Source: Prochlorococcus sp. AG-363-P06 (GTDB lineage: Bacteria > Cyanobacteriota > Cyanobacteriia > PCC-6307 > Cyanobiaceae). From it: DNA of 64,000 bases. How positions within the stretch are numbered: position 1 is the stretch's first letter; the number at the start of each line of letters is the position of its first letter. The DNA lies in the NCBI GenBank assembly GCA_003280025.1, contig QCGD01000007.1, positions 1 through 64,000 on the forward strand. The letters run 5' to 3'. The position numbers were made by a program, and so were the translations under genes. Positions 1 through 64,000 of the stretch are shown here, piece by piece. The notes beneath the pieces were generated by a model. The model had not been told where the DNA came from. It did not search any database and worked only from the letters and a program-made list of their open reading frames with translations.

Positions 1-506
1 GATAATTTTCTACTTAAGTAATTACTTTCTAAAAACGTTTTATTTATAATATTAATATCTAGTTTTTAAATTTATTTTTAAAGGCTGTAATTGTACTTTA
101 AAAATAATTATATAAATTATTAGTAAAATGAATTTTTTATTCTAATTATCTATAATTAATTAATTCAATATTTAAATTTCTAATTTGTTAAAAGAATATA
201 GAAAGATCAATTAAAAGATTTTGAATAACAAAGGTCATTTTTATATGTTTAACATGCTTAAACAATATTGATAAATATTCGCCTCGAAAAGCAAAGCGTT
301 TTTATTCCAATAATCAAATATACTGAATCTATAACTGTTGAAATATTTAATTAAAATATCATTACTATTAGTTTATTTATTATATATTTTTAAAATAATA
401 TGATTCTTAGCCTTTAAAAACAAAAAATTATAATTGATAATTACTTCGATAAAAATATAAATAAAAACTTGATATTATTTATAGAAGAAATAAATAAATA
501 ATCTTT
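1..506. other. AT-rich stretch without a recognisable gene
   Basis: I see no coding frame with a plausible start, no tRNA and no clear terminator here. The stretch is extremely AT-rich and lies downstream of the minus-strand Hli pair, so it could hold the 3' trailer of their transcript. A small RNA cannot be excluded by reading alone. Confidence 0.5.
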
Positions 507-698
507 TTAAAAGATACCAGGAATTATTTGACCAGTTGATATATACGCACCTATCAAGGCAATTATTCCTATCATGGCCCAACGACCATTTACTTTTTCC
601 GCATCCTCAGGATAACCTACGTAATTGCTATCAATTTGTGTCCGTGGTTCAATACTATATATGTTTTGACGACCACCGCTTTCAGTAATTTGAGTCAT
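507..698 (-). CDS. hli: High-light-inducible protein (Hli), 63 aa
   Basis: Small one-helix protein of the chlorophyll a/b-binding superfamily. In cyanobacteria these proteins bind chlorophyll and carotenoid near the photosystems and dissipate excess energy under stress. The family core is visible at about residues 34-63: an E-x-x-N-G-R-W-A-M motif leading into one transmembrane helix and ending in T-G-Q-I-I-P-G. The first 30 residues are a soluble, variable extension. The ATG lies 6 nt after the stop of the next Hli gene (705-812), and both are on the minus strand, so they are probably co-transcribed. The conserved R of the chlorophyll-binding ExxNxR motif is present in this copy. Family membership is secure; the individual role is inferred. 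Confidence 0.9.
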   Translation of the reverse strand: MTQITESGGRQNIYSIEPRTQIDSNYVGYPEDAEKVNGRWAMIGIIALIGAYISTGQIIPGIF

Positions 699-704
699 AA
701 ATAC

Positions 705-812
705 TTAGAACCAACCAGGAATAATTTGTCCAGTAGTTACATATGAGCCAACTGCTGCAACGAAACCTAACATTGCCGCCCAACCATTAAAACGTTCTGC
801 TTCAGGAGTCAT
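705..812 (-). CDS. hli: Very short high-light-inducible protein (Hli), 35 aa
   Basis: Reading the minus strand from an ATG at 812 gives a 35-residue protein starting M-T-P-E-A-E-R-F-N-G-W-A-A-M and ending T-T-G-Q-I-I-P-G-W-F. It is essentially only the Hli helix. It shares the T-G-Q-I-I-P-G end with its neighbour at 507-698 but has almost no N-terminal extension. In the binding motif, E-R-F-N-G-W replaces the usual E-x-x-N-G-R-W, so the arginine after N-G is missing. The stop is 6 nt before the start of the downstream Hli gene, which suggests one operon with this gene first. Such minimal Hli proteins are typical of Prochlorococcus. They presumably act as dimers or as partners of other Hli or photosystem subunits in the thylakoid membrane. 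Confidence 0.85.
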   Translation of the reverse strand: MTPEAERFNGWAAMLGFVAAVGSYVTTGQIIPGWF

Positions 813-963
813 AATAAGAGAAATAAATATGTAAATGATTGTAACAGGTTATGTGAACCTTTGTGAAGTATTCTAAAGTTGTTTAATAAATTTAAGTCTT
901 CTATCATAAATCAACTATATCTTTAACAGAAATGACACATTTATGTTAAGTATCTTTATCTTT

Positions 964-1071
964 TCAGTAATCTTCTCGTGAAGATAATTCATTTAATTCT
1001 TCATTAGTTTGTTCAGTGAATATATCCAATTCAATGCTGTAACTTTCTCTCCAAAATTTAAGCGGATTAAT
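964..1071 (-). CDS. Possible 35-residue ORF without a standard start codon
   Basis: An open frame on the minus strand from an in-frame stop at 1072-1074 down to TGA at 964-966 reads I-N-P-L-K-F-W-R-E-S-Y-S-I-E-L-D and ends S-S-R-E-D-Y. The composition looks protein-like, with amphipathic text and few of the Lys/Asn/Ile runs typical of random AT-rich DNA. There is no ATG, GTG or TTG; the first codon after the upstream stop is ATT. It could be a real gene using a rare ATT start, a gene whose start was lost, or chance. It lies upstream of and in the same direction as the Hli pair. No function can be assigned. Confidence 0.3.
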   Translation of the reverse strand: MNPLKFWRESYSIELDIFTEQTNEELNELSSREDY

Positions 1072-1299
1072 TTACCGATTATCGCTTTTCTCTTTATAAA
1101 TAAACTTTAAATAAACTATATAAATTTATTTTGTTTTATTATTTGCAAAATTGATTTGTCGTAAAAAATTATCTTCTGCATTCTAGAAAGAGAATCAACA
1201 ACTTACAGTTCGCATTATCAAATAAGGTTTGTTATTGGGTGTATCTTTAGCTAATTATTTTTAATTAATTCCTAATAATGAACTCAATTTATTTAAATG

Positions 1300-1371
1300 T
1301 GGGTCGCCTGAGATTCGAACTCAGGACCAGCCGGTTAAAAGCCGGATGCTCTACCACTGAGCTAGCGACCC
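1300..1371 (-). tRNA. tRNA-Lys (anticodon UUU)
   Basis: The minus strand folds as a 72-nt cloverleaf. The seven-base acceptor arms are GGGTCGC and GCGACCC, the D arm is GCTC/GAGC, the anticodon loop is CTTTTAA (UUU) and the T arm is CTGAG-TTCGAAT-CTCAG, followed by discriminator A. CCA is not encoded. The outermost anticodon-stem position appears unpaired (T opposite C), but the other four pairs are good. Confidence 0.93.
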
Positions 1372-1547
1372 ATTTAGTAAAATTGAGTACATTAAAAATT
1401 ATCCCTTTTTAAGGTAAAAAAAACAACTTATTATCCTAACTTGAACAATTGAAATACAATTCTTAACTTATGAAATAAATAATTAAAAATTCTCTCTTTA
1501 TTTGCAGTTAAAAGGTAATATAATTATTAAATAACACTATTTAAAAA

Positions 1548-1646
1548 ATGTTAAGACTTTCTATCGTTTTATTACCAATATTCGCGGCTGCTATCTGGGC
1601 GCTGTTCATTGGGCTGGATGTAAATAAAAGGGCTGGATTAAAATAA
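1548..1646 (+). CDS. psbY: Small photosystem II protein, PsbY-like, 32 aa
   Basis: A 32-residue ORF, M-L-R-L-S-I-V-L-L-P-I-F-A-A-A-I-W-A-L-F, is one transmembrane helix followed by a short basic tail (V-N-K-R-A-G-L-K). The pattern of a hydrophobic stretch with L-L-P, then A-A, then W-A-L resembles cyanobacterial PsbY, a non-essential low-molecular-mass subunit at the edge of photosystem II near cytochrome b559. The ORF starts with ATG and ends 29 nt upstream of trmFO on the same strand. The PsbY call rests on this short motif only; another one-helix photosystem subunit remains possible. Confidence 0.6.
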   Translation: MLRLSIVLLPIFAAAIWALFIGLDVNKRAGLK

Positions 1647-1675
1647 AAAAATTAATTAATAAATTAAGTATTTAA

Positions 1676-3079
1676 TTGTTTGATAAAGAGGTCATTGTAA
1701 TTGGAGCTGGCCTGGCAGGTAGCGAAGCTGCATGGCAAATAGCTAATGCTGGTATATCAGTTAAATTAATTGAAATGCGACCCTCCTTGTCAACTCCAGC
1801 ACATCACACTGGGGAATTTGGAGAATTGGTATGCAGTAATAGTTTTGGAGCTTTAAGTCCAGATAGGGCTGCGGGACTGCTGCAAGAAGAGTTAAGAACT
1901 TTTAATTCTTTAATTATTAAAACTGCTGATCAATTTTCAGTCCCTGCTGGGGGTGCTTTAGCTGTAGATAGATCTAAATTCAGTAATTCCCTGACAGAGA
2001 CTTTATCAGCTCATCCTTTAATTGAAATAAAGAGAATTGAACAATTAGATCTTCCGAATGAAGAAACCATTAGCATAATCGCAACTGGTCCACTAACTTC
2101 AAAAGAACTTGCTATTCAAATAAGAAAATTTACTGGTATTGATTCTTGCCATTTTTTTGATGCGGCAAGTCCAATTATTTATGGGGACACAATAAATTTT
2201 GATATTGCTTTTAAGGCAAGTAGATACGATAAAGGAGATCCGGCATACTTTAATTGCCCTATGATTAAAAAAGATTACTTGAATTTTAGGAACCAACTTA
2301 TTGAGGGAGAGCAGGCTGACTTAAAAGATTTTGAAAAAGAATCTGCAAATTTTTTCGAAGCTTGCTTACCTATTGAGGAGATAGCTAGAAGAGGTGTCGA
2401 CACAATGAGATATGGTCCTCTGAAATCAATTGGTTTGTGGAATCCAGAATGGGGAGATTTATTTGATAGAGAAAATAGATTAAAAAAAAGGCCCCATGCA
2501 ATTGTTCAATTAAGAAAAGAAGATATTGAAGGGAAATTACTAAATATGGTTGGTTTTCAAACTAATCTCAAATGGTCAGAACAAAAAAGAATATTTAGAA
2601 TGATTCCGGGTTTAGAAAAAGCTGAGTTTGTACGTTTTGGAGTAATGCATAGAAATACTTTCTTGGAATCCCCTAAATTACTTTTGCCAACACTTCAATT
2701 CTTGACAAGAAAAACTCTTCTGGCGGCTGGCCAAATAACAGGTACGGAGGGCTATGCTGCAGCCGCTGCAGGAGGTTTGTTGGCAGGAATAAATGCTTCC
2801 TTATTAGCAAAAAATAAAAGTCCAGTAACTTTCCCTAGCGAATCAATTATTGGTTCGTTAATGAACTTCATTAGTAATAAGAATGAAATGATGTCAAATC
2901 AGAAGAAAAATAAGTTTCAACCCATGCCTGCTTCATTTGGCTTGTTACCAGAATTAAATAATAAAATAAAAGAGAAAAAATTAAGATATAAAGCTTATCA
3001 AGAGAGATCTCTTAAGGTATTACATGAGTTTAAAAAAGTATTGGATAAATCTTTTAAAAAAGTTCATTTATCAGTTTAG
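1676..3079 (+). CDS. trmFO: FAD/folate-dependent tRNA (uracil-5-)-methyltransferase TrmFO
   Basis: Makes 5-methyluridine at position 54 of the tRNA T-loop, using methylenetetrahydrofolate and FAD rather than SAM. The 467-residue length matches the family. The N-terminus carries a dinucleotide-binding G-A-G-L-A-G at residues 10-15. The family signature E-L-V-C-S-N-S-F-G follows near residue 50, and a second FAD-contact segment, [13 protein letters not shown], lies near residue 360. Translation starts at TTG (1676); the Rossmann motif follows at the expected distance and no in-frame ATG fits better. FolD (52823-53719) supplies the folate pool. crtH follows 32 nt downstream. Confidence 0.93.
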
Positions 3080-3111
3080 ATTAATTAAAATGAATTATTT
3101 AAAGATTTAAA

Positions 3112-4653
3112 ATGATATCTAATAAAGAAAATTTTGATGCAATTATTATTGGCTCTGGAATAGGAGGATTAGTAACAGCATCACAATTAGCTGCTAAGGG
3201 AGCAAAAGTTCTAGTTCTGGAAAAATATATTATTCCTGGAGGGAGTGGGGGTTCTTTTAAGAGAAAAGGTTATACCTTTGATGTTGGGGCTTCAATGATC
3301 TTTGGTTTTGGAGAAAAAGGATATACAAATTTATTAACTCGTGCTCTAAAAGATGTAAATGAGAAATGTGAAACTATTCCGGACCCTGTTCAACTTGAGT
3401 ACCATTTGCCAAACAATTTTAGTATTTCTGTTGATAAGGAATATGAAGAATTTATTAGAAAATTATCAGATCGTTTCCCTAAAGAAAAAAAAGGGATAAG
3501 GAAATTTTATGGAACTTGTGCAAAGGTCTTTAATTGTTTAGATTCTATGCCATTATTATCCATTGAAGACCCTAGCTATCTTTTTAAGGTTTTCTTCAAA
3601 GCCCCACTATCCTGTCTAGGCTTAGCTAGATGGTTGCCAATAAACGCAGGAGATGTTGCAAGAAAGTTTATTAAGGATCCAGAACTTTTAAAATTTATTG
3701 ATATTGAATGTTTTTGTTGGTCAGTAATGCCAGCGCTGAAAACTCCTATGATAAATGCAGGAATGGTCTTTACTGATAGACATGCTGGAGGTATTAATTA
3801 TCCAAAAGGTGGAGTGGGAAAGATAGCAGAGAAATTAGTTTCTGGAATTGAAGGATTAGGAAGTAAGATTCGTTATAAAGCAAATGTTACTGAAATACTT
3901 TTAAAGAATGAAAAGGCAATAGGAGTAAAGCTATCAAATGGAGAAGAAATATACTCAAATATTATCGTATCAAATTCAACTAGATGGGATACTTTTGGAC
4001 TTAATAATAATAAAGGATTAATTAATAAAAAATATGTACCCAAAAGTGAATATAAGTGGTCTGAAACTTATAAACCGTCCCCTTCTTTTGTCTCAATTCA
4101 TCTTGGAGTTGATAAAAAATTAATAAGTAGAAACTTTAATTGTCATCATATTATTGTTGAGAATTGGGATGAATTAGAGAATGAAAAAGGGGTCATTTTT
4201 ATTTCTATCCCTACCTTGCTAGATGCCTCTTTAGCTCCAGAAGACAAGCATATTATCCATGCATTCACTCCGTCATCAATAAATGAATGGGAAAACCTAT
4301 CAAGGAAAGAATATCTTCTTAAGAAAGAAAATTATTTTTTATTTCTTATAGAAAAGATTTCTAAAATAATTCCTAATCTTGATCAAAATATTGATCATAA
4401 AGAAGTTGGGACTCCTAAAACTCATAGAAAATTTCTTGGAAGATTTCAAGGTAGCTATGGACCAATTCCTAATAAAAAGTTACTTGGTCTTCTTCCTATG
4501 CCATTTAATACTACCAATATTAAAAACCTCTATTGCGTCGGGGATTCATGTTTCCCTGGTCAAGGTCTAAATGCAGTCGCTTTTAGTGGTTATGCTTGCG
4601 CTCATAAAATAGGCTCAAAACTAAATATCAATAGATTTAAGTTGCCGGACTAG
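3112..4653 (+). CDS. crtH: Carotenoid (prolycopene) isomerase CrtH/CRTISO
   Basis: Converts tetra-cis prolycopene to all-trans lycopene, the substrate of the lycopene cyclase encoded at 62496-63707. The 513-residue protein has an FAD-binding G-S-G-I-G-G at residues 14-19, an E-K acidic end of the second beta strand, and the P-G-G-S-G-G-S-F motif just after it. The C-terminal segment, about residues 475-500 (V-G-D-S-C-F-P-G-Q-G-L-N-A-V-A-F-S-G), is typical of CrtI/CRTISO flavoproteins. It starts at ATG 3112. A hydrophobic ORF follows after 15 nt. I favour the isomerase over a desaturase because of the length and the isomerase-type N-terminus. Confidence 0.9.
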   Translation: MISNKENFDAIIIGSGIGGLVTASQLAAKGAKVLVLEKYIIPGGSGGSFKRKGYTFDVGASMIFGFGEKGYTNLLTRALKDVNEKCETIPDPVQLEYHLPNNFSISVDKEYEEFIRKLSDRFPKEKKGIRKFYGTCAKVFNCLDSMPLLSIEDPSYLFKVFFKAPLSCLGLARWLPINAGDVARKFIKDPELLKFIDIECFCWSVMPALKTPMINAGMVFTDRHAGGINYPKGGVGKIAEKLVSGIEGLGSKIRYKANVTEILLKNEKAIGVKLSNGEEIYSNIIVSNSTRWDTFGLNNNKGLINKKYVPKSEYKWSETYKPSPSFVSIHLGVDKKLISRNFNCHHIIVENWDELENEKGVIFISIPTLLDASLAPEDKHIIHAFTPSSINEWENLSRKEYLLKKENYFLFLIEKISKIIPNLDQNIDHKEVGTPKTHRKFLGRFQGSYGPIPNKKLLGLLPMPFNTTNIKNLYCVGDSCFPGQGLNAVAFSGYACAHKIGSKLNINRFKLPD

Positions 4654-4668
4654 TCCAGTTTAAAAAAT

Positions 4669-5175
4669 ATGATAGTAAAGTTTAATAATCTTTTTGTTGT
4701 GAAAATTTCATTAATTTCATTATTTTTAGCACTTACAATTCCTCTGCCATTTATTTCAACTGAAGAATTCAAAATAATTTCATTAATATTATTTGTCTTT
4801 GGACTATTTTCAATTTTTAATATCACAAATGATTATGTAGAAACTACTAATGAGAAAATCACTTATAAATCAAGCTTCCTTTCTAAAACCTTTGGCAAAA
4901 AAAATTGGGAAATTTGTTGGACAGATATAAAGTTCATCAAAGCTTTGCCCACTAGCCAGGGGAGTAAAGTATATTACTTCGTTACTAATAAAGATGAAAA
5001 TTTTCTTTTACCTCAAAGGTTGGAGAATTTCGAGGAATTTATATTATTAATTTCTAAAAAAACTGGGCTTAATGTTGAAGCTCTTTCATCTATTTCTCCT
5101 TTGTGGACATATAGGTTGCTAACATTACTTTCTTTATTAATGATTATTAGTGAGCTTATTGCCTTCTTAATTTAG
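4669..5175 (+). CDS. Hypothetical membrane protein, 168 aa
   Basis: Not recognised as a named family. Two hydrophobic helices lie in residues 10-60, a soluble beta-rich middle of about 85 residues follows, and a third helix sits at the extreme C-terminus (about 148-168). The middle part, with N-E-K-I-T-Y-K-S and a W-T-D-I-K-F-I-K stretch, resembles the PH-like domains found in some small bacterial membrane proteins, but this is only an impression. It starts 15 nt after crtH on the same strand and is probably co-transcribed. Its last 4 nt overlap the 3' end of the convergent response-regulator gene. Confidence 0.75.
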   Translation: MIVKFNNLFVVKISLISLFLALTIPLPFISTEEFKIISLILFVFGLFSIFNITNDYVETTNEKITYKSSFLSKTFGKKNWEICWTDIKFIKALPTSQGSKVYYFVTNKDENFLLPQRLENFEEFILLISKKTGLNVEALSSISPLWTYRLLTLLSLLMIISELIAFLI

Positions 5176-5909
5176 ATATTATCTATGCTAAATCTATAGC
5201 CTTGTTGCCTTACAGTAGTTATTCCTCCTCCTTCACCTAACCCTGCCTGCTCTAGTTTTCTTCTTAATGTCAGAACTTGAGTATCTACTGATCTTGGCCC
5301 TCCGCTAAATGGAGGCCATGCCATCCTTAAAAGCTCTTGTCGACTTCTTATCATACCTGGAGGCATAAGTAGCGCACAAAGCAAGGCAAACTCTCTTGGG
5401 CTTAATTCTACGGGCTTTTCGCTGAGAGTAACTTGTCTTAAAAGTAAATGAACTTCTAATGGGCCAACTTCAACTTTTTCTTGTAACCCTATTCTCCCTC
5501 TTTTCAAGAGAGTTCTGCATCTCGCTGCTAACTCTTCTAGACCAAAAGGTTTTCTAAGGACATCGTCAGCTCCTTCGTCAAACAAATTCACTAATGCTTC
5601 AACACCGGACCTTGCAGTTAGAACAATAACTGCACATCCAAGTTGATGGGCCAATCTCATTGCCGTATTTTGTTCAAGGATCTCTGCACTTACAAGTAAG
5701 TCAGGTGACTGTTCTCTACATAAATCAACTGCTTCTGCAGCTGATCCAACTGCAGCAGCTAGATGACCATCTTGACGAAGTCTTTGTACTAATACAGTTC
5801 TTAATGTGGGGTGAGGTTCAACGACAAGAACTCTCGAAGGGGTTTGAGAGCTAGAAGGCAATTGTGAACTGCCAGGAGTTGAAGCTAAGATTTGCTCAGT
5901 TGATTGCAT
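5172..5909 (-). CDS. OmpR-type response regulator with degenerate receiver
   Basis: Receiver domain at about residues 26-140 and an OmpR/PhoB winged helix at about 146-243 (L-S-P-R-E-F-A-L-L, then V-D-T-Q-V-L-T-L-R-R-K-L and V-R-Q-Q-G-Y-R-F). The receiver lacks the phosphorylation site: where the family has P-D-L-x-x-x-D, this protein reads P-D-L-L-V-S-A, with Ala75 in place of the Asp. The acidic pocket is E31-P32 instead of D-D. The Thr (V-L-T-A, about T98) and Lys (R-K-P-F, about K120) are retained. A 25-residue Ser/Pro/Gln-rich leader precedes the domain. The protein is unusually rich in Ala, Leu and Arg for this genome. It probably binds DNA without classical phosphotransfer; its targets are unknown. 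It is divergent from the gene at 5996. Confidence 0.88.
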   Translation of the reverse strand: MQSTEQILASTPGSSQLPSSSQTPSRVLVVEPHPTLRTVLVQRLRQDGHLAAAVGSAAEAVDLCREQSPDLLVSAEILEQNTAMRLAHQLGCAVIVLTARSGVEALVNLFDEGADDVLRKPFGLEELAARCRTLLKRGRIGLQEKVEVGPLEVHLLLRQVTLSEKPVELSPREFALLCALLMPPGMIRSRQELLRMAWPPFSGGPRSVDTQVLTLRRKLEQAGLGEGGGITTVRQQGYRFSIDNI

Positions 5910-5995
5910 TCTTATTTACTGTTGGGCCAGGCAATTTTTTATCATCATTAATAAGGTATAACAAATGCTAAATAAAAATAAGATTTTATCGAATT

Positions 5996-6265
5996 ATGAC
6001 ATCATTTGAAAATCCACAAGCAATTCGTCATTTTCAATCAATTTGCGATAGTTGCCAAGACTTGGTTACTCGTTTCCATACACCATCAGATCTTAAATTA
6101 TATAGTGATGGTTATCTCCAAGCCTTAAGGAATTGCAGTAGTTTAGAGCAAAGAGATCAGGAGAAATTAGAAAGATTAATAGAAAGATGGATACTAGATC
6201 CATCAAGCTTCATTGATCCAAATGGAGATGAAAATAAAGGATTTTTTGATAAAAAAAATTGTTAA
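5996..6265 (+). CDS. Cyanobacterial conserved small protein, DUF6761-like
   Basis: An 89-residue soluble, mostly helical protein. The stretch I-R-H-F-Q-S-I-C-D-S-C-Q-D-L-V, followed by L-K-L-Y-S-D-G-Y-L-Q-A-L-R and R-L-I-E-R-W-I-L-D-P-S, matches my recollection of a cyanobacteria-specific DUF (6761) of unknown function. There is no signal peptide or membrane segment. It stands alone on the plus strand between the divergent response regulator and the convergent grxD. No biochemical role can be proposed. Confidence 0.75.
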   Translation: MTSFENPQAIRHFQSICDSCQDLVTRFHTPSDLKLYSDGYLQALRNCSSLEQRDQEKLERLIERWILDPSSFIDPNGDENKGFFDKKNC

Positions 6266-6322
6266 AATATTAATTTTTATTAACTAATGTCAGTATTTAT
6301 ACTTACTAAGTGTGTGTTTTAT

Positions 6323-6646
6323 TTAAGAAGCTAATTCAATTTCGATTTTTTCTTTTAAAGTTCCAGAATTGTACATTTCGATCAGAATATCTGAGCCCCC
6401 TAGAAATTCTCCTTTTAAATAAACTTGAGGTATTGTTGGCCAATCTGAATATTCTTTAATTCCTTCTCTTATTTCGTAATCGCTTAAGACATCAAATGTA
6501 TTAAATTCGAGTCCCAAAGAGTTAAGAATTTGGACCACATTGTTGGAAAACCCGCATTGAGGCATTAATTTAGTTCCTTTCATGAAAACCATAAGTGGAT
6601 TTGAATCAATTAAATTTTTAATTTTATCTTTAGTTGAATTTTGCAT
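6323..6646 (-). CDS. grxD: Monothiol glutaredoxin (Grx4/GrxD type)
   Basis: A 107-residue CGFS-type glutaredoxin. The active site P-Q-C-G-F-S is at residues 29-34, the glutathione-binding W-P-T-I-P-Q-V-Y lies near residue 70, and G-G-S-D near residue 84. Monothiol glutaredoxins of this class bind a [2Fe-2S] cluster with glutathione and deliver or sense iron-sulfur clusters in the cytoplasm. The gene lies 3 nt downstream of a BolA gene on the same strand. Grx and BolA form heterodimers sharing a cluster, so the neighbourhood supports the function. Confidence 0.95.
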
Positions 6647-6649
6647 AAT

Positions 6650-6880
6650 TTAATTAGGTGTTTCTGTTTTTAATGCCAGTGCATGAATAGCTTCTGAGGC
6701 TAGTTCTTCTTTTAGAGCAGAATAAACTAGCTTATGTTGTTTAACTAATGATAACCCATTAAATTCAGAAGAGATTACAGTTACTTGTAAATGATCATTA
6801 CCTTTTAAATTCTCAACTAAAACTTCTGAATCTGGTATTTTTTTAGTAATTAAGTTTACAACTTCTGTTTTTGTAATCAT
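6650..6880 (-). CDS. bolA: BolA family protein
   Basis: A 76-residue protein with the BolA fold. The signature F-N-G-L-S-L-V-K-Q-H-K-L-V-Y-S-A-L includes the conserved H that acts as a cluster ligand in Grx-BolA dimers, and A-I-H-A-L-A-L-K-T lies at the C-terminus. I chose the ATG at 6880 because an upstream in-frame start at 6925 would add 15 non-conserved residues and run into the preceding lipoprotein gene. The grxD start is 3 nt after the stop. The likely role is iron-sulfur homeostasis together with GrxD. Confidence 0.92.
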   Translation of the reverse strand: MITKTEVVNLITKKIPDSEVLVENLKGNDHLQVTVISSEFNGLSLVKQHKLVYSALKEELASEAIHALALKTETPN

Positions 6881-6890
6881 GATATATATT

Positions 6891-7484
6891 CTAAAACCCT
6901 TTATAAGATGTATTAACAAAGCCAAGTTTAACTAAATTCGCATATGCTTCTTTACCTTGTGTGCTATTAGGAGACATTAATCGAATTATTTCAACAAGTA
7001 ATGGTACTGATACTTCGGGTTGCTGTTTTCTTGTATAAAGGGCAGCTAATCTTGCATTAGATTCCGCCCAGGCTTTTATTGATTCTCTTCCTTTCTTCTC
7101 CATTTCTAAGGGTATTCTGGCATCTAAACCTCTAAATGAACCATTTAAATCTCTATAAAATCCTGATAGTTGTTTAGCTAGATTTCTTGCTATGTCATAA
7201 TTTCTTTTAGCTTTTTCGAATTCACCATTTGCTATTAAGTTATCTCCCTCTTTTAAATAAGCTTTGACATTAGCAATTGTAAGGTTTTTATTACTATTTG
7301 ATAGAACCTTATAGGTTTTAGCATCTTCACTTTCGATTGAAGGCTTTTTATTATCAATTGAAATAACCTTATTACTTCTTAACTCTTTATTTTCTGAATT
7401 AGAGCAACCTGTTAAGGGGAAAATTCCAAAAATTACAAAAAAAACTGGGATGAATTTTAAAAATCTCATATTCTTGTGATTCAT
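6891..7484 (-). CDS. Predicted lipoprotein, helical repeat type, 197 aa
   Basis: The signal peptide ends in a lipobox, L-T-G-C, with Cys27 as the predicted lipidated residue, so the mature protein should sit on a membrane facing the periplasm or lumen. A polar linker follows. From about residue 75 a helical region (L-K-E-G-D-N-L-I-A-N-G-E-F-E-K-A-K-R-N-Y-D) looks like a TPR-type helix pair, and further helices contain A-A-L-Y-T-R-K-Q-Q-P. I do not recognise a named function. It is the second gene of the run plsC-lipoprotein-bolA-grxD, 27 nt after plsC and 10 nt before bolA. Confidence 0.82.
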   Translation of the reverse strand: MNHKNMRFLKFIPVFFVIFGIFPLTGCSNSENKELRSNKVISIDNKKPSIESEDAKTYKVLSNSNKNLTIANVKAYLKEGDNLIANGEFEKAKRNYDIARNLAKQLSGFYRDLNGSFRGLDARIPLEMEKKGRESIKAWAESNARLAALYTRKQQPEVSVPLLVEIIRLMSPNSTQGKEAYANLVKLGFVNTSYKGF

Positions 7485-7511
7485 TAAAATTAATACTAAC
7501 TGATTATGGCT

Positions 7512-8192
7512 TCATCGACCGAGATTTTCTAATGCTATCTTTTCAGCCTTCATCATTTTTTTATGCAAAATATTATTAAATTCTTTAATAGATAAATTTA
7601 GATTGTCATTAATAAATAAAGGTTCACCAAAGCATAAAGAAAATTTGTCTCTAAATCTGGGAGAGACTTGGCTGTAAGCAATGCCAATGGGAATTATAGT
7701 TATGGAATTTGTTTTTGTTGTTGCTAATCTGGCTAATCTGTAAACTCCTTCTTTGAGGACTATTTTTTTTCCATGCTTATTAATCTTTCCTTCAGGGAAA
7801 ACAACAAGTTGTTTTCTTTTTGCGATTAGATTTACTGCATATCTCAATGCTGAGAGAGAAGGAGATAATTGATTTATTGAAAAACAACCAAGCCTTTTTA
7901 AAAACCAACCTTGTATGCCTCTCATTTCAGATTTTGTAACCATAAATCTACAATCATTTTTAGTTACTCTTCTACCCATAGCCATAGTGAGGACTAATCC
8001 ATCCCATCTAGATCTATGTGTAGGGGCAAGAATAATTGAAGAATTATTTGGGATAGAAAAACTATTTTTAATTATTGTCTTTTCACTAAAAAAAACATTC
8101 ATAAGAAGATCTTGGGTCACAAACATTGCTATATAGGCCAATAAGGGATTAATCCCGTACCCTGTATCTGTGGATTTCTTCTTCAAATTCAA
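7512..8192 (-). CDS. plsC: 1-acyl-sn-glycerol-3-phosphate acyltransferase (PlsC family)
   Basis: Membrane-associated acyltransferase that adds the second acyl chain to lysophosphatidate, feeding CdsA (35429-36280). The catalytic H-x4-D box is T-H-R-S-R-W-D with His59 and Asp64, and the phosphate-binding block reads F-P-E-G-K-I-N around residue 133. At 226 residues it is of normal length. The N-terminus has one hydrophobic stretch (about 15-35). The substrate call follows from the family; other glycerophospholipid acyltransferases share the motifs. It is divergent from pdxJ with a 95-nt gap that must contain both promoters. Confidence 0.88.
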   Translation of the reverse strand: MNLKKKSTDTGYGINPLLAYIAMFVTQDLLMNVFFSEKTIIKNSFSIPNNSSIILAPTHRSRWDGLVLTMAMGRRVTKNDCRFMVTKSEMRGIQGWFLKRLGCFSINQLSPSLSALRYAVNLIAKRKQLVVFPEGKINKHGKKIVLKEGVYRLARLATTKTNSITIIPIGIAYSQVSPRFRDKFSLCFGEPLFINDNLNLSIKEFNNILHKKMMKAEKIALENLGR

Positions 8193-8287
8193 TTAACTAT
8201 ATATTAATAATTTATAGGTTTGTAATCTTTTATTGGTTATTATTGGGCGGTTACTAGATTGTCCGGAAACTAAGATCCTTTGAAATC

Positions 8288-9016
8288 ATGGCTACTTTGG
8301 GAGTAAATATAGATCATATTGCGAACGTCAGACAGGCTCGGAGGACAATTGAGCCGGATCCTGTTCAATTTGCTTTTTTAGCAGAATTAGGTGGAGCAGA
8401 TTCAATAACAGTTCATTTAAGAGAAGATAGAAGACACATACAAGATAGAGATGTATTTATTTTGAAAGAAACTATTAAAACAAAACTCAATTTGGAGATG
8501 GCTGCTACAGAAGAAATGTTAGAGATCTCTAAAAAGCTTCTTCCAGATTATGTAACGCTTGTACCCGAAAAAAGAGAAGAAGTTACAACAGAGGGAGGTT
8601 TGGATGTCAAAAATAATGAAAAATATCTCAAAAACTTTGTTAAATCTTTAAAATATTCAAATATACAAGTGAGTGCATTTATAGATCCAGAAAGTGAACA
8701 GATCAATTATTCAAAAGAAATAGGGTTTGATTTTATAGAATTACATACTGGTAAATATGCCGATTTGAATGGTGAAGATCAATATAAAGAGCTCCAAAAA
8801 ATTATAGAATCTAGTTATGTAGCAAATGATATTGGATTAGTTGTTAATGCTGGACATGGACTAAATTACCAAAATGTACAAAAGATTGCATCTATTAACA
8901 ATATGAATGAGTTAAACATTGGCCATAGTATTGTTGCAAGGGCTCTAGCGGTAGGTTTAGAAAAGTCTGTTCGTGAAATGAAGTCACTTATTACATTAAA
9001 TTCAATTTCAAAATGA
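8288..9016 (+). CDS. pdxJ: Pyridoxine 5'-phosphate synthase
   Basis: Last ring-closing step of DXP-dependent vitamin B6 synthesis, condensing 1-deoxyxylulose 5-phosphate with 3-amino-1-hydroxyacetone phosphate. At 242 residues it has the normal length. The family start (L-G-V-N-I-D-H-I-A-N-V-R-Q-A-R) is followed by the active-site segments H-L-R-E-D-R-R-H-I and, later, N-A-G-H-G-L-N and N-I-G-H-S-I-V-A-R-A. The stop TGA overlaps the ATG of ycf54 by 4 nt (ATGA), so translation is probably coupled. Confidence 0.96.
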   Translation: MATLGVNIDHIANVRQARRTIEPDPVQFAFLAELGGADSITVHLREDRRHIQDRDVFILKETIKTKLNLEMAATEEMLEISKKLLPDYVTLVPEKREEVTTEGGLDVKNNEKYLKNFVKSLKYSNIQVSAFIDPESEQINYSKEIGFDFIELHTGKYADLNGEDQYKELQKIIESSYVANDIGLVVNAGHGLNYQNVQKIASINNMNELNIGHSIVARALAVGLEKSVREMKSLITLNSISK

Positions 9017-9330
9017 CAACATATTTTTTTATCGCAGCAAGTGAAAAGTTTTTAACAGTTGAAGAACCTCTTGAAGAGATTCTGAAAGAGAGGGAGAGGA
9101 ATTATAAAGAAAACAATAAAGAAATAGATTTTTGGCTTTTAAAAAATCCAACTTTTTTACAAATAACTCAATTTAATGATTTAACAGCAAAGATTCCAAC
9201 CCCTCCAGCAGCTGTTTTATCAACCGATAAAAAATTTATAACTTTTTTAAAGCTTCGCTTAGAGTTTGTTGCTGTGGGTGAATTCGAATGTCCTAATGCA
9301 GAAATAAATGATCCATTTAAAGTTGAGTAA
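9013..9330 (+). CDS. ycf54: Ycf54, accessory factor of the Mg-protoporphyrin ester cyclase
   Basis: A 105-residue protein recognised by M-T-T-Y-F-F-I-A-A-S-E-K-F-L, E-E-P-L-E-E-I-L-K-E-R, N-N-K-E-I-D-F-W-L and F-L-K-L-R-L-E-F-V-A-V-G-E-F-E. These are hallmarks of the Ycf54 (DUF2488) family. In cyanobacteria and plants it is required for the oxidative ring closure that makes protochlorophyllide in chlorophyll synthesis, acting with the AcsF-type cyclase. It starts inside the pdxJ stop (ATGA overlap). recC follows after 17 nt. Confidence 0.93.
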   Translation: MTTYFFIAASEKFLTVEEPLEEILKERERNYKENNKEIDFWLLKNPTFLQITQFNDLTAKIPTPPAAVLSTDKKFITFLKLRLEFVAVGEFECPNAEINDPFKVE

Positions 9331-9347
9331 TATAACCAACAAGTAAA

Positions 9348-12300
9348 TTGCTCAATATTTATAAGTCAAACAAAATTGAAGTAATAAGTGAGCTGTTAGC
9401 AGAAGAATTAAGGATTTACCCTCCTTTTATCACTGAAAAATTAGAAATAGCGGTTCCCAATTATTTTCTGGGTAGGTGGTTATGGGAACAAATAACTATA
9501 AAAAATCAAATAAGTGCACTTTATGAATTAAAGACAATATCAAGCTATACCGAGACATTATTAACAAACTTTTTCCCTGAGATTGATATGGGCTTATGGA
9601 ATTTTGAGTCAATTAAATGGGGGATTATAGATTCATTAGAAGAATTAAATGATTTTAAAGAATCTTGGCCACTAAGTAATTGGATTAAAAAATATTTGGA
9701 CAATAAAAAGACAATTGATGGGGACATTTATAATTTGACAAAAAAAATTACGAATAATTTTATTGATTATCTCATTTTTAGACCTGAAATGATTGCTGAA
9801 TGGAATAGATACGAAATTAATTCACTCAATCTTTTTAAAAATTTAAATTCAAATCAATTTTGGCAACCAATTTTATATAAATTATTACAGAAAAAAATAT
9901 CTGAAAACCCTTCATGTCTATACATGATTGAAGTAATAAATAATTTAAGAAAATTTAAAAAATTGCAAGGCAAGATCCCAAATCAAATTTATATTATTTT
10001 GGATAATAATATATCTAAACTACATATTAATTTTTATTCAGAACTTTCAAAATTTACTAAAGTAAATTTATATTTATTATCTGCAGGAGATGATTTATGG
10101 AATAGAATAAATTGCCTTGATGGAGAGTTGGAATTTGATGATTTTCAAAGTAAATTTAATATGAAAAATACAAATATTGAAAAAATATTTGGTAAATTTG
10201 GAGCAAATTTTCAGAAATTAATTGAGGAAAATATTTATAAGGAAGATATAAAATTAAAAAATAATTTAATATATATTGATCCAACAATTAATTTTTCTGA
10301 GAAGAAAGATATTTCTCTGCTCAATCAAATCCAAAAAAGACTAATTGATAACAATAACAATGATTTTATAGTAAATGAAAATGATGATTCAATAATACTT
10401 GTTGAGCATTTTAATCAACTAAGTCAATTAGAATATTTAAGAAATAAAATACTAGAAATACTAGATTCTTGTGAGAATATTAAATATAGTGATATTGCTG
10501 TTTTATCTCCACAAACGAGTCAAATCAAACCTTATCTAAAGTATATCTTTAATAATGAGTTAATTAATGGTGAAAAGATACCTTATTTTTTTATTGATGA
10601 GGATAATGATCAATCTTCAGACATATATAAATTTTTAATTGACATAACTGAAATAGCAAATGAGAAAATTACACTAGAAAAAATAGATTATCTTCTTTCT
10701 AAAAAAGTAACTCAGAACATTTTTGATTTTCATATTACTGAGAAGGATGAAATTATTTTGTTACTTACCCAAGTAGGTTTTCATTGGGGATTAGATGCCA
10801 ATGAAAGACTAGGTGAAGAAGAAAACACTCTAGAGTGGTGTATAAATAGAATTACTTTAGGCTTAATTTATGATATAGAAGCTAAGTTAAGTACTTTAAA
10901 TCTAAAACCATTTAGCCCAAAAAATATAAATTTGGATTTGCATAAATGGATTAAAATATTAATTCAGTTTAAAAAATACATTAATTTGCTTAGGGGATCT
11001 TTTTCTTACTTCAGTTGGGTTGAAAAGATAAAGTTTATTTTAAAAAACATTTCTGATTCTAATGCAAATTTTAATTTACAAATAAGTGAAATAAATAGGA
11101 TTTTTGATAATCACGAATTAAATTTAATACCAGATGATCTTATTTTGTTAAATGTTTTTAGAGAGATATTAATTACTTGCATAAATAAAGCTAAATATAA
11201 AGGGCAATCACGTATCAACAAGATTCTAGTAAGTGACATTGAGAATGCTAGGCACATTCCAAATAAGGTTATCTTCCTCCTCAACATGAATGGTGTTTAT
11301 TATCCAAAATTATCAATGAATGAAAATATTAATTTATTAAATAATCAATATTACCTAGGCGATCCATCAGTAGTTGAAAGAGAAAAATCTTTTTTTTTAG
11401 AGTTGTTAATTGCCTGTAGAGATAAATTAATAGTTACTTGGGTAAAGAATGACAAAGACAATAAAAAATTAGATGTTTCTTTTCCTATAAAAGAGTTAAT
11501 TTCTTTTTTTGATAAAATTTTAACCAAAGACCAAAGAAAACTAATAATAAAAAATTATGATTTAAATAAAAAGGCAAATATTGATCTTGATAGTTCTAAG
11601 ATTATTAAAAGTCATTATTCGTTAATAGAAAATATAGATTGGAAAGAAAAAAATTACGATATTAAAAATTATAAATTATCAGAATTAATTTATTGGTTCA
11701 AAACTCCTCAAAAATATTGGCTTAATAAAAAAAATATTTCTCCCAAGAGAATATTTATGCATCATCCTGACGAGGAGTATGTAAGCAATTTAAAGAAGTC
11801 TCAATTAATGACTAATGTAATCCAGCAATTAGAGATTGATAACTATAACATTATTGATGATTTAAAAAATTTGAATATTAATGATAAATTCGTTGAAAAT
11901 GGAATTATTACGCCCAAAAATAGTATTTTTGATAAACAAAATGAAATTAAAGACTTAGTAAGTAGTCTTTCTGAAGAATTGATTAAACATAATAAAATTT
12001 ATAGAATTTACGTTAAATCAAACTCAAATAAGGAAGAATATTTCATTGATGATGACACCGTAATTGAATTAATTCATGAGAAACTAAGTTTAAGACGTTT
12101 GAAAGAAGCTTGGATAAAATTACTCTTTATTTCCTCTTTAAAGAAGAATATAAAAAAGACTAAAGTAATTTTTAGAACAGAAAATCAATATAAATCTCAA
12201 ATTATTCAATCACCTGGAGCAGCTGATTCAAATTTAATTTTGGAGGAATACATAAATGTTTTTAAGAATTATTCTGAAAAATGTTTACCTCTTCCTCCAG

Positions 12301-12530
12301 AAAGCACTTATAGATATGTAGAAGCAAAAATTAAATCAAAAAATGAGAAAAAAGCTTTTTCAGATAGATGGATTGGTAATAAAATTTTTTCTAAAGGAGA
12401 AAGAGATAATATCGAAATGCTAATGTGTTTTGGAGATAAAAAAGAACCAGATTTCTTTTTTGGAAATAGTAATTTTGATAAATTATCATTCAGACTATAT
12501 TGTCCTCTAATTGAAGCATTAAATAAATAA
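9348..12530 (+). CDS. recC: Exodeoxyribonuclease V subunit gamma (RecC)
   Basis: RecC is the catalytically inactive helicase-fold subunit of RecBCD. It splits the DNA strands and recognises Chi. The 1060-residue protein starts with the family-typical L-N-I-Y-K-S-N-K-I-E-V-I-S-E-L-L and has N-Y-F-L-G-R-W-L-W and L-P-L-P-P-E-S-T-Y near the C-terminus. The start is TTG at 9348. The protein is extremely Asn/Lys/Ile-rich, as expected at this base composition. Position in front of recB and recD, interrupted only by a small methyltransferase gene, supports the call. The stop overlaps the next start by 1 nt (TAATG). Confidence 0.9.
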   Translation: MLNIYKSNKIEVISELLAEELRIYPPFITEKLEIAVPNYFLGRWLWEQITIKNQISALYELKTISSYTETLLTNFFPEIDMGLWNFESIKWGIIDSLEELNDFKESWPLSNWIKKYLDNKKTIDGDIYNLTKKITNNFIDYLIFRPEMIAEWNRYEINSLNLFKNLNSNQFWQPILYKLLQKKISENPSCLYMIEVINNLRKFKKLQGKIPNQIYIILDNNISKLHINFYSELSKFTKVNLYLLSAGDDLWNRINCLDGELEFDDFQSKFNMKNTNIEKIFGKFGANFQKLIEENIYKEDIKLKNNLIYIDPTINFSEKKDISLLNQIQKRLIDNNNNDFIVNENDDSIILVEHFNQLSQLEYLRNKILEILDSCENIKYSDIAVLSPQTSQIKPYLKYIFNNELINGEKIPYFFIDEDNDQSSDIYKFLIDITEIANEKITLEKIDYLLSKKVTQNIFDFHITEKDEIILLLTQVGFHWGLDANERLGEEENTLEWCINRITLGLIYDIEAKLSTLNLKPFSPKNINLDLHKWIKILIQFKKYINLLRGSFSYFSWVEKIKFILKNISDSNANFNLQISEINRIFDNHELNLIPDDLILLNVFREILITCINKAKYKGQSRINKILVSDIENARHIPNKVIFLLNMNGVYYPKLSMNENINLLNNQYYLGDPSVVEREKSFFLELLIACRDKLIVTWVKNDKDNKKLDVSFPIKELISFFDKILTKDQRKLIIKNYDLNKKANIDLDSSKIIKSHYSLIENIDWKEKNYDIKNYKLSELIYWFKTPQKYWLNKKNISPKRIFMHHPDEEYVSNLKKSQLMTNVIQQLEIDNYNIIDDLKNLNINDKFVENGIITPKNSIFDKQNEIKDLVSSLSEELIKHNKIYRIYVKSNSNKEEYFIDDDTVIELIHEKLSLRRLKEAWIKLLFISSLKKNIKKTKVIFRTENQYKSQIIQSPGAADSNLILEEYINVFKNYSEKCLPLPPESTYRYVEAKIKSKNEKKAFSDRWIGNKIFSKGERDNIEMLMCFGDKKEPDFFFGNSNFDKLSFRLYCPLIEALNK

Positions 12531-13003
12531 TGAATAAATTTAAATTAAAGGTTTTTTTAAAAGCTACTTATGAACTAATACTTGTTTTTTTACAGTTCTT
12601 TATTATTGCGCTCCATTTTTTTCAATTGGGATTAATTCCAAAAAAACAAATAATTCAAATTACTCCTATATCTTATTTTATGGGGATTTTAATTATCATA
12701 ATCGCTTTGATAATAATTTTAGTTGCAATTAAAGACTTAGGAAGAAATTTATCCCCATTCCCAAGACCTTTAACTAATAGCAATCTTGTTACTACAGGTA
12801 TTTATCGATTTACTCGACATCCTATTTACTATTCTTTAATATTTATTTCTTTTGGCGTTTTTATAATAAAGCTATGTATTTATTATTTATGTTTAACAAT
12901 AAGTCTGGCTTTGATAATTAAATTCAAGATTGTTTTAGAAGAGCAATATTTAAACAATAAATTTAAAAATTATTTACTTTATAAAAATGAGGTCAAATAT
13001 TAA
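12530..13003 (+). CDS. Membrane methyltransferase of the ICMT/PEMT-like family, 157 aa
   Basis: Several transmembrane helices, with the signature G-I-Y-R-F-T-R-H-P-I-Y-Y-S at about residues 84-96 and a C-terminal E-E-Q-Y. This pattern is shared by isoprenylcysteine carboxyl methyltransferases, phospholipid N-methyltransferases and related small membrane SAM enzymes. The substrate cannot be deduced. It is inserted between recC (1-nt overlap) and recB (12-nt gap) on the same strand, so it is almost certainly co-transcribed with them, although no functional link to recombination is known to me. Confidence 0.85.
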   Translation: MNKFKLKVFLKATYELILVFLQFFIIALHFFQLGLIPKKQIIQITPISYFMGILIIIIALIIILVAIKDLGRNLSPFPRPLTNSNLVTTGIYRFTRHPIYYSLIFISFGVFIIKLCIYYLCLTISLALIIKFKIVLEEQYLNNKFKNYLLYKNEVKY

Positions 13004-13015
13004 TTAAATAAAGAT

Positions 13016-16000
13016 ATGGATATTAATCAAATCAAATTAGATAATAAGTTTAAATTAGTAGAAGCAAGTGCAGGGACTGGTAAAAGTTTTACTTTGGCTC
13101 ACATAGTTTTAAGAAATGTTTTGGAGAAAAAAATTAAACCAGATGAGATACTCTTATTAAGTTTTACAAAAAATACGTGTTCTGAATTACGAGATAAAAT
13201 AGTTTCAAGATTTAATAAATTAAAATTATTTTTGCAAAATCATAAAGCAACTGAGATAGATAATACTCTTCAGAATTGGTATTTAAAATTTAAGGAGAAG
13301 GAAAAATCTAAGGATAAAATTATATCTGAAATCGATAATTTTGTTAATCAAATTTATAAGTTAAAAGTAACTACATTCCATTCTTTTTGCAATAATATTA
13401 TGGATGAATATAGTATTGAAATTGGTTTAACTCAAGATTCCTACATTGAGAATAATATAGATAATTTGTATAAAGATGTAATAGATAATTTGTGGCTAAA
13501 TGATTTTCTAAATCTTCATCCAAAGCTGATTTCAGCAGTTAGCAAAAAAAAAATAAGTTCTAGATTTGGAAGTAGAATCAATAAGTCATTTTTTGTAGAA
13601 ATTTTAAAAAATATAGATCAAGAAAATATTTGCAAATTTAAAATAAATAATAAATATAAGAATATTGATATAACTAGTTATTTAAATGAATTTTTGTATT
13701 CTAGTTGGAATGAGTTTTATTTTGAATGGAATAAGAATGGGAAAGAATTATTTCTCCAACTTATTGAGTTAGGCAAATTAATTAAGGACTGTGGTGGTAA
13801 AAGTCAAATATATGCAGCTAAACCAAGAAATGATAAGTTCAATCAAATAATTTGTTGGATTGATGAAATTAACAAAAGGCTTGGTTCAAAAGATATTATT
13901 GAATTTATTAATGATATTTCTAATGAGGATCTTTTATTTAAATATTTTTATAAAGAAAATATATCTAAAGAAATTAATAAAAATAATCTAAAATTAGATT
14001 TTACTAAATTTAATTTACTACAAGAAAAAATTTATAAAATAAAAGAAGGGATCTATAACGAATTTGTAAGAATATTTACCCAATTAGCTTATATAAAATT
14101 AATTGAATTAAAGAAAAGGCTTTCTATTTTTAACTTCAATGATCTTATAAAGACAATAGAAAATACATATCTAGATTCAGATCTTAGTAATAGTAATCTA
14201 ACTCAAATTCAAAATCGCTTTAAATGTGTCTTAGTAGATGAGTTTCAAGATACAGATAATATTCAGTGGAATTTAATTAAAAAGTTCTTTAATACACAAA
14301 ATCATTTTTTGCTTTGTGTAGGTGATCCAAAACAAGCGATCTACAAATTTAGGGGAGGAGATATTGAAACTTACTTAGATGCAAGATCTAAAGCAATCGA
14401 AGTTTTTACTCTTACAGATAATTATAGATCCTCAAAAAAATTACTAGATGTTATTAATAAACTTTATAAGAATGGACTTAAAGAATCAAAACTAAAATAT
14501 AGGAAATTAAACTCTATTATTAATGAAAATATTAATTCAGAATATAAATTTAAGGATGTATTTGGAATTGTAGAATTTTCAAAAAAAGAGACTGATTTAG
14601 AGGATCTTGTAACTCGTTACATAGTTAATTTTATTTTAAATAATAATGAAATTGATATTAATAAAATTGCGATTCTTACCTTAAATAATTCGCAATGCTT
14701 AGATTTTAAAAATAAATTAAACCAGTATAATGTACCATGCAAAATTCAACATAAACAAAATATTTTTGATACAGAAGCAAGTAATCTATTATTTTTATTC
14801 ATTGATTGTTTATTGCATCCTAGGCTTTATAAGAATATAACTTTATTGGCTGCTTCAAAATTTATAGAAATTGATTTAGAAGAATTAGTTGATGATGGAA
14901 TTAGTAATAAGTTAAAATTTTTAATTAATAAATGTATTACTTGGTCTCAGGAACTAAGAGAAAAAGGGTTTTTAAATATTGTTAATGAACTTCTTATAAA
15001 TTACAACTCATCCTCGATTATTCGAGATTCAGATTTAAATTCAAATTTATTTCAACTTTCAGAAATTATTGAAATAGAATTAATCAATAATGATTTTAAT
15101 CTCAATAAAGTTTTTAACTGGTATAAAAACCAGTTAGATCATTCTTTAAGAATTTGTACTGGAGAAGATTTTTTGACGAATGATTATAATCTCCAAAATG
15201 GAATTAACCTTTCTACTATCCATAGTAGTAAGGGCCTTGAGTTTGATATGGTCTTATGTCCATATCTCTCTATTATTTCTAATAAATCAAATAAAATTAA
15301 AGGACCTATTTGGAAATCAAATATTGATAGAAGCATATACATTAATATTTCTAATAATTATTGGAAGGTTGAGAAATTTAAATTAAAAGAAGAAATAGAT
15401 TTATTTAAAGAGAGTGAAAGGTTAATTTATGTAGCCCTTACAAGGAGCAAATATAAGCTTATAGTTTTTAATGATTTAGAAGATAGAAATAATATTTTAA
15501 ATAATGATTTACTATCTAATTTGGAAAATATTAATATTCATAAGTCTACTTTTGAAGATGTGATAGAGAAAGACAAAATTAAAGAAATTTTTTCTAAGTT
15601 CCAAATTAATGGATTGAATAAAAATCTTTGGAAATTAGATAAAGCTAATAAAAAAATATCTAGAAAATTTACTTCTGGTCAATTAATTTCTTATTCAAGT
15701 TATTCTTCATGGATACGCAAAGATAAAAAAATTGAATCAGCCATTAATCAGTATAAGGATTATGAAGATAAAATCTCAATTATAAATATTAAACACGAGT
15801 CTAATTTTAATAAAACAAAAAGTTATCCGAATTATTTTTCTTATCCAAATCCCTTAAGTGAATTTCCAAAAGGAACTATTGCTGGGACTTGTTTGCATAA
15901 AATAATAGAAAGATTTGAATTTAGAAACGATAATAATCAAGAATTAATTGATTTAATTGTTGAAGAATTGAACTTTCATCAAATCGATACTTCTTTGGCT

Positions 16001-16648
16001 TTTAAAGTAAAAGATGCAATTTTAAGAATTATAAATATATCTTTAGGAAGTGAGTTACAAAACAAGAAACTAGTTGATATTCCAAATGAAAAGATACTTA
16101 AAGAGGTTAAATATGATTTAACTCTATCTTACCAAGGTAGAAATTTAAATTCTCACGATATATCAAAATGCTTTATTTTAGATCAGGAATATGAATTTGG
16201 GGAAGAATATGCAAGCAAAATAAATGATCTACAAATTTTGAATAAAGGCTTTCATTCTGGATGTATTGACTGTGTTTTTCCAGTAGGTAATACATTAGAA
16301 GATAGTAAATGGTGGGTAATTGATTGGAAAAGTAATTTCATTTCTAGAAGTGATAACAGCGATTGTTTACCGAGAAACTATAACTATGAAAATATGAGAG
16401 ATGAAATGATCAAACATCATTATCCATTGCAAGCTCATCTTTATTTATTAGCATTACATAGATTATTAAAGTGGAGATTTAAAAATTATCAACCCCATCT
16501 ACATCTAGGAGGATATATTTATTTGTTTTTAAAGGGATTGCCAGACTTTGAATTATTTGAGAAATCAAATTCGAAAGATATATCTCCTGGAATTTTTATT
16601 GGCAATGCACCTTTAAACAGAATTAATTATTTAGATAAACTTTTTTAA
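13016..16648 (+). CDS. recB: Exodeoxyribonuclease V subunit beta (RecB)
   Basis: Superfamily 1A helicase plus nuclease, 1210 residues. The Walker A motif A-S-A-G-T-G-K-S is at residues 17-24. Walker B is V-D-E-F-Q-D-T-D, followed by G-D-P-K-Q-A-I-Y-K-F-R-G-G-D and the later motifs H-S-S-K-G-L-E-F and V-A-L-T-R-S. The C-terminal nuclease domain is intact: G-C-I-D-C-V-F, then V-I-D-W-K-S-N with the catalytic D-x-K, then P-L-Q-A-H-L-Y-L-L-A-L-H. The enzyme degrades linear DNA and loads RecA after Chi. recD starts 1 nt after the stop. Confidence 0.95.
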   Translation: MDINQIKLDNKFKLVEASAGTGKSFTLAHIVLRNVLEKKIKPDEILLLSFTKNTCSELRDKIVSRFNKLKLFLQNHKATEIDNTLQNWYLKFKEKEKSKDKIISEIDNFVNQIYKLKVTTFHSFCNNIMDEYSIEIGLTQDSYIENNIDNLYKDVIDNLWLNDFLNLHPKLISAVSKKKISSRFGSRINKSFFVEILKNIDQENICKFKINNKYKNIDITSYLNEFLYSSWNEFYFEWNKNGKELFLQLIELGKLIKDCGGKSQIYAAKPRNDKFNQIICWIDEINKRLGSKDIIEFINDISNEDLLFKYFYKENISKEINKNNLKLDFTKFNLLQEKIYKIKEGIYNEFVRIFTQLAYIKLIELKKRLSIFNFNDLIKTIENTYLDSDLSNSNLTQIQNRFKCVLVDEFQDTDNIQWNLIKKFFNTQNHFLLCVGDPKQAIYKFRGGDIETYLDARSKAIEVFTLTDNYRSSKKLLDVINKLYKNGLKESKLKYRKLNSIINENINSEYKFKDVFGIVEFSKKETDLEDLVTRYIVNFILNNNEIDINKIAILTLNNSQCLDFKNKLNQYNVPCKIQHKQNIFDTEASNLLFLFIDCLLHPRLYKNITLLAASKFIEIDLEELVDDGISNKLKFLINKCITWSQELREKGFLNIVNELLINYNSSSIIRDSDLNSNLFQLSEIIEIELINNDFNLNKVFNWYKNQLDHSLRICTGEDFLTNDYNLQNGINLSTIHSSKGLEFDMVLCPYLSIISNKSNKIKGPIWKSNIDRSIYINISNNYWKVEKFKLKEEIDLFKESERLIYVALTRSKYKLIVFNDLEDRNNILNNDLLSNLENINIHKSTFEDVIEKDKIKEIFSKFQINGLNKNLWKLDKANKKISRKFTSGQLISYSSYSSWIRKDKKIESAINQYKDYEDKISIINIKHESNFNKTKSYPNYFSYPNPLSEFPKGTIAGTCLHKIIERFEFRNDNNQELIDLIVEELNFHQIDTSLAFKVKDAILRIINISLGSELQNKKLVDIPNEKILKEVKYDLTLSYQGRNLNSHDISKCFILDQEYEFGEEYASKINDLQILNKGFHSGCIDCVFPVGNTLEDSKWWVIDWKSNFISRSDNSDCLPRNYNYENMRDEMIKHHYPLQAHLYLLALHRLLKWRFKNYQPHLHLGGYIYLFLKGLPDFELFEKSNSKDISPGIFIGNAPLNRINYLDKLF

Positions 16649-16649
16649 A

Positions 16650-18353
16650 ATGAGTAAAAAATCTACTGATATTGAGAAGTTCCAATATGATCATGTATTT
16701 AATTTAATCTTAGGTATTTTTAAATTTAATGAGGAAATATATGGTAACTTCGTAAAAGATACAATAAAAATTTTATTAGAATTTGAAAAGAATGGTGAAA
16801 CTATTATTGATATAGATAATTGTTCAATAATATTTGACCTATTAGAAAATGGCTGGCCAAATAAACATATAGAAGTTTTAAAAGATTTAAGGTTGATAGA
16901 TTCCCTAAATTCTCCATTCGTTTTAGACGATAGAAAATTATCTTTAGCAAAATGGTCGGGCAAGATAGATAGAGTTATTAATTCCTTCTTAAAAAAAATA
17001 GATAACGGTGTTTTAATAGATTCGATAACTGGTGAAGATGATAATAAAATAGATCAAATTAAAAATATTTTTAATAATTCAAACTTAATTTTCCTTCAAG
17101 GAGGACCAGGAACAGGCAAAACAACTTTAATAATAAATTTAATATTAGAGCTCTTGAAAGTTGATAATTTTTTAAATATAGGCATATCCGCTCCAACAGG
17201 CAAAGCTACAGCTCGTCTAAAAGAATCTCTCAATGTTCAAAAAAATATTTCATTTACTAAATTTCTAGATCAAATAGAATTTCAAACTTTACATAGATGG
17301 ATTTTAAATTCTCAAAATAAATCTCTTAAGTTGAAATTTAAACTAAAAGAAGTAGATATTTTCATAATTGATGAAATGTCAATGGTAAATATAGATTTAA
17401 TTGAATCAGTTTTCAGTTTGCTGGCGAAGGACTGCAAAATTATTTTAGTGGGAGATAAAAATCAATTGTCCCCAGTTAATAATTGTTCTATCTGGAATTA
17501 TTTATTTGAATATACTGATAATAGTTTAATTAAATCTTGTGTATTAAATTTAAATAAAACTTATAGAAATAGTGGAGATATAGAATTAATTAGTAGTTTA
17601 ATATTTAATAATGATGCTTCTTTCTTTAATCAAAAGATTAAAGAATTAGAAAAAGATAATAAATCCAAAGAACTTACTTTTACAAAAAGTAGTGAAAATG
17701 ATATTCCTCAAAATCTTTTTAATTCAATTACGAGTTATCTAAATAAATTAAAACATTCCACTTCAAATTTAAGTAAAAAAAAATATATATTTGATGATGG
17801 CATTGATAATTTATTGCTTAATGAAAATGATTTAGTGAGAAAGATATTACTAGATTTGCAAAGTCAATTGATTTTATGTGAAAAAAATACAGGTATATGG
17901 AGTGTTGAATATTTGAATGAAGTTGTTTTTGGACAGAAAAAACCATATGACCTTAACAGTCTTGACGAGGGAGTTCCAATCATTTGCACTAAAAACAATA
18001 ATGAACTTGGCTTGTCAAATGGAGATATGGGTGTCCTTATAGGCTTAAAACATGAAAGGAAATATCTTTTTAGACGATTTAATGATAATAACGAAGAAAT
18101 TGTTGAATTAATTGATCCTTCTAATTTAGAAAATGTAGTTCCAGCAATAGCTCTTACTATTCATAAATCTCAAGGAAGTGAATCTGAGAAAGTAAGCATT
18201 TTGTGGTCCCAAAAATCTAAAAGAACTAAATATAATAGGAAAAGAAAAAAAGATAATGAAAATATCTTTTGTAGAGATAATTTTGAAAGAAGATTGCTTT
18301 ATACTGCAATTACAAGAGCGAAGAAATTTCTTGATATTTATTATTTAAATTAA
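16650..18353 (+). CDS. recD: Exodeoxyribonuclease V subunit alpha (RecD)
   Basis: Superfamily 1B 5'-3' helicase subunit of RecBCD, 567 residues. Walker A is G-G-P-G-T-G-K-T-T near residue 150, followed by A-P-T-G-K-A-T-A-R-L, F-I-I-D-E-M-S-M-V (Walker B), V-G-D-K-N-Q-L-S-P-V, and the C-terminal L-T-I-H-K-S-Q-G-S-E and Y-T-A-I-T-R-A. The N-terminal 120 residues match the RecB-binding domain in position. It lies directly after recB, so the three subunits should be made from one transcript. A 138-nt gap separates it from deaD. Confidence 0.94.
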   Translation: MSKKSTDIEKFQYDHVFNLILGIFKFNEEIYGNFVKDTIKILLEFEKNGETIIDIDNCSIIFDLLENGWPNKHIEVLKDLRLIDSLNSPFVLDDRKLSLAKWSGKIDRVINSFLKKIDNGVLIDSITGEDDNKIDQIKNIFNNSNLIFLQGGPGTGKTTLIINLILELLKVDNFLNIGISAPTGKATARLKESLNVQKNISFTKFLDQIEFQTLHRWILNSQNKSLKLKFKLKEVDIFIIDEMSMVNIDLIESVFSLLAKDCKIILVGDKNQLSPVNNCSIWNYLFEYTDNSLIKSCVLNLNKTYRNSGDIELISSLIFNNDASFFNQKIKELEKDNKSKELTFTKSSENDIPQNLFNSITSYLNKLKHSTSNLSKKKYIFDDGIDNLLLNENDLVRKILLDLQSQLILCEKNTGIWSVEYLNEVVFGQKKPYDLNSLDEGVPIICTKNNNELGLSNGDMGVLIGLKHERKYLFRRFNDNNEEIVELIDPSNLENVVPAIALTIHKSQGSESEKVSILWSQKSKRTKYNRKRKKDNENIFCRDNFERRLLYTAITRAKKFLDIYYLN

Positions 18354-18458
18354 ATCTTGATTTTGATAAATCAGTAAGATTTTAACCTTAAGATGTTAGA
18401 TTAATAATTCGGCTCTGTAAGGTTAGTCAACAATTTAAGTTTATTTAGATATTTGTTG

Positions 18459-18487
18459 AATGCCTGATCAGAAGATAATTGGGCATT
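18459..18487 (+). promoter_or_regulatory. Potential hairpin just before the deaD start
   Basis: Arms AATGCC and GGCATT enclose a 17-nt loop that itself contains a short palindrome (TGATCA). The 3' arm ends 4 nt before the deaD ATG, so it could mask the ribosome-binding region. There is no downstream T-run, so it does not look like a terminator. Confidence 0.3.
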
Positions 18488-18491
18488 TTAA

Positions 18492-20273
18492 ATGGCGTTA
18501 AAAAAAGATAATCACTCAGTTGATAATGGAGATGAAAAATTTCCAAAGGATGAGATATCATCTCTTGATTCAAAGAACTTAGATAAAAAAAAAGTTATTG
18601 AATCTCAACCATTTAAAGCATCAAAAGAGAATAATAATGAGAATGGATTTCTCGATTTTGGTTTTAATCAATCGATCTTAAATTCCTTAAGAAACAAAGG
18701 ATACGAAAATCCAACGCCTATCCAAAAAGCTGCTATTCCTGAACTAATGTTAGGCAGAGACTTATTAGGCCAAGCTCAAACTGGAACAGGTAAGACTGCT
18801 GCTTTCGCATTACCATTAATAGAAAAACTAACAGATAATAAAGAATTAAATGCTAAGGTTTTAGTTATGACTCCTACAAGAGAGTTGGCAACTCAAGTGG
18901 CTGATTCTTTTAAAAGTTATAGTTCTGAAACTAGTAACTTTAAAACAGTTGCCATATATGGAGGCACCGACTACAGAAATCAAATTTCTGCATTGAAAAG
19001 AAAAGTTGATGTAGTAGTTGGAACTCCTGGCAGAATAATGGATCATATAAGGCAGGGCACTTTCAAAATTAAAGGTATAAGTTGTCTTGTTTTAGATGAA
19101 GCCGATGAAATGTTAAATATGGGTTTCCTTGAAGATATTGAATGGATAATAGATCAACTTCCCGAAAATAAACAGATGGTATTGTTCTCAGCAACAATGC
19201 CTAATGAGATTAGAACCATAGCAAAAAAATATCTAAATGATCCTGCTGAAATATTAATCAAAAGTGTCAAAAAAGAAACTCAATTAATTGCGCAGAAATT
19301 TATATATGTTCAGAGGCATCATAAGCTAAATGCTTTAAAAAGAATCTTAGAACTTAATAACGAGGGAGTAATAATTTTTGTAAGGACAAAATTACTTACT
19401 ATCTCAATAGCTGAAGCTTTAGAAAATTTAGGACATAGTGTCGCAGTTCTTAATGGAGATATCCCTCAAAATCAAAGAGAAAATACTGTAGATAGATTAA
19501 AAAAAGGATTTATTGATATCCTCGTCGCAACTGACGTCGCAGCTAGAGGTTTAGATGTTGAGAGGATAAAACTTGTTGTTAATTACGATTTCCCCTTTGA
19601 TAAGGAAACATATACTCATAGAATTGGAAGAACAGGAAGAGCAGGTAGATCTGGAGAAGCAATTTTATTTGTTAACCAAAGAGAAAAATATTTTCTAAGA
19701 AACTTAGAGAACTCAACAAGAACTAAGATTGAAGAAATTAATATACCAAGTAATAAAATAATTAATGAAAAAAGGATGGAAAAACTTATAGAGAATGTTA
19801 ATGAGAGTTCTTTAAATCAAGATGAAAATGAAGAAAATAAAGCTTTGATTATTGATGTATTAGATAATTTAAAAGAAAACTACTCTATGAATGAATCAAG
19901 CATTGCTAAGGCAGCTATTAATTTAGTAATAGGAAATAAATCATTTTTTGTTAATGAAGATGATTCTTGGATTTATAAACAAAATAATACTGACCGCAAT
20001 AGATCAAATAGAAATGCTAACATTCGTTCGAGAAATTCTAATAGAAGAAATAATTATCAAAATGATTCTTTTGAAACATATAAGTTTAATTTTGGTAAAT
20101 TTGATGGAGTTAGAGTGGCAAATATTATATCTTCAATCTGCAACTCAACCAATATAAACGGTAGATCAATAGGCAAAATCCAGATTTTTAATGATTATAG
20201 TTTGGTTGATTTACCTAAAGATCTACATAGAGAAACTAAAAATAAATTAAAAAAAATTAAAGTAAGAAACTAA
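18492..20273 (+). CDS. deaD: DEAD-box ATP-dependent RNA helicase, DeaD/CsdA-like
   Basis: A 593-residue RNA helicase. A 50-residue charged leader precedes the Q motif (N-P-T-P-I-Q), motif I A-Q-T-G-T-G-K-T, the P-T-R-E-L-A box, D-E-A-D near residue 202, S-A-T, and H-R-I-G-R-T-G-R-A-G-R. A linker rich in Asn, Arg and Ser follows. The C-terminal DbpA-type RNA-binding domain (G-R-S-I-G-K-I-Q-I-F) is at about residues 535-590. Such helicases unwind structured mRNA and help ribosome assembly, especially in the cold. The 5' leader carries a possible hairpin directly upstream of the ATG. Confidence 0.93.
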   Translation: MALKKDNHSVDNGDEKFPKDEISSLDSKNLDKKKVIESQPFKASKENNNENGFLDFGFNQSILNSLRNKGYENPTPIQKAAIPELMLGRDLLGQAQTGTGKTAAFALPLIEKLTDNKELNAKVLVMTPTRELATQVADSFKSYSSETSNFKTVAIYGGTDYRNQISALKRKVDVVVGTPGRIMDHIRQGTFKIKGISCLVLDEADEMLNMGFLEDIEWIIDQLPENKQMVLFSATMPNEIRTIAKKYLNDPAEILIKSVKKETQLIAQKFIYVQRHHKLNALKRILELNNEGVIIFVRTKLLTISIAEALENLGHSVAVLNGDIPQNQRENTVDRLKKGFIDILVATDVAARGLDVERIKLVVNYDFPFDKETYTHRIGRTGRAGRSGEAILFVNQREKYFLRNLENSTRTKIEEINIPSNKIINEKRMEKLIENVNESSLNQDENEENKALIIDVLDNLKENYSMNESSIAKAAINLVIGNKSFFVNEDDSWIYKQNNTDRNRSNRNANIRSRNSNRRNNYQNDSFETYKFNFGKFDGVRVANIISSICNSTNINGRSIGKIQIFNDYSLVDLPKDLHRETKNKLKKIKVRN

Positions 20274-20282
20274 CTATATTGC

Positions 20283-20561
20283 ATGAGAGCTATCAAAAAT
20301 AAACTTTTTTTTCTTATTAATTTAATGATTTTATTGATTTTTTTTAATAATTATTTAGCCAAAGCAAAACAAAATTCACTTATAAAATTATTTTGTCTAC
20401 ATAGTGTCAAAGAGGAAATGATAAAAGCAGAAATCGAATATAGTGAAGAAATTGCAAATGAAACCTGTGCATGTTATTACGAAGAATTTATAAGGACTTC
20501 AAGTCATCAAGATGCAAAAACAAAATGTAAATTAAAAGCTAAAGACAATTTTAAACAATAA
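20283..20561 (+). CDS. Small secreted Cys-containing protein, 92 aa
   Basis: Not recognised. A signal-peptide-like start (K-N-K-L-F-F-L-I-N-L-M-I-L-L-I-F-F, then A-K-A) is followed by a charged helical domain of about 65 residues with four cysteines arranged C-x(n)-C-A-C-x(n)-C (mature part: F-C-L-H-S, E-T-C-A-C-Y-Y, T-K-C-K). The pattern suggests disulfides or metal binding outside the cytoplasm. It lies 9 nt after deaD and 23 nt before an ABC exporter on the same strand. Function unknown. Confidence 0.78.
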   Translation: MRAIKNKLFFLINLMILLIFFNNYLAKAKQNSLIKLFCLHSVKEEMIKAEIEYSEEIANETCACYYEEFIRTSSHQDAKTKCKLKAKDNFKQ

Positions 20562-20584
20562 CAGAAAAATTTAAATTATATCTT

Positions 20585-22357
20585 ATGAGATCTAAAAGCA
20601 GTCACAATCCAATAATTAGACTTTATTTTAATCTTGTTGAAGAGAGAAGGCTATTATTTTTTGCTTTTTTTAGTTCAATAATTAATAAAATATTAGATTT
20701 AGCCCCTCCCGTAATAATTGGCCTTGCAGTTGATATCGTTGTTAAAGAACAGAATTCATGGATTGCTGGTTTTGGTCTCAAAGAAGTTCCAGCACAATTA
20801 ATTTTTCTTGCATTCGCATCAGGAATAGTTTGGTCTGGGGAATCTTCCTTTGAATATTTATATTCGGTTTTATGGAGAAATTTGGCTCAAGTATCGCAAC
20901 ATAAATTACGAATAAAAGCTTATGATCATATACAGGAACTAGATATGGACTTCTTCGAGAAAGATAATACTGGAAGACTATTATCTATTTTAAATGATGA
21001 TATAAATCAACTCGAGAGGTTTCTAGACCAAGGGGCTAATCAAATTATTCAGTTATTTATTACTGTTTTAATAATTGGTGGCACTATGATTTTTGTTGCT
21101 CCAAGAATTGCATTATTTGCTTTCTTTCCTATACCAATAATATTCTTAGGATCAATTAGCTTCCAAAGGAAGCTAGCTCCAAAATATAAAGATGTTAGAA
21201 ATAAAGCAGGACTCTTGGCTTCAAGACTGAATAATAATCTAAGTGGAATTCTTACCATAAAAAGCTTCACTAAAGAGAAATGGGAACTCAATAGATTAAA
21301 TAAAGAAAGTCTTGCTTATCAAACAAGTAATAAGGCTGCAATAAAATTATCTTCAGCTTTCATACCTCTTATAAGATTCGCAATATTATTTGCTTTTATA
21401 GCAATTCTATTAATTGGAGGTTTTCAAACATGGAATAAGACTCTAAATGTAGGCACTTATAGTTTTTTAGTATTTATTACACAAAGACTATTGTGGCCTT
21501 TAACAACTTTGGGACATGTTTTAGATGATTTTCAGAGATCTATGGCATCAATAGATAGAGTAATAGATCTTATCGACACACCTATAAAGATAAAAAATGG
21601 AAAATTAAAAATTAAACCTAAAGATACCAAAGGACAAATTATCTTTTCTAATGTAAATTTTAAATATCCTGGTCGAGATTCAACATTAAAAAATATAAAT
21701 TTTAAAATTGAAAATAACTCAACATTAGGAATTGTGGGTTTAACTGGTTCAGGCAAAAGTACAATAGTTAAACTACTTCTTAGGATTTATGATATTAATA
21801 GTGGCTTAATTTCCTTAGATGGTATTTCTATTAAAGAAATTAATTTGAAGGATTTAAGAAAATGTATATCCTTAGTTAGTCAAGACACTTATTTATTTCA
21901 TGGCACTGTGCAAGAGAATATTGCTTATGGTTCTAATAATCCAAGTTTTAAAGATGTCATTAAGGCGTCAATGATTTCTGAAGCCCATAAATTTATTGAA
22001 CAATTGCCAGATGGTTATAAGACTATAGTAGGAGAAAGGGGGCAAAGGCTTTCAGGAGGTCAACGCCAAAGAATTGCCTTGGCAAGAGCTGTTTTAAAGG
22101 ATGCTCCAATATTAATTTTAGATGAAGCTACCGCTTCAGTTGATAATGAAACAGAGGCTTTAATTCAAAAATCATTATCTAAAATTACAAAAGAAAGAAC
22201 GACTATAGTAATTGCTCATAGATTAAGCACGATAAAAAATGCCGACAATATTATTGTTATTGATAAAGGTAAAATAGTTGAGAGTGGAAAACATAAAGCT
22301 CTATTAGATAATAGGGGTATATACTCAGATTTATGGAATGTTCAAGTAGGGATTTAG
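20585..22357 (+). CDS. ABC transporter, fused permease and ATPase (MsbA/exporter type)
   Basis: A 590-residue half-transporter that should dimerise. The transmembrane domain spans about residues 20-320, with the exporter coupling text D-M-D-F-F-E-K-D-N-T-G-R-L-L-S-I-L-N-D-D. The ATPase domain starts near residue 345: Walker A G-L-T-G-S-G-K-S-T, Q-loop S-Q-D-T-Y-L-F, signature L-S-G-G-Q-R-Q-R, Walker B I-L-I-L-D-E-A-T-A-S and switch H-R. The substrate could be lipid, drug or peptide; the sequence does not decide. The stop is 15 nt from the convergent CyanoP gene. Confidence 0.92.
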   Translation: MRSKSSHNPIIRLYFNLVEERRLLFFAFFSSIINKILDLAPPVIIGLAVDIVVKEQNSWIAGFGLKEVPAQLIFLAFASGIVWSGESSFEYLYSVLWRNLAQVSQHKLRIKAYDHIQELDMDFFEKDNTGRLLSILNDDINQLERFLDQGANQIIQLFITVLIIGGTMIFVAPRIALFAFFPIPIIFLGSISFQRKLAPKYKDVRNKAGLLASRLNNNLSGILTIKSFTKEKWELNRLNKESLAYQTSNKAAIKLSSAFIPLIRFAILFAFIAILLIGGFQTWNKTLNVGTYSFLVFITQRLLWPLTTLGHVLDDFQRSMASIDRVIDLIDTPIKIKNGKLKIKPKDTKGQIIFSNVNFKYPGRDSTLKNINFKIENNSTLGIVGLTGSGKSTIVKLLLRIYDINSGLISLDGISIKEINLKDLRKCISLVSQDTYLFHGTVQENIAYGSNNPSFKDVIKASMISEAHKFIEQLPDGYKTIVGERGQRLSGGQRQRIALARAVLKDAPILILDEATASVDNETEALIQKSLSKITKERTTIVIAHRLSTIKNADNIIVIDKGKIVESGKHKALLDNRGIYSDLWNVQVGI

Positions 22358-22372
22358 GATAAATTTTCTAAA

Positions 22373-22930
22373 CTATATTAAAAAGTTAAATGATTCAATA
22401 ACATTGGTAAACATTCCATCAACTTTGTGCCATCTTTCTTCATTTGTGCCTACAGCAAAAGTATATAATGTTCCTTTATCAATTACTACAGTAGCGAGTT
22501 CGTGTCTGTCTTGTTCGTTTAAATTTAATTCATATTCTAAATCATAGAAAATATGATTGGAGGCCTCCCTCTTTTTGGCATTAATAAGGTTTACCTCTCT
22601 ACCTGAACCATCAGGAGCTATTACCTTCTCGATTAATGTTTGACCTACTTCATTTGGGGGACCCAATTGCTCTAATTGCACCTCATTATTTACATCGGAA
22701 ATAACTAAACTTAATGTTTCATTACTGTTAATTAAATCATGATAAATAATTTCAGGCCCTCCATTTACTTTTACTCTAGTCCAACCTGTTGGGTATAAAA
22801 AGGCATATCTTCCATCGGGGCTTTGATAAGCTTCTAATCCTGCATTGAGACCTCCACTGCAGGCGCTAAGTGTTAAACACAAAAAAATTAATAATATATA
22901 TTTGAAAGGGTTAAATTTAATATTTTTCAT
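22373..22930 (-). CDS. psbP: CyanoP, PsbP-like photosystem II lipoprotein
   Basis: The signal peptide ends in lipobox L-S-A-C with Cys24, so the protein is predicted to be lipid-anchored on the lumenal side of the thylakoid. The PsbP domain is recognised by Y-Q-S-P-D-G-R-Y-A-F-L-Y-P-T-G-W-T-R-V, L-G-P-P-N-E-V-G and the C-terminal F-T-N-V-I-E-S-F-N. CyanoP associates with photosystem II and is thought to assist its assembly. At 185 residues it has the usual size. It is convergent with the ABC exporter and divergent from recR. Confidence 0.9.
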   Translation of the reverse strand: MKNIKFNPFKYILLIFLCLTLSACSGGLNAGLEAYQSPDGRYAFLYPTGWTRVKVNGGPEIIYHDLINSNETLSLVISDVNNEVQLEQLGPPNEVGQTLIEKVIAPDGSGREVNLINAKKREASNHIFYDLEYELNLNEQDRHELATVVIDKGTLYTFAVGTNEERWHKVDGMFTNVIESFNFLI

Positions 22931-23034
22931 TGTTGTTTGATATTACTAACTAAAAATATAATAAGACATTAAAAGCAAACAATTATGGCAATTCAGAATT
23001 TTGCGTCTAAATTGTTCCTAGAAATAGTTTCATT

Positions 23035-23634
23035 TTGATAACTTATACCAAACCACTTTCAAAATTAATTGGTCATTTTGAGAAATTTCCTGGGATTGGT
23101 CCAAGAACAGCTCAGCGATTAGCTCTGTTTATTTTAAAACAACCTGAAAGCACAATAAGGGATTTCTCAAAGGCCTTGTTAGAAGCCCATAGTAATGTTG
23201 GCCGTTGTAAAAAATGCTTCAATTTGACTTCGGAAGAAGTATGTGAAATTTGTAGAAATACTGAAAGGAACCAAAAACTAATTTGTGTAGTAGCAGAAAC
23301 CAAAGATTTGCTTGCTTTAGAACGTGCTAGAGAATTTAAAGGTGTCTACCACGTTATTGGTGGTTTAATATCTCCAATGGATTCTGTTGGTCCAGAACTT
23401 TTAGAAATAAGAAGCCTAGTAGAACGAGTTAGTAAGTCTGAAATAGATGAGATTATATTGGCATTGACACCAAGTGTTGAGGGAGATACAACAAGTCTTT
23501 ATATTGGAAAATTGTTAGCCCCTTTTACTAATGTTACGAGGATTGCCTATGGCCTCCCAATGGGAAGTGAGCTTGAATATGTAGATGAAATTACACTTGC
23601 AAGGGCCTTAGAAGGAAGAACAAAACTAAATTAG
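23035..23634 (+). CDS. recR: Recombination protein RecR
   Basis: RecR forms a DNA-clamping ring that, with RecO, loads RecA at gaps. A helix-hairpin-helix ([12 protein letters not shown]) is followed by a C4 zinc finger (C-x2-C near residue 58, then C-x2-C) and a Toprim domain. The TTG start at 23035 places the hairpin motif at the usual distance from the N-terminus. lipA starts 2 nt after the stop. With RecBCD elsewhere in the window, both gap and break repair routes are represented. Confidence 0.94.
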
Positions 23635-23636
23635 AA

Positions 23637-24536
23637 ATGAGACAAAATAATCTAATCAAGCAAGAAAAAATCTTAAGACTTCCTTCTTGGATAAAATTTC
23701 CTATTAGTAAAGCTACAGAGTTAGAAAAAATACAAACACTTATCAAAAAATCAAATATTCATACTATTTGTGAAGAAGCAAGATGTCCAAATAGAGCAGA
23801 ATGTTATGCCTCAGGAACAGCCACTTTTTTACTAGGTGGATCAATATGTTCTCGTTCTTGTGCTTTCTGTCAGGTAAATAAAGGGAGACCTAGTTCAATT
23901 AATATTGATGAATGTATTCAAGTCGCTGAAGCAGTAAAAGTACTAAATTTAAAATATGTTGTTTTAACATCTGTTGCTAGAGATGATCTTCCTGATCATG
24001 GTGCAAATTTATTTATATCCACAATTAATGAGATTAGAAAAATTGATTCAACTATAAAAATAGAGGTTTTGACTCCTGATTTATGGGGAGGGGGCAAAAA
24101 TTTCGATGAAACTAATAATCTACAGACCGAAAGATTGAAGATGATTTTAGAAAAAGATCCAATTTGCTTTAATCATAATCTTGAAACTGTTGAAAGACTT
24201 CAAAAAGAAGTTAGGAGAGGTGCTAATTACAATAAATCACTAAGTTTATTAAATAAATCAAAAGATATTGCTCCTCATATTCAAACTAAATCGGGCATTA
24301 TGTTAGGTCTTGGGGAAACATTGGATGAAATAAAACATACAATTTATGATCTTAAAAAAATAGATTGTGATCAAATTACAATCGGCCAATATTTAAGGCC
24401 CTCATTAAATCATTTGGCAGTTAAGAAATATTGGGATCCATCAGAGTTTGAATATTTATATCGCTTCTCTAAGGAATTAGGATTCAAGAAAGTATCTTCT
24501 GGTCCCTTAGTTAGAAGTAGCTATCATGCTGGTTAA
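23637..24536 (+). CDS. lipA: Lipoyl synthase
   Basis: Radical-SAM enzyme that inserts two sulfurs into octanoyl groups on lipoyl domains. The auxiliary cluster motif C-E-E-A-R-C-P-N-R-A-E-C and the radical-SAM motif C-S-R-S-C-A-F-C are both present. The C-terminal R-S-S-Y-H-A-G is the family end containing the serine cluster ligand. The 299-residue length is normal. The stop overlaps the stop of the convergent gene (shared TTAA), and a strong hairpin terminator follows immediately, lying inside that neighbour's coding region. Confidence 0.96.
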   Translation: MRQNNLIKQEKILRLPSWIKFPISKATELEKIQTLIKKSNIHTICEEARCPNRAECYASGTATFLLGGSICSRSCAFCQVNKGRPSSINIDECIQVAEAVKVLNLKYVVLTSVARDDLPDHGANLFISTINEIRKIDSTIKIEVLTPDLWGGGKNFDETNNLQTERLKMILEKDPICFNHNLETVERLQKEVRRGANYNKSLSLLNKSKDIAPHIQTKSGIMLGLGETLDEIKHTIYDLKKIDCDQITIGQYLRPSLNHLAVKKYWDPSEFEYLYRFSKELGFKKVSSGPLVRSSYHAG

Positions 24537-25033
24537 CTTTCTTTAATTAAAGAAAGTTTCTTTTTAAGTTTTTTCAAAATAGGAATACATTCTCCTGTCA
24601 TAAGTGTCCCTGCACCTCCCCAAACCAACCTTAAAAAAAGATCTACTGGGCTAGAACCAACTTCTTTTACAATTTTAAATCCTATTAACTTGAAGTATCT
24701 TACAAGTTTTTTACTATATCCTTCACTATCGAAAATGGCTAGAAGTCTTGCTTTGTTGCTTGATTTCTTTTCAATTGCCCAAGCCATAGTTGTTGCCCAT
24801 ATTAATTCTGAGACAAAAGGAGGAGAGTTACTTGCAATTTTCAATGTATCAAGCTGAATGCCTTGCTTATTTAAATAAGTCCAACCTTTCATTTCTCCCC
24901 ATATCTTTACGATGTTATTATTTTGCTTCGCTATTACAATTCTAAAAAAACATAATCCAAGAGCTTCCCTAACTTGAATTTTAATTAATAGTCCAAGAGA
25001 ACAAGCTAATTTTTCTAATTCTTCTACTTTCAT
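24533..25033 (-). CDS. Conserved hypothetical protein, possibly GNAT-like, 166 aa
   Basis: Not firmly recognised. The text A-R-L-L-A-I-F-D-S-E-G-Y-S-K-K-L-V-R-Y-F followed by L-I-G-F-K-I-V resembles the acyl-CoA-binding and C-terminal part of GNAT acetyltransferases. A conserved-looking V-W-G-G-A-G-T-L-M lies near the C-terminus. I prefer the ATG at 25033; a TTG at 25045, directly behind the trhO stop, would add four residues. It is the last gene of the lysA-cdaA-uppS-bioB-trhO run. Its final codons coincide with the lipA terminator. Confidence 0.72.
   Translation of the reverse strand: MKVEELEKLACSLGLLIKIQVREALGLCFFRIVIAKQNNNIVKIWGEMKGWTYLNKQGIQLDTLKIASNSPPFVSELIWATTMAWAIEKKSSNKARLLAIFDSEGYSKKLVRYFKLIGFKIVKEVGSSPVDLFLRLVWGGAGTLMTGECIPILKKLKKKLSLIKES
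24535..24565 (+). terminator. Intrinsic terminator of recR-lipA
   Basis: Ten-base perfect arms AACTTTCTTT and AAAGAAAGTT with a 4-nt loop, followed by TCTTTTT on the plus strand. It begins within the lipA stop codon. It also encodes the last ten or so codons of the convergent gene at 24533-25033, so the same bases serve as coding sequence on one strand and terminator on the other. Confidence 0.75.
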
Positions 25034-25045
25034 CTTTTTTAGCAA

Positions 25046-25978
25046 TTAATCTTTATAGATTATTTCCTTCTTCATTTTTGCTTTGTTGATCTGTTTTTGC
25101 CTCTCCTCAAATCTTTTTCTATCCTCATCACTAAATTGGTTAACGCAGAAATGACATTGGATGCCCTCTCTATATTCATCTTTTTTTTGATCCTCTATAG
25201 AAATTGGCATTCCGCATGCATGGCATATGGAGTAGGAACCTTTGTTTAATTCATGATCTACAGCTACTCGTTTATCAAAAACATAACATTCACCCTCAAA
25301 TAAGCTTTCTCTTCTTGAAGTCTCCTCCAAGTATTTAAGGATCCCTCCTTTTAAGTGGTATATATTTTTATAGCCTTTATTTTTTAATAAACTAGTGGCT
25401 TTCTCACATCTAATACCTCCAGTACAAAACATAGCTATATTCTTAGATTTTTCATCTCCTAAGTACTTTTCTAGATTATTATCTACCCACTTAGGGAATT
25501 CACTGAAATTTCTAGTATTTGGATTAATTGACTTTTTAAAACTTCCTATAGATACTTCATAGTGATTCCTAGTATCAATGACTATTGTATTTTCATCTTT
25601 AATTAATTGATTCCAACTAGCTGAGTCAATATAAGTTCCGGCATTTTGTGATGGATTTATTTCCGGAACGCCCATAGTTACGATTTCTTTTTTAATTTTA
25701 ATTTTTAATTTTTTAAAAACTTTTTTGTTTGAAAAACTTACTTTAAGGTTTAATTCATTCGGCCCCGAATATCTCTTTATTAAATCTAAAACAATTTCAA
25801 TGACGTTTTCCGTAGCACATATAGTTCCATTAATCCCTTCATTTGCAATTATTAATAAGCCTGTAAGATCATTATTATTGTCGATATTTAATAATTTATT
25901 TTTGAACTCAACAATCAAATTTTCATTAAATAGGAAAAAAGAATAAAGAGAAATTATTTTAAAATATTTATCTTTCAT
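25046..25978 (-). CDS. trhO: tRNA uridine-34 hydroxylase TrhO, rhodanese family
   Basis: Oxygen-dependent tRNA U34 hydroxylase (YceA type), about 310 residues. An N-terminal acylphosphatase-like domain contains N-E-G-I-N-G-T. The rhodanese domain has I-D-T-R-N-H-Y-E and the active-site loop [12 protein letters not shown]-terminal cysteine cluster C-H-A-C-G...C-H-F-C probably binds zinc. I use the ATG at 25978, which overlaps the bioB stop as ATGA; an ATG 12 nt further upstream would lie inside bioB. Together with trmFO this makes two tRNA-modification genes in the window. Confidence 0.9.
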
Positions 25979-26982
25979 AAGGAAGAACATGTTTTTTCAG
26001 GACTCTCAAAATCTTTATTATATAAAACACCTATTTCTTTAAGAAGTTTTCTGTCAGATTTAAAAGAAGGGTTTGAGGTAGTAAGTAATTCATCTCCATA
26101 AAAAATAGAATTTGCACCACATTGAAAACATAAAATTTGAGCTTCTTTCGAAAGCTTCTCTCTTCCCGCACTTAATCTTATTTTACTTTTAGGCATAAGA
26201 ATTCTTGCAGTAGCTATCATCCTAATCATTTCAATAGAATCAACTTCTTGTTTATCTTCTAGACCAGTTCCTTCAATAGCTACTAATGAATTAATTGGAA
26301 CACTTTCCGGGTGAGGGTTCATATTAGAAAGTACTTCTAAAAGAGATGCTCTATCTCCATTTGTTTCTCCTAAGCCAATTATTCCTCCGCAACATACATT
26401 TATTCCCGCATTTCTTACTCGTTTTATAGTCTCTAATCTATCTTGATAGGTTCTAGTAGTAATAATATTTTTATAATACTCTGGACTAGTATCAAGATTA
26501 TGATTATAGGCAGTTAAACCAGCTTCGGCTAATTTTGAGGCTTGTTCATCCGTAAGCATTCCTGCGGTCACGCATGCTTCCATCTTTAGATCTTTTACCC
26601 CCTTTACCATTTTTAACATTGATTCAAATGATTTGCCGTCTCTAATTTCCCTCCATGCCCAACCCATGCAGAATCTTTCTGCACCTTCCTTTTTTGCTAT
26701 TCTTGCTCTTTCTAAAACTTCTTCAACTTCAAATTGTGGATGACTTTTAATTTCGCTAGCACTGTAGATTGATTGGCTACAGTATGAACAATCTTCCTCA
26801 CACCCTCCAGTTTTTACGCTATAAAGTGATGCTAATTGGATTTGATATTTATTAAATTTCCTATGAACATTTTGAGATTCCCACATTAAATTGATCAAAG
26901 GCATATTTAATATTTCTAAAATCTCTTTTTTATCCCAATCAAATCTAATTTCACTAAATATCTGATTATTCGATTTAATCAT
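25975..26982 (-). CDS. bioB: Biotin synthase
   Basis: Radical-SAM enzyme inserting sulfur into dethiobiotin. The cluster motif [10 protein letters not shown] lies near residues 58-67. Other family blocks are [22 protein letters not shown] and S-A-G-R-E. The 335-residue length is normal. It lies 9 nt after uppS, and its TGA overlaps the trhO ATG. Confidence 0.96.
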
Positions 26983-26991
26983 TTTTAGTTA

Positions 26992-27792
26992 TTAAGAACA
27001 ATAAGAATCTTCAAAAGATTCATTTGATAATGATTCTATACCGCCGAAACGCCTATTCCTAGATTGGTAATCAATTATTGCTTTAAGAAATTCAACTTCA
27101 TTAAAATCTGGCCACAAAACATCTGTTATATAAATTTCAGAATATGCTAATTGCCATAAAAGAAAATTGCTTATCCTTTTTTCTCCACTAGTTCTAATTA
27201 GCAATTCAGGATCATTGACTCCTTTTGTTAATAGTTCTGAATTAAATAATTCTTCATTTACTTCACTAGCTTTTATTTCACCAGTAAATGATTTTAGAGC
27301 TATTTCTTTAGCTGCTTTTACTATTTCTTGCCTACCTCCATAATTTACACAAACGTTTAATATGAAATCTTGATTATTTTGAGTAAGAGATTCTGCCCTT
27401 TGGAGGATTGATTTTAAAGTTTCAGGAAAAGGAGATAGATCTCCTATGAACTTGATTTTTATTGATTCTGAATGTATTTCTTCTATTTCTTTCCTTAAAA
27501 CGTTACCAAATAGATTAATGAGATAATCAACTTCTTTACTAGGTCTTGTCCAATTCTCTGTTGAAAATGCAAAAACTGTTAAAACTCTACAACCTAAATT
27601 TTTAGAGGCCGTTATTATTTCTTTTAACACATTCACTCCCTTATTATGTCCAAACGATCTCGGTAAGCCCTTTTTAGTTGCCCATCTCCCATTCCCATCC
27701 ATAATTATTGCTATGTGTTGAGGTATTCTTCTCTTATCTATATCTTTAGATAATTCTAAATTTCTTTCTGTAATTATTTTTTTTGAGCTCAT
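26992..27792 (-). CDS. uppS: Isoprenyl transferase (undecaprenyl diphosphate synthase)
   Basis: Cis-prenyltransferase making the C55 carrier lipid for peptidoglycan and other wall polymers. The signature I-I-M-D-G-N-G-R-W-A contains the catalytic Asp, followed by F-S-T-E-N-W and the C-terminal R-T-S-G-E-K-R-I-S-N-F-L-L-W-Q. At 266 residues it has the usual length. It is tightly linked to cdaA (3-nt gap) and bioB (9 nt). Confidence 0.95.
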   Translation of the reverse strand: MSSKKIITERNLELSKDIDKRRIPQHIAIIMDGNGRWATKKGLPRSFGHNKGVNVLKEIITASKNLGCRVLTVFAFSTENWTRPSKEVDYLINLFGNVLRKEIEEIHSESIKIKFIGDLSPFPETLKSILQRAESLTQNNQDFILNVCVNYGGRQEIVKAAKEIALKSFTGEIKASEVNEELFNSELLTKGVNDPELLIRTSGEKRISNFLLWQLAYSEIYITDVLWPDFNEVEFLKAIIDYQSRNRRFGGIESLSNESFEDSYCS

Positions 27793-27795
27793 TGA

Positions 27796-28704
27796 TTAGT
27801 CTTTTATGTTAGAGAGGCTTTCTGATTTCTTTTTATTTTTTTCATTTGTAATATTGGTAATACTATCATTTGATTTTGTCTTTTGCGATGAAGTTGTTTT
27901 ATTTACAGATGATTTTGATGACGCTAAATAATTCTGATTGCCAATCAAGTTTATAAGAAGTTCTTGTAATCTGCTACTTGTAATTGGTCTTTCAAGTTTA
28001 CCCTGATTTGCTAATGATAATGTACCAGTTTCTTCAGAGACTACAATACAAATACATCCGTCAAATCTTTCAGTGATACCCAATGCCGCCAAATGTCTTG
28101 TTCCATATCTACTTATTCCTTGTCTAGATAGAGGAAGTATCACACCAGCAGATATTATTTTATTTCCTTTAACAAGAACGGCTCCATCGTGAAGGGGAGT
28201 ATCTGTCGCAAATAAATTGATTAAGAGATCAGTTGATAATTGTGCTTCAATGGTTGTTCCTGAATATAAGAAATCTTCTGGTCTTAAATCGCTACCTAAA
28301 TCGACAACAATCAATGCTCCTCTTCTATTTTGAGAGAGTTTTCCAGAGGTTTCAACTAACTGAGTAATAGTAGTTGATGAAGCTCTGAATTCTTTAGGAG
28401 GATTTCCTAGTAATACATTTAATCTTCCTGTTCCTAATAACTCCATTAATCTTCTAAGTTCACCTTGCCACAGAATGGCTAAAGAAAGAGAACAAGCGAG
28501 TACTGCCGCATCAATTAATTTGGAAGTTAAGGGTAGGTATGCATATCTTTGAATAAACCAAGCAAATGAAACTAAAAATAAATATCCTCTTAAAAGCCAT
28601 AAAGTTCTTTGTTCTTTAACTCTTGAAAATAGTAAAAGTCCAAAACCAATAGCGAATAAGACATCTAATAAAAACTTTAAATTTATAAACCCCCAGAAAT
28701 TCAC
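27796..28704 (-). CDS. cdaA: Diadenylate cyclase CdaA (c-di-AMP synthase)
   Basis: Membrane-bound synthase of the second messenger c-di-AMP. Hydrophobic helices occupy about the first 95 residues. The DAC domain follows, with T-P-L-H-D-G-A-V-L-V (the D-G-A motif) and R-Y-G-T-R-H-L-A-A-L-G (the R-H motif). The last 50 residues are Ser/Lys/Asn-rich and probably disordered. Gene order lysA-cdaA-uppS ties it to cell-wall precursor genes, as seen with cdaA in many bacteria. A candidate c-di-AMP phosphodiesterase lies at 53794-55266. Confidence 0.93.
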   Translation of the reverse strand: MNFWGFINLKFLLDVLFAIGFGLLLFSRVKEQRTLWLLRGYLFLVSFAWFIQRYAYLPLTSKLIDAAVLACSLSLAILWQGELRRLMELLGTGRLNVLLGNPPKEFRASSTTITQLVETSGKLSQNRRGALIVVDLGSDLRPEDFLYSGTTIEAQLSTDLLINLFATDTPLHDGAVLVKGNKIISAGVILPLSRQGISRYGTRHLAALGITERFDGCICIVVSEETGTLSLANQGKLERPITSSRLQELLINLIGNQNYLASSKSSVNKTTSSQKTKSNDSITNITNEKNKKKSESLSNIKD

Positions 28705-28732
28705 ATCAAAAGTAAAAGTAATTTAAATGTAC

Positions 28733-30106
28733 CTAACTTTGCATGATAAAGCGATCAGGTAAGACATCATATTTTAGAAGATCATGAGGACTCTCTCTCC
28801 TTTGTATAATTTCTGATTCACCGTTAGATACTAAGATAGCTGCAGGTCTAGGAATTCTGTTGTAATTAGAACTCATCGAATTATTGTATGCACCAGTGCC
28901 AAAAACACAAATTAAATCTCCTGTTTTGCAATTTGCTAGTTCTAGCTCCTTAAATAAAACATCTCCAGATTCACAATGCTTACCTGCAACTGTATATTTT
29001 TTACGGTTATTATTATTAAAAGGGTTATTAACCAAGCAGGCTGAATAATTTGATTGGTAAGTTATTGGTCTAGGATTATCACTCATCCCTCCATCAACTG
29101 ATAGATATGTTCTAATGCCAGGGATCTCTTTAAATGATCCAATCTTGTAAACAGTAACACCTGCCGTAGAAACTATAGATCTTCCAGGCTCACACATCAA
29201 TATAGGCAATTTTAATCTGTTTTTTTTGCAAGCTTCAATAACAGAAAACGAAATAGTTTTTACCCATTCATCAATTGATGGAGGATCATCATCTTCAGTA
29301 TATTTGATACCTAAACCACCACCGACATTTAATTCTTTGATATCGTGTCCAAATTTTTTAGCTTCCAAGATAACATTGATCATTATTTCGCCAAGATCTT
29401 TATGAGGTTCTAGTTCAAAAATTTGAGAACCAATATGAGCATGCAAACCAATTAATTTTAGATGTTTCTTATTACTAATAACTTCAAATAAATTATTGAG
29501 GTTTTCAATTCCAAAACCAAATTTACTATCAAAAGAACCTGTTCTTATATATTCATGGGTATGGCATTCTATGCCAGGAGTGAATCTTAACATTATCTCT
29601 AAATCATGATTTAAGGAATTAGAGATTTTTTCTAATCTTTCTAAATCATGATCATTATCTACAATTATTTTGATATTTTGTTGGACTGCGAATTCTATTT
29701 CTTTATTAGATTTATTGTTACCATGAAAAACAATTTTCTCATTTTTTACGCCACCTTTTAAAGCTGTTAATAGTTCGCCTTCTGATACGGCATCAAGTCC
29801 AAAACCTTCTGAAGCTATAAAGTTACTCATAAATATAGAACTATTTGCTTTAGATGCATATATAGGAAGAGACTCTCCTGGATAGTATTTTTCTAATGCT
29901 TTTTTGTATGCTCTACAAGAGTTTCTTAATGTAATCTCATCTAATATATATATAGGGGAATCATATTTTTTTACTAAATCTTCAAGAGAACATCCACCAA
30001 TTGATAATTTTCCCTCATTATTTATTGATGTAGTAATAGGTACTATATTTTTATTAGGGCTTTCGAAATTAATTGTATTATTTAAAAATGAAGTTTTTTC
30101 TTCCAT
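28733..30106 (-). CDS. lysA: Diaminopimelate decarboxylase
   Basis: PLP enzyme converting meso-diaminopimelate to lysine. The PLP lysine lies in Y-A-S-K-A-N-S near residue 85. H-A-H-I-G-S-Q, L-N-V-G-G-G-L-G-I and E-P-G-R-S-I-V follow in the family order, and C-E-S-G-D-V near the end is the active-site cysteine block. The 457-residue length is normal. It is the first gene of the minus-strand run down to 24533. Confidence 0.95.
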   Translation of the reverse strand: MEEKTSFLNNTINFESPNKNIVPITTSINNEGKLSIGGCSLEDLVKKYDSPIYILDEITLRNSCRAYKKALEKYYPGESLPIYASKANSSIFMSNFIASEGFGLDAVSEGELLTALKGGVKNEKIVFHGNNKSNKEIEFAVQQNIKIIVDNDHDLERLEKISNSLNHDLEIMLRFTPGIECHTHEYIRTGSFDSKFGFGIENLNNLFEVISNKKHLKLIGLHAHIGSQIFELEPHKDLGEIMINVILEAKKFGHDIKELNVGGGLGIKYTEDDDPPSIDEWVKTISFSVIEACKKNRLKLPILMCEPGRSIVSTAGVTVYKIGSFKEIPGIRTYLSVDGGMSDNPRPITYQSNYSACLVNNPFNNNNRKKYTVAGKHCESGDVLFKELELANCKTGDLICVFGTGAYNNSMSSNYNRIPRPAAILVSNGESEIIQRRESPHDLLKYDVLPDRFIMQS

Positions 30107-30198
30107 GTTTAACCTTTTATAGAGATATTCTATAACTTTCAGATAAATTATAATAGCCTAAATTCTAATGCATTTCGAGGAGATTTTGATCAAAAATA

Positions 30199-30639
30199 AT
30201 GTTATCTATTAAAGAAATAACAAAAGACGATTTTGGATTATGTTTTGAGTTTGATTCAAAAACAATTTCTCTCTGGAGTACAAAGCAATGGGAAGAAGAA
30301 CTTAAAAAAAAAGGAGTAAAAGTCTTTAAATTATCATTATTAAAAGAGGTTATAGGTATTTGTGCAATTCAATTAGTAATTGATGAAGCCCAAATAAATT
30401 ATTTCTCAGTAAATCAGAAATTCAGAAGGAAGGGTTTTGGTACTTATTTAATGAGGTATTTAATTAAAAAATGTGAGGAATTAAATATAAAAAAAATAAT
30501 ATTGGAGGTATCAGAGACTAATTATGCAGCTAAGAATTTTTATAATTATTTTCAATTTTTTACGGTAGGAATAAGAAAAAAATATTATAAAGACGGCTCT
30601 AATGCTCTTTTAAAAGAAAAATTTTTAATAAAGAAATAA
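30199..30639 (+). CDS. rimI: Ribosomal-protein-alanine N-acetyltransferase-like GNAT (RimI family)
   Basis: A 146-residue single-domain GNAT. The acetyl-CoA-binding segment is Q-K-F-R-R-K-G-F-G-T-Y-L-M at about residues 74-86. I-L-E-V-S-E-T-N-Y-A-A-K-N-F-Y is the typical RimI block. F-F-T-V-G-I-R-K-K-Y-Y then completes the domain with the conserved tyrosine pair. RimI acetylates the N-terminus of ribosomal protein S18; other protein substrates are possible. It is divergent from lysA and 179 nt upstream of clpC. Confidence 0.85.
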   Translation: MLSIKEITKDDFGLCFEFDSKTISLWSTKQWEEELKKKGVKVFKLSLLKEVIGICAIQLVIDEAQINYFSVNQKFRRKGFGTYLMRYLIKKCEELNIKKIILEVSETNYAAKNFYNYFQFFTVGIRKKYYKDGSNALLKEKFLIKK

Positions 30640-30774
30640 TTTTAAAATATTACTGTTCGGATAACCAGAATCATTGAAATCAATTGAATAAAGGGCTATA
30701 TCTTAAATAACGTAAATTTTGAGTATATAAAATACCACTTTGGGTATTCACAAAAGCTCATTATGAACACAATA

Positions 30775-30803
30775 TTGACATATTACTGGTAGGTTATTAA
30801 TAG
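30775..30803 (+). promoter_or_regulatory. Possible clpC promoter
   Basis: A perfect TTGACA at 30775-30780 is followed after 17 nt by TAATAG, a poor -10. The clpC ATG is only 15 nt further on, so the leader would be very short. The -35 match is exact but the -10 weakens the call. Confidence 0.3.
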
Positions 30804-30818
30804 GAATATAAAATTCTG

Positions 30819-33347
30819 ATGTTTGAAAGATTTACAGAAAAGGCTATAAAAGTCATTATGCTTGCCCAAGAGGAAGCTCGAAGACTGGGGCATAATTTTG
30901 TTGGGACAGAACAAATTTTATTGGGATTAATTGGAGAAGGAACAGGAGTTGCTGCCAAGGTGCTGAAGTCACTTGGAGTTAATTTAAAAGATTCAAGAAT
31001 AGAAGTTGAAAAAATAATAGGTAGAGGATCTGGTTTCGTAGCGGTAGAAATACCTTTCACTCCTAGAGCAAAAAGAGTTTTAGAATTATCACTTGAAGAA
31101 GCACGTCAATTAGGACATAATTATATAGGGACTGAACATCTACTCCTGGGTTTAATTAGAGAAGGTGAGGGTGTTGCTGCAAGAGTCTTAGAAAATCTTG
31201 GTATTGATCTTACAAAAGTTAGAACTCAAGTTATAAGGATGTTAGGGGAAACTGCTGAAGTCGGTGCAGGAGCTAATTCCAGCAAAGGTAATTTAAAAAC
31301 TGCTACTCTTGATGAATTTGGTACAAATTTAACTAAATTAGCAAGCGAATCAAAACTCGATCCAGTTGTAGGTCGTTATTCAGAAATTGATCGTGTAGTT
31401 CAAATATTAGGAAGGAGAACTAAAAATAACCCAGTTTTAATAGGAGAACCAGGTGTTGGTAAAACAGCTATAGCAGAAGGGTTAGCACAAAGGATACAGC
31501 TAGGAGATATACCTGACATCCTTGAAGATAAAAGAGTTTTGACTCTTGATATAGGACTTCTAGTTGCAGGTACAAAATATAGAGGAGAATTCGAAGAGAG
31601 ATTAAAAAAAATAATGGAGGAAATAAAATCAGCTGGGAATGTTATTCTCGTCATCGATGAAGTCCATACACTTATTGGTGCTGGAGCTGCTGAAGGAGCA
31701 ATAGATGCTGCTAATATTCTTAAACCAGCATTGGCAAGAGGTGAACTTCAATGTATTGGTGCTACAACTCTTGATGAATATAGAAAACATATTGAGAGAG
31801 ATGCCGCTTTGGAAAGAAGATTCCAACCTGTAATGGTTGGAGAACCTTCTATTGAAGATACAATTGAAATCTTAAAAGGACTCAGAGAGCGTTATGAACA
31901 ACATCATCGTTTAAAAATCACTGACGAAGCTCTAGAGGCAGCTGCTCATCTTGGAGATCGTTATATCTCTGATAGGTTTTTACCTGATAAAGCCATAGAT
32001 CTTATCGATGAAGCAGGAAGCAGAGTTAGGTTAATAAACTCTAAACTTCCTCCAGAAGCAAAAGAAATTGACAGAGAATTAAGACAAATTCAAAAACAGA
32101 AAGAAGAATCAGTAAGAGATCAAAATTTTGATCAAGCAGGTAAATTAAGAGAGAAAGAGATAGAATTAACCACAAAAATTAAAGAGCTTTTAGAAAATAA
32201 AAAAGAAACTTCCACAAAAGATAATCCTGATAATGTCTCACAGACTGCAACGGATAATTCAATAGATTTGCAGAATCCACTTGTAAGTGAAGAAGATGTT
32301 GCCCACATTGTTGCTTCATGGACAGGAGTTCCTGTACAAAAATTAACAGAAACCGAATCTGTTAAACTTCTAAATATGGAGGAAACCCTTCATCAAAGGT
32401 TGATTGGGCAAGATGAAGCTGTAAAAGCTGTATCAAGAGCTATAAGAAGAGCTAGAGTTGGTTTGAAAAATCCAAATAGACCTATAGCTAGTTTTATTTT
32501 CTCTGGTCCTACAGGTGTAGGTAAAACTGAATTGACTAAATCTTTGGCTTCATATTTCTTTGGAAGTGAAGAAGCAATGATTAGATTAGACATGTCAGAA
32601 TTTATGGAAAGACATACTGTAAGTAAGCTAATAGGTTCTCCTCCAGGTTATGTAGGTTTTAATGAAGGAGGTCAACTTACTGAAGCAGTTAGAAGAAGAC
32701 CATACACAGTTGTTTTATTTGATGAAGTAGAAAAGGCTCATCCAGATGTGTTTAATTTATTATTACAACTCTTAGAAGAAGGTCGATTAACTGATTCTAA
32801 AGGTAGAACAGTCGACTTTAAAAATACTTTGCTAATAATGACTTCTAATATTGGTTCAAAAGTCATTGAGAAAGGAGGTGGAGGTTTGGGCTTTGAGTTT
32901 TCGGGAGACTCTGTTGAAGATAGCCAATATAACAGAATAAAATCTTTAGTTAATGAAGAATTAAAACAATACTTCAGACCCGAATTTTTAAATAGGCTTG
33001 ATGAAATAATTGTATTTAGGCAACTTACTAAGAATGAAGTAAAAGAAATTGCTGAAATAATGTTAAAAGAAGTTTTTGATCGATTAAAAGATAAAGGTAT
33101 CAAGTTAGATGTAACTGATGCTTTTAAAGAAAGACTTGTTGAAGAAGGTTATAATCCATCCTATGGAGCAAGACCTTTAAGAAGGGCTGTTATGCGTTTA
33201 CTTGAAGATAGTCTTGCTGAGGAAGTCCTTTCTGGAAGAATAAAAGATGGAGATAAGGCTTTAGTTGATATTGATGATAATAAAAAAGTCAAAATTAATA
33301 TTTCTTCTGAAGAATCTTCTCAAGAACTAGCAGGTGCTAATTTTTAG
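30819..33347 (+). CDS. clpC: ClpC, Hsp100 AAA+ unfoldase
   Basis: An 842-residue ATPase partner of the ClpP protease. Two N-terminal Clp repeats (residues about 1-145) are followed by the first AAA+ domain with G-E-P-G-V-G-K-T, a UVR-type coiled segment (about 420-445), and the second AAA+ domain with G-P-T-G-V-G-K-T-E. The arginine-rich G-A-R-P-L-R-R-A-V is in the C-terminal domain. The order and length are those of cyanobacterial and plastid ClpC, which is essential for protein quality control. Confidence 0.96.
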
Positions 33348-33362
33348 TAAATAGTTTTAGAA

Positions 33363-34457
33363 ATGCAATCTATCTCTCCAGAAATTATATTTAGGGGAAA
33401 TGATGCCTGGAAAGAAGCTCTCCCTCAAATTACTAAATTAACTAAAAGACCTCTAATTTTAGGAAGAAGTATTTATACAAATAATTTAAGAAATAAAATA
33501 CACAAAGATTTAAAAGATCAAAACTTATATGTTAATTCTGCTAACTTAGAATTTGACTGTTGTCTAGAAGATCTATCAAGGATAAAGAATATAATTCAGA
33601 GAAATAAATGTGATTCTATTATTGCAGCAGGAGGTGGTAAGGTTCTTGATGCCGGAAAATATCTAGCAGATTGTCTTTCTCTCCCTTGTATTACAGTTCC
33701 CCTAAGTGCTTCTACATGTGCAGGTTGGACAGCATTATCAAATATTTATACAATAAATGGTCAATTTATAAAGGATGTCACACTCAGATCTTGTCCAAAG
33801 ATATTAGTTTTTGATCATACATTTATTCAAACTGCCCCAACTAGAACCCTGGCTAGTGGGATAGCTGATGCTTTAGCAAAATGGTATGAATCATCTTTGA
33901 CAAGTTCAAAAATGGAAGACGGTCTAGTTCAACAGGCAATTCAAATATCTAGAGTTTTGAGAGATCAATTGCTTATAGATGGAGAGAAAGCTTGCAAGAC
34001 TCAAGCAGCTAAAGGTCTGTCTTGGAAAAATACAATAGAAGCATGTGGATTAACTGCTGGATTAATAGGAGGAATTGGCGGAGAAAAATGTAGAACTGCA
34101 GCAGCTCATGCACTTCATAATGCTATTACCCAGATAATTTATACTCCTAAATTCTTACATGGTGAAATAGTTGGAGTTGGTATATTATTTCAACTAAAAT
34201 TGGAAGAATTGAAAAATAATAATAAATTGGCCCATCAATCAAGAAAACAACTTTTGGTATTAATGAAAGAATTAAATTTACCAACTACTATCTCAGAATT
34301 GGGAATTAATGTTTTTGAAAATAATAATTTAGAGAAAATTGCTGAATTTACACTTAGAGATGATTCTGAGATCCATTTCTTACCTTTTGAAATTAACCAG
34401 AAAGATATTGTTGAAATTATTACGAATTTAGAAAAACAGGAAATTATAATTAATTAA
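33363..34457 (+). CDS. Iron-containing alcohol dehydrogenase family, GldA-like
   Basis: A 364-residue NAD-dependent dehydrogenase of the glycerol-dehydrogenase group. The nucleotide-binding A-A-G-G-G-K-V-L-D is near residue 92. Metal-ligand blocks are G-I-A-D-A-L-A-K-W, A-A-H-A-L-H-N-A and L-H-G-E-I-V-G-V-G. The exact substrate (glycerol, a polyol phosphate or an aldehyde) cannot be told. It lies 15 nt after clpC and 3 nt before an alpha/beta hydrolase gene. Confidence 0.85.
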   Translation: MQSISPEIIFRGNDAWKEALPQITKLTKRPLILGRSIYTNNLRNKIHKDLKDQNLYVNSANLEFDCCLEDLSRIKNIIQRNKCDSIIAAGGGKVLDAGKYLADCLSLPCITVPLSASTCAGWTALSNIYTINGQFIKDVTLRSCPKILVFDHTFIQTAPTRTLASGIADALAKWYESSLTSSKMEDGLVQQAIQISRVLRDQLLIDGEKACKTQAAKGLSWKNTIEACGLTAGLIGGIGGEKCRTAAAHALHNAITQIIYTPKFLHGEIVGVGILFQLKLEELKNNNKLAHQSRKQLLVLMKELNLPTTISELGINVFENNNLEKIAEFTLRDDSEIHFLPFEINQKDIVEIITNLEKQEIIIN

Positions 34458-34460
34458 TTC

Positions 34461-35360
34461 TTGACTAACACTAATTACGAGAAATTTAATAAATTGAATG
34501 TTGATTTCTTTGAACGAAAAAAATTATGTATTCAAGACCCATTAGGTTTGAACATAGCAAGTGATGTAAGCTGGATAAAACCAAATGAAGGTTGGAATTC
34601 TGCTCAATTCCCTGTTGTTATAGGAGGGAAAGGTAGTCCTATTATTTTATTACATGGATTTGATAGTAGTTTTCTTGAGTTTAGAAGAATATATCCATCA
34701 TTAAAAGAAAACTTCCAAGTAATAGTTCCAGATTTATTAGGTTTTGGATTTACTCCAAGATATTCAGTTAAGCAATATTCCCCTTCAAAAATAATTTCAC
34801 ATTTAGTTGATATTATTAAGGCCTTAAAAATAAATAAAAAGATAAAAATTGTAGGTGCATCTATGGGGGGATCCGTAGCTATACAATTAGCCAATGAAAT
34901 TCCAGATTGTATTGATAAAATAATGCTTTTATCTCCTGCTGGATTATTTGGAGAACCTAAGAATATTCCTTTTCCTCTAAATCACATTGGGGCTTTATTT
35001 CTCGGTTTGCCTAAAGTAAGACAAAGTATTTGCAGGCAAGCATTTGCTTTCCCTAATAGAGATGTTGGTCCGATGGAAGAGCAAATTGCTTCAATTCATA
35101 TAGGTTCTATAGGTTGGAGACATTCATTGGCATCATTTGCAAAAAGCGGAGGATTTGCTGGAACATATAAATATGTCCAGAATCTTCCAATAAAAATTGT
35201 TTGTGGAGAAAATGATCGTATTCTAGGGGAAAAAGAGATTAATAAAATAAAAAAAATAGAAGAATTAAATTGTGTAGGTTTGCAAAATTGTGGTCATCTA
35301 CCTCATATAGATTTACCCTCATTGTCTTGTAAAATAATTAAAGATTATTTTTGTTCATAA
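34461..35360 (+). CDS. Alpha/beta hydrolase, 299 aa
   Basis: Alpha/beta-hydrolase fold: oxyanion block I-L-L-H-G-F-D-S-S, nucleophile elbow G-A-S-M-G-G-S with the catalytic Ser, acid in G-E-N-D-R-I, and His in N-C-G-H-L-P-H-I near the C-terminus. The triad is complete. The TTG start at 34461 lies 3 nt after the preceding stop. No signal peptide is seen. The substrate is unknown; cyanobacterial relatives are annotated only as hydrolases. Confidence 0.87.
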   Translation: MTNTNYEKFNKLNVDFFERKKLCIQDPLGLNIASDVSWIKPNEGWNSAQFPVVIGGKGSPIILLHGFDSSFLEFRRIYPSLKENFQVIVPDLLGFGFTPRYSVKQYSPSKIISHLVDIIKALKINKKIKIVGASMGGSVAIQLANEIPDCIDKIMLLSPAGLFGEPKNIPFPLNHIGALFLGLPKVRQSICRQAFAFPNRDVGPMEEQIASIHIGSIGWRHSLASFAKSGGFAGTYKYVQNLPIKIVCGENDRILGEKEINKIKKIEELNCVGLQNCGHLPHIDLPSLSCKIIKDYFCS

Positions 35361-35428
35361 TATTGTTTAAGGAAAGTTAGCTTTAGAGATGATTAAGATC
35401 TGTTACTCATCAACGTAGTATTAAATTA

Positions 35429-36280
35429 TTAATTAAAATAGTTAAAAATTATAATAATGTAGTAGATAACAGATGGGGTAAAGATATAGCTATCAATTCT
35501 ATCAAGGATCCCCCCATGCCCAGGTAAAAAAGTCCCAGAATCTTTTATTTTTGCATCCCTTTTCATCATTGATTCAATTAAATCTCCTACTAGCGCCATA
35601 AGAGAAATTAATAATCCATACAAAATACCAATTAGCCATGGATTATCCAAATTAAGTACAAATGCGAATAAAACTGCAAGTAATATAGAGCATGATATTC
35701 CTCCAATTAGCCCTTCAATAGTTTTACTTGGAGATATTGGTGAAAGTGATCTTTTCCCAAATGACTTTCCAATAAAATAAGATCCAATGTCACTAGCTAC
35801 AATTAAAAAACAAGAAGTTAAGGTTAAATAGAGACCTATAGAATTTGAGAAGTTAGATAATAAAGTCACCCCAGAATTACTTAGGCCAATTTCTAATGCC
35901 CTTAATTTGATCCAATAACTAGGTAAAAAACCTAAATAGAATAATCCAAAAATAGATGCAGCAATATCAGAAATAGTACCTGATTTTGGCTGTAACAGTA
36001 ACCATGTACATATTCCTACAGAACAAATTGGCAGAATGGAATTAGCTATTTCCTTATCAATTAAACCTGTTGTTTCAAGATAAGTAGAAGTTATAATAAT
36101 TAAACATGAAAATAAAGTAGTTTTTGTAGCCGGTTTTATTCCTGTAAATTCTGCCATTCTAAAGAATTCTAATAATGCTAAATAAGTAAGTAATGCAATA
36201 GCTATTGTGAAATACCAATCACCCAATAAAACAACAATCAGCCCGAAAATACCTATAAGTAATCCGCTTCTTACTCTCAT
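35429..36280 (-). CDS. cdsA: Phosphatidate cytidylyltransferase
   Basis: Makes CDP-diacylglycerol from phosphatidate, the product of PlsC (7512-8192). Multiple transmembrane helices are present, and the family signature lies near the C-terminus: G-D-L-I-E-S-M-M-K-R-D-A-K-I-K-D then G-H-G-G-I-L-D-R-I-D-S. At 283 residues the length is normal. It lies 9 nt after a PLP decarboxylase gene on the same strand. Confidence 0.94.
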   Translation of the reverse strand: MRVRSGLLIGIFGLIVVLLGDWYFTIAIALLTYLALLEFFRMAEFTGIKPATKTTLFSCLIIITSTYLETTGLIDKEIANSILPICSVGICTWLLLQPKSGTISDIAASIFGLFYLGFLPSYWIKLRALEIGLSNSGVTLLSNFSNSIGLYLTLTSCFLIVASDIGSYFIGKSFGKRSLSPISPSKTIEGLIGGISCSILLAVLFAFVLNLDNPWLIGILYGLLISLMALVGDLIESMMKRDAKIKDSGTFLPGHGGILDRIDSYIFTPSVIYYIIIIFNYFN

Positions 36281-36289
36281 ATTTGATTT

Positions 36290-37687
36290 TTAGGGTTTTA
36301 AAACTCTTATATAAGAATTTACCAGATCTGCGTTATAAATACTTAGATTCTTTATCCAATTGAGCCTATTTTGGTCTATTCTTTCTCCAGGTACGATTAA
36401 TGGTATCCCTGGCGGATAAGGACAAATAATATCGCCAGAAATTTGACCTAAGGATTCAGAAAGCAAAATCTTATTAGTTTGACTTCTCAAGGCAATTCCA
36501 ATAGGTATCTCTGGAGTTTCAATTAATTTAAAAGGTGGGTTTATCATTTTTAACTTTTTAAAATGTTTAGATTTCTTTAGTAATTTCATCCATATTCTTT
36601 CGAATAAAGCAATAAAATTGCTTTGGTCTGAAAAACCTAAGCAAAAAGTAAGTGTCATGATTTCAGGTAATTCAGCAATAAGTCCATTTTTATAAAAAAA
36701 AATATCAGCAGTAAAACCATCAATTCCAATCTTAGATGTGTTTAAGATTATTTTTAATGGATCTTGCGTTTCAATAAGAGGAATGTTTTTTCTAAGTAAT
36801 TTTTGGAAGATAGCTTTTGCTTCCAAAATCCTTTTTTGATATTTTGATAGACTTTTTTTATTCAGCCAGTCTTTCATAGATTCTTCACAAGAAGAAAGTA
36901 AAAGAGAACTTGGACTAGTAGTTTGAAATAAGTTAACACTTCTGATTAAATTACTTTCTTCTATTAAATCTCCTTGATACCAAAGTACTGATGTTTGGGT
37001 CAGTCCATTAAGTGACTTATGCAAAGAATGAACTACTAAATCAGCCTTTGATTTTAGAGCAGATTTAGGTAAATTAAGATTCTGACAATAAAGAAAATAA
37101 GTACCGTGGGCTTCATCGACTAAAACAGGCAGATTATTTTGATGGCAGATATCAATTAAAGGTTCTAGTTCTGCAGCATATCCCTGATAATATGGATTGA
37201 CTAAAATAACTCCAACAACTTTTTTCTTTTTGAAATCTATATTTTTAAATACTTTTTTAAGCCACTTTTTAGTTATTGGCTTGTAATGGCCTGTCTTTGA
37301 TGAGAATTCTATATTAAAGAAAATTGGAATTATATTTTGCATGGCACAAGTTTTAATAACACTTATATGAACATTTCTAGGCATAAGAATATATTCACCA
37401 GGTTTAGCCATTGCAATTATTCCTGATTGAATTAATCCAGAAGCTCCATTAACTCCAAAAAAACATCTTTTTGTTTTAAATCTTTTTGATAGTTCTTTTT
37501 GCGATTTTGAAATTAATCCAGTGTTGGAAAGTGGCGAACCAATCTCAGGAAGTTCAGGTAAATCCCAAAAACCAGGAGGCTTTTTCAATATTTTGATTAA
37601 TTTTTTTGGGAGAGCTTTTCCTCTATTATGCGCAGGAAAAAAAAGTGACTTTAAAAATTTCTTAGTTAGAAATGATGAAATACTCAT
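36290..37687 (-). CDS. Orn/Lys/Arg decarboxylase family PLP enzyme
   Basis: A 465-residue fold-type I PLP enzyme of the aspartate-aminotransferase-like decarboxylase group. Visible blocks are F-G-V-N-G-A-S-G-L, V-D-E-A-H-G-T-Y-F with the cofactor Asp and His, and the PLP lysine in H-S-L-H-K-S-L-N-G-L-T-Q-T-S. The C-terminal part ends with C-P-Y-P-P-G-I-P-L-I-V-P-G-E, typical of these decarboxylases. It is shorter than biodegradative forms and lacks their N-terminal wing domain. Whether the substrate is arginine, lysine or ornithine is not decided by the sequence. Confidence 0.86.
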   Translation of the reverse strand: MSISSFLTKKFLKSLFFPAHNRGKALPKKLIKILKKPPGFWDLPELPEIGSPLSNTGLISKSQKELSKRFKTKRCFFGVNGASGLIQSGIIAMAKPGEYILMPRNVHISVIKTCAMQNIIPIFFNIEFSSKTGHYKPITKKWLKKVFKNIDFKKKKVVGVILVNPYYQGYAAELEPLIDICHQNNLPVLVDEAHGTYFLYCQNLNLPKSALKSKADLVVHSLHKSLNGLTQTSVLWYQGDLIEESNLIRSVNLFQTTSPSSLLLSSCEESMKDWLNKKSLSKYQKRILEAKAIFQKLLRKNIPLIETQDPLKIILNTSKIGIDGFTADIFFYKNGLIAELPEIMTLTFCLGFSDQSNFIALFERIWMKLLKKSKHFKKLKMINPPFKLIETPEIPIGIALRSQTNKILLSESLGQISGDIICPYPPGIPLIVPGERIDQNRLNWIKNLSIYNADLVNSYIRVLKP

Positions 37688-37752
37688 GAAGTATTATTGT
37701 CCTATATAGAATGAACTAAATAGAAATTCTTCTTTAATATCTTTGAAATTAA

Positions 37753-39411
37753 ATGGCAATTCCTTATTCAGAATATTCACCAAAAGGAGATTTGATTTGG
37801 TTGATTTTAAGGCCATGGATTTTTATACCAAGAGTGTTATATATCCTTTTAACTTTATTTTTTCTTTTTTTAAGAATACTTTTTCAAGGTAACAGTAAAA
37901 ATAAAAATGTACAGAAAAATCTTTCAAAACATCTTTTTGATGTAATTACAGATTTAGGACCTTGTTTTATTAAATTAGGTCAGGCCCTATCAACTAGACC
38001 TGATTTGGTAAGGCAAGATTGGTTAACAGAATTAACAAATTTGCAGGATAATCTTCCTCCTTTTCAACATATAATCGCTCTAAAAATAATTGAAGAGGAA
38101 CTTGGAGCTCCCGCGAATGAACTATTTGATGAATTCCCAAATACTCCTGTAGCTTCAGCTAGTTTAGGTCAGGTTTATAAAGTTAAAACAAAAAATAATA
38201 CTTATTGTGCTGTAAAAGTACAGAGACCTAATTTATACTTCCTTATTAGAAGAGATATTGTAATTCTAAAAATTTTAGCAACTACTTTTTCACCATTCTT
38301 GCCATTAAATATAGGTGTTGGAATTGGAGAAATAATAGATGAATTTGGTAAAGCCCTTTTTGACGAAATTGACTATGAAAAAGAAGCAAAAAATGCGTTG
38401 AAGTTTGCTGACTTATTCAAATCTAATCCAAATGTCTTTATACCTAATTTAGAAAAAGATTTTTCCTCAAAAAGGGTTATTACAACATCTTGGATTGATG
38501 GAGTTAAATTGAGAGATAGGGAAATATTAGTGAAAAATAATTTGGTTCCTACATCTTTTGTAAAAACTTGTGTAATAAGTGGTTTACAACAATTATTCGA
38601 GCATGGCTATTTTCATGCAGACCCCCATCCTGGTAATATGTTTGCTTTAAAAGGAGGAAGCATAGATTCTGGACATTTGGCATATGTAGATTTTGGAATG
38701 ATGGACACTATTACAAATTCAGATAGGCTTACTCTTATTAAAGCAATTGTGCACATAATAAATGAACAATATCTACTTCTAGCTAAAGATTTTCAGAAAT
38801 TAGGCTTTTTAACTAAAGAACAAGATCTTAATAAAATTGTGGAACCTCTTAAAGAGGTACTTGGAGGCTCTTTAACGGCTAAAGTGGGTGATTTCAATCT
38901 AAAAAATGTAACTGATAAATTCTCAAAACTAATGTACTCTTACCCCTTTAGAGTACCAAGTAGGTTCGCTTTAATAATAAGAGCAGTAGTTAGTCAAGAA
39001 GGTTTAGCTTTAAGACTCGATCCTGATTTTAAAATTCTAAAAGTTGCATATCCTTATATTGCAAAGAAACTTTTAACAGACAATTCAGATGAAATTGTAG
39101 AAATTCTTTTAGAAGTTATATTTGATAATGAGGGAAGAATACAAATAGAAAAAGTTGAAAGTTTATTAAATATTTTATTTAAAGATTCTGAAACTATAAA
39201 TGCAGATTTAATACCAGTAGCAAATGCTGGTATTAAATTATTTGTAAGTAAAAAAGGATCTGAAGTTAGAAAGAATCTTTTACTAAGTTTGATAAAAGAT
39301 GACAAATTAGAACTTAAAGATGCAAAAAAACTTTTAAGTTTAATTAGAGAAACTTTTAGCCCATTAAATATTGCAAAAAGTGCTGTTAAAAGTATTATAT
39401 CTCCTGCTTAG
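37753..39411 (+). CDS. ABC1/UbiB family atypical kinase
   Basis: A 552-residue member of the ABC1K (AarF/UbiB) family. Two N-terminal hydrophobic stretches are followed by K-L-G-Q-A-L-S-T-R-P-D-L (the KxGQ motif). The alanine-rich nucleotide loop is A-S-A-S-L-G-Q-V-Y, with the lysine in V-K-V-Q-R-P. The catalytic loop is H-A-D-P-H-P-G-N-M and the metal loop V-D-F-G-M-M. In cyanobacteria and plastids such kinases affect quinone and tocopherol metabolism and photosystem stability. Several paralogues usually exist, so no specific symbol is given. Confidence 0.92.
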   Translation: MAIPYSEYSPKGDLIWLILRPWIFIPRVLYILLTLFFLFLRILFQGNSKNKNVQKNLSKHLFDVITDLGPCFIKLGQALSTRPDLVRQDWLTELTNLQDNLPPFQHIIALKIIEEELGAPANELFDEFPNTPVASASLGQVYKVKTKNNTYCAVKVQRPNLYFLIRRDIVILKILATTFSPFLPLNIGVGIGEIIDEFGKALFDEIDYEKEAKNALKFADLFKSNPNVFIPNLEKDFSSKRVITTSWIDGVKLRDREILVKNNLVPTSFVKTCVISGLQQLFEHGYFHADPHPGNMFALKGGSIDSGHLAYVDFGMMDTITNSDRLTLIKAIVHIINEQYLLLAKDFQKLGFLTKEQDLNKIVEPLKEVLGGSLTAKVGDFNLKNVTDKFSKLMYSYPFRVPSRFALIIRAVVSQEGLALRLDPDFKILKVAYPYIAKKLLTDNSDEIVEILLEVIFDNEGRIQIEKVESLLNILFKDSETINADLIPVANAGIKLFVSKKGSEVRKNLLLSLIKDDKLELKDAKKLLSLIRETFSPLNIAKSAVKSIISPA

Positions 39412-39535
39412 TTTGATTTATATCAAGTCATTAAATTATGATTTTTCATTTGTTAATTGATTATAATTATATTAAATCATTTAAATATAGAATTGATTAT
39501 TCAAAGAAAAATAATTCTGAATTTTACAATATTCA

Positions 39536-40030
39536 ATGCAAATATTTAAAAATCTATTTTTAAAAAATCAATCTAAAAGAGATAATAATATAAGCTTGAA
39601 TAAAATTGTTAATCAATACGATGAAATAGGAAAAATAATAAAAGAAGCAAGAATTCAAAAGAATATTTCTATTGAAGAATTATCTCGATTATCAAAGATT
39701 CCAAAATATATAATTCATTCGATTGAAAATAATATTGAACACATTCGCCCTAAATATCCGTTTATAAGATCAATATTATTGAAATTGGAGGACTGTTTAT
39801 CTCTAAGAAAAGATAGTCTTTCAAGCTTAATAATTAATGAAAATAAAAACTCTAAGAAATATAGAAGAGATGTTTTAATCAAAAAATTTGATTTTTTTAA
39901 TTCTTGGTTTGGAAGTGTATTGTATTTTTTTATTTTGGTTTTGACGGTATTTATTCTAAAAAGATATTTTGCTTCTAATGTAAGTATTATTGAGATTCAG
40001 AATATTAAAGAAAATATCAACAAAAAATAA
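39536..40030 (+). CDS. RodZ-like helix-turn-helix protein with a single membrane helix
   Basis: A 164-residue protein. Residues about 32-90 form a Cro/RodZ-type HTH (G-K-I-I-K-E-A-R-I-Q-K-N-I-S-I-E-E-L-S, then I-P-K-Y-I-I-H-S-I-E-N). A basic linker and one transmembrane helix (about 127-147) precede a very short tail. RodZ links MreB to the membrane for cell shape; here the periplasmic domain is almost absent. It could also be a membrane-bound regulator. It lies 124 nt after the ABC1 kinase gene. Confidence 0.72.
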   Translation: MQIFKNLFLKNQSKRDNNISLNKIVNQYDEIGKIIKEARIQKNISIEELSRLSKIPKYIIHSIENNIEHIRPKYPFIRSILLKLEDCLSLRKDSLSSLIINENKNSKKYRRDVLIKKFDFFNSWFGSVLYFFILVLTVFILKRYFASNVSIIEIQNIKENINKK

Positions 40031-40046
40031 ATTTCTCCATACAATT

Positions 40047-41570
40047 TTAATCATTTATTCTCCCACAACTCTTTCCAAGATCACTAAAATCTTTTAGCTT
40101 CTGTTCTATATCTTCTAAAGGTTTATTCAATTTCCATCTCCAGTTATTTTTAATTGTTCCAGGTGTGTTTAATCTGCAAGAGTCATCTAAAGATAAAATA
40201 TCTTGTATTGGAGCAATAAATAGATTAGCTTTTGTTTTCATACCAATTTCCATTAAATCCCAAGAAGGATTATTAAAAAGTTTATAATCTTCATTTAGTT
40301 TCCTTTTAATGTTGTTATCTAAGCATTCCCACCAAGATGTAGATGTAGAGTTGTCATGAGTACCTGTATAAACCACCCAATTCTGTCCTTCGATATTATC
40401 TGGTAGATAAGGGTTATCTGGATTTCCATCAAAAGCAAATTGTAGAATTTTCATTCCTGGCAGTTCGAAATTTTTTCTTAACTTTTCTACGTCAGATGTT
40501 ATAACACCAAGGTCTTCAGCAATAATAGGTAAAGAATCAGCTCTTAAATCTTTCTTCAAGATGTTTAAAATTCTTCTCCCCGGAGAATTTATCCACTTGC
40601 CATTAATTGCAGTTTTAGCATTCCCTTCAACCCTCCAATATGCTGATAAAGCCCTGAAGTGATCCAACCTTAATAAGTCCACTAGTTCAAATTGCCTTTT
40701 AAATCTCCTTCTCCACCAATCGAAGTTTTCTTTTTTATGTTTTGACCAGAAATAAGTTGGAGTACCCCATAGTTGTCCGGTAGAGGAAAAATAATCAGGA
40801 GGAACACCACTTTGAAAGATTAAATCTCCATTTTGAGATACCGAGAATAGTTTTTTGTTTTTCCAGACATCAACACTGTCTCTTGAAACATAAAAAGGTA
40901 AATCCCCAATGAGTTTTATTCCATTAGATTTTGCAAATGCTTTAATTTCTTTCCATTGATTGTCTAGGTGCCACTGGATTAATTTTTTTATAAGTATTGA
41001 TTCTTTATTTTTTTCTATCCATGGGTTCAAAAATTCTATATTCCCCTCTTTAAATTGTATAGGCCATTGCCACCAAGGCAGCATATTGAACTCTTCTCTT
41101 AGTACCATAAATATGGAATAATCTTCAACCCAATAATTATTTTTAATCCATTTGAAAAAGTCTTTTTTTCTTTTTTCAGATTGGTATTCCCATGCATTTA
41201 ATAGATGTCCGCCTAATTTTTTCGATAAATTGTCTGCTAAATCAAAATCAAAATAATTATTTTGATTTTGATTTTTTATTCCTAGTTCCTCTTCCTTAGA
41301 AATAAATACAAAACGTTTCTCAATTAATTCATTAATGTCAAGAAACCATGGGTTTAGAGCAAAACTAGAGGGCGAACTATAGGGTGATCCAGTTGAGTCT
41401 GTTGGTGTAAGAGGTAAAAATTGCCAGTAATTTATACCATGATTTGAAAGCTTTTTAATCCAGACTTTAGCTTCTAAACCAAATGTACCACTCTGAGTTC
41501 CTCCAGGAAGACTTGAAGGATGCATAAGTATACCTAATGATTTTTCACTTAGAATTGATTTTATAGCCAT
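40047..41570 (-). CDS. malQ: 4-alpha-glucanotransferase (amylomaltase)
   Basis: GH77 enzyme that transfers maltodextrin units during glycogen turnover. A 507-residue protein beginning with the family text G-I-L-M-H-P-S-S-L-P-G. The catalytic nucleophile region is L-L-R-L-D-H-F-R-A, the acid/base is in I-A-E-D-L-G-V, and T-G-T-H-D-N-S-T is the third active-site block. With the GH57 enzyme at 57628-59211 it suggests an active alpha-glucan metabolism. Confidence 0.95.
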   Translation of the reverse strand: MAIKSILSEKSLGILMHPSSLPGGTQSGTFGLEAKVWIKKLSNHGINYWQFLPLTPTDSTGSPYSSPSSFALNPWFLDINELIEKRFVFISKEEELGIKNQNQNNYFDFDLADNLSKKLGGHLLNAWEYQSEKRKKDFFKWIKNNYWVEDYSIFMVLREEFNMLPWWQWPIQFKEGNIEFLNPWIEKNKESILIKKLIQWHLDNQWKEIKAFAKSNGIKLIGDLPFYVSRDSVDVWKNKKLFSVSQNGDLIFQSGVPPDYFSSTGQLWGTPTYFWSKHKKENFDWWRRRFKRQFELVDLLRLDHFRALSAYWRVEGNAKTAINGKWINSPGRRILNILKKDLRADSLPIIAEDLGVITSDVEKLRKNFELPGMKILQFAFDGNPDNPYLPDNIEGQNWVVYTGTHDNSTSTSWWECLDNNIKRKLNEDYKLFNNPSWDLMEIGMKTKANLFIAPIQDILSLDDSCRLNTPGTIKNNWRWKLNKPLEDIEQKLKDFSDLGKSCGRIND

Positions 41571-41830
41571 GGCTTTAAAAATATTTTGATTTTTTACACT
41601 TCAAATAACAAACATATTTATTATTCTAAACATATACAAATTCAACTTAATTAACAAATAAAGTTATAAATTACTAAAATATTAGATTAAAAAGATAAAT
41701 AAATTATTTTTAGATATCTTTATTGCTAAAAAATTAATAGTTGTGACTTTTGACAAAATCAAGTTAATTTATCTGTGCGAATTTCACATAAACGACTACG
41801 ATAATAATATAGTTTTATAGTGCTAATTTC

Positions 41831-42826
41831 GTGACAAGCTTTATCACGGCAGTGCAGAATAAAGAGCCAAACTTTAATCTAAATAATAATCGATTAAGGT
41901 TAGTAAGTGGAACATCAAATCCTAAATTAGCAGAGGAGATAGCTTCATATTTAGGGATAGAGAATGTACCATTAATATCTAAAAGATTTGCAGATGGAGA
42001 ACTTTATGTTCAAATCCAACAATCAATAAGAGGTTGTGATGTATTTCTAATACAACCTACTTGTGCTCCTGTTAATGATAGTTTAATGGAGTTGATGATT
42101 ATGGTTGATGCTTGCAAAAGAGCATCAGCTAGACAAATAACCGCTGTAATTCCATATTTTGGATATGCTAGGGCAGATAGAAAGACTTCTGGAAGAGAAT
42201 CTATAACAGCAAAGCTCACAGCTAATTTGCTAGAGAAATCAGGAGTTGATAGAGTTCTGGCTATGGATCTGCACTCTGCTCAAATACAAGGATATTTTGA
42301 TATTCCATGTGATCATATTTACGGATCTCCTGTTTTAATTGATTATTTAGAGAGCTTAAACTTAGAAGAAGTAGTAGTTGTTTCCCCCGATGTAGGAGGT
42401 GTAGCAAGAGCAAGAGCATTCGCAAAACTAATGAATGATGCCCCATTAGCCATAATTGATAAAAGAAGAGCCGCTCACAATATTGCTGAGAGTCTGACTG
42501 TAATAGGAGAAGTCAAGGGCAAAACAGCTATCCTTATCGACGACATGATTGATACGGGAGGCACAATTTGTTCTGGAGCTAACTTATTGAAAAAAGAAGG
42601 TGCAAAAAGAATATTTGCATGCGCTTCACATGCAGTATTTTCTCCTCCTTCTCATGAAAGATTAAGTATGCATGATTTATTTGAGCAAGTCATAGTAACT
42701 AATAGTATTCCTGTTGTTTTGAAAGGGAGTTTCCCTCAATTAAAAGTACTTTCTGTTGCAAATATGTTAGGAGAAGCTATTTGGAGGATTCATGAAGAAA
42801 GTTCAGTTAGCTCAATGTTTAGATAA
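41831..42826 (+). CDS. prs: Ribose-phosphate pyrophosphokinase
   Basis: Makes PRPP from ribose 5-phosphate and ATP. At 331 residues it shows R-F-A-D-G-E-L-Y-V-Q-I, the Y-F-G-Y-A-R-A-D-R-K block, D-L-H-S-A-Q-I-Q-G-Y-F, and the PRPP-binding I-D-D-M-I-D-T-G-G-T. Translation starts at GTG 41831; the 260-nt upstream gap to malQ is gene-free. The enzyme sits downstream of the pentose phosphate route fed by Zwf. Confidence 0.96.
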   Translation: MTSFITAVQNKEPNFNLNNNRLRLVSGTSNPKLAEEIASYLGIENVPLISKRFADGELYVQIQQSIRGCDVFLIQPTCAPVNDSLMELMIMVDACKRASARQITAVIPYFGYARADRKTSGRESITAKLTANLLEKSGVDRVLAMDLHSAQIQGYFDIPCDHIYGSPVLIDYLESLNLEEVVVVSPDVGGVARARAFAKLMNDAPLAIIDKRRAAHNIAESLTVIGEVKGKTAILIDDMIDTGGTICSGANLLKKEGAKRIFACASHAVFSPPSHERLSMHDLFEQVIVTNSIPVVLKGSFPQLKVLSVANMLGEAIWRIHEESSVSSMFR

Positions 42827-42835
42827 TTGTTAAAA

Positions 42836-43267
42836 TCATTTTCTATTATTTTTTAGAATCTTTCTAACTTTTTTTGTTACTTTTTTAGGTACGCTATCAG
42901 GACAATATTGAATTGCTGTTGTAACGATTTGAAATTCTGCTCCTGAAAATAATTTTTCTCTATCTAATTTTTTGTTACCCATATTTTTTATTAATCCACC
43001 ATGCTTACCTTCTATTACCTGTACATATGTCGCTGAAGCTACTCCTACCGCTTTTGGAAATTCAATACCAGCTTTTGAGGCAATACAAAGATAAGAGGCT
43101 CCCATTCCTTTATACAAAAACAAGTCTTTTTCTGTTGCAGGCAGAAACTTATTTTCTGCCTTAATTCCTTTGCTTAAATTATTTATCTCAGAAAAATTTA
43201 AAAACAAAAGAATAGGTAAGCTTATAAAATTAAAAATTTTTCTTGAAAACAAGTGTATGATCATCAA
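42836..43267 (-). CDS. Hypothetical secreted or anchored protein, 143 aa
   Basis: Not recognised. A hydrophobic N-terminus (about residues 10-27) is followed by a conserved-looking domain with G-A-S-Y-L-C-I-A-S-K-A-G-I, F-P-K-A-V-G-V-A-S-A-T-Y-V and T-T-A-I-Q-Y-C-P-D-S-V-P, and a strongly basic tail. Two cysteines in the domain could form a disulfide outside the cytoplasm. It is convergent with prs (9-nt gap), with another minus-strand gene 60 nt upstream. Confidence 0.72.
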   Translation of the reverse strand: MMIIHLFSRKIFNFISLPILLFLNFSEINNLSKGIKAENKFLPATEKDLFLYKGMGASYLCIASKAGIEFPKAVGVASATYVQVIEGKHGGLIKNMGNKKLDREKLFSGAEFQIVTTAIQYCPDSVPKKVTKKVRKILKNNRK

Positions 43268-43327
43268 GTAGTTTTATTTAATAATAAAATAACATTTTTA
43301 ATTTTAATATAGATTTGCAAATGTAAA

Positions 43328-43870
43328 TTAATTAATAATTTTTTTTTCATGATGATTTTCTACAATTTTAAGTTTATTTTTATTCCATGAATATATAACC
43401 CTAAATCTATAATTGTCTGTATCCACGAGTCTTGTGTGCTCGAGAATATACCAGTCATCATATGAAGATTCAAATATCATTTCATGTTCATCTACTTGTT
43501 TAATATTGGAAATCCCTTCAACATTGCTTAAATAAAAATTTTCTCTTAATAATTGATGCCCATTTAAAAAGGCTTGCATTTCACCTCTCTCTTTATATTG
43601 TGGATTTTCATCAAAGAAAGTATATTTTTTGTCAGGATACCAATTAAACATATAACAAGAATCACCTTCTTTGTTATTTTCGATAGTTTGAATATTTATA
43701 TTCATACATAGGTCATATTTTTTGTTTTTGTCCTCAAAAAAATATGTTCTATTAGATTTCCAAAGTCCAATATTTCTAGAGAACCATCTTTTTAAATTGC
43801 TATTTAAACTAATTTCTGGAGAATTATTTTGTCCAAAATTTAGGCTATCTTTTTGATTAATAACAACCAT
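43328..43870 (-). CDS. Conserved protein resembling the CpcS/CpeS phycobilin-lyase fold
   Basis: A 180-residue soluble protein without signal peptide. The segment R-W-F-S-R-N-I-G-L-W-K-S-N-R-T-Y-F and the later N-Y-R-F-R-V-I-Y-S-W recall the lipocalin-like CpcS/CpeS chromophore lyases, but several hallmark residues cannot be confirmed by eye. It may instead be another lipocalin-fold family. If it is a lyase, it would be a relic in an organism with little or no phycobilisome. It stands divergent from sasA. Confidence 0.65.
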   Translation of the reverse strand: MVVINQKDSLNFGQNNSPEISLNSNLKRWFSRNIGLWKSNRTYFFEDKNKKYDLCMNINIQTIENNKEGDSCYMFNWYPDKKYTFFDENPQYKERGEMQAFLNGHQLLRENFYLSNVEGISNIKQVDEHEMIFESSYDDWYILEHTRLVDTDNYRFRVIYSWNKNKLKIVENHHEKKIIN

Positions 43871-43976
43871 TTATAAATAAGTCCTATATATTTCATAGCT
43901 TATCTGTAAAATAATTATAAATATCTTAATGTGTTTATAAGGATTAACAGCTTTTCAACACTTCAGGGGGAATGAT

Positions 43977-45095
43977 TTGAATGAAAAAAAAGAACTAAAA
44001 TTAATACTTGTAGCATCAAGAAATCACCTTTCTAGTGCAGACATTAAATCATTATTAGCTTATTTAGAATCAGATGATTGTGAATTTAAGATATCTCTTC
44101 AAATTTCTGAACCTACTGAACAGCCTGAGTTATTAGAGTTACATAGACTAGTTGCGATCCCTGCTCTAATAAAGCTCTCACCAGCACCAAAACAAGTATT
44201 TGCTGGAAGTAATCTTTTTGTTCAACTGCAGACTTGGTTGCCAAGATGGACACAGGAAAGGTTAACAAAAAATTTGGGAATTAATCTGCAAACTTCTAAA
44301 ATAGATTCAATAAGAACTCAAAAAGAATTTCTTTTAGAAGACGAACTTCTTGTCTTGAGACAAGAAAATGAGACATTAACTAAAAGAATTGAATCGCAAG
44401 AAAGATTGTTAAGAATGGTTGCACATGAATTAAGAACTCCCCTGACTGCCGCAACTCTTGCTATTCAAAGTCAGAAACTAGGTCAAATTGACATAACAAA
44501 ATTACAAGATGTAATCAAAAGACGTTTGGAAGAAATTGAACTTTTATCTCAAGATCTTCTTGAAGTAGGTACCACGAAATGGGAAGCATTATTTAATCCT
44601 CAAAAAATTGATCTGGGTAATATAACTGCTGAAGCGATACTTGAATTAGAAAAGTTCTGGAGATTAAGACATATTCAAATTGATACTGATATTCCATCTG
44701 ATCTTCCAAGTGTATTTGCAGATCAGAGAAGAATGAGGCAAGTATTTTTAAATTTAATTGAAAATGCTCTTAAATTTTCATCTGATTCGGGTGCTATAAA
44801 AATTACAATGATTCACAAGACAAATCAGTGGGTAGAAATAACAATTTGTGACAAAGGTGTAGGAATTCCTTTAAATGAACAAAAAAGAATATTTCTTGAT
44901 AGAGTAAGGCTACCACAGACATCTGAGGGGACATCCGGATTTGGTATAGGCTTATCCGTTTGCAGGAGAATAGTAGAAGTGCATGGAGGAAGAATATGGG
45001 TTGTATCTGAAGTTGGTGAAGGTTCTTGTTTCCATTTTACAGTTCCTGTATGGCAAGACCAAACTAAAGATCAACAATACTTGACGAAAGGATAG
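43977..45095 (+). CDS. sasA: Circadian clock sensory kinase SasA
   Basis: KaiC-interacting histidine kinase that passes clock phase to RpaA. Residues about 7-100 form the KaiB-like sensor domain. A coiled linker leads to the H box M-V-A-H-E-L-R-T-P with His150. The ATPase domain has N-L-I-E-N-A-L-K-F (N box), D-K-G-V-G-I-P and G-F-G-I-G-L-S (G boxes). The start is TTG at 43977; the nearby ATGs are out of frame. The stop is 41 nt before tRNA-Glu. Confidence 0.94.
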
Positions 45096-45096
45096 T

Positions 45097-45125
45097 TTTA
45101 CTCTTAATTTTAAAAAGCATATAAT
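45097..45125 (+). promoter_or_regulatory. Probable tRNA-Glu promoter
   Basis: TTTACT at 45097-45102 and a perfect TATAAT at 45120-45125, separated by 17 nt. The tRNA begins 12 nt after the -10 box, giving a very short 5' leader. Confidence 0.5.
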
Positions 45126-45136
45126 GTTATTTCCTT

Positions 45137-45209
45137 GGCCCCATCGTCTAGAGGCCTAGGACACCTCCCTTTCACGGAGGCGACAGGGGTTCGAATCCCC
45201 TTGGGGCTA
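45137..45209 (+). tRNA. tRNA-Glu (anticodon UUC)
   Basis: A 73-nt cloverleaf. The acceptor arms are GGCCCCA and TGGGGCT (with a G-T first pair), the anticodon loop is CTTTCAC (UUC) in the stem CCTCC/GGAGG region, and the T arm is AGGGG-TTCGAAT-CCCCT, followed by discriminator A. CCA is not encoded. In cyanobacteria this tRNA also feeds tetrapyrrole synthesis through glutamyl-tRNA reductase. Confidence 0.95.
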
Positions 45210-45229
45210 TTTAAAATTAAGATTTTTAA

Positions 45230-45784
45230 TTAAATTGTGGATGATTTTGCTTGCTTTTCAACGGCAATCAAGTTTTCAGAAAGGTCATTTTTTAACCTTT
45301 TCTCAATCATCCCAATAGGCATCCATTGACAGCCTTGTACAGTCAAATCATAAATTAATGAGTTTTTTGAATTGTCTTTATTTTTTTTTATTCTCCAACT
45401 CCCTTCAAACTTTCTGAAATCTCCTTTAATTAAGCTAAATTTTAAAATGCCCAGTTCTTTCTCTTCAAATAAATCAATAGTTACTTCAGCAGAAAATTTT
45501 ATTCCTAGGAAATCTTGAGCCCCAACTTGTTTTAAATGGACATTATTATTTTTTTTGTATATTCTTTTGCTAAATAAGAGATTTGGTATATAAAGATTTA
45601 GTCGATCATAATCAGTTAGAACATTCCATAGCGAGTCGAAAGTTGCAGTAGTTGTTAACTGTGCTGCAAGTCTTCTGGTCCCTCCAGGAAACTTTTCCAT
45701 AGTTTGCTCAATTGTCCTGTAATCATTATTTTCAGAATGATATACAGATCCTTGAGAATTATTCATTAGTGAATTTTTAATCAA
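45230..45784 (-). CDS. SRPBCC (START/cyclase-dehydrase) domain protein
   Basis: A 184-residue soluble protein. After a 30-residue variable leader, the helix-grip fold typical of polyketide cyclase/dehydrase-like proteins is suggested by F-D-S-L-W-N-V-L-T-D-Y-D-R-L-N-L-Y-I-P-N-L. It continues with Q-V-G-A-Q-D-F-L-G-I-K-F-S-A and F-E-G-S-W-R-I. Cyanobacterial members have no established function; the fold binds lipids or other hydrophobic ligands. It is convergent with tRNA-Glu and divergent from petH. Confidence 0.82.
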   Translation of the reverse strand: MIKNSLMNNSQGSVYHSENNDYRTIEQTMEKFPGGTRRLAAQLTTTATFDSLWNVLTDYDRLNLYIPNLLFSKRIYKKNNNVHLKQVGAQDFLGIKFSAEVTIDLFEEKELGILKFSLIKGDFRKFEGSWRIKKNKDNSKNSLIYDLTVQGCQWMPIGMIEKRLKNDLSENLIAVEKQAKSSTI

Positions 45785-45942
45785 GTAAAAATATTACTGA
45801 GTTACTATAACCGAGAAAATACTACAAAATCGTTAAATGAATAAACTTCTTTTAATATATTCCGATCTCAAAACGTAACCATTTTTATAAAAATCAAACA
45901 GTTTAATATACAAATTGATAGTGTTTTATAAAAGAATTCTAA

Positions 45943-47055
<1,113 letters not shown>

Positions 47056-47160
47056 TTCTGTAAGATTGAAATCTAAAAATAAAATTATTGATACTTTTTG
47101 GTTTAGACACAAAATGTAGCTAATTACTAAAAAAAAGAGGATTTTAGAAATAAGATAATT

Positions 47161-48690
47161 TTGAATATGCATTCAACTTTAAGTAATCCTCTTAGATTAG
47201 GTTTACGACAAGAAAGAGTTATTTCTCCACAATGTTTAGTTATTTTTGGTGCGAGTGGAGACCTTACTCATAGAAAACTAATACCAGCATTATTTGAACT
47301 ATTTTTGCAAAGAAGAATTCCTAGTGAATTCGGTATAGTTGGTTGTGCAAGGAGACCTTGGACTGATGAAGAATTTAGGGAGAAGATGAAAGTTAAGATG
47401 TCAGAACAAATTTTAGGTAATGAAAAAGAATGGGAACAATTTTCAAATTATCTTTTCTATGAGTCAGTGGATTTACAACAAATTAATCATGTAATAAGGC
47501 TATCTAAAAGATTAAATGATATTGATAAATCACAAGCTACACATGGTAACAGAACCTTTTACTTATCAGTATCACCAAATTTCTATGCCAGCGGATGTAA
47601 AGCTCTTAAAGTTGCTGGATTAATAGATGACCCTAAGAAAAGTCGTATAGTTATTGAAAAACCTTTTGGGAAAGATTATTCAAGTGCTAGAAAATTAAAT
47701 AAAATAGTTCAAAGTTGTGCAGATGAAAGTCAGATATATAGAATTGATCATTATTTAGGTAAAGAGACCGTTCAAAATATACTAGTTATGAGATTTGCTA
47801 ATACTATTTTTGAACCAATATGGAATAGAAACTATATTTCAAGTATTCAAATAACTTCATCTGAGACAGTAGGTGTTGAAGATAGAGCTGGTTATTACGA
47901 AAGTTCGGGTGCTTTGAGAGATATGCTTCAAAATCATCTAACACAAATGCTGGCCGTTATTGCAATGGAGCCTCCTGGTAAATTTGAGCCGGAGGCAATA
48001 AGAAACGAAAAAGCGAAGGTTCTTCAAGCTACAAAGCTTGCTGATGAAAATGAACCATGGAAATGCTGCATTAGAGGTCAGTACTTAGAGGGAGGGAATA
48101 GTTTAAATCGACTTAAAGGATATAGGCAGGAAGATGGTGTGAATATAAATAGCACTACAGAAACTTATGTTGCAACAAAAGTTTTTGTTGATAATTGGCG
48201 TTGGCAAGGAGTTCCTTTTTATTTGAGAACAGGAAAAAGGTTACCAAAAAGGCTAGGCGAAATAGTCTTGACATTTAAAGAAGTTCCTGTTCCTTTATTT
48301 GAATCAACAATAATTAACCCTTCACCAAACCAACTTATTCTTAGAATTCAGCCTAATGAAGGAGCTACTTTTAAATTTGAAGTAAAATCTCCTGGTTCTG
48401 GAATGAAATCTAGACCGGTTGAGATGAAATTCTCCTATGATGAATCATTTGGAGAGCCCTCTGATGAAGGTTATGTAAGATTATTAGCTGATGCAATGCT
48501 CTCTGATCCAACTTTATTTACTAGGAGTGATGAGGTGGAGGCAGCATGGAAACTTTATACTCCACTAATAGAATTGATGGATAATACCCCCTGGAAGTTG
48601 CCTGTATACAATTACGAATCTATGACCTGGGGACCTCCTGAATCTGATCAGTTACTTTCGAAAGATAATATTTTCTGGCGCAGACCTTAA
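47161..48690 (+). CDS. zwf: Glucose-6-phosphate 1-dehydrogenase
   Basis: First enzyme of the oxidative pentose phosphate pathway, giving NADPH at night. NADP-binding G-A-S-G-D-L-T-H-R is near residue 31 and the substrate-binding R-I-D-H-Y-L-G-K-E is complete. At 509 residues the length is normal. The start is either TTG 47161 or ATG 47167; the family N-terminus does not separate them. The next gene 5 nt downstream is its allosteric helper opcA, which supports the call. Confidence 0.96.
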   Translation: MNMHSTLSNPLRLGLRQERVISPQCLVIFGASGDLTHRKLIPALFELFLQRRIPSEFGIVGCARRPWTDEEFREKMKVKMSEQILGNEKEWEQFSNYLFYESVDLQQINHVIRLSKRLNDIDKSQATHGNRTFYLSVSPNFYASGCKALKVAGLIDDPKKSRIVIEKPFGKDYSSARKLNKIVQSCADESQIYRIDHYLGKETVQNILVMRFANTIFEPIWNRNYISSIQITSSETVGVEDRAGYYESSGALRDMLQNHLTQMLAVIAMEPPGKFEPEAIRNEKAKVLQATKLADENEPWKCCIRGQYLEGGNSLNRLKGYRQEDGVNINSTTETYVATKVFVDNWRWQGVPFYLRTGKRLPKRLGEIVLTFKEVPVPLFESTIINPSPNQLILRIQPNEGATFKFEVKSPGSGMKSRPVEMKFSYDESFGEPSDEGYVRLLADAMLSDPTLFTRSDEVEAAWKLYTPLIELMDNTPWKLPVYNYESMTWGPPESDQLLSKDNIFWRRP

Positions 48691-48695
48691 ATAAA

Positions 48696-49994
48696 ATGAA
48701 ACCTCAACTAACACTTCAAGCCCCATTAGAGCTACCTCATCAAGAAATCTCTAATTATCTTAATCAGTTATGGATTACTGAAGATACAGAGAATTCTGGT
48801 GCAAATACCTTTACTTTGATTGTTTGGCAGCCTGCTTGGCTTGAACAATCTTTAGTCCAAACTGGATTATTAAATGGCCCAATCACTGGATATTTTAGCC
48901 CAGAGATTATAGAAGTAGCTAAAAATTTTATATTAAAGGAAGGTCTCCCTCATACAACCTCTCTTAATAGCGATGAGTTATTTAATCTATTAAAGAAAAA
49001 TTTATCAAATAAAGACTTTGAAGACTTTAGAGGACAATTCTTTGAATCCTCAATAAGTACATTAAACCCTAGGAGATTAATAACTTTAGCACCAACTTTA
49101 AAAAATAACTCAGAAATAAAAACGTTTGTATCCGCCTATTGCCCATTAAGTGATAGTTCTGGAATGCAACCTATATGTGGGGATTTAGTTGTTATTAGGG
49201 GCGACACCCATTCAATTAACCAAAAAGGATTAAAAATAATTGATGAATTATCTATTAAAGAATTACCGTCTTGGTTATGGTGGAATGGGAGCTTGGATGA
49301 ATCACCCGAAATTTTTGATTATTTTACAAATCACGACATTAGATTAATTATCGATACGGCTCTTGGATCTCCAAAAAGATGTTTAAAAGTTTTAGATTAT
49401 TTAATAAAATCAAACAAAGCTATTAATGATTTAAATTGGGTTCGCTTAAAAAGTTGGAGAGAATCATTGGCAATGATTTTTGATCCGCCAGCTAGAAGAC
49501 CAATATTAAATCATATCTCTGATATTGATATTGATATTGGAGGAGAGCATATGCTTCAAGCTTTGTTTTTGATCTCATGGATTAGTGATAAGCTTGATTG
49601 GACTTTTACAAAAGTTGAAAGGGATAAAGAATTAATAAAGATTGAATTTAAGAGAAAAAATGGGGAAATAATTTCTACTTCTATTAATCCTTTACCTTTA
49701 GGAAATCCAAGTATTCATCTAGGTCAAGTTATTGGGTTGAGATTAATTTCTAAAATTAGTGAGGTGCAGAAAAATAATACTTGTGTAATTCTTGGATGTG
49801 AGTCGGTGGAATGCATAAGACTTGAAGCTGGAGGTATGGCTAATATGCAATTAATAGAACAAGTTGTTCCAAATTCTTTTTCTTCATCAGAGTCTTATGT
49901 AAGTAATCTATTAAGAAGTAGTAGAGGTAATACCAGTCCTCTTTTTGAAAAGACTATTAAAATTGCCTTACAAATTTTTAATAGCTTTAACTAA
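48696..49994 (+). CDS. opcA: OpcA, glucose-6-phosphate dehydrogenase assembly protein
   Basis: A 432-residue cyanobacterial protein that binds Zwf and makes it redox-regulated by thioredoxin. Recognised by its position directly after zwf and by family text such as L-V-V-I-R-G-D, L-P-S-W-L-W-W-N-G and C-E-S-V-E-C-I-R-L-E near the C-terminus. I cannot verify the redox cysteine pair by eye. cobB follows after 7 nt on the same strand. Confidence 0.9.
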   Translation: MKPQLTLQAPLELPHQEISNYLNQLWITEDTENSGANTFTLIVWQPAWLEQSLVQTGLLNGPITGYFSPEIIEVAKNFILKEGLPHTTSLNSDELFNLLKKNLSNKDFEDFRGQFFESSISTLNPRRLITLAPTLKNNSEIKTFVSAYCPLSDSSGMQPICGDLVVIRGDTHSINQKGLKIIDELSIKELPSWLWWNGSLDESPEIFDYFTNHDIRLIIDTALGSPKRCLKVLDYLIKSNKAINDLNWVRLKSWRESLAMIFDPPARRPILNHISDIDIDIGGEHMLQALFLISWISDKLDWTFTKVERDKELIKIEFKRKNGEIISTSINPLPLGNPSIHLGQVIGLRLISKISEVQKNNTCVILGCESVECIRLEAGGMANMQLIEQVVPNSFSSSESYVSNLLRSSRGNTSPLFEKTIKIALQIFNSFN

Positions 49995-50001
49995 ATAATA
50001 A

Positions 50002-51393
50002 ATGCCTTGTGTAATATCTTCTCCTTCAACTGATAGTGGGAAAACTACTTTATCTCTTTTAATTTCTTGTTGGGCTTTTTCAAAAGGAATTAAAATACAG
50101 ACTTTTAAAGTGGGTCCAGATTACCTTGACCAACAACAACTTAGTTCAATTGGACAGCCGATTTGTAGAAATTTAGATATTTTTTTAAGCGGTGAAGAAT
50201 GGGTGCAAAAAAATTTTTTTAAATATGCAGCAAAATACGAATTATCCTTGATTGAAGGAGCTATGGGACTCTTTGACGGTTTAGGATCTACTTCCTATTC
50301 AAGCACAGCAGATGTTGCTAAACTTCTTGATTCTCCAATAATTTTTATTGTTAATGCTAAAGGGCAAGTAGCCTCACTTTTGCCACTCTTTAAAGGCTTC
50401 AGAGATTTTGATAATGGATTATCAATAAAAGGAGTTATTTTCAATAATGTTAATTCTGATAGACATAAAAAATTAATTAAAGAAGTCTTTCAACATGAAG
50501 ATATTGAAATTTTAGGTTTTTTACCTTCTGATTCAAGAATAACCGTGAACAAGGCAAATTTAGGTTTACTTTCTCCTCTGGATAGTGATCGAAAAATTGA
50601 TGTTGAATATTTTGCATGTTTTGCTGAAAAAAACCTTGATTTTGGATTGCTTAGCAAATTCCTGAAATCTCCTCATGAAAAAATACTCAACAATTACAGT
50701 TTTAAAGATTTCAAAATTGACAAAAATAAACCTGTTGCAATTGCAGAGGATAAAATTTTTCATTTCCAATATCCTGATACGAAAGAGTTTCTTAATGAAA
50801 TTGGTATACCGCTAGTCTCATGGAGCATCTTTGATAATGAAGAGATTCCCAAGGAGGCCTCTTCTCTTATCATCCCAGGAGGCTTTCCTGAAAAATATGC
50901 TAATCACATAAGTAATTCAGAAAAAAGCTTAAATTCATTAAGGTCATTTCGTCAAAAAGGATTTATTTATGCTGAGTGTGGTGGGATGATGATTTTAGGA
51001 GATTCAATAAAGGATGAAAGTGGTGAATCCTATAAAATGAGTGGTGTATTACCATTTAATTCTAAAAAGGGTAAATTGTCAGTGGGCTATAGATATATCA
51101 AGGGTTTAAAAGATACATTAATAATCAAACAAAATCAATTAATTAGAGGACATGAGTTCCATTATTGGGAAATTGATAGTTATATATCAGATATTGAGTG
51201 TCAAAAACAAAAGAATCAAAGTGAAATATTTGCACCTTGGGAAATTAAATCTTGGAATACTCAATACAAAGGTGAAGGTTGGTCAGATAAAAGATTACAT
51301 GCCAGCTGGATTCACTTACACTTACCAAGTTGTCCTGAAGCTGCAAAAAATTTTATTGATGCTACACAAGTTGATTCTTCTCAATACCACTAA
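50002..51393 (+). CDS. cobB: Cobyrinate a,c-diamide synthase
   Basis: Glutamine-dependent amidation of cobyrinate in the cobamide pathway. The ATP site S-S-P-S-T-D-S-G-K-T-T is at residues 6-16. The C-terminal class-I glutaminase domain has the catalytic Cys in Y-A-E-C-G-G-M-M and late histidines in A-S-W-I-H-L-H-L-P. At 463 residues the length is normal. It shares its last 4 nt with the convergent PAP2-like gene. It indicates that the cell makes a B12-type cofactor itself. Confidence 0.94.
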   Translation: MPCVISSPSTDSGKTTLSLLISCWAFSKGIKIQTFKVGPDYLDQQQLSSIGQPICRNLDIFLSGEEWVQKNFFKYAAKYELSLIEGAMGLFDGLGSTSYSSTADVAKLLDSPIIFIVNAKGQVASLLPLFKGFRDFDNGLSIKGVIFNNVNSDRHKKLIKEVFQHEDIEILGFLPSDSRITVNKANLGLLSPLDSDRKIDVEYFACFAEKNLDFGLLSKFLKSPHEKILNNYSFKDFKIDKNKPVAIAEDKIFHFQYPDTKEFLNEIGIPLVSWSIFDNEEIPKEASSLIIPGGFPEKYANHISNSEKSLNSLRSFRQKGFIYAECGGMMILGDSIKDESGESYKMSGVLPFNSKKGKLSVGYRYIKGLKDTLIIKQNQLIRGHEFHYWEIDSYISDIECQKQKNQSEIFAPWEIKSWNTQYKGEGWSDKRLHASWIHLHLPSCPEAAKNFIDATQVDSSQYH

Positions 51394-51869
51394 TTTAGTA
51401 TCAAATTAAATATGTTTAAAGGAGAACCAATAAATACTATCCCTGGCAAAGTTATTAATGGACCTAGAAAACTTCCCACAATAACTTCAAATTTTGTATG
51501 ACCAAGAGTTTCTTTTAAACCCACTTCTGCTTTTGGATCTAATGTTTTTGATATTTTGTTAATTTCGGCCGCTTGAATGCCTGCTGATCTTCTAACCCCG
51601 CTAGCGTCATACATAATAATTAGTGAAACCGCAATTGCTAATGCAAATATTGGACTATCAAAGCCTAATTGAAGACCTATTCCTGACGTAGCACCTGTTA
51701 TTAAGGCCGAGTGACTTGAGGGCATCCCACCTGTTTCAAACATGATTCCAAATCTAATCTTGCCAGTAGATAAGAAATTAAATATTATTTTAAAAAATTG
51801 AGCAATTAAACATGATAATAAACTCCATAAAAGGACTGAATTATCAAGTAATGCTGAGACTTCTGACAT
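51390..51869 (-). CDS. Divergent PAP2-family membrane protein (DUF212)
   Basis: A 159-residue membrane protein. The sequence G-G-M-P-S-S-H-S-A-L-I-T-G and Y-D-A-S-G-V-R-R-S-A-G are hallmarks of the divergent PAP2 group, which is related to acid phosphatases and vanadium haloperoxidases. Several transmembrane helices surround these motifs. The proposed activity is phosphatase on a lipid or isoprenoid phosphate. It follows crtE after 14 nt on the same strand, so a prenyl-diphosphate substrate is conceivable but unproven. Confidence 0.88.
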   Translation of the reverse strand: MSEVSALLDNSVLLWSLLSCLIAQFFKIIFNFLSTGKIRFGIMFETGGMPSSHSALITGATSGIGLQLGFDSPIFALAIAVSLIIMYDASGVRRSAGIQAAEINKISKTLDPKAEVGLKETLGHTKFEVIVGSFLGPLITLPGIVFIGSPLNIFNLILN

Positions 51870-51883
51870 GAATTAAAAACTAT

Positions 51884-52786
51884 TTATCTATCTCTATTTG
51901 TAATGAAATCAGCTAAGGATAATAAATATTTTGCATCTGATCCCCATGGTTCAATCGCTTTTTTTGCTTTTTTCACTAAATCAATAGCTCTTTTCTTTGA
52001 TTCTTCCATTCCAAGTAATTTGGGATATGTAGTTTTATCAGCTAAAAGATCTTTACCTGCTGTTTTACCAAGCTTCTCACTGCTGGAAGTTAAATCAAGA
52101 ATATCATCTATTATTTGGAATGCTAAACCTATTCCTTCCGCATATGTTGTTAAGGCTTTTAATAATTCCTGATTAGCTCCTGCAATCATTGCCCCAGTTC
52201 TTACGCAAGCTTTTAATAAAGCCCCAGTCTTGTGAAGATGAATATACTCAAGGGTTTTTAGATCAACTTCTTTCCCTTCACATTCTAGATCAACAACCTG
52301 ACCACCAACTAATCCCGGTGCTCCAGCAACTAGGGAAAGTTCTCCAATTACATTTAACAATCTATTTGGTTCAACACCAGGACTTCTTAATGAGACCATT
52401 TCAAAGGCTCTCGTTAATAAAGCATCACCTGCAAGAATAGCTAATGCATCTCCATAAACTTTGTGATTAGTAGGTCTGCCTCTTCTTAAGTCATCATTGT
52501 CCATCGCAGGCAAATCGTCATGTATGAGTGACATTGTATGAATCATTTCTATTGCAACAGCGGTCGGCACAGCTAGAGATGGCTCTCCTCCGGCTAAAGA
52601 ACAAGATGCTAAGCATAAAATTGGACGTATCCTTTTCCCACCAGCTAAGAGTGAATACCTCATTGATTCTCTTAGTATCTCTGGATTCTCGGGTCCTAAG
52701 GATACATCAAGGGCTTCTTCTACGACCTTTTTTGTATCTTTTAGATAATTTTCAAAATCAGAATTATTATCAAAAACTTCAGTCAT
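51884..52786 (-). CDS. crtE: Geranylgeranyl diphosphate synthase
   Basis: Trans-prenyltransferase making the C20 precursor of carotenoids, the chlorophyll phytyl tail and quinones. The first Asp-rich motif [10 protein letters not shown] and the second D-D-I-L-D are both present, with G-G-K-R-I-R-P upstream. At 300 residues it has the usual length. It feeds CrtH and CrtL elsewhere in the window. It lies 36 nt after folD and 14 nt before the PAP2-like gene, all on the minus strand. Confidence 0.94.
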
Positions 52787-52822
52787 TTGAAACCTTTAGT
52801 AGAGATTTTTTCATCTTGGGTT

Positions 52823-53719
52823 TTATGGCAGTAGGTCATTAAGAGTTGATGATAAACTAAATTGTTTTTGCCAGCTAAAAATAGTATTTACTAGTAACAT
52901 TGTTACAGTCATTGGTCCTACACCTCCTGGTACAGGCGTGTATGCAGATACTTTATGAATAACATCTTCTAATAATACATCCCCACACAATCTGGTTTTG
53001 TTTTTTTCAGAACTTTTTAATCTATGTATTCCAACATCAATTATTACTGCACCGTCTTTTACAAAACTCGAGTCTATGAGATTTGGTTTGCCAGCAGCAG
53101 CTATTAAAATGTCCGCTTCTCTGCATAATTTATTTAAATTCTTGGTTTTAGAATGAGTTATAGTCACCGTCCCATTTAGATTAAGCAACATAAGAGAGAG
53201 AGGTTTTCCTACTAAGAGACTTCTACCAATAACAACAATTTTCATTCCTTCAATTGGAATACTGTGGGACCTAAGTAAATTTACAATACCTGCTGGGGTA
53301 CAAGATTTCATGGCAGGTTCATTTTTTACTAACTTTCCAATATTCTTTTCATTTAATCCATCCACATCTTTCTCTGGATTTATATTACTTATCAAACTTT
53401 GCTCATCAAATTTCTTTGGTATGGGAAGTTGAAGCAACATCCCATCGATATTTTTATCAAGGTTTAATTTTTCTATTAATTTTTCAACTTCTTTTTGGGA
53501 TACAGTATCTTCTAAATGAAAAATAAAGCTCTTAATTCCAACTCTTGAACACGCTTTCTCTTTGTTATTAACGTAAACACCACTTGCAGGATCTTCTCCT
53601 ATTCTTATTACAGCTAAGCCGGGAGCTCTTTTTGCAATTAATTTATTAACAGATATATAATTTTTTAATTTTTCCTCGATCTCAAGAGCTAATTTTTTAC
53701 CGTCTAATTTTAATGACAT
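52823..53719 (-). CDS. folD: Bifunctional methylenetetrahydrofolate dehydrogenase/cyclohydrolase
   Basis: Interconverts methylene-, methenyl- and formyl-tetrahydrofolate. The YxxxK active-site block is Y-V-N-N-K-E-K-A, followed by [19 protein letters not shown]-type C-T-P-A-G-I, the NADP motif G-R-S-L-L-V-G-K-P and [10 protein letters not shown]. At 298 residues the length is normal. It supplies the methylene donor used by TrmFO. First gene of folD-crtE-PAP2. Confidence 0.96.
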
Positions 53720-53793
53720 TTAGATAAACATCTCCTTTTTATACCTACCATGACTATAATTCTAAATTATTGATATAGATTTACTTATATTCT

Positions 53794-55266
53794 GTGCAAA
53801 ACATAACAACTATTATAAAAAAAATTTTTTATTTCTGGAAAAGGAGTCAGGTTCCAATAAAAGTACCAATTAGAATTACAAAAATTGATAATATTATAAT
53901 TTTTTTAATATGCATTTTAATTTCATTAGTTTCATCTTATAAATTTCTACTTTTATCATCTTTACAAAAATCAGATATTATAAATTTGCTTTTAACTTTT
54001 ACTGAAGTACTTGTTAGTTGTGGGATTTTAATATTAGTTTCTAAAATAGAACTGCCTAAAATTACTTCTAGGCAAATTATTTTAATTATTTCTCTTCTTT
54101 TGATAGTACAGGTTATAAAAATAACTTCTTCTTCAAGTATTAGTCCCTTATCAATAATTGTCCCACCGGCTTTAATAATTTCGCAAGGAATGGGAAGTAT
54201 AACGGCCCTTTCTTGGGTATCAATAGCCAGCCTAAATTGGCCTGAGTCAGCAATCCCCATTAATAACACTTTATTTTTTATTTCTTTAGTCTGCGCATCA
54301 GTTGTTTCTGTACTAGGAGGAAGAATAAGAAGTAGAGCACAGTTACTCCAACTATCGATACTTGTTCCACTAGGTGCATTATTTAGCCAATGGTTACTAA
54401 TTGGTAATGATCAGGCGTCTTTTCTCTTGAAAGAAGAATTTGTTTTTTCTAATAATAAAATATTTTCAGACAGCCTTTTCTTAGCCATAATAATGCTTCT
54501 AACGATATTATTCATGCCTATTTTTGAGTCAATATTTGGATTACTCACTAAAGCAAGATTATTGGAATTGGCTGATAACGAGAAACCTCTTATTCGAAGA
54601 TTATCTATTGAAGCTCCGGGTACTTTTGAACATACATTGTTGATTTCTTGCTTAGCAGAAGAGGCAACCAGAATGATTGGGGGTGATATTGATTTAGTTA
54701 AAACAGGAGCTTTATATCATGATATTGGTAAATTACATGCTCCTAATTGGTTTATTGAGAATCAGGATGGTTCAATGAATCCACATGATGAGGTAGATGA
54801 TCCAATTAAAAGTGCTTATGTTTTACAGGCCCATGTTGATGAAGGTTTAAAGTATGCAAGAAAAAATAGATTACCTAAACCTATTTCTGACTTCATTCCA
54901 GAACATCAAGGTACTTTGAAAATGGGTTATTTTTTTCATAAAGCCAAAGAAAAAAATCTTAACATTAATGCTAGTGATTTTAGGTATAAAGGCCCCATTC
55001 CTCAGTCTAAAGAAACAGCAATATTAATGCTTGCAGATGGATGTGAAGCCGCATTAAGAGCTATGAATATTAATGCTTCTGATAGTGAAGCTTTGGAAAC
55101 AATATCAAAAATTATCTATTCAAGGCAAAAGGATGGTCAATTAGATGATTCAGAACTCTCAATGGGAGAAATTTTTCTAATTAAAAGAGCTTTTCTGAAT
55201 GTTTGGAAAAGAATAAGACATAGGAGAATACAGTATCCAACAACTAAGAACAATACTTTTTCATAA
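53794..55266 (+). CDS. HD-domain membrane protein, PgpH-like c-di-AMP phosphodiesterase candidate
   Basis: A 490-residue protein with about seven hydrophobic helices in residues 30-245 and a cytoplasmic HD domain. The metal-binding core is Y-H-D-I-G-K-L-H-A-P with H309 and D310, an upstream histidine lies in F-E-H-T-L-L, and H-Q-G-T follows near residue 370. This architecture is the 7TM-HD part of PgpH, a c-di-AMP hydrolase, but the large extracellular 7TMR-HDED domain of Firmicute PgpH is missing. It starts at GTG 53794 and is divergent from folD. CdaA in this window would make the substrate. Confidence 0.85.
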   Translation: MQNITTIIKKIFYFWKRSQVPIKVPIRITKIDNIIIFLICILISLVSSYKFLLLSSLQKSDIINLLLTFTEVLVSCGILILVSKIELPKITSRQIILIISLLLIVQVIKITSSSSISPLSIIVPPALIISQGMGSITALSWVSIASLNWPESAIPINNTLFFISLVCASVVSVLGGRIRSRAQLLQLSILVPLGALFSQWLLIGNDQASFLLKEEFVFSNNKIFSDSLFLAIIMLLTILFMPIFESIFGLLTKARLLELADNEKPLIRRLSIEAPGTFEHTLLISCLAEEATRMIGGDIDLVKTGALYHDIGKLHAPNWFIENQDGSMNPHDEVDDPIKSAYVLQAHVDEGLKYARKNRLPKPISDFIPEHQGTLKMGYFFHKAKEKNLNINASDFRYKGPIPQSKETAILMLADGCEAALRAMNINASDSEALETISKIIYSRQKDGQLDDSELSMGEIFLIKRAFLNVWKRIRHRRIQYPTTKNNTFS

Positions 55267-55282
55267 GTTGTGTTTTAATAAT

Positions 55283-55675
55283 TTATAACCTAATACTTCT
55301 TCGATGTTTTGGGTTGCACCAATATAAGAGCGCTAAAGTGCTAAAAAGGGTAGTTATAAGAGTAAAACCACCAATTCCAAAAAAGTCTTTAAGGGTGATG
55401 AGCCTAATAATAGAATATGGCCCCATTCCAGAAATTACCATTGAAAGAGATACTAGAGTTAAAGTTACCCCCCATTTCCTTTCAGCTAAAAGAGCTGCGG
55501 AGGAAACTATTCCAACTATCGCAGCGGGCCAACCTAGGCTGATTGCGAGAGTTATATTTGCTACTTTTAATGGTGGACCAAAACTTATTATTAAGGCGAT
55601 AATTGGAAGAGCAATTATATTACTTATTAACCCAGCCCATGCCAGAGACCAATAGCCTAATAACCTTTCTCTCAT
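55283..55675 (-). CDS. Hypothetical membrane protein, four helices, 130 aa
   Basis: Not recognised. Four hydrophobic segments (about 12-32, 38-62, 68-85, 98-118) fill most of the protein, with a basic C-terminus. The text L-G-Y-W-S-L-A-W-A-G-L-I-S-N-I-I-A-L-P and A-E-R-K-W-G-V-T-L-T is probably conserved among marine picocyanobacteria. Convergent with the HD gene (16-nt gap). Confidence 0.72.
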   Translation of the reverse strand: MRERLLGYWSLAWAGLISNIIALPIIALIISFGPPLKVANITLAISLGWPAAIVGIVSSAALLAERKWGVTLTLVSLSMVISGMGPYSIIRLITLKDFFGIGGFTLITTLFSTLALLYWCNPKHRRSIRL

Positions 55676-55773
55676 TATTTTCTCGCATTTGTCATTTAAT
55701 TTAATCTACATTACTAAGAGTCTTTTTTTAAGGCTACTTAATAATACCAATAATTAATTTAATTATTTTTATT

Positions 55774-57402
55774 TTATAAAACTATTTTTTTATCTGAATT
55801 TTCTAAATTATCAAATTGAGGGTGAATAGAATTTTTTTTCTCAGAAAAAACAAGCCTATTTAAAGCATTGATATAAGCATTTGCAGCTGCAACAACTACA
55901 TCCGTATCAGCAGAATGACCCGAATATATCTTTTTCTTATTTCTAATCCTGATGGTAACTTCACCTAAGGCATCTATACCTTCTGTTACTGATTTTACTG
56001 AAAACTCAATTAATTCATTAGGAACTTTGGCTAATGAGTTTAGAGCCTTGCATACTGCATCTACTGGCCCTGTACCTATAGCTACTGCTGTATCCTGTTT
56101 ATTCTCTTCTGTATTTATAAGAGTTATAGTTGCTGTAGGCTTAGATTTATTACCGCAACTTACTTGTACAAGAGCTAATTGAAATTTAGATTCTGGAAGT
56201 TGAACTTGTTCACTAACAATAGCTTCTAAGTCTCGATCGGTAATTTCTCGTTTTCTATCTGCTAAATCTTTAAAACGAGTAAAAGCATCATTCAAGTCTT
56301 CTCTACTTAAATCATATCCTAATTCTTCCAATCTTGCTCTTACCGCACTCCTTCCGCTAAGTTTTCCTAATGATATTTTGTTCTTATTCAAACCTATAGT
56401 TTTTGCGTCAATAATTTCATAAGTTAATCTGTTTTTTAGTACGCCATCTTGATGAATTCCCGATTCATGTGCAAAAGCATTAGCTCCAACAATTGCTTTA
56501 TTAGGTTGAACATTCATTCCAGTTAGGTTTGAAACTAGCCGCGAAGTTTTTGTTATTTCTTCTGTTCTTATAGCTGTAAGAGGAGTAGGTGAATTTGGAT
56601 CTCTTTTAAAGAAACTATTAAAAAAACTTTTCCTTACATGCAAGGCCATGACTAATTCTTCTAAAGAGGCATTTCCAGCTCTTTCTCCGATCCCATTTAT
56701 TGTACATTCTAATTGTCTCGCCCCATTTTTTACTGCCTCTAGAAAATTCGCTACAGCTAAACCTAAATCATTGTGACCATGAACTGACAGAACTGCGTCA
56801 TCAATATTTGGAACGTTTTTATTTATTTCTGAGATTAAACTTCCAAATTCACTAGGGGTCGTGAAGCCAACAGTATCAGGAATATTTATTGTTGTAGCTC
56901 CTGCAGAAATTGCTAATTGAATTACTTCATATAAAAATTCTGAATCACTTCTTGAGGCGTCCTCGCAAGAGAATTCAACGTCATCTACTAATGATCTAGC
57001 ATAATTCACCATCTCTGGAACAATGGCAAGTACATCTTTCCTTGATTTTCTTAGTTTATGTTTAAGATGAATATCACTTGTTGCAATAAAGGTATGTATT
57101 CTTTTCTTGGGAGCTGGACTTAGGGCTTCGTAGCATGACTTTATATCGTTTTTAGAGGCCCTTGCTAAACCACATATTATTGGACCATTATCTCCTCCAA
57201 CAACATTAGAAATTTTATTTACCGCTTTAAAATCTCCAGGGCTAGCAAAAGGAAACCCGGCTTCAATGACATCTACCCCTAATCTGGCAAGTTGTTGAGC
57301 AATAGCAAGTTTTTCTTCGAGGTTTAAACTTGCTCCGGGAGATTGCTCTCCATCTCTAAGTGTTGTATCAAAGATCAATATTCTTCCAGGATCTTTGGAC
57401 AT
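55774..57402 (-). CDS. leuA: 2-isopropylmalate synthase
   Basis: First committed step of leucine synthesis. The 542-residue protein has the catalytic barrel beginning [12 protein letters not shown], metal-site text H-G-H-N-D-L-G-L-A, and G-I-G-E-R-A-G-N. The H-E-S-G-I-H-Q-D-G segment follows, and then the C-terminal leucine-feedback domain (G-T-G-P-V-D-A-V near residue 450). Full length, so likely feedback-inhibited. It is divergent from the GH57 gene across 225 nt. Confidence 0.95.
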
Positions 57403-57627
57403 TTGCTTTTTTCAATTAATCTTATATTAAGTCAATTAAAAAAAAATTACTATAAATTAATTGATACCCATGTATCTTTTGGTATTTACTTAATAATATT
57501 GGTTAAAATTTTATAAAAAAAATTTTTTATATCGTTTACTAAAGTATTGTAAAAAAATTAAAGATTATTTTTACTCAAGAATGAATTTTTATATTTTTAA
57601 GGTTTTCAAGCAAAGATTGTAAATGAT

Positions 57628-59211
57628 ATGAATGGGAGTAACCCAAATAAAACCAATTTAGGAAGATTAGCAATAGTTTTACATGCCCATCTTCCTTACG
57701 TAAGGAAAAATGAAAAAAATTCTTTAGAGGAAGATTGGTTATTTCAGGCAATATTAGAGTGTTATATTCCATTGCTTCAAGTAATAGAATCTTCTCAAAA
57801 AGAGAATCCCTTAAATACGAAACTTACGATTAGTTTATCTCCAACATTATTATCTCTGTTACAAAATGAACAAATTAAAGAAACTTTTCCATCTTGGATT
57901 GAAACAAGAAAGTATTTTCTGAATGATTTATCAGGAGAAGAAAAAGTTGCATCTGAATTTTTATTGAGAAACTTAAATGAAAAATATTTATATTGGCAAA
58001 AATATAGTGGCAATTTAATTGATAGGTTTAAAGTTTTAAATCAATCTGGGAATTTAGATATTCTTACTTGTGCAGCTACGCATGGATATTTGCCAATTCT
58101 TAGAGAGAATCCTGAAACTGTTAGAGGGCAAATCAACACGGCAATTGTTAGTCACAAAAATCATCTAGGAACTAATCCTTTAGGCATTTGGTTGCCTGAA
58201 TGCGCATATTATGAAAACTTAGATCAGGTATTATTTAATTCTGGAATTAGATATGCAGTTCTAGATGGTCATGGAATTTTGAATGCATCTCCAAGACCTA
58301 GATATGGAGTTTATGCACCTATATGTTCAAAAAATGGAGTTGCTTTCTTTGGCAGAGATAGTGAATCAACCTTACCAGTATGGTCTGCTAAAGATGGATT
58401 CCCAGGAGATAAACTTTATAGAGAATTTCATAAAGACTTAGGATGGGAATTACCTCCTTCAAAACTGAAAAAAAAAGGCATTCCAAGTGTAAGGCCTCTA
58501 GGTCTAAAATATTATAAAATTACTGATGAAAAAATCCCCCTAGGTAAAAAAGATTTTTATATAGAAAATGAAGCTAGAAGGAAGGCGGAAGAACATGCTG
58601 ATACTTATCTTTTATCAAGATCTAAACAATTAGAAAACTTATCTTTATCCTCATCTTTTGAGCCTTTGTTAATAGCTCCATTTGATGCCGAATTGTTTGG
58701 CCATTGGTGGTATGAAGGCCCAATATTTATAGAAAATATTTTAAAAAAATCGAATAAATATTCAATTAGACTTACCAACTTAAAGGAAATTCTAATGGAA
58801 AAACCAAAACTTCAAATTTGTGATCCATCTCCTTCAAGCTGGGGCCAAGGGGGATATCATAACTATTGGCTTAATGATAAGAATTCTTGGATTGTGCCTG
58901 AAATTACTAAGGCAGGTTCAATGTTTGTTGAGTGTTCTTCAAAAAGCTTTCACGATGAATTTTCAATAAGAGTATTAAAGCAAGCAGCCAGAGAATTGCT
59001 TCTTTCTCAATCATCAGATTGGAGTTTCATCTTAAGGGCGGGAACGACGACTGAGCTTGCTAAGGAAAGAATTGATAGACACTTATTTAGATTCTGGAAA
59101 CTAATTGAAATGCTAAAAAATATATCCAAGACAGATTTAATATTTCTCGAGATGATAGAAGAAGAAGATAAAGTTTTTCCTGAAATAAATATCCTTGATT
59201 GGCAAAAATAA
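57628..59211 (+). CDS. Glycoside hydrolase family 57 enzyme, probable alpha-glucan branching enzyme
   Basis: A 527-residue GH57 protein. The first block is L-H-A-H-L-P-Y-V-R, the nucleophile Glu lies in G-I-W-L-P-E-C-A-Y, and the acid Asp in A-P-F-D-A-E-L-F-G-H-W-W. The C-terminal helical domain (about 420-520) matches the DUF1957 part of bacterial GH57 branching enzymes. The likely role is adding alpha-1,6 branches to glycogen, together with MalQ. An alpha-amylase or glucanotransferase activity is the main alternative. Confidence 0.88.
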   Translation: MNGSNPNKTNLGRLAIVLHAHLPYVRKNEKNSLEEDWLFQAILECYIPLLQVIESSQKENPLNTKLTISLSPTLLSLLQNEQIKETFPSWIETRKYFLNDLSGEEKVASEFLLRNLNEKYLYWQKYSGNLIDRFKVLNQSGNLDILTCAATHGYLPILRENPETVRGQINTAIVSHKNHLGTNPLGIWLPECAYYENLDQVLFNSGIRYAVLDGHGILNASPRPRYGVYAPICSKNGVAFFGRDSESTLPVWSAKDGFPGDKLYREFHKDLGWELPPSKLKKKGIPSVRPLGLKYYKITDEKIPLGKKDFYIENEARRKAEEHADTYLLSRSKQLENLSLSSSFEPLLIAPFDAELFGHWWYEGPIFIENILKKSNKYSIRLTNLKEILMEKPKLQICDPSPSSWGQGGYHNYWLNDKNSWIVPEITKAGSMFVECSSKSFHDEFSIRVLKQAARELLLSQSSDWSFILRAGTTTELAKERIDRHLFRFWKLIEMLKNISKTDLIFLEMIEEEDKVFPEINILDWQK

Positions 59212-59327
59212 AATTTAAGACTGATTCAACCTATTTATACCTAACACCATAATCACTAAGAACCCAGTTGTTGCAATAGTTTTGCAAAGAAGTAATGATA
59301 TTTATGTTGAGTTTTTCAATCTAAATT

Positions 59328-59648
59328 ATGTTGCTTAATGTCACAAAGAAACAAACAAAATCTGAAATAGATCCAACTCTTCAAGCAAGGGTTAACAAAG
59401 ATTTATACGACCAATTCACTAAACTAGCGGAACAGTATGGCTGTTCAAATGCAGAACTGATTAGAGCTTTAATTAGAGACACTCTTACAAAACATGAGGA
59501 GCTAGGAAGAACCTATCCAACACAATCAAGGGCATCACTTTTCCCTTTAAGAAATTTCATCTTTATCATCATCCCAAGGATCTATAGGTATTTCAAAGAT
59601 TGGCCTGATGCCTGTATTTTTTTCTCTCCTATCAGCTTCAGAGATTAA
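59328..59648 (+). CDS. Ribbon-helix-helix (CopG-like) protein with a doubtful C-terminus
   Basis: Residues about 16-60 (D-P-T-L-Q-A-R-V-N-K-D-L-Y-D-Q-F, then C-S-N-A-E-L-I-R-A-L-I-R-D-T-L) form a ribbon-helix-helix DNA-binding domain as in CopG and antitoxin-type regulators. From about residue 73 the frame runs antisense to the last 34 codons of the convergent gene at 59547-59756. It becomes oddly hydrophobic (F-I-F-I-I-I-P) there, so the true protein may have ended near residue 70 before a stop was lost. No toxin partner is visible next to it. Confidence 0.7.
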   Translation: MLLNVTKKQTKSEIDPTLQARVNKDLYDQFTKLAEQYGCSNAELIRALIRDTLTKHEELGRTYPTQSRASLFPLRNFIFIIIPRIYRYFKDWPDACIFFSPISFRD

Positions 59649-59756
59649 CGATTCTCGAAATTCTTTTTCCTCTTCTGATTCATCCTCTGGGATAAATGAA
59701 GGGTCACCATTTACCATGCATGCAATCACAAATTGTTGTTTGTTAGTAAGCCCCAT
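59547..59756 (-). CDS. Small acidic hypothetical protein, 69 aa
   Basis: A 69-residue acidic protein, M-G-L-T-N-K-Q-Q-F-V-I-A-C-M-V-N-G-D-P-S-F-style start, then E-D-E-S-E-E-E-K-E-F-R and a C-terminal D-P-W-D-D-D-K-D-E. No signal or membrane helix. The charge pattern and proper ATG make it a believable gene, but the last 102 nt overlap the convergent ribbon-helix-helix gene, so one of the two ends may be wrong. Function unknown. Confidence 0.65.
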   Translation of the reverse strand: MGLTNKQQFVIACMVNGDPSFIPEDESEEEKEFRESLISEADRREKNTGIRPIFEIPIDPWDDDKDEIS

Positions 59757-59786
59757 CTATTGAGTTATTAATTGCACTTTAATCTT

Positions 59787-59803
59787 AGATCGAATGTCAA
59801 TTA
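59787..59803 (-). repeat. Decayed copy D of the island repeat
   Basis: Differs from the 17-nt core found in copies A, B and C at two positions. It lies in the gap on the 3' side of the DUF4268 gene, the same relative position as the other copies. No hairpin or T-run accompanies it. Confidence 0.55.
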
Positions 59804-59842
59804 GTAACTATCAGCGGAGAAAGTAGTAAGCGTTTCATTTAT

Positions 59843-60751
59843 TTAAAGGACTTCTTTTAAATTGCATACATATAAATCTTGCATTAGATGAAGCCAATCA
59901 ACCTTCTCCGACCAGCAAGTTTCATCAGTCAAATCACCCGATGATTTTTGGTGAAAGAAATATCCTCTTTTTCCTCCATCTCCGAGAGGGGCGCCAAGAG
60001 AATTTTCTAATGCTTCTTGATGAGGTTCCAACTGCAGGAATATGTTCTCAATTTCTGCATTTCGACCACCTCGAACAAATAAACCTACTTCCTTTTTTCC
60101 AATATAAATAGAAACCCAAAGATCAGAGTCAGGGACTTGACGCCAATGAGAACTAGTCGCCATACGTCCGTCCCATTCTTCCTGCTCAGGATGACGTTCA
60201 ATAAGATGTTCCCAAAAGCGAAGTCTCCATTTACTTAATCCACTAAGTTCTCCTGATGATCGTACTTGTTTTTGTATTTGACGATCCCAATCATTTGGCT
60301 TGGCAACGATTTCGAATAATGGAGCAATTGGAGAATTACCAATTTGTACAGCTTTTACCTGAACAGCAAAAAAAGCAAATGGTGCGACAGTGTGATCATT
60401 TAGCCACTGCACTGCTGAGATATGAGGATCTCTAAAACTGCTGGCAACCCAAATAACAACTTGTGCTTCTAATCCAGCTAAATAGGTAAGGATTTGTCCA
60501 AGATGTGTGTGATCAGTTTGTTCTAATTGGTTTTCAATAAGAACTCTCGAGTCGTTCTGGGGATTCCTGGCAAGGATATCCGCTGAGAATGAATCAACAC
60601 TAACTTCTTGACCTTCTAATTCAAGAGGTATACCTATAGCTGCAGATAATCGATCAAGATTGTCGGCAAGCCAAGGAGTAAAATCTTGTGCTTCATGACT
60701 CCATGCTTCTCTAAGATTTACATTCTTTAGTGTTCCAAGTTTTGTATCCAT
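59843..60751 (-). CDS. DUF4268 protein with PD-(D/E)XK nuclease-like N-terminus
   Basis: A 302-residue soluble protein. The N-terminal half shows W-S-H-E-A-Q-D-F-T-P-W-L and the nuclease-like pattern S-A-D (D58), then V-L-I-E-N-Q (E73, Q75), then H-L-G-Q-I-L-T-Y. This is the D...E-x-Q form of the restriction-endonuclease fold. The C-terminal half (about 170-300) is the DUF4268 domain with F-W-E-H-L-I-E-R-H-P. Base composition is visibly less AT-rich and the residues less Lys/Asn-rich than in neighbours, which suggests recent transfer. No methylase or helicase partner is adjacent. Role unknown; DNA processing or defence is plausible. Confidence 0.85.
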   Translation of the reverse strand: MDTKLGTLKNVNLREAWSHEAQDFTPWLADNLDRLSAAIGIPLELEGQEVSVDSFSADILARNPQNDSRVLIENQLEQTDHTHLGQILTYLAGLEAQVVIWVASSFRDPHISAVQWLNDHTVAPFAFFAVQVKAVQIGNSPIAPLFEIVAKPNDWDRQIQKQVRSSGELSGLSKWRLRFWEHLIERHPEQEEWDGRMATSSHWRQVPDSDLWVSIYIGKKEVGLFVRGGRNAEIENIFLQLEPHQEALENSLGAPLGDGGKRGYFFHQKSSGDLTDETCWSEKVDWLHLMQDLYVCNLKEVL

Positions 60752-60799
60752 TTCTATAACCTATTATTCATCTAGCTAAGAAGCAAGAGGTGGGTGGAG

Positions 60800-61108
60800 T
60801 TAGTAGTCATCATCATCATCATCATCATCATCTGGGAAAGATCCATCATTTGGGACCTTGAAGAAGCAACTAATCTCACAATCACCACCAGAAGGATCTT
60901 CATCTTTAGTGAAGTTACTTGTTGAGTATGGACAAGACTTCATCCATTCTTCAAATTCTTTAATCTTATTTTTCGGAATATTGCTGAATATCCATTGCCT
61001 CATATAGAATTGATCATTGTCTTCTTCATCCCAAGCTTCAATATCCGCTTCATCATTGACGGGACATAAAGCCATCCATTCTTCAAATACTTCAAACTGA
61101 TTTTTCAT
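60800..61108 (-). CDS. Acidic protein with duplicated FEEWMxxCP motif and poly-Asp tail
   Basis: A 102-residue protein. The nonapeptide F-E-E-W-M-A-L-C-P at residues 8-16 recurs as F-E-E-W-M-K-S-C-P at 52-60, each preceded by a helix, so the protein looks like two diverged repeats. Two further cysteines (C-E-I-S-C) sit near residue 78. The C-terminus is nine aspartates and a tyrosine, encoded by a trinucleotide run. It is strongly acidic overall. No family is recognised. It is the gene between DUF4268 and DUF3303 in the island, all on the minus strand. Confidence 0.72.
   Translation of the reverse strand: MKNQFEVFEEWMALCPVNDEADIEAWDEEDNDQFYMRQWIFSNIPKNKIKEFEEWMKSCPYSTSNFTKDEDPSGGDCEISCFFKVPNDGSFPDDDDDDDDDY
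60809..60832 (-). repeat. Trinucleotide microsatellite encoding poly-Asp
   Basis: Eight uninterrupted GAT codons on the minus strand (ATC on plus), followed by GAC-TAC-stop. It is in frame and forms the tail of the acidic protein. A run of this kind can change length by replication slippage. Confidence 0.9.
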
Positions 61109-61151
61109 TTTGTTTAATTAAAATAGTTAATGAATAAAAAATTTACGCATT

Positions 61152-61174
61152 AAAAAAGAGGGTTTTACCCCTCT
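61152..61174 (-). terminator. Intrinsic terminator in repeat copy A
   Basis: On the minus strand, stem GAGGG/CCCTC (extended by one A-T pair) with a 6-nt loop is followed by a run of six T. It lies 27 nt downstream of the DUF3303 stop and fits termination of that gene. Confidence 0.7.
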
Positions 61175-61196
61175 ATGTTAGATCGACTGTCAATCA
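61152..61196 (-). repeat. Island repeat copy A (near-palindrome plus terminator)
   Basis: A 45-bp unit. The minus strand reads the core TGATTGACAGTCGATCT, a short spacer, the GAGGG/CCCTC hairpin and a T-run. The 15-bp GATTGACAGTCGATC within the core is a near-perfect inverted repeat (one G-T position). It is placed immediately 3' of the DUF3303 gene. Confidence 0.8.
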
Positions 61197-61200
61197 CCAA

Positions 61201-61473
61201 CTATGAGTAGACTTTTGCAACCATTGGACCAGCTTCTTCATCAGTAAATACAGGTGTTGTTTCCCAATTTAAGAATTCACCCCATTCAGCTGCATGTTGA
61301 TATATTGCTTTTGGATCATCAGTCTTTAAAACTATCCAACCCTCTAAAGAACCAGGTGCATGATATCTTCCAATCATCTCAACTCCAGGATAATCTCCCC
61401 CTCCACCAAGAAATTTTTCTGCACCTTTTTGATGATATCCAGTCTTAAATGACCAATGCTGAACATAAAGCAT
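61201..61473 (-). CDS. DUF3303 family protein, 90 aa
   Basis: A 90-residue soluble protein with the DUF3303 pattern: V-Q-H-W-S-F, R-Y-H-A-P-G-S-L-E-G-W-I-V-L, and A-A-E-W-G-E-F-L-N-W-E-T-T-P-V. The fold is expected to be a dimeric alpha-beta barrel, as in the next gene upstream. No function is known. It ends 5 nt before repeat copy A. The intergenic gap to the next gene holds repeat copy B. Confidence 0.85.
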   Translation of the reverse strand: MLYVQHWSFKTGYHQKGAEKFLGGGGDYPGVEMIGRYHAPGSLEGWIVLKTDDPKAIYQHAAEWGEFLNWETTPVFTDEEAGPMVAKVYS

Positions 61474-61543
61474 TTTTTTAATTTTTATTGGCTTTCTATT
61501 ACTAGCAAGAAAAATAAATCCTGAAAATAAATAATGTTAATTG

Positions 61544-61570
61544 CCTCTTTTTAAGATCGACTGTCAATCA
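61544..61570 (-). repeat. Island repeat copy B (partial)
   Basis: Contains the full 17-nt core at 61554-61570 and a CCTC remnant of the hairpin's one arm, but the GAGGG arm is missing, so no terminator can form. The stop codon TGA of the ABM-like gene (61564-61566) lies inside the core. Confidence 0.75.
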
Positions 61571-61872
61571 TGAAAACCAACTTTAGAAACAATATTTCCT
61601 GAAACAGGATCAGTAACTCCAAGTTCAGGAGACAACTCTTCCATAAATCCTCTAACCTCATCAAGGTGAGCAATCATAGCTGGTCTTTGAGCTGCAATAG
61701 CTTCTGCACTTTTCCAAATCCCAACAAAACAGTAATCATAATCACCAGTTTTAGCGATATATCTTTGAGTCATCCCCTCAAAACTTGTTTTAGCTATTAC
61801 TTCAAAATATTTTTCTACACAATCCTGTTTCAACTTAAATCTAACGACATTCATGAAATTTGGTGAGCTCAT
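61564..61872 (-). CDS. Antibiotic-biosynthesis-monooxygenase-like (dimeric alpha-beta barrel) protein
   Basis: A 102-residue protein. N-V-V-R-F-K-L-K-Q-D-C-V-E-K-Y-F, G-D-Y-D-Y-C-F-V-G-I-W-K-S, and M-I-A-H-L-D-E-V-R suggest the ABM/dimeric alpha-beta barrel fold, used by small oxygenases and by non-catalytic proteins. The ATG at 61872 abuts the T-run of the terminator in repeat copy C, so a second ATG seven codons in (61854) may be the true start. The last codons and stop come from repeat copy B. Confidence 0.78.
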   Translation of the reverse strand: MSSPNFMNVVRFKLKQDCVEKYFEVIAKTSFEGMTQRYIAKTGDYDYCFVGIWKSAEAIAAQRPAMIAHLDEVRGFMEELSPELGVTDPVSGNIVSKVGFHD

Positions 61873-61896
61873 AAAAAAAAGAGGGTTTTATCCCTC
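61873..61896 (-). terminator. Intrinsic terminator in repeat copy C
   Basis: On the minus strand, stem GAGGG/CCCTC with a 6-nt loop is followed by eight T. It lies 30 nt downstream of the stop of the gene at 61927-62277 and ends directly at the annotated start of the ABM-like gene. Confidence 0.7.
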
Positions 61897-61920
61897 CAAT
61901 TTTAGATCGACTGTCAATCA
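61873..61920 (-). repeat. Island repeat copy C (full, 48 bp)
   Basis: The most complete unit: near-palindromic core (61904-61920), 7-nt spacer, hairpin and T-run. It is nearly identical to copy A across the hairpin and identical to copies A and B across the 17-nt core. It lies 6 nt downstream of the stop of the neighbouring gene. Confidence 0.85.
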
Positions 61921-61926
61921 ATACAA

Positions 61927-62277
61927 TTATGCCACCAACTGTTTTTCTAATGTCTGATATTTAATTACCTCTTTAACATCAATTCCTAATACATCAGCGT
62001 CTTCTGATCTTTGACCTAATCCAATATATTCATTAGTTTTATTGTCATACATACCAATACCAACTTCAAAACTAATTGGGCTTTCATATTTTCTTGCTTT
62101 ACTAAACTTTTCTGGAATTAAGACCTGCACAGCCAAACCAATATCTTTTAAAAATAAATTAAATTCTGATCTTTTTTCTTCAATCAATCTATCTTTATCT
62201 AAAAAGTAATTAACTTTATCTCTAATATCTTTTGCAGTCCATCTAAATTTATATACTCTGTATTTCTTTCTAGCCAA
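61927..62277 (-). CDS. Hypothetical protein, 116 aa, TTG start
   Basis: Not recognised. Basic N-terminal segment (K-K-Y-R-V-Y-K-F-R-W-T-A-K-D-I-R-D-K-V), a helix, then V-Q-V-L-I-P-E-K-F-S-K-A and I-S-F-E-V-G-I-G-M-Y-D-N-K-T-N-E-Y-I-G-L-G. The only usable start is TTG at 62277, which lies inside the truncated recombinase ORF in another frame, so the N-terminal 25 residues may be artefactual. Repeat copy C follows its stop. Confidence 0.6.
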   Translation of the reverse strand: MARKKYRVYKFRWTAKDIRDKVNYFLDKDRLIEEKRSEFNLFLKDIGLAVQVLIPEKFSKARKYESPISFEVGIGMYDNKTNEYIGLGQRSEDADVLGIDVKEVIKYQTLEKQLVA

Positions 62278-62429
62278 TTAAGATAATCTTGCTCTTGTCT
62301 TTCTATTCCAGACTTATCTTCTTTAGTTTGTGCCTTAGTACTAACTCGAATATATGAGACGGCAAATTTAGTAGCAACTGGAGTTGGTTTACTGTTTGTT
62401 ATAGAAGTTTTTATAGACTTTTTAGCCAT
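62199..62429 (-). pseudogene. Truncated serine recombinase (resolvase N-terminal fragment)
   Basis: A 76-residue ORF. After a 20-residue Ser/Thr/Lys leader it reads A-V-S-Y-I-R-V-S-T-K-A-Q, the start of the resolvase/invertase catalytic domain with Arg28 and the nucleophile Ser30, then G-I-E-R-Q. The family match stops after about residue 60 and the frame closes 15 residues later; a working domain needs about 120 residues plus DNA-binding parts. It is probably a remnant of a mobile element. The overlapping TTG ORF (61927-62277) begins at its broken end. Confidence 0.8.
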
Positions 62430-62495
62430 TACTCTAATTTGACTTAAAGGCAGTATGGCACAGGTTTTATGTTATGACAAAAGGGGTAGAATGAC

Positions 62496-63707
62496 TCAAT
62501 TTATATTAAGCATTCCAAGTTTAACTTTTAAAGGTGAATTTATAAACATCTTACTCATTACATAAATTAATTTTGGAAGAGGGAGTGTATTTGTAAGAAA
62601 ACCGACCCATTCTTTTGTTGATAATTTAAAAAAGCTAGAAAAGAAACTTCTTAATTTACTCTCATCAAAACGCATTAATCTTTGGAGACCATATTGATAA
62701 AGTTTATGTCTTTGAGTTAATTCATAAGGCCATAATACTTCCCAGCCTTTTGAGGCTAATTCAATAGAACTTTGATCTGGTTCTTTTAAATAAATTGCTA
62801 ACTTTTCTGCAAGTAGTGGAGCTCTTCTTAATAAAGATCCGATCATGTATCCAGATGCAGGATGAACCATGCTCGCTGCTCCTCCAAAACCAAGCACAAA
62901 TTGTTTTTTAAATGGAAGAGGTAAATTCATTGGAAACAGACAATTTTCTTCATGGTATATCTCTTTTATCTGGATACCTTTATTTTCTAATCTGCTAAAA
63001 AGTCTTTTTTTAAGGCGATCTTGAGATAAAGCAGGATAACTAGCTAATGATGTCTCTTCAACAAAAAAAGTATCATTACCTAAATCCATCGCATAAAGAA
63101 AGGAAGGGGATGATAGTTTCTCTTCCTTATTTAAATGGTCTGGTCGAAAATCCATTAAAACAAACTGATCCTTTTTAACAGGTGGCGATGAAAATTTACC
63201 AACAATTCCATAAGCAGCTTGTTGAGCCACATCATTTCTGGCGGGTCTTTTTATAAAGTTACTCTTATGACCACTAGCATCAATAACTAATCTTGCCTTT
63301 AGTTTTAGGCCTGAGAAACAAATTACTTCAGAAAAGTTTTTTTCTTCTGTGATTTGTTTCGCTGTTTCATTCAGCCATTCAATACCTTTACATTTTTTTA
63401 AAAGTTCATTTTGAAAGGCTTCCTGGTTTATTAATCCGTAATCGTATCTATGTTCTGTAGAATTATTACCCTTCTCACTTATTCCATTTCCAAAAAAGCT
63501 TACTGTATTAGACCATCTATGCGATAGCAATGATTCTAATCCTAATTCCTCTAATTCAGATGCCCATATTCCATATGTATTTTCCCATTTATCCTTTGGT
63601 GATTTAGTTGATATACCCATAATATTGAGATTCTGTTTGGCTAATTCAGAAGCTAAACATAATGCTGCAGGACCAGAACCTAAAATTAAAATATCAAGTA
63701 TTTTCAT
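62496..63707 (-). CDS. crtL: Lycopene cyclase (CrtL type)
   Basis: A 403-residue flavoprotein that cyclises lycopene ends to beta (or epsilon) rings for beta-carotene, zeaxanthin and alpha-carotene. FAD-binding G-S-G-P-A-A-L is near residue 10. Y-G-I-W-A-S-E-L-E and, later, G-F-G-G-A-A-S-M-V-H-P-A-S-G-Y-M are typical. Marine picocyanobacteria have two related cyclases; I favour the beta type but the sequence alone does not settle it. It follows gyrA by 23 nt on the same strand. Confidence 0.9.
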   Translation of the reverse strand: MKILDILILGSGPAALCLASELAKQNLNIMGISTKSPKDKWENTYGIWASELEELGLESLLSHRWSNTVSFFGNGISEKGNNSTEHRYDYGLINQEAFQNELLKKCKGIEWLNETAKQITEEKNFSEVICFSGLKLKARLVIDASGHKSNFIKRPARNDVAQQAAYGIVGKFSSPPVKKDQFVLMDFRPDHLNKEEKLSSPSFLYAMDLGNDTFFVEETSLASYPALSQDRLKKRLFSRLENKGIQIKEIYHEENCLFPMNLPLPFKKQFVLGFGGAASMVHPASGYMIGSLLRRAPLLAEKLAIYLKEPDQSSIELASKGWEVLWPYELTQRHKLYQYGLQRLMRFDESKLRSFFSSFFKLSTKEWVGFLTNTLPLPKLIYVMSKMFINSPLKVKLGMLNIN

Positions 63708-63730
63708 ATGACCTAATTAGATACCTGTTT

Positions 63731-64000
63731 TTAATTATGTTCACCTGGAATTAATTGGTCTGAATCCTTGATTTGTTCACGAGGAACAAGGACAACTTCA
63801 GATAAATGATCACCTTCATCCAACCTTTGTAATTTTACTCCAGTAGCCGATCTGGATTGCTGAGAGATTTTATCTGCATTTGTTCTTACAATAACTCCCT
63901 TTTCTGTTACTAAAAGTAGTTCTTCACCTTCTCCAAGTACCTTTAACCCAACGAGGACATCGTTTTTTATCCTGAATTTCATAGCTCTTAACCCCATACC
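63731..64000 (-). CDS. gyrA: DNA gyrase subunit A, C-terminal end (partial)
   Basis: The open frame runs off the window at 64000, so only the last 90 residues are seen. They contain the beta-pinwheel repeat text L-L-L-V-T-E-K-G-V-I-V-R-T and S-A-T-G-V-K-L-Q-R-L-D-E-G-D, typical of the GyrA C-terminal DNA-wrapping domain. An internal ATG at 63997 is not a real start. GyrA introduces negative supercoils with GyrB. Confidence 0.9.
   Translation of the reverse strand, partial: GMGLRAMKFRIKNDVLVGLKVLGEGEELLLVTEKGVIVRTNADKISQQSRSATGVKLQRLDEGDHLSEVVLVPREQIKDSDQLIPGEHN

What the first reader, a model, noticed from the sequence alone, without database searches (positions are those of the whole stretch)
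59780..61920. Repeat family that punctuates an array of unrelated minus-strand genes
A 17-nt core occurs exactly at 61180-61196, 61554-61570 and 61904-61920, and with two changes at 59787-59803. Each copy sits on the 3' side of a minus-strand gene (DUF3303, ABM-like, 116-aa ORF, DUF4268). Copies A and C extend to 45-48 bp and add a hairpin with a T-run. One repeat per gene at a constant side suggests that gene and repeat move as one cassette, or that the repeat is the target or scar of cassette insertion. A 48-bp repeat (PRE1) was reported from Prochlorococcus MED4 islands; I cannot compare sequences here.
Basis: partly seen in the sequence, partly recalled or inferred. Interest (0 to 1): 0.85.

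Follow-up and report, generated by a model that had tools for sequence, protein, structure and literature searches.

The report
Gene-swapping junction repeat in Prochlorococcus
A short DNA sequence lying between the end of one gene and the terminator before the next marks the points where small genes are swapped in and out of the variable regions of Prochlorococcus, and here a whole set of such genes arrived in one insertion.

Summary
The repeat is real. The 17-nt core has 4 copies in the window (0.08 expected) and 24 places in the own genome at ≤3 mismatches (reversed control 0). It occurs in 150 of 151 genomes of the genus, inferred to be Prochlorococcus from contigs shared with named records. 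In other genera of the order, 15 of 191 genomes have a stray match.
It lies after a gene's stop codon and before an intrinsic terminator of one of two unrelated sequences. The next start codon follows 28-30 nt after the core in 102 of 298 elements.
Elements sharing only one flank switch identity at the core. Fifteen intervals between cores have an 'empty' counterpart elsewhere (flanks 84-100% alike); 12 of 15 place the exchange at -5..+25. So the core is the junction at which gene cassettes are exchanged.
The window's own array (59219-62499) came as one block. It is absent from the 20 of 20 orthologous loci read, with a base-exact empty site, inverted ends and the wreck of a large serine recombinase.
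Open: which enzyme, if any, acts at the core. Identity with PRE1 could not be tested.

The parts
59219..62499 (.). inserted block carrying all four cores; absent from the 20 of 20 orthologous loci read; AA present at both ends, once in the empty site
   Evidence: sequence
59219..59231 (+). left end of block, GACTGATTCAACC, imperfect inverted repeat (10 of 13) of the right end
62485..62497 (-). right end of block, GAGTCATTCTACC on the minus strand; G021 has TGACTCATTCTACC between its lycopene-cyclase-type gene and its recombinase gene
59787..59803 (-). core copy, 2 mismatches, no terminator
61180..61196 (-). core copy, exact
61152..61175 (-). terminator hairpin type 1 with T-run following core 61180
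61554..61570 (-). core copy, exact, overlaps the stop codon of 61564-61872; no terminator
61904..61920 (-). core copy, exact, with left arm GCATAATTGTAT (61921-61932)
61873..61899 (-). terminator hairpin type 1 with T-run following core 61904
59328..59648 (+). ribbon-helix-helix (CopG-type) ORF, 106 aa, within the block
   Evidence: score equal to Pfam's cut-off
59547..59756 (-). 69-aa ORF starting 30 nt after core 59787
59843..60751 (-). DUF4268-like ORF, 302 aa (Pfam match below cut-off); 97% identical to an ORF in an array of G136 (L082:15882-16790)
60800..61108 (-). 102-aa acidic ORF, no core of its own
61201..61473 (-). DUF3303 gene; in 71 of 151 genomes of the genus
61564..61872 (-).
61927..62277 (-). 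C-terminal fragment of a broken large serine recombinase
62199..62429 (-). N-terminal fragment of the same large serine recombinase (resolvase domain, Pfam match below cut-off)

Best explanation
The 17-nt core (TGATTGACAGTCGATCT, then AAMAT) is the exchange junction of small gene cassettes in genomic islands of Prochlorococcus. A cassette is [terminator, start codon, gene, stop] lying between two cores. Exchange between cores joins the gene on the left of one core to the terminator and gene on the right of another, so that cassettes differ between genomes by presence, order and neighbour without broken genes (shown by comparison). I think the core most likely acts as a recombination site for a trans-acting recombinase, in role like attC of integrons but not related to it (inferred; about even odds against plain short-homology recombination). 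Larger movers then carry ready-made arrays between loci and cells. In this window the mover was a large-serine-recombinase element that put a 3.28-kb block between two convergent genes and then lost most of its recombinase gene (the insertion is shown by the empty site; the recombinase as its agent is inferred).
For: Enrichment and genus restriction. Fixed anatomy: start codon 28-30 nt after the core in 102 of 298 elements; same-strand stop near it in 149 of 298 (opposite strand 51; random places 412 of 3000); terminator on the right in 162 and on the left in 21 of 298 (random 191 of 3000). Identity profile: left-only pairs fall to background right after the core, right-only pairs are at background right before it (490 and 409 pairs; 154 share both). 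Fifteen occupied intervals with empty counterparts, 26 combinations; exchange at -5..+25 in 12 of 15. Same families behind many different left neighbours, e.g. 25 copies with 12, 9 with 6, 7 with 6. DUF3303 at ≥96% aa identity in 64 of 73 places (the window's own included) while the window's neighbouring gene 62496-63707 is mostly 82-87% identical between genomes. Homologous gene 3' ends differ downstream in 361 of 496 core pairs, 377 of 1161 island pairs without core, 63 of 1026 distant pairs. Not only a single-cell artefact: among genomes of ≤4 contigs 21 pairs share both flanks, 58 left only, 36 right only. In DUF3303 copies the hairpin is kept in 13 of 15 whose core has decayed by ≥4 of 17, so there the core is not held as part of the terminator.
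Against: No recombinase fits. A homologue of the resident tyrosine recombinase is in 101 of 101 genomes of 20 genera, far beyond the core's range; large serine recombinases are in 7 of 151 genomes. No core lies within the 30 tyrosine-recombinase loci or the 7 serine-recombinase loci of about 3 kb held, although a tyrosine recombinase gene in G000 and a fragment of a relative in G110 end right before a core. An exchange between two sequences that share only the core must appear in the core, so its position does not prove a specific enzyme. In 2 of 15 intervals the switch lies at +39..+46 and in 1 at +20..+45, and the fits range from 47 of 65 to 58 of 58 informative columns. In right-only pairs the terminator is only intermediate in identity. 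In the second gene family the terminator is lost together with the core (7 of 19, 1 of 9, 0 of 9). Exchange is only weakly more frequent with intact than with decayed cores. Pairs are not independent and the direction of change is not polarised.
Confidence: 0.6

Rival explanations
1. The core plus terminator is a functional gene-end element (termination or read-through control). Being repeated, it offers 17-48 bp of homology at gene borders, and RecA or phage annealing proteins shuffle genes there; selection removes exchanges that break genes.
For: Constant place before a terminator and a fixed distance to the next start. Some switches lie in the terminator or T-run. Of 28 type-1 and 28 type-2 hairpins in the loci, 27 and 21 have a core within 3 mismatches (the hairpin patterns were drawn from core copies). 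In one family hairpin and core vanish together. No recombinase matches.
Against: One core serves two unrelated hairpin sequences, so a conserved pairing between core and hairpin is unlikely. Cores decay to 4-6 mismatches while the hairpin stays in 13 of 15 DUF3303 copies. Most mapped switches fall where only the core region is shared.
Confidence: 0.3
2. PRE1-like miniature mobile element: the 48-bp unit itself transposes to gene ends.
For: Genus-wide repeat of about 48 bp. Six copies in this genome share a longer left arm.
Against: The differences found between genomes are whole genes between two cores. Terminator sequence varies beside a near-invariant core. I did not search specifically for sites that differ by the unit alone.
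Confidence: 0.08
3. The core is a tRNA-derived attachment site of tycheposon-type elements.
For: A 3-mismatch match lies in a tRNA-Asn gene (L018; tRNA). Tyrosine recombinase genes lie near cores on contig C14.
Against: In that island the tRNA-type repeats are a 49-nt fragment in three copies beside tRNA-Pro, a different sequence. Cores sit between single genes.
Confidence: 0.04
4. Promoter: TTGACA in the core is a -35 box for the next gene.
For: TTGACA inside the core and a near-constant distance to the start codon.
Against: By eye, type-2 hairpins offer no -10 box at 16-19 nt. In copies selected at ≤2 mismatches 15 of 17 core positions are ≥89% conserved, well beyond the hexamer. No promoter scan was run.
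Confidence: 0.05

Closest known systems
PRE1, 48-bp repeat of Prochlorococcus MED4 islands
   Same: Length of the conserved unit and genus.
   Different: Sequence identity untested. I found no text on cassette junctions, two terminator types or empty sites in the listings of the searches I ran.
Integron gene cassettes with attC
   Same: One short site per gene on a constant side, gene-sized units, reordering, mostly unknown small genes.
   Different: No integrase beside the arrays found in what was examined; the conserved site is 17 nt with a separate terminator beside it. No integron-specific model was run.
Tycheposons of Prochlorococcus
   Same: Exchange of island cargo; tRNA-fragment repeats and tyrosine recombinases occur in the same own-genome island.
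   Different: Those are described with tRNA genes at the border and a tyrosine recombinase (passages of PMC10872708); the core stands between single genes.
Large serine recombinase integrative elements
   Same: Window block: 2-bp overlap, exact empty site, inverted ends, serine recombinase remnant at one end; relatives of the gene in G021 and G123 lie beside the same flanking genes.
   Different: Recombinase broken; the block's ends differ from the core, so it explains the block, not the cassettes.
dif modules (Xer) of plasmids (recalled)
   Same: Short sites between small gene modules.
   Different: No pair of 11-bp arms seen; the tyrosine recombinase present in all genera tested has a far wider range than the core.

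Membership tests
Integron | integron integrase gene beside an attI site | tested here: inconclusive
   PF00589 listed for 41 genomes; 0 of the 30 held loci of about 3 kb contain a core ≤3 mismatches, but one such gene in G000 and a fragment in G110 end before a core. No integron model was run.
Integron | attC folding from paired outer and inner boxes | tested here: inconclusive
   Four window copies folded: core a weak 6-bp hairpin in three, terminator separate in two; by eye no paired outer boxes in the conserved stretch.
Integron | gene cassettes that differ by presence and order with one site each | tested here: met
   15 occupied/empty intervals; direction not polarised.
Tycheposon | tRNA gene at the border and tyrosine recombinase | tested here: not met
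   For the window block: window tRNAs lie only at 1300-1371 and 45137-45209; no PF00589 match on contig C7. Definition from passages of PMC10872708.
Large serine recombinase element (window block) | serine recombinase gene with resolvase and recombinase domains | tested here: inconclusive
   Only end fragments remain; PF00239 below cut-off, PF07508 not found in the own genome; 84% DNA identity to the intact gene of G021 on both sides of the gap.
Large serine recombinase element (window block) | 2-bp overlap and restored empty site | tested here: met
   AA at both ends, a single AA in G104.
PRE1 | same 48-bp sequence | not testable with these tools
   Paper not held; no listing gave its sequence.
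Miniature transposable element | unit-only insertions with target duplication | not tested
   No search made for unit-only differences.
Intrinsic terminator (right half of the unit) | G+C-containing hairpin with T-run | tested here: met
   162 of 298 elements on the right, 21 on the left, 191 of 3000 random places; window copies 61180 and 61904 but not 59787 and 61554.

The most novel reading that the evidence does not exclude
Prochlorococcus has its own integron-like system: a 17-nt site recognised by a still unknown trans-acting recombinase, with a terminator in front of each cassette, that spreads single genes (and perhaps an ncRNA gene) across nearly the whole genus, with serine-recombinase elements, tycheposons and perhaps cyanophages as carriers.
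Probability: 0.33. Interest if true: 0.88.

Novelty: new variant of a known kind. Interest (0 to 1): 0.72.

Why it matters
Prochlorococcus is a very abundant phototroph with a streamlined core genome (recalled), and how its islands exchange genes is an open question. If the core is the junction, gene traffic in the islands can be read one gene at a time, cassettes can be catalogued by their cores, and the enzyme becomes a testable target. Island 5 of MED4 is reported to respond to phosphorus starvation and high light (passages of PMC2518516). If G015 is MED4, seven cores lie 11-28 kb from Yfr20, which that paper places in island 5; that they lie inside the island was not shown here.

Tried and rejected
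Rejected: chance repeat. Conserved intergenic sequence of an old locus: the block is missing in 20 of 20 relatives' loci read. Core as part of the hairpin: two unrelated hairpins share it. Core as tRNA att: different repeats in the same island. The tyrosine recombinase shared by the order as the specific enzyme: present in all 20 genera tested. The large serine recombinase as the genus-wide enzyme: 7 of 151 genomes.

Led nowhere or weak: phage collection with the 45-nt unit, 19 records with partial matches, none covering 80%. The degenerate viral pattern gave 58 stretches; apart from L215, L216 and L247 none that I viewed shows a terminator behind the core (by eye). Intact against decayed cores as predictor of exchange: slight trend only. 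Recombinase loci: no core in 0 of 30 and 0 of 7. No structure prediction or fold search was run. Rfam at gathering threshold found two tRNAs in the window.

Counts to read with care: the 26 empty/occupied combinations are 15 distinct intervals, and two groups are each other's counterparts (G034 with G127; G048 and G110 with G148). In one search, 695 of 31125 pairs fell between the thresholds and were left out. In one search, pairs with a core on one side only were left out, and only 10 core families (8 with any break) stand against 144 island families without core (56). Loci were drawn mainly around cores, DUF3303 and the 102-aa gene. Of 73 DUF3303 places and 59 places of the 102-aa gene I read 30 each, and 43 and 38 distinct copies (43 and 37). 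The reversed-pattern control was not zero everywhere: 2 in G094, 1 each in G185 and G194.

Names that come from no call: lycopene cyclase (crtL-type) for 62496-63707, GH57-type for 57628-59211, ligase-like, glyoxalase (VOC) and cupin are my reading of the sequences; no family search was run on them.
Full report
What is there. The core TGATTGACAGTCGATCT (minus strand) occurs at 61180-61196, 61554-61570 and 61904-61920 exactly and at 59787-59803 with two changes; 0.08 matches are expected. In the own genome there are 24 places at ≤3 mismatches and none for the reversed pattern. One of the 24 is a tRNA-Asn gene, and some 3-mismatch places may be chance.

How widespread. 150 of 151 genomes drawn from the genus have it at ≤2 mismatches; the one without is 56% complete. 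The reversed control is 0 in all but G094, which has 2. Over the order, 108 of 108 genomes of this genus and 15 of 191 others match; the eight others listed have 1-2 mismatches. A scan of named genomes returned 39 stretches, 38 titled Prochlorococcus and one 'uncultured Synechococcaceae'. Contig lengths shared with these records (for example 140096 bases: G136:C7 and MIT 9107) identify the genus; this is inference.

Anatomy. In 89 copies (≤2 mismatches) the conserved stretch runs from weakly at -10 to about +44: the core, then AAMAT, then a hairpin with T-run. By eye the hairpin comes in two unrelated sequences, AGAGGGATAAAACCCTCT and AAGGAGCAATTAGCTCCTT. Of 298 elements, 149 have a same-strand stop codon within -60..+20 of the core (opposite strand 51), 170 a same-strand start 15-60 nt after it (opposite strand 18; 102 at 28-30), and 162 a terminator-like fold on the right against 21 on the left. 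At 3000 random places the counts are 412 for a stop, 694 for a start and 191 for a terminator. So the order is gene, core, terminator, next gene, and the next gene often starts right behind the T-run.

Junction behaviour. Among 250 distinct elements, 154 pairs share both flanks, 490 only the left, 409 only the right and 29377 neither; 695 pairs in between were left out. The left-only pairs are alike up to about -7, a little less so up to the core, and at background from +18. The right-only pairs are at background up to -1; to the right of the core their identity is above background but below that of pairs sharing both flanks, in an ungapped comparison. Pairs are not independent, because some gene families dominate. 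Gene-anchored reading shows the same. In 30 DUF3303 loci the best core match stands at +4 after the stop in 29 (20 of 30 within 3 mismatches), but at least seven different genes follow. In 30 loci of the 102-aa gene the best match overlaps the stop in all (24 within 3 mismatches). Behind the core the same family is found with many left neighbours (25 copies with 12, 22 with 7, 12 with 5, 9 with 6, 7 with 6; 174 of 299 elements are followed by such an ORF).

Empty sites. In 92 loci I found 299 elements in 43 genomes. Fifteen intervals between two cores on one strand have a counterpart elsewhere in which the left flank of the first core is joined to the right flank of the second (26 combinations, flanks 84-100% alike). 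The clearest is a 1274-bp unit in G048 and G110 that is missing at the matching site of G125 and G148, with flanks 98.8-100% alike; the empty site has the left gene, the core and the terminator of the right junction. The same data read as order A-X-B in G048 and G110 against A-B-X in G148. The switch point lies between -5 and +25 in 12 of 15, at +39..+46 in two and at +20..+45 in one; the fits range from 47 of 65 to 58 of 58 informative columns. Five combinations lie wholly among genomes of ≤4 contigs and one among single-contig genomes, so single-cell chimeras do not explain them all.

Control. In the same loci, homologous gene 3' ends have different downstream sequence in 361 of 496 pairs with cores, in 377 of 1161 island pairs without and in 63 of 1026 pairs far from cores; by family 8 of 10 against 56 of 144.

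The window's own array. In the 20 orthologous loci I read (L346 and L057-L075, out of 87 genomes in which one search found the neighbouring gene), window bases 59219-62499 are absent and the flanking genes are neighbours. In the nearest relative the empty site reads AAAATTTAATTTATATT where the window has AAAATTTAA|GACTGATTC ... GAATGACTCAA|TTTATATT. That gives a 2-bp overlap AA and ends that are imperfect inverted repeats (10 of 13), as serine recombinases leave them (recalled). The ORFs 62199-62429 and 61927-62277 are the two ends of a large serine recombinase: 84% DNA identity to an open gene of G021 on both sides of a gap of about 1.3 kb. That gene in G021 starts beside the same kind of neighbour gene, and a relative in G123 starts beside the other one. 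Such recombinases were found in 7 of 151 genomes. In G006 and G143 the recombinase and a ligase-like gene stand without cores; in G110 DUF3303 and a second cassette with cores follow them. So the array arrived here as passenger of such an element. Its ends are not cores, hence two layers: an integrating element and the cassettes inside it.

What the cassettes hold. Mostly small genes: DUF3303, DUF3764, a 102-aa family and several without a Pfam match. The DUF4268-like protein of the window is 97% identical to one in an array of G136. DUF3303 is ≥96% identical in 64 of 73 places, while the neighbouring gene 62496-63707 is mostly 82-87% identical between genomes, which speaks for recent transfer. 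In G015, whose contig has 1,657,990 bases (the length I recall for MED4), the ncRNA Yfr11, reported at complement(358606..358754) (table passage of PMC2518516), ends in a terminator-like stretch 13 nt before a core at 358575-358592. A cassette may thus carry an RNA gene.

Mechanism. Shown: the core is where neighbours change and where gene-sized units are present or absent. Inferred: that cores recombine with each other. Unknown: the enzyme. For a specific site speak the near-invariance of the core next to variable terminators, and that in DUF3303 copies the core decays (≥4 of 17 changed in 15 of 43) while the hairpin stays (13 of 15), so there the core is not held by selection for termination. 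Against speak the missing recombinase, the switch points outside the core in a few cases, and the second family, where hairpin and core vanish together (7 of 19, 1 of 9, 0 of 9). Also, any exchange at a shared 17-mer maps to that 17-mer. Recombinase genes give one lead only: a 396-aa tyrosine recombinase of G000 (C14) and a 136-aa fragment of a relative in G110 (58% identical over 136 aa) end right before a core with a similar left arm, but none of 30 other tyrosine-recombinase loci of about 3 kb holds a core. I hold a specific site somewhat more likely than plain short-homology exchange.

Carriers. Three contigs of IMG/VR hold a core with a terminator near a contig end. L216 matches phage uvsX and L247 phage phoH genes of cyanophages; L215 was not compared with phage records. 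In L216 a 142-aa protein between cores is 99% identical to one in a host locus (L089), and in L247 the 545 bases beyond the core are 97% identical to the array of G136, 406 of them 98.5% identical to the window's DUF4268-like region. This is either fresh capture by phages or chimeric assembly; the position at contig ends and the near identity leave both open. No isolate phage matched the unit over 80% of its length.

Literature. The listings of searches showed no paper on this repeat; several of these found more papers than they list. I read passages of PMC2518516, PMC2784084 and PMC10872708, and otherwise search listings.

Noticed in passing
window 61927-62429: Two ORFs are the ends of one large serine recombinase with a large internal deletion; relatives with long open frames are in a few genomes of the genus.
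   Followed up: yes
L391 8266-11680, L390 11099-14519, L189 5429-9670: Serine recombinase plus ligase-like gene seems integrated in a glyoxalase-type gene, with a shortened and a full copy on either side.
   Followed up: partly
L216 1-1100; L247 1-563; L215 1-60: Viral contigs with cores near their ends; two carry host-array sequence at 97-99% identity next to phage uvsX or phoH genes. Capture or chimera.
   Followed up: partly
L171, record positions 358575-358754 of G015: The reported ncRNA Yfr11 lies directly upstream of a core and of the DUF3303 gene, if G015 is MED4.
   Followed up: partly
L097 5841-5889, 8761-8809, 10776-10824; tRNA-Pro 14592-14666: Three 49-nt tRNA-like fragments beside tRNA-Pro and a tyrosine recombinase gene: a tycheposon-like island in the own genome.
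   Followed up: no
G000:C14:31587-32179; L189 13122-13555: A tyrosine recombinase gene, and a fragment of a relative in another genome, end right before a core that has a left arm GCATAATKGTAT.
   Followed up: partly
window 59804-59840 and other elements (e.g. L082 15660-15699): A short reading frame MKRLLL.. (like the start of a signal peptide) with an early stop often stands just before a core.
   Followed up: no
L082 4222-4283: Two cores in inverted orientation share one terminator.
   Followed up: no
G000:C3:141183-142340: A tyrosine recombinase of 386 aa has a homologue in all 101 genomes tested of the order (20 genera); candidate chromosome-dimer recombinase.
   Followed up: partly
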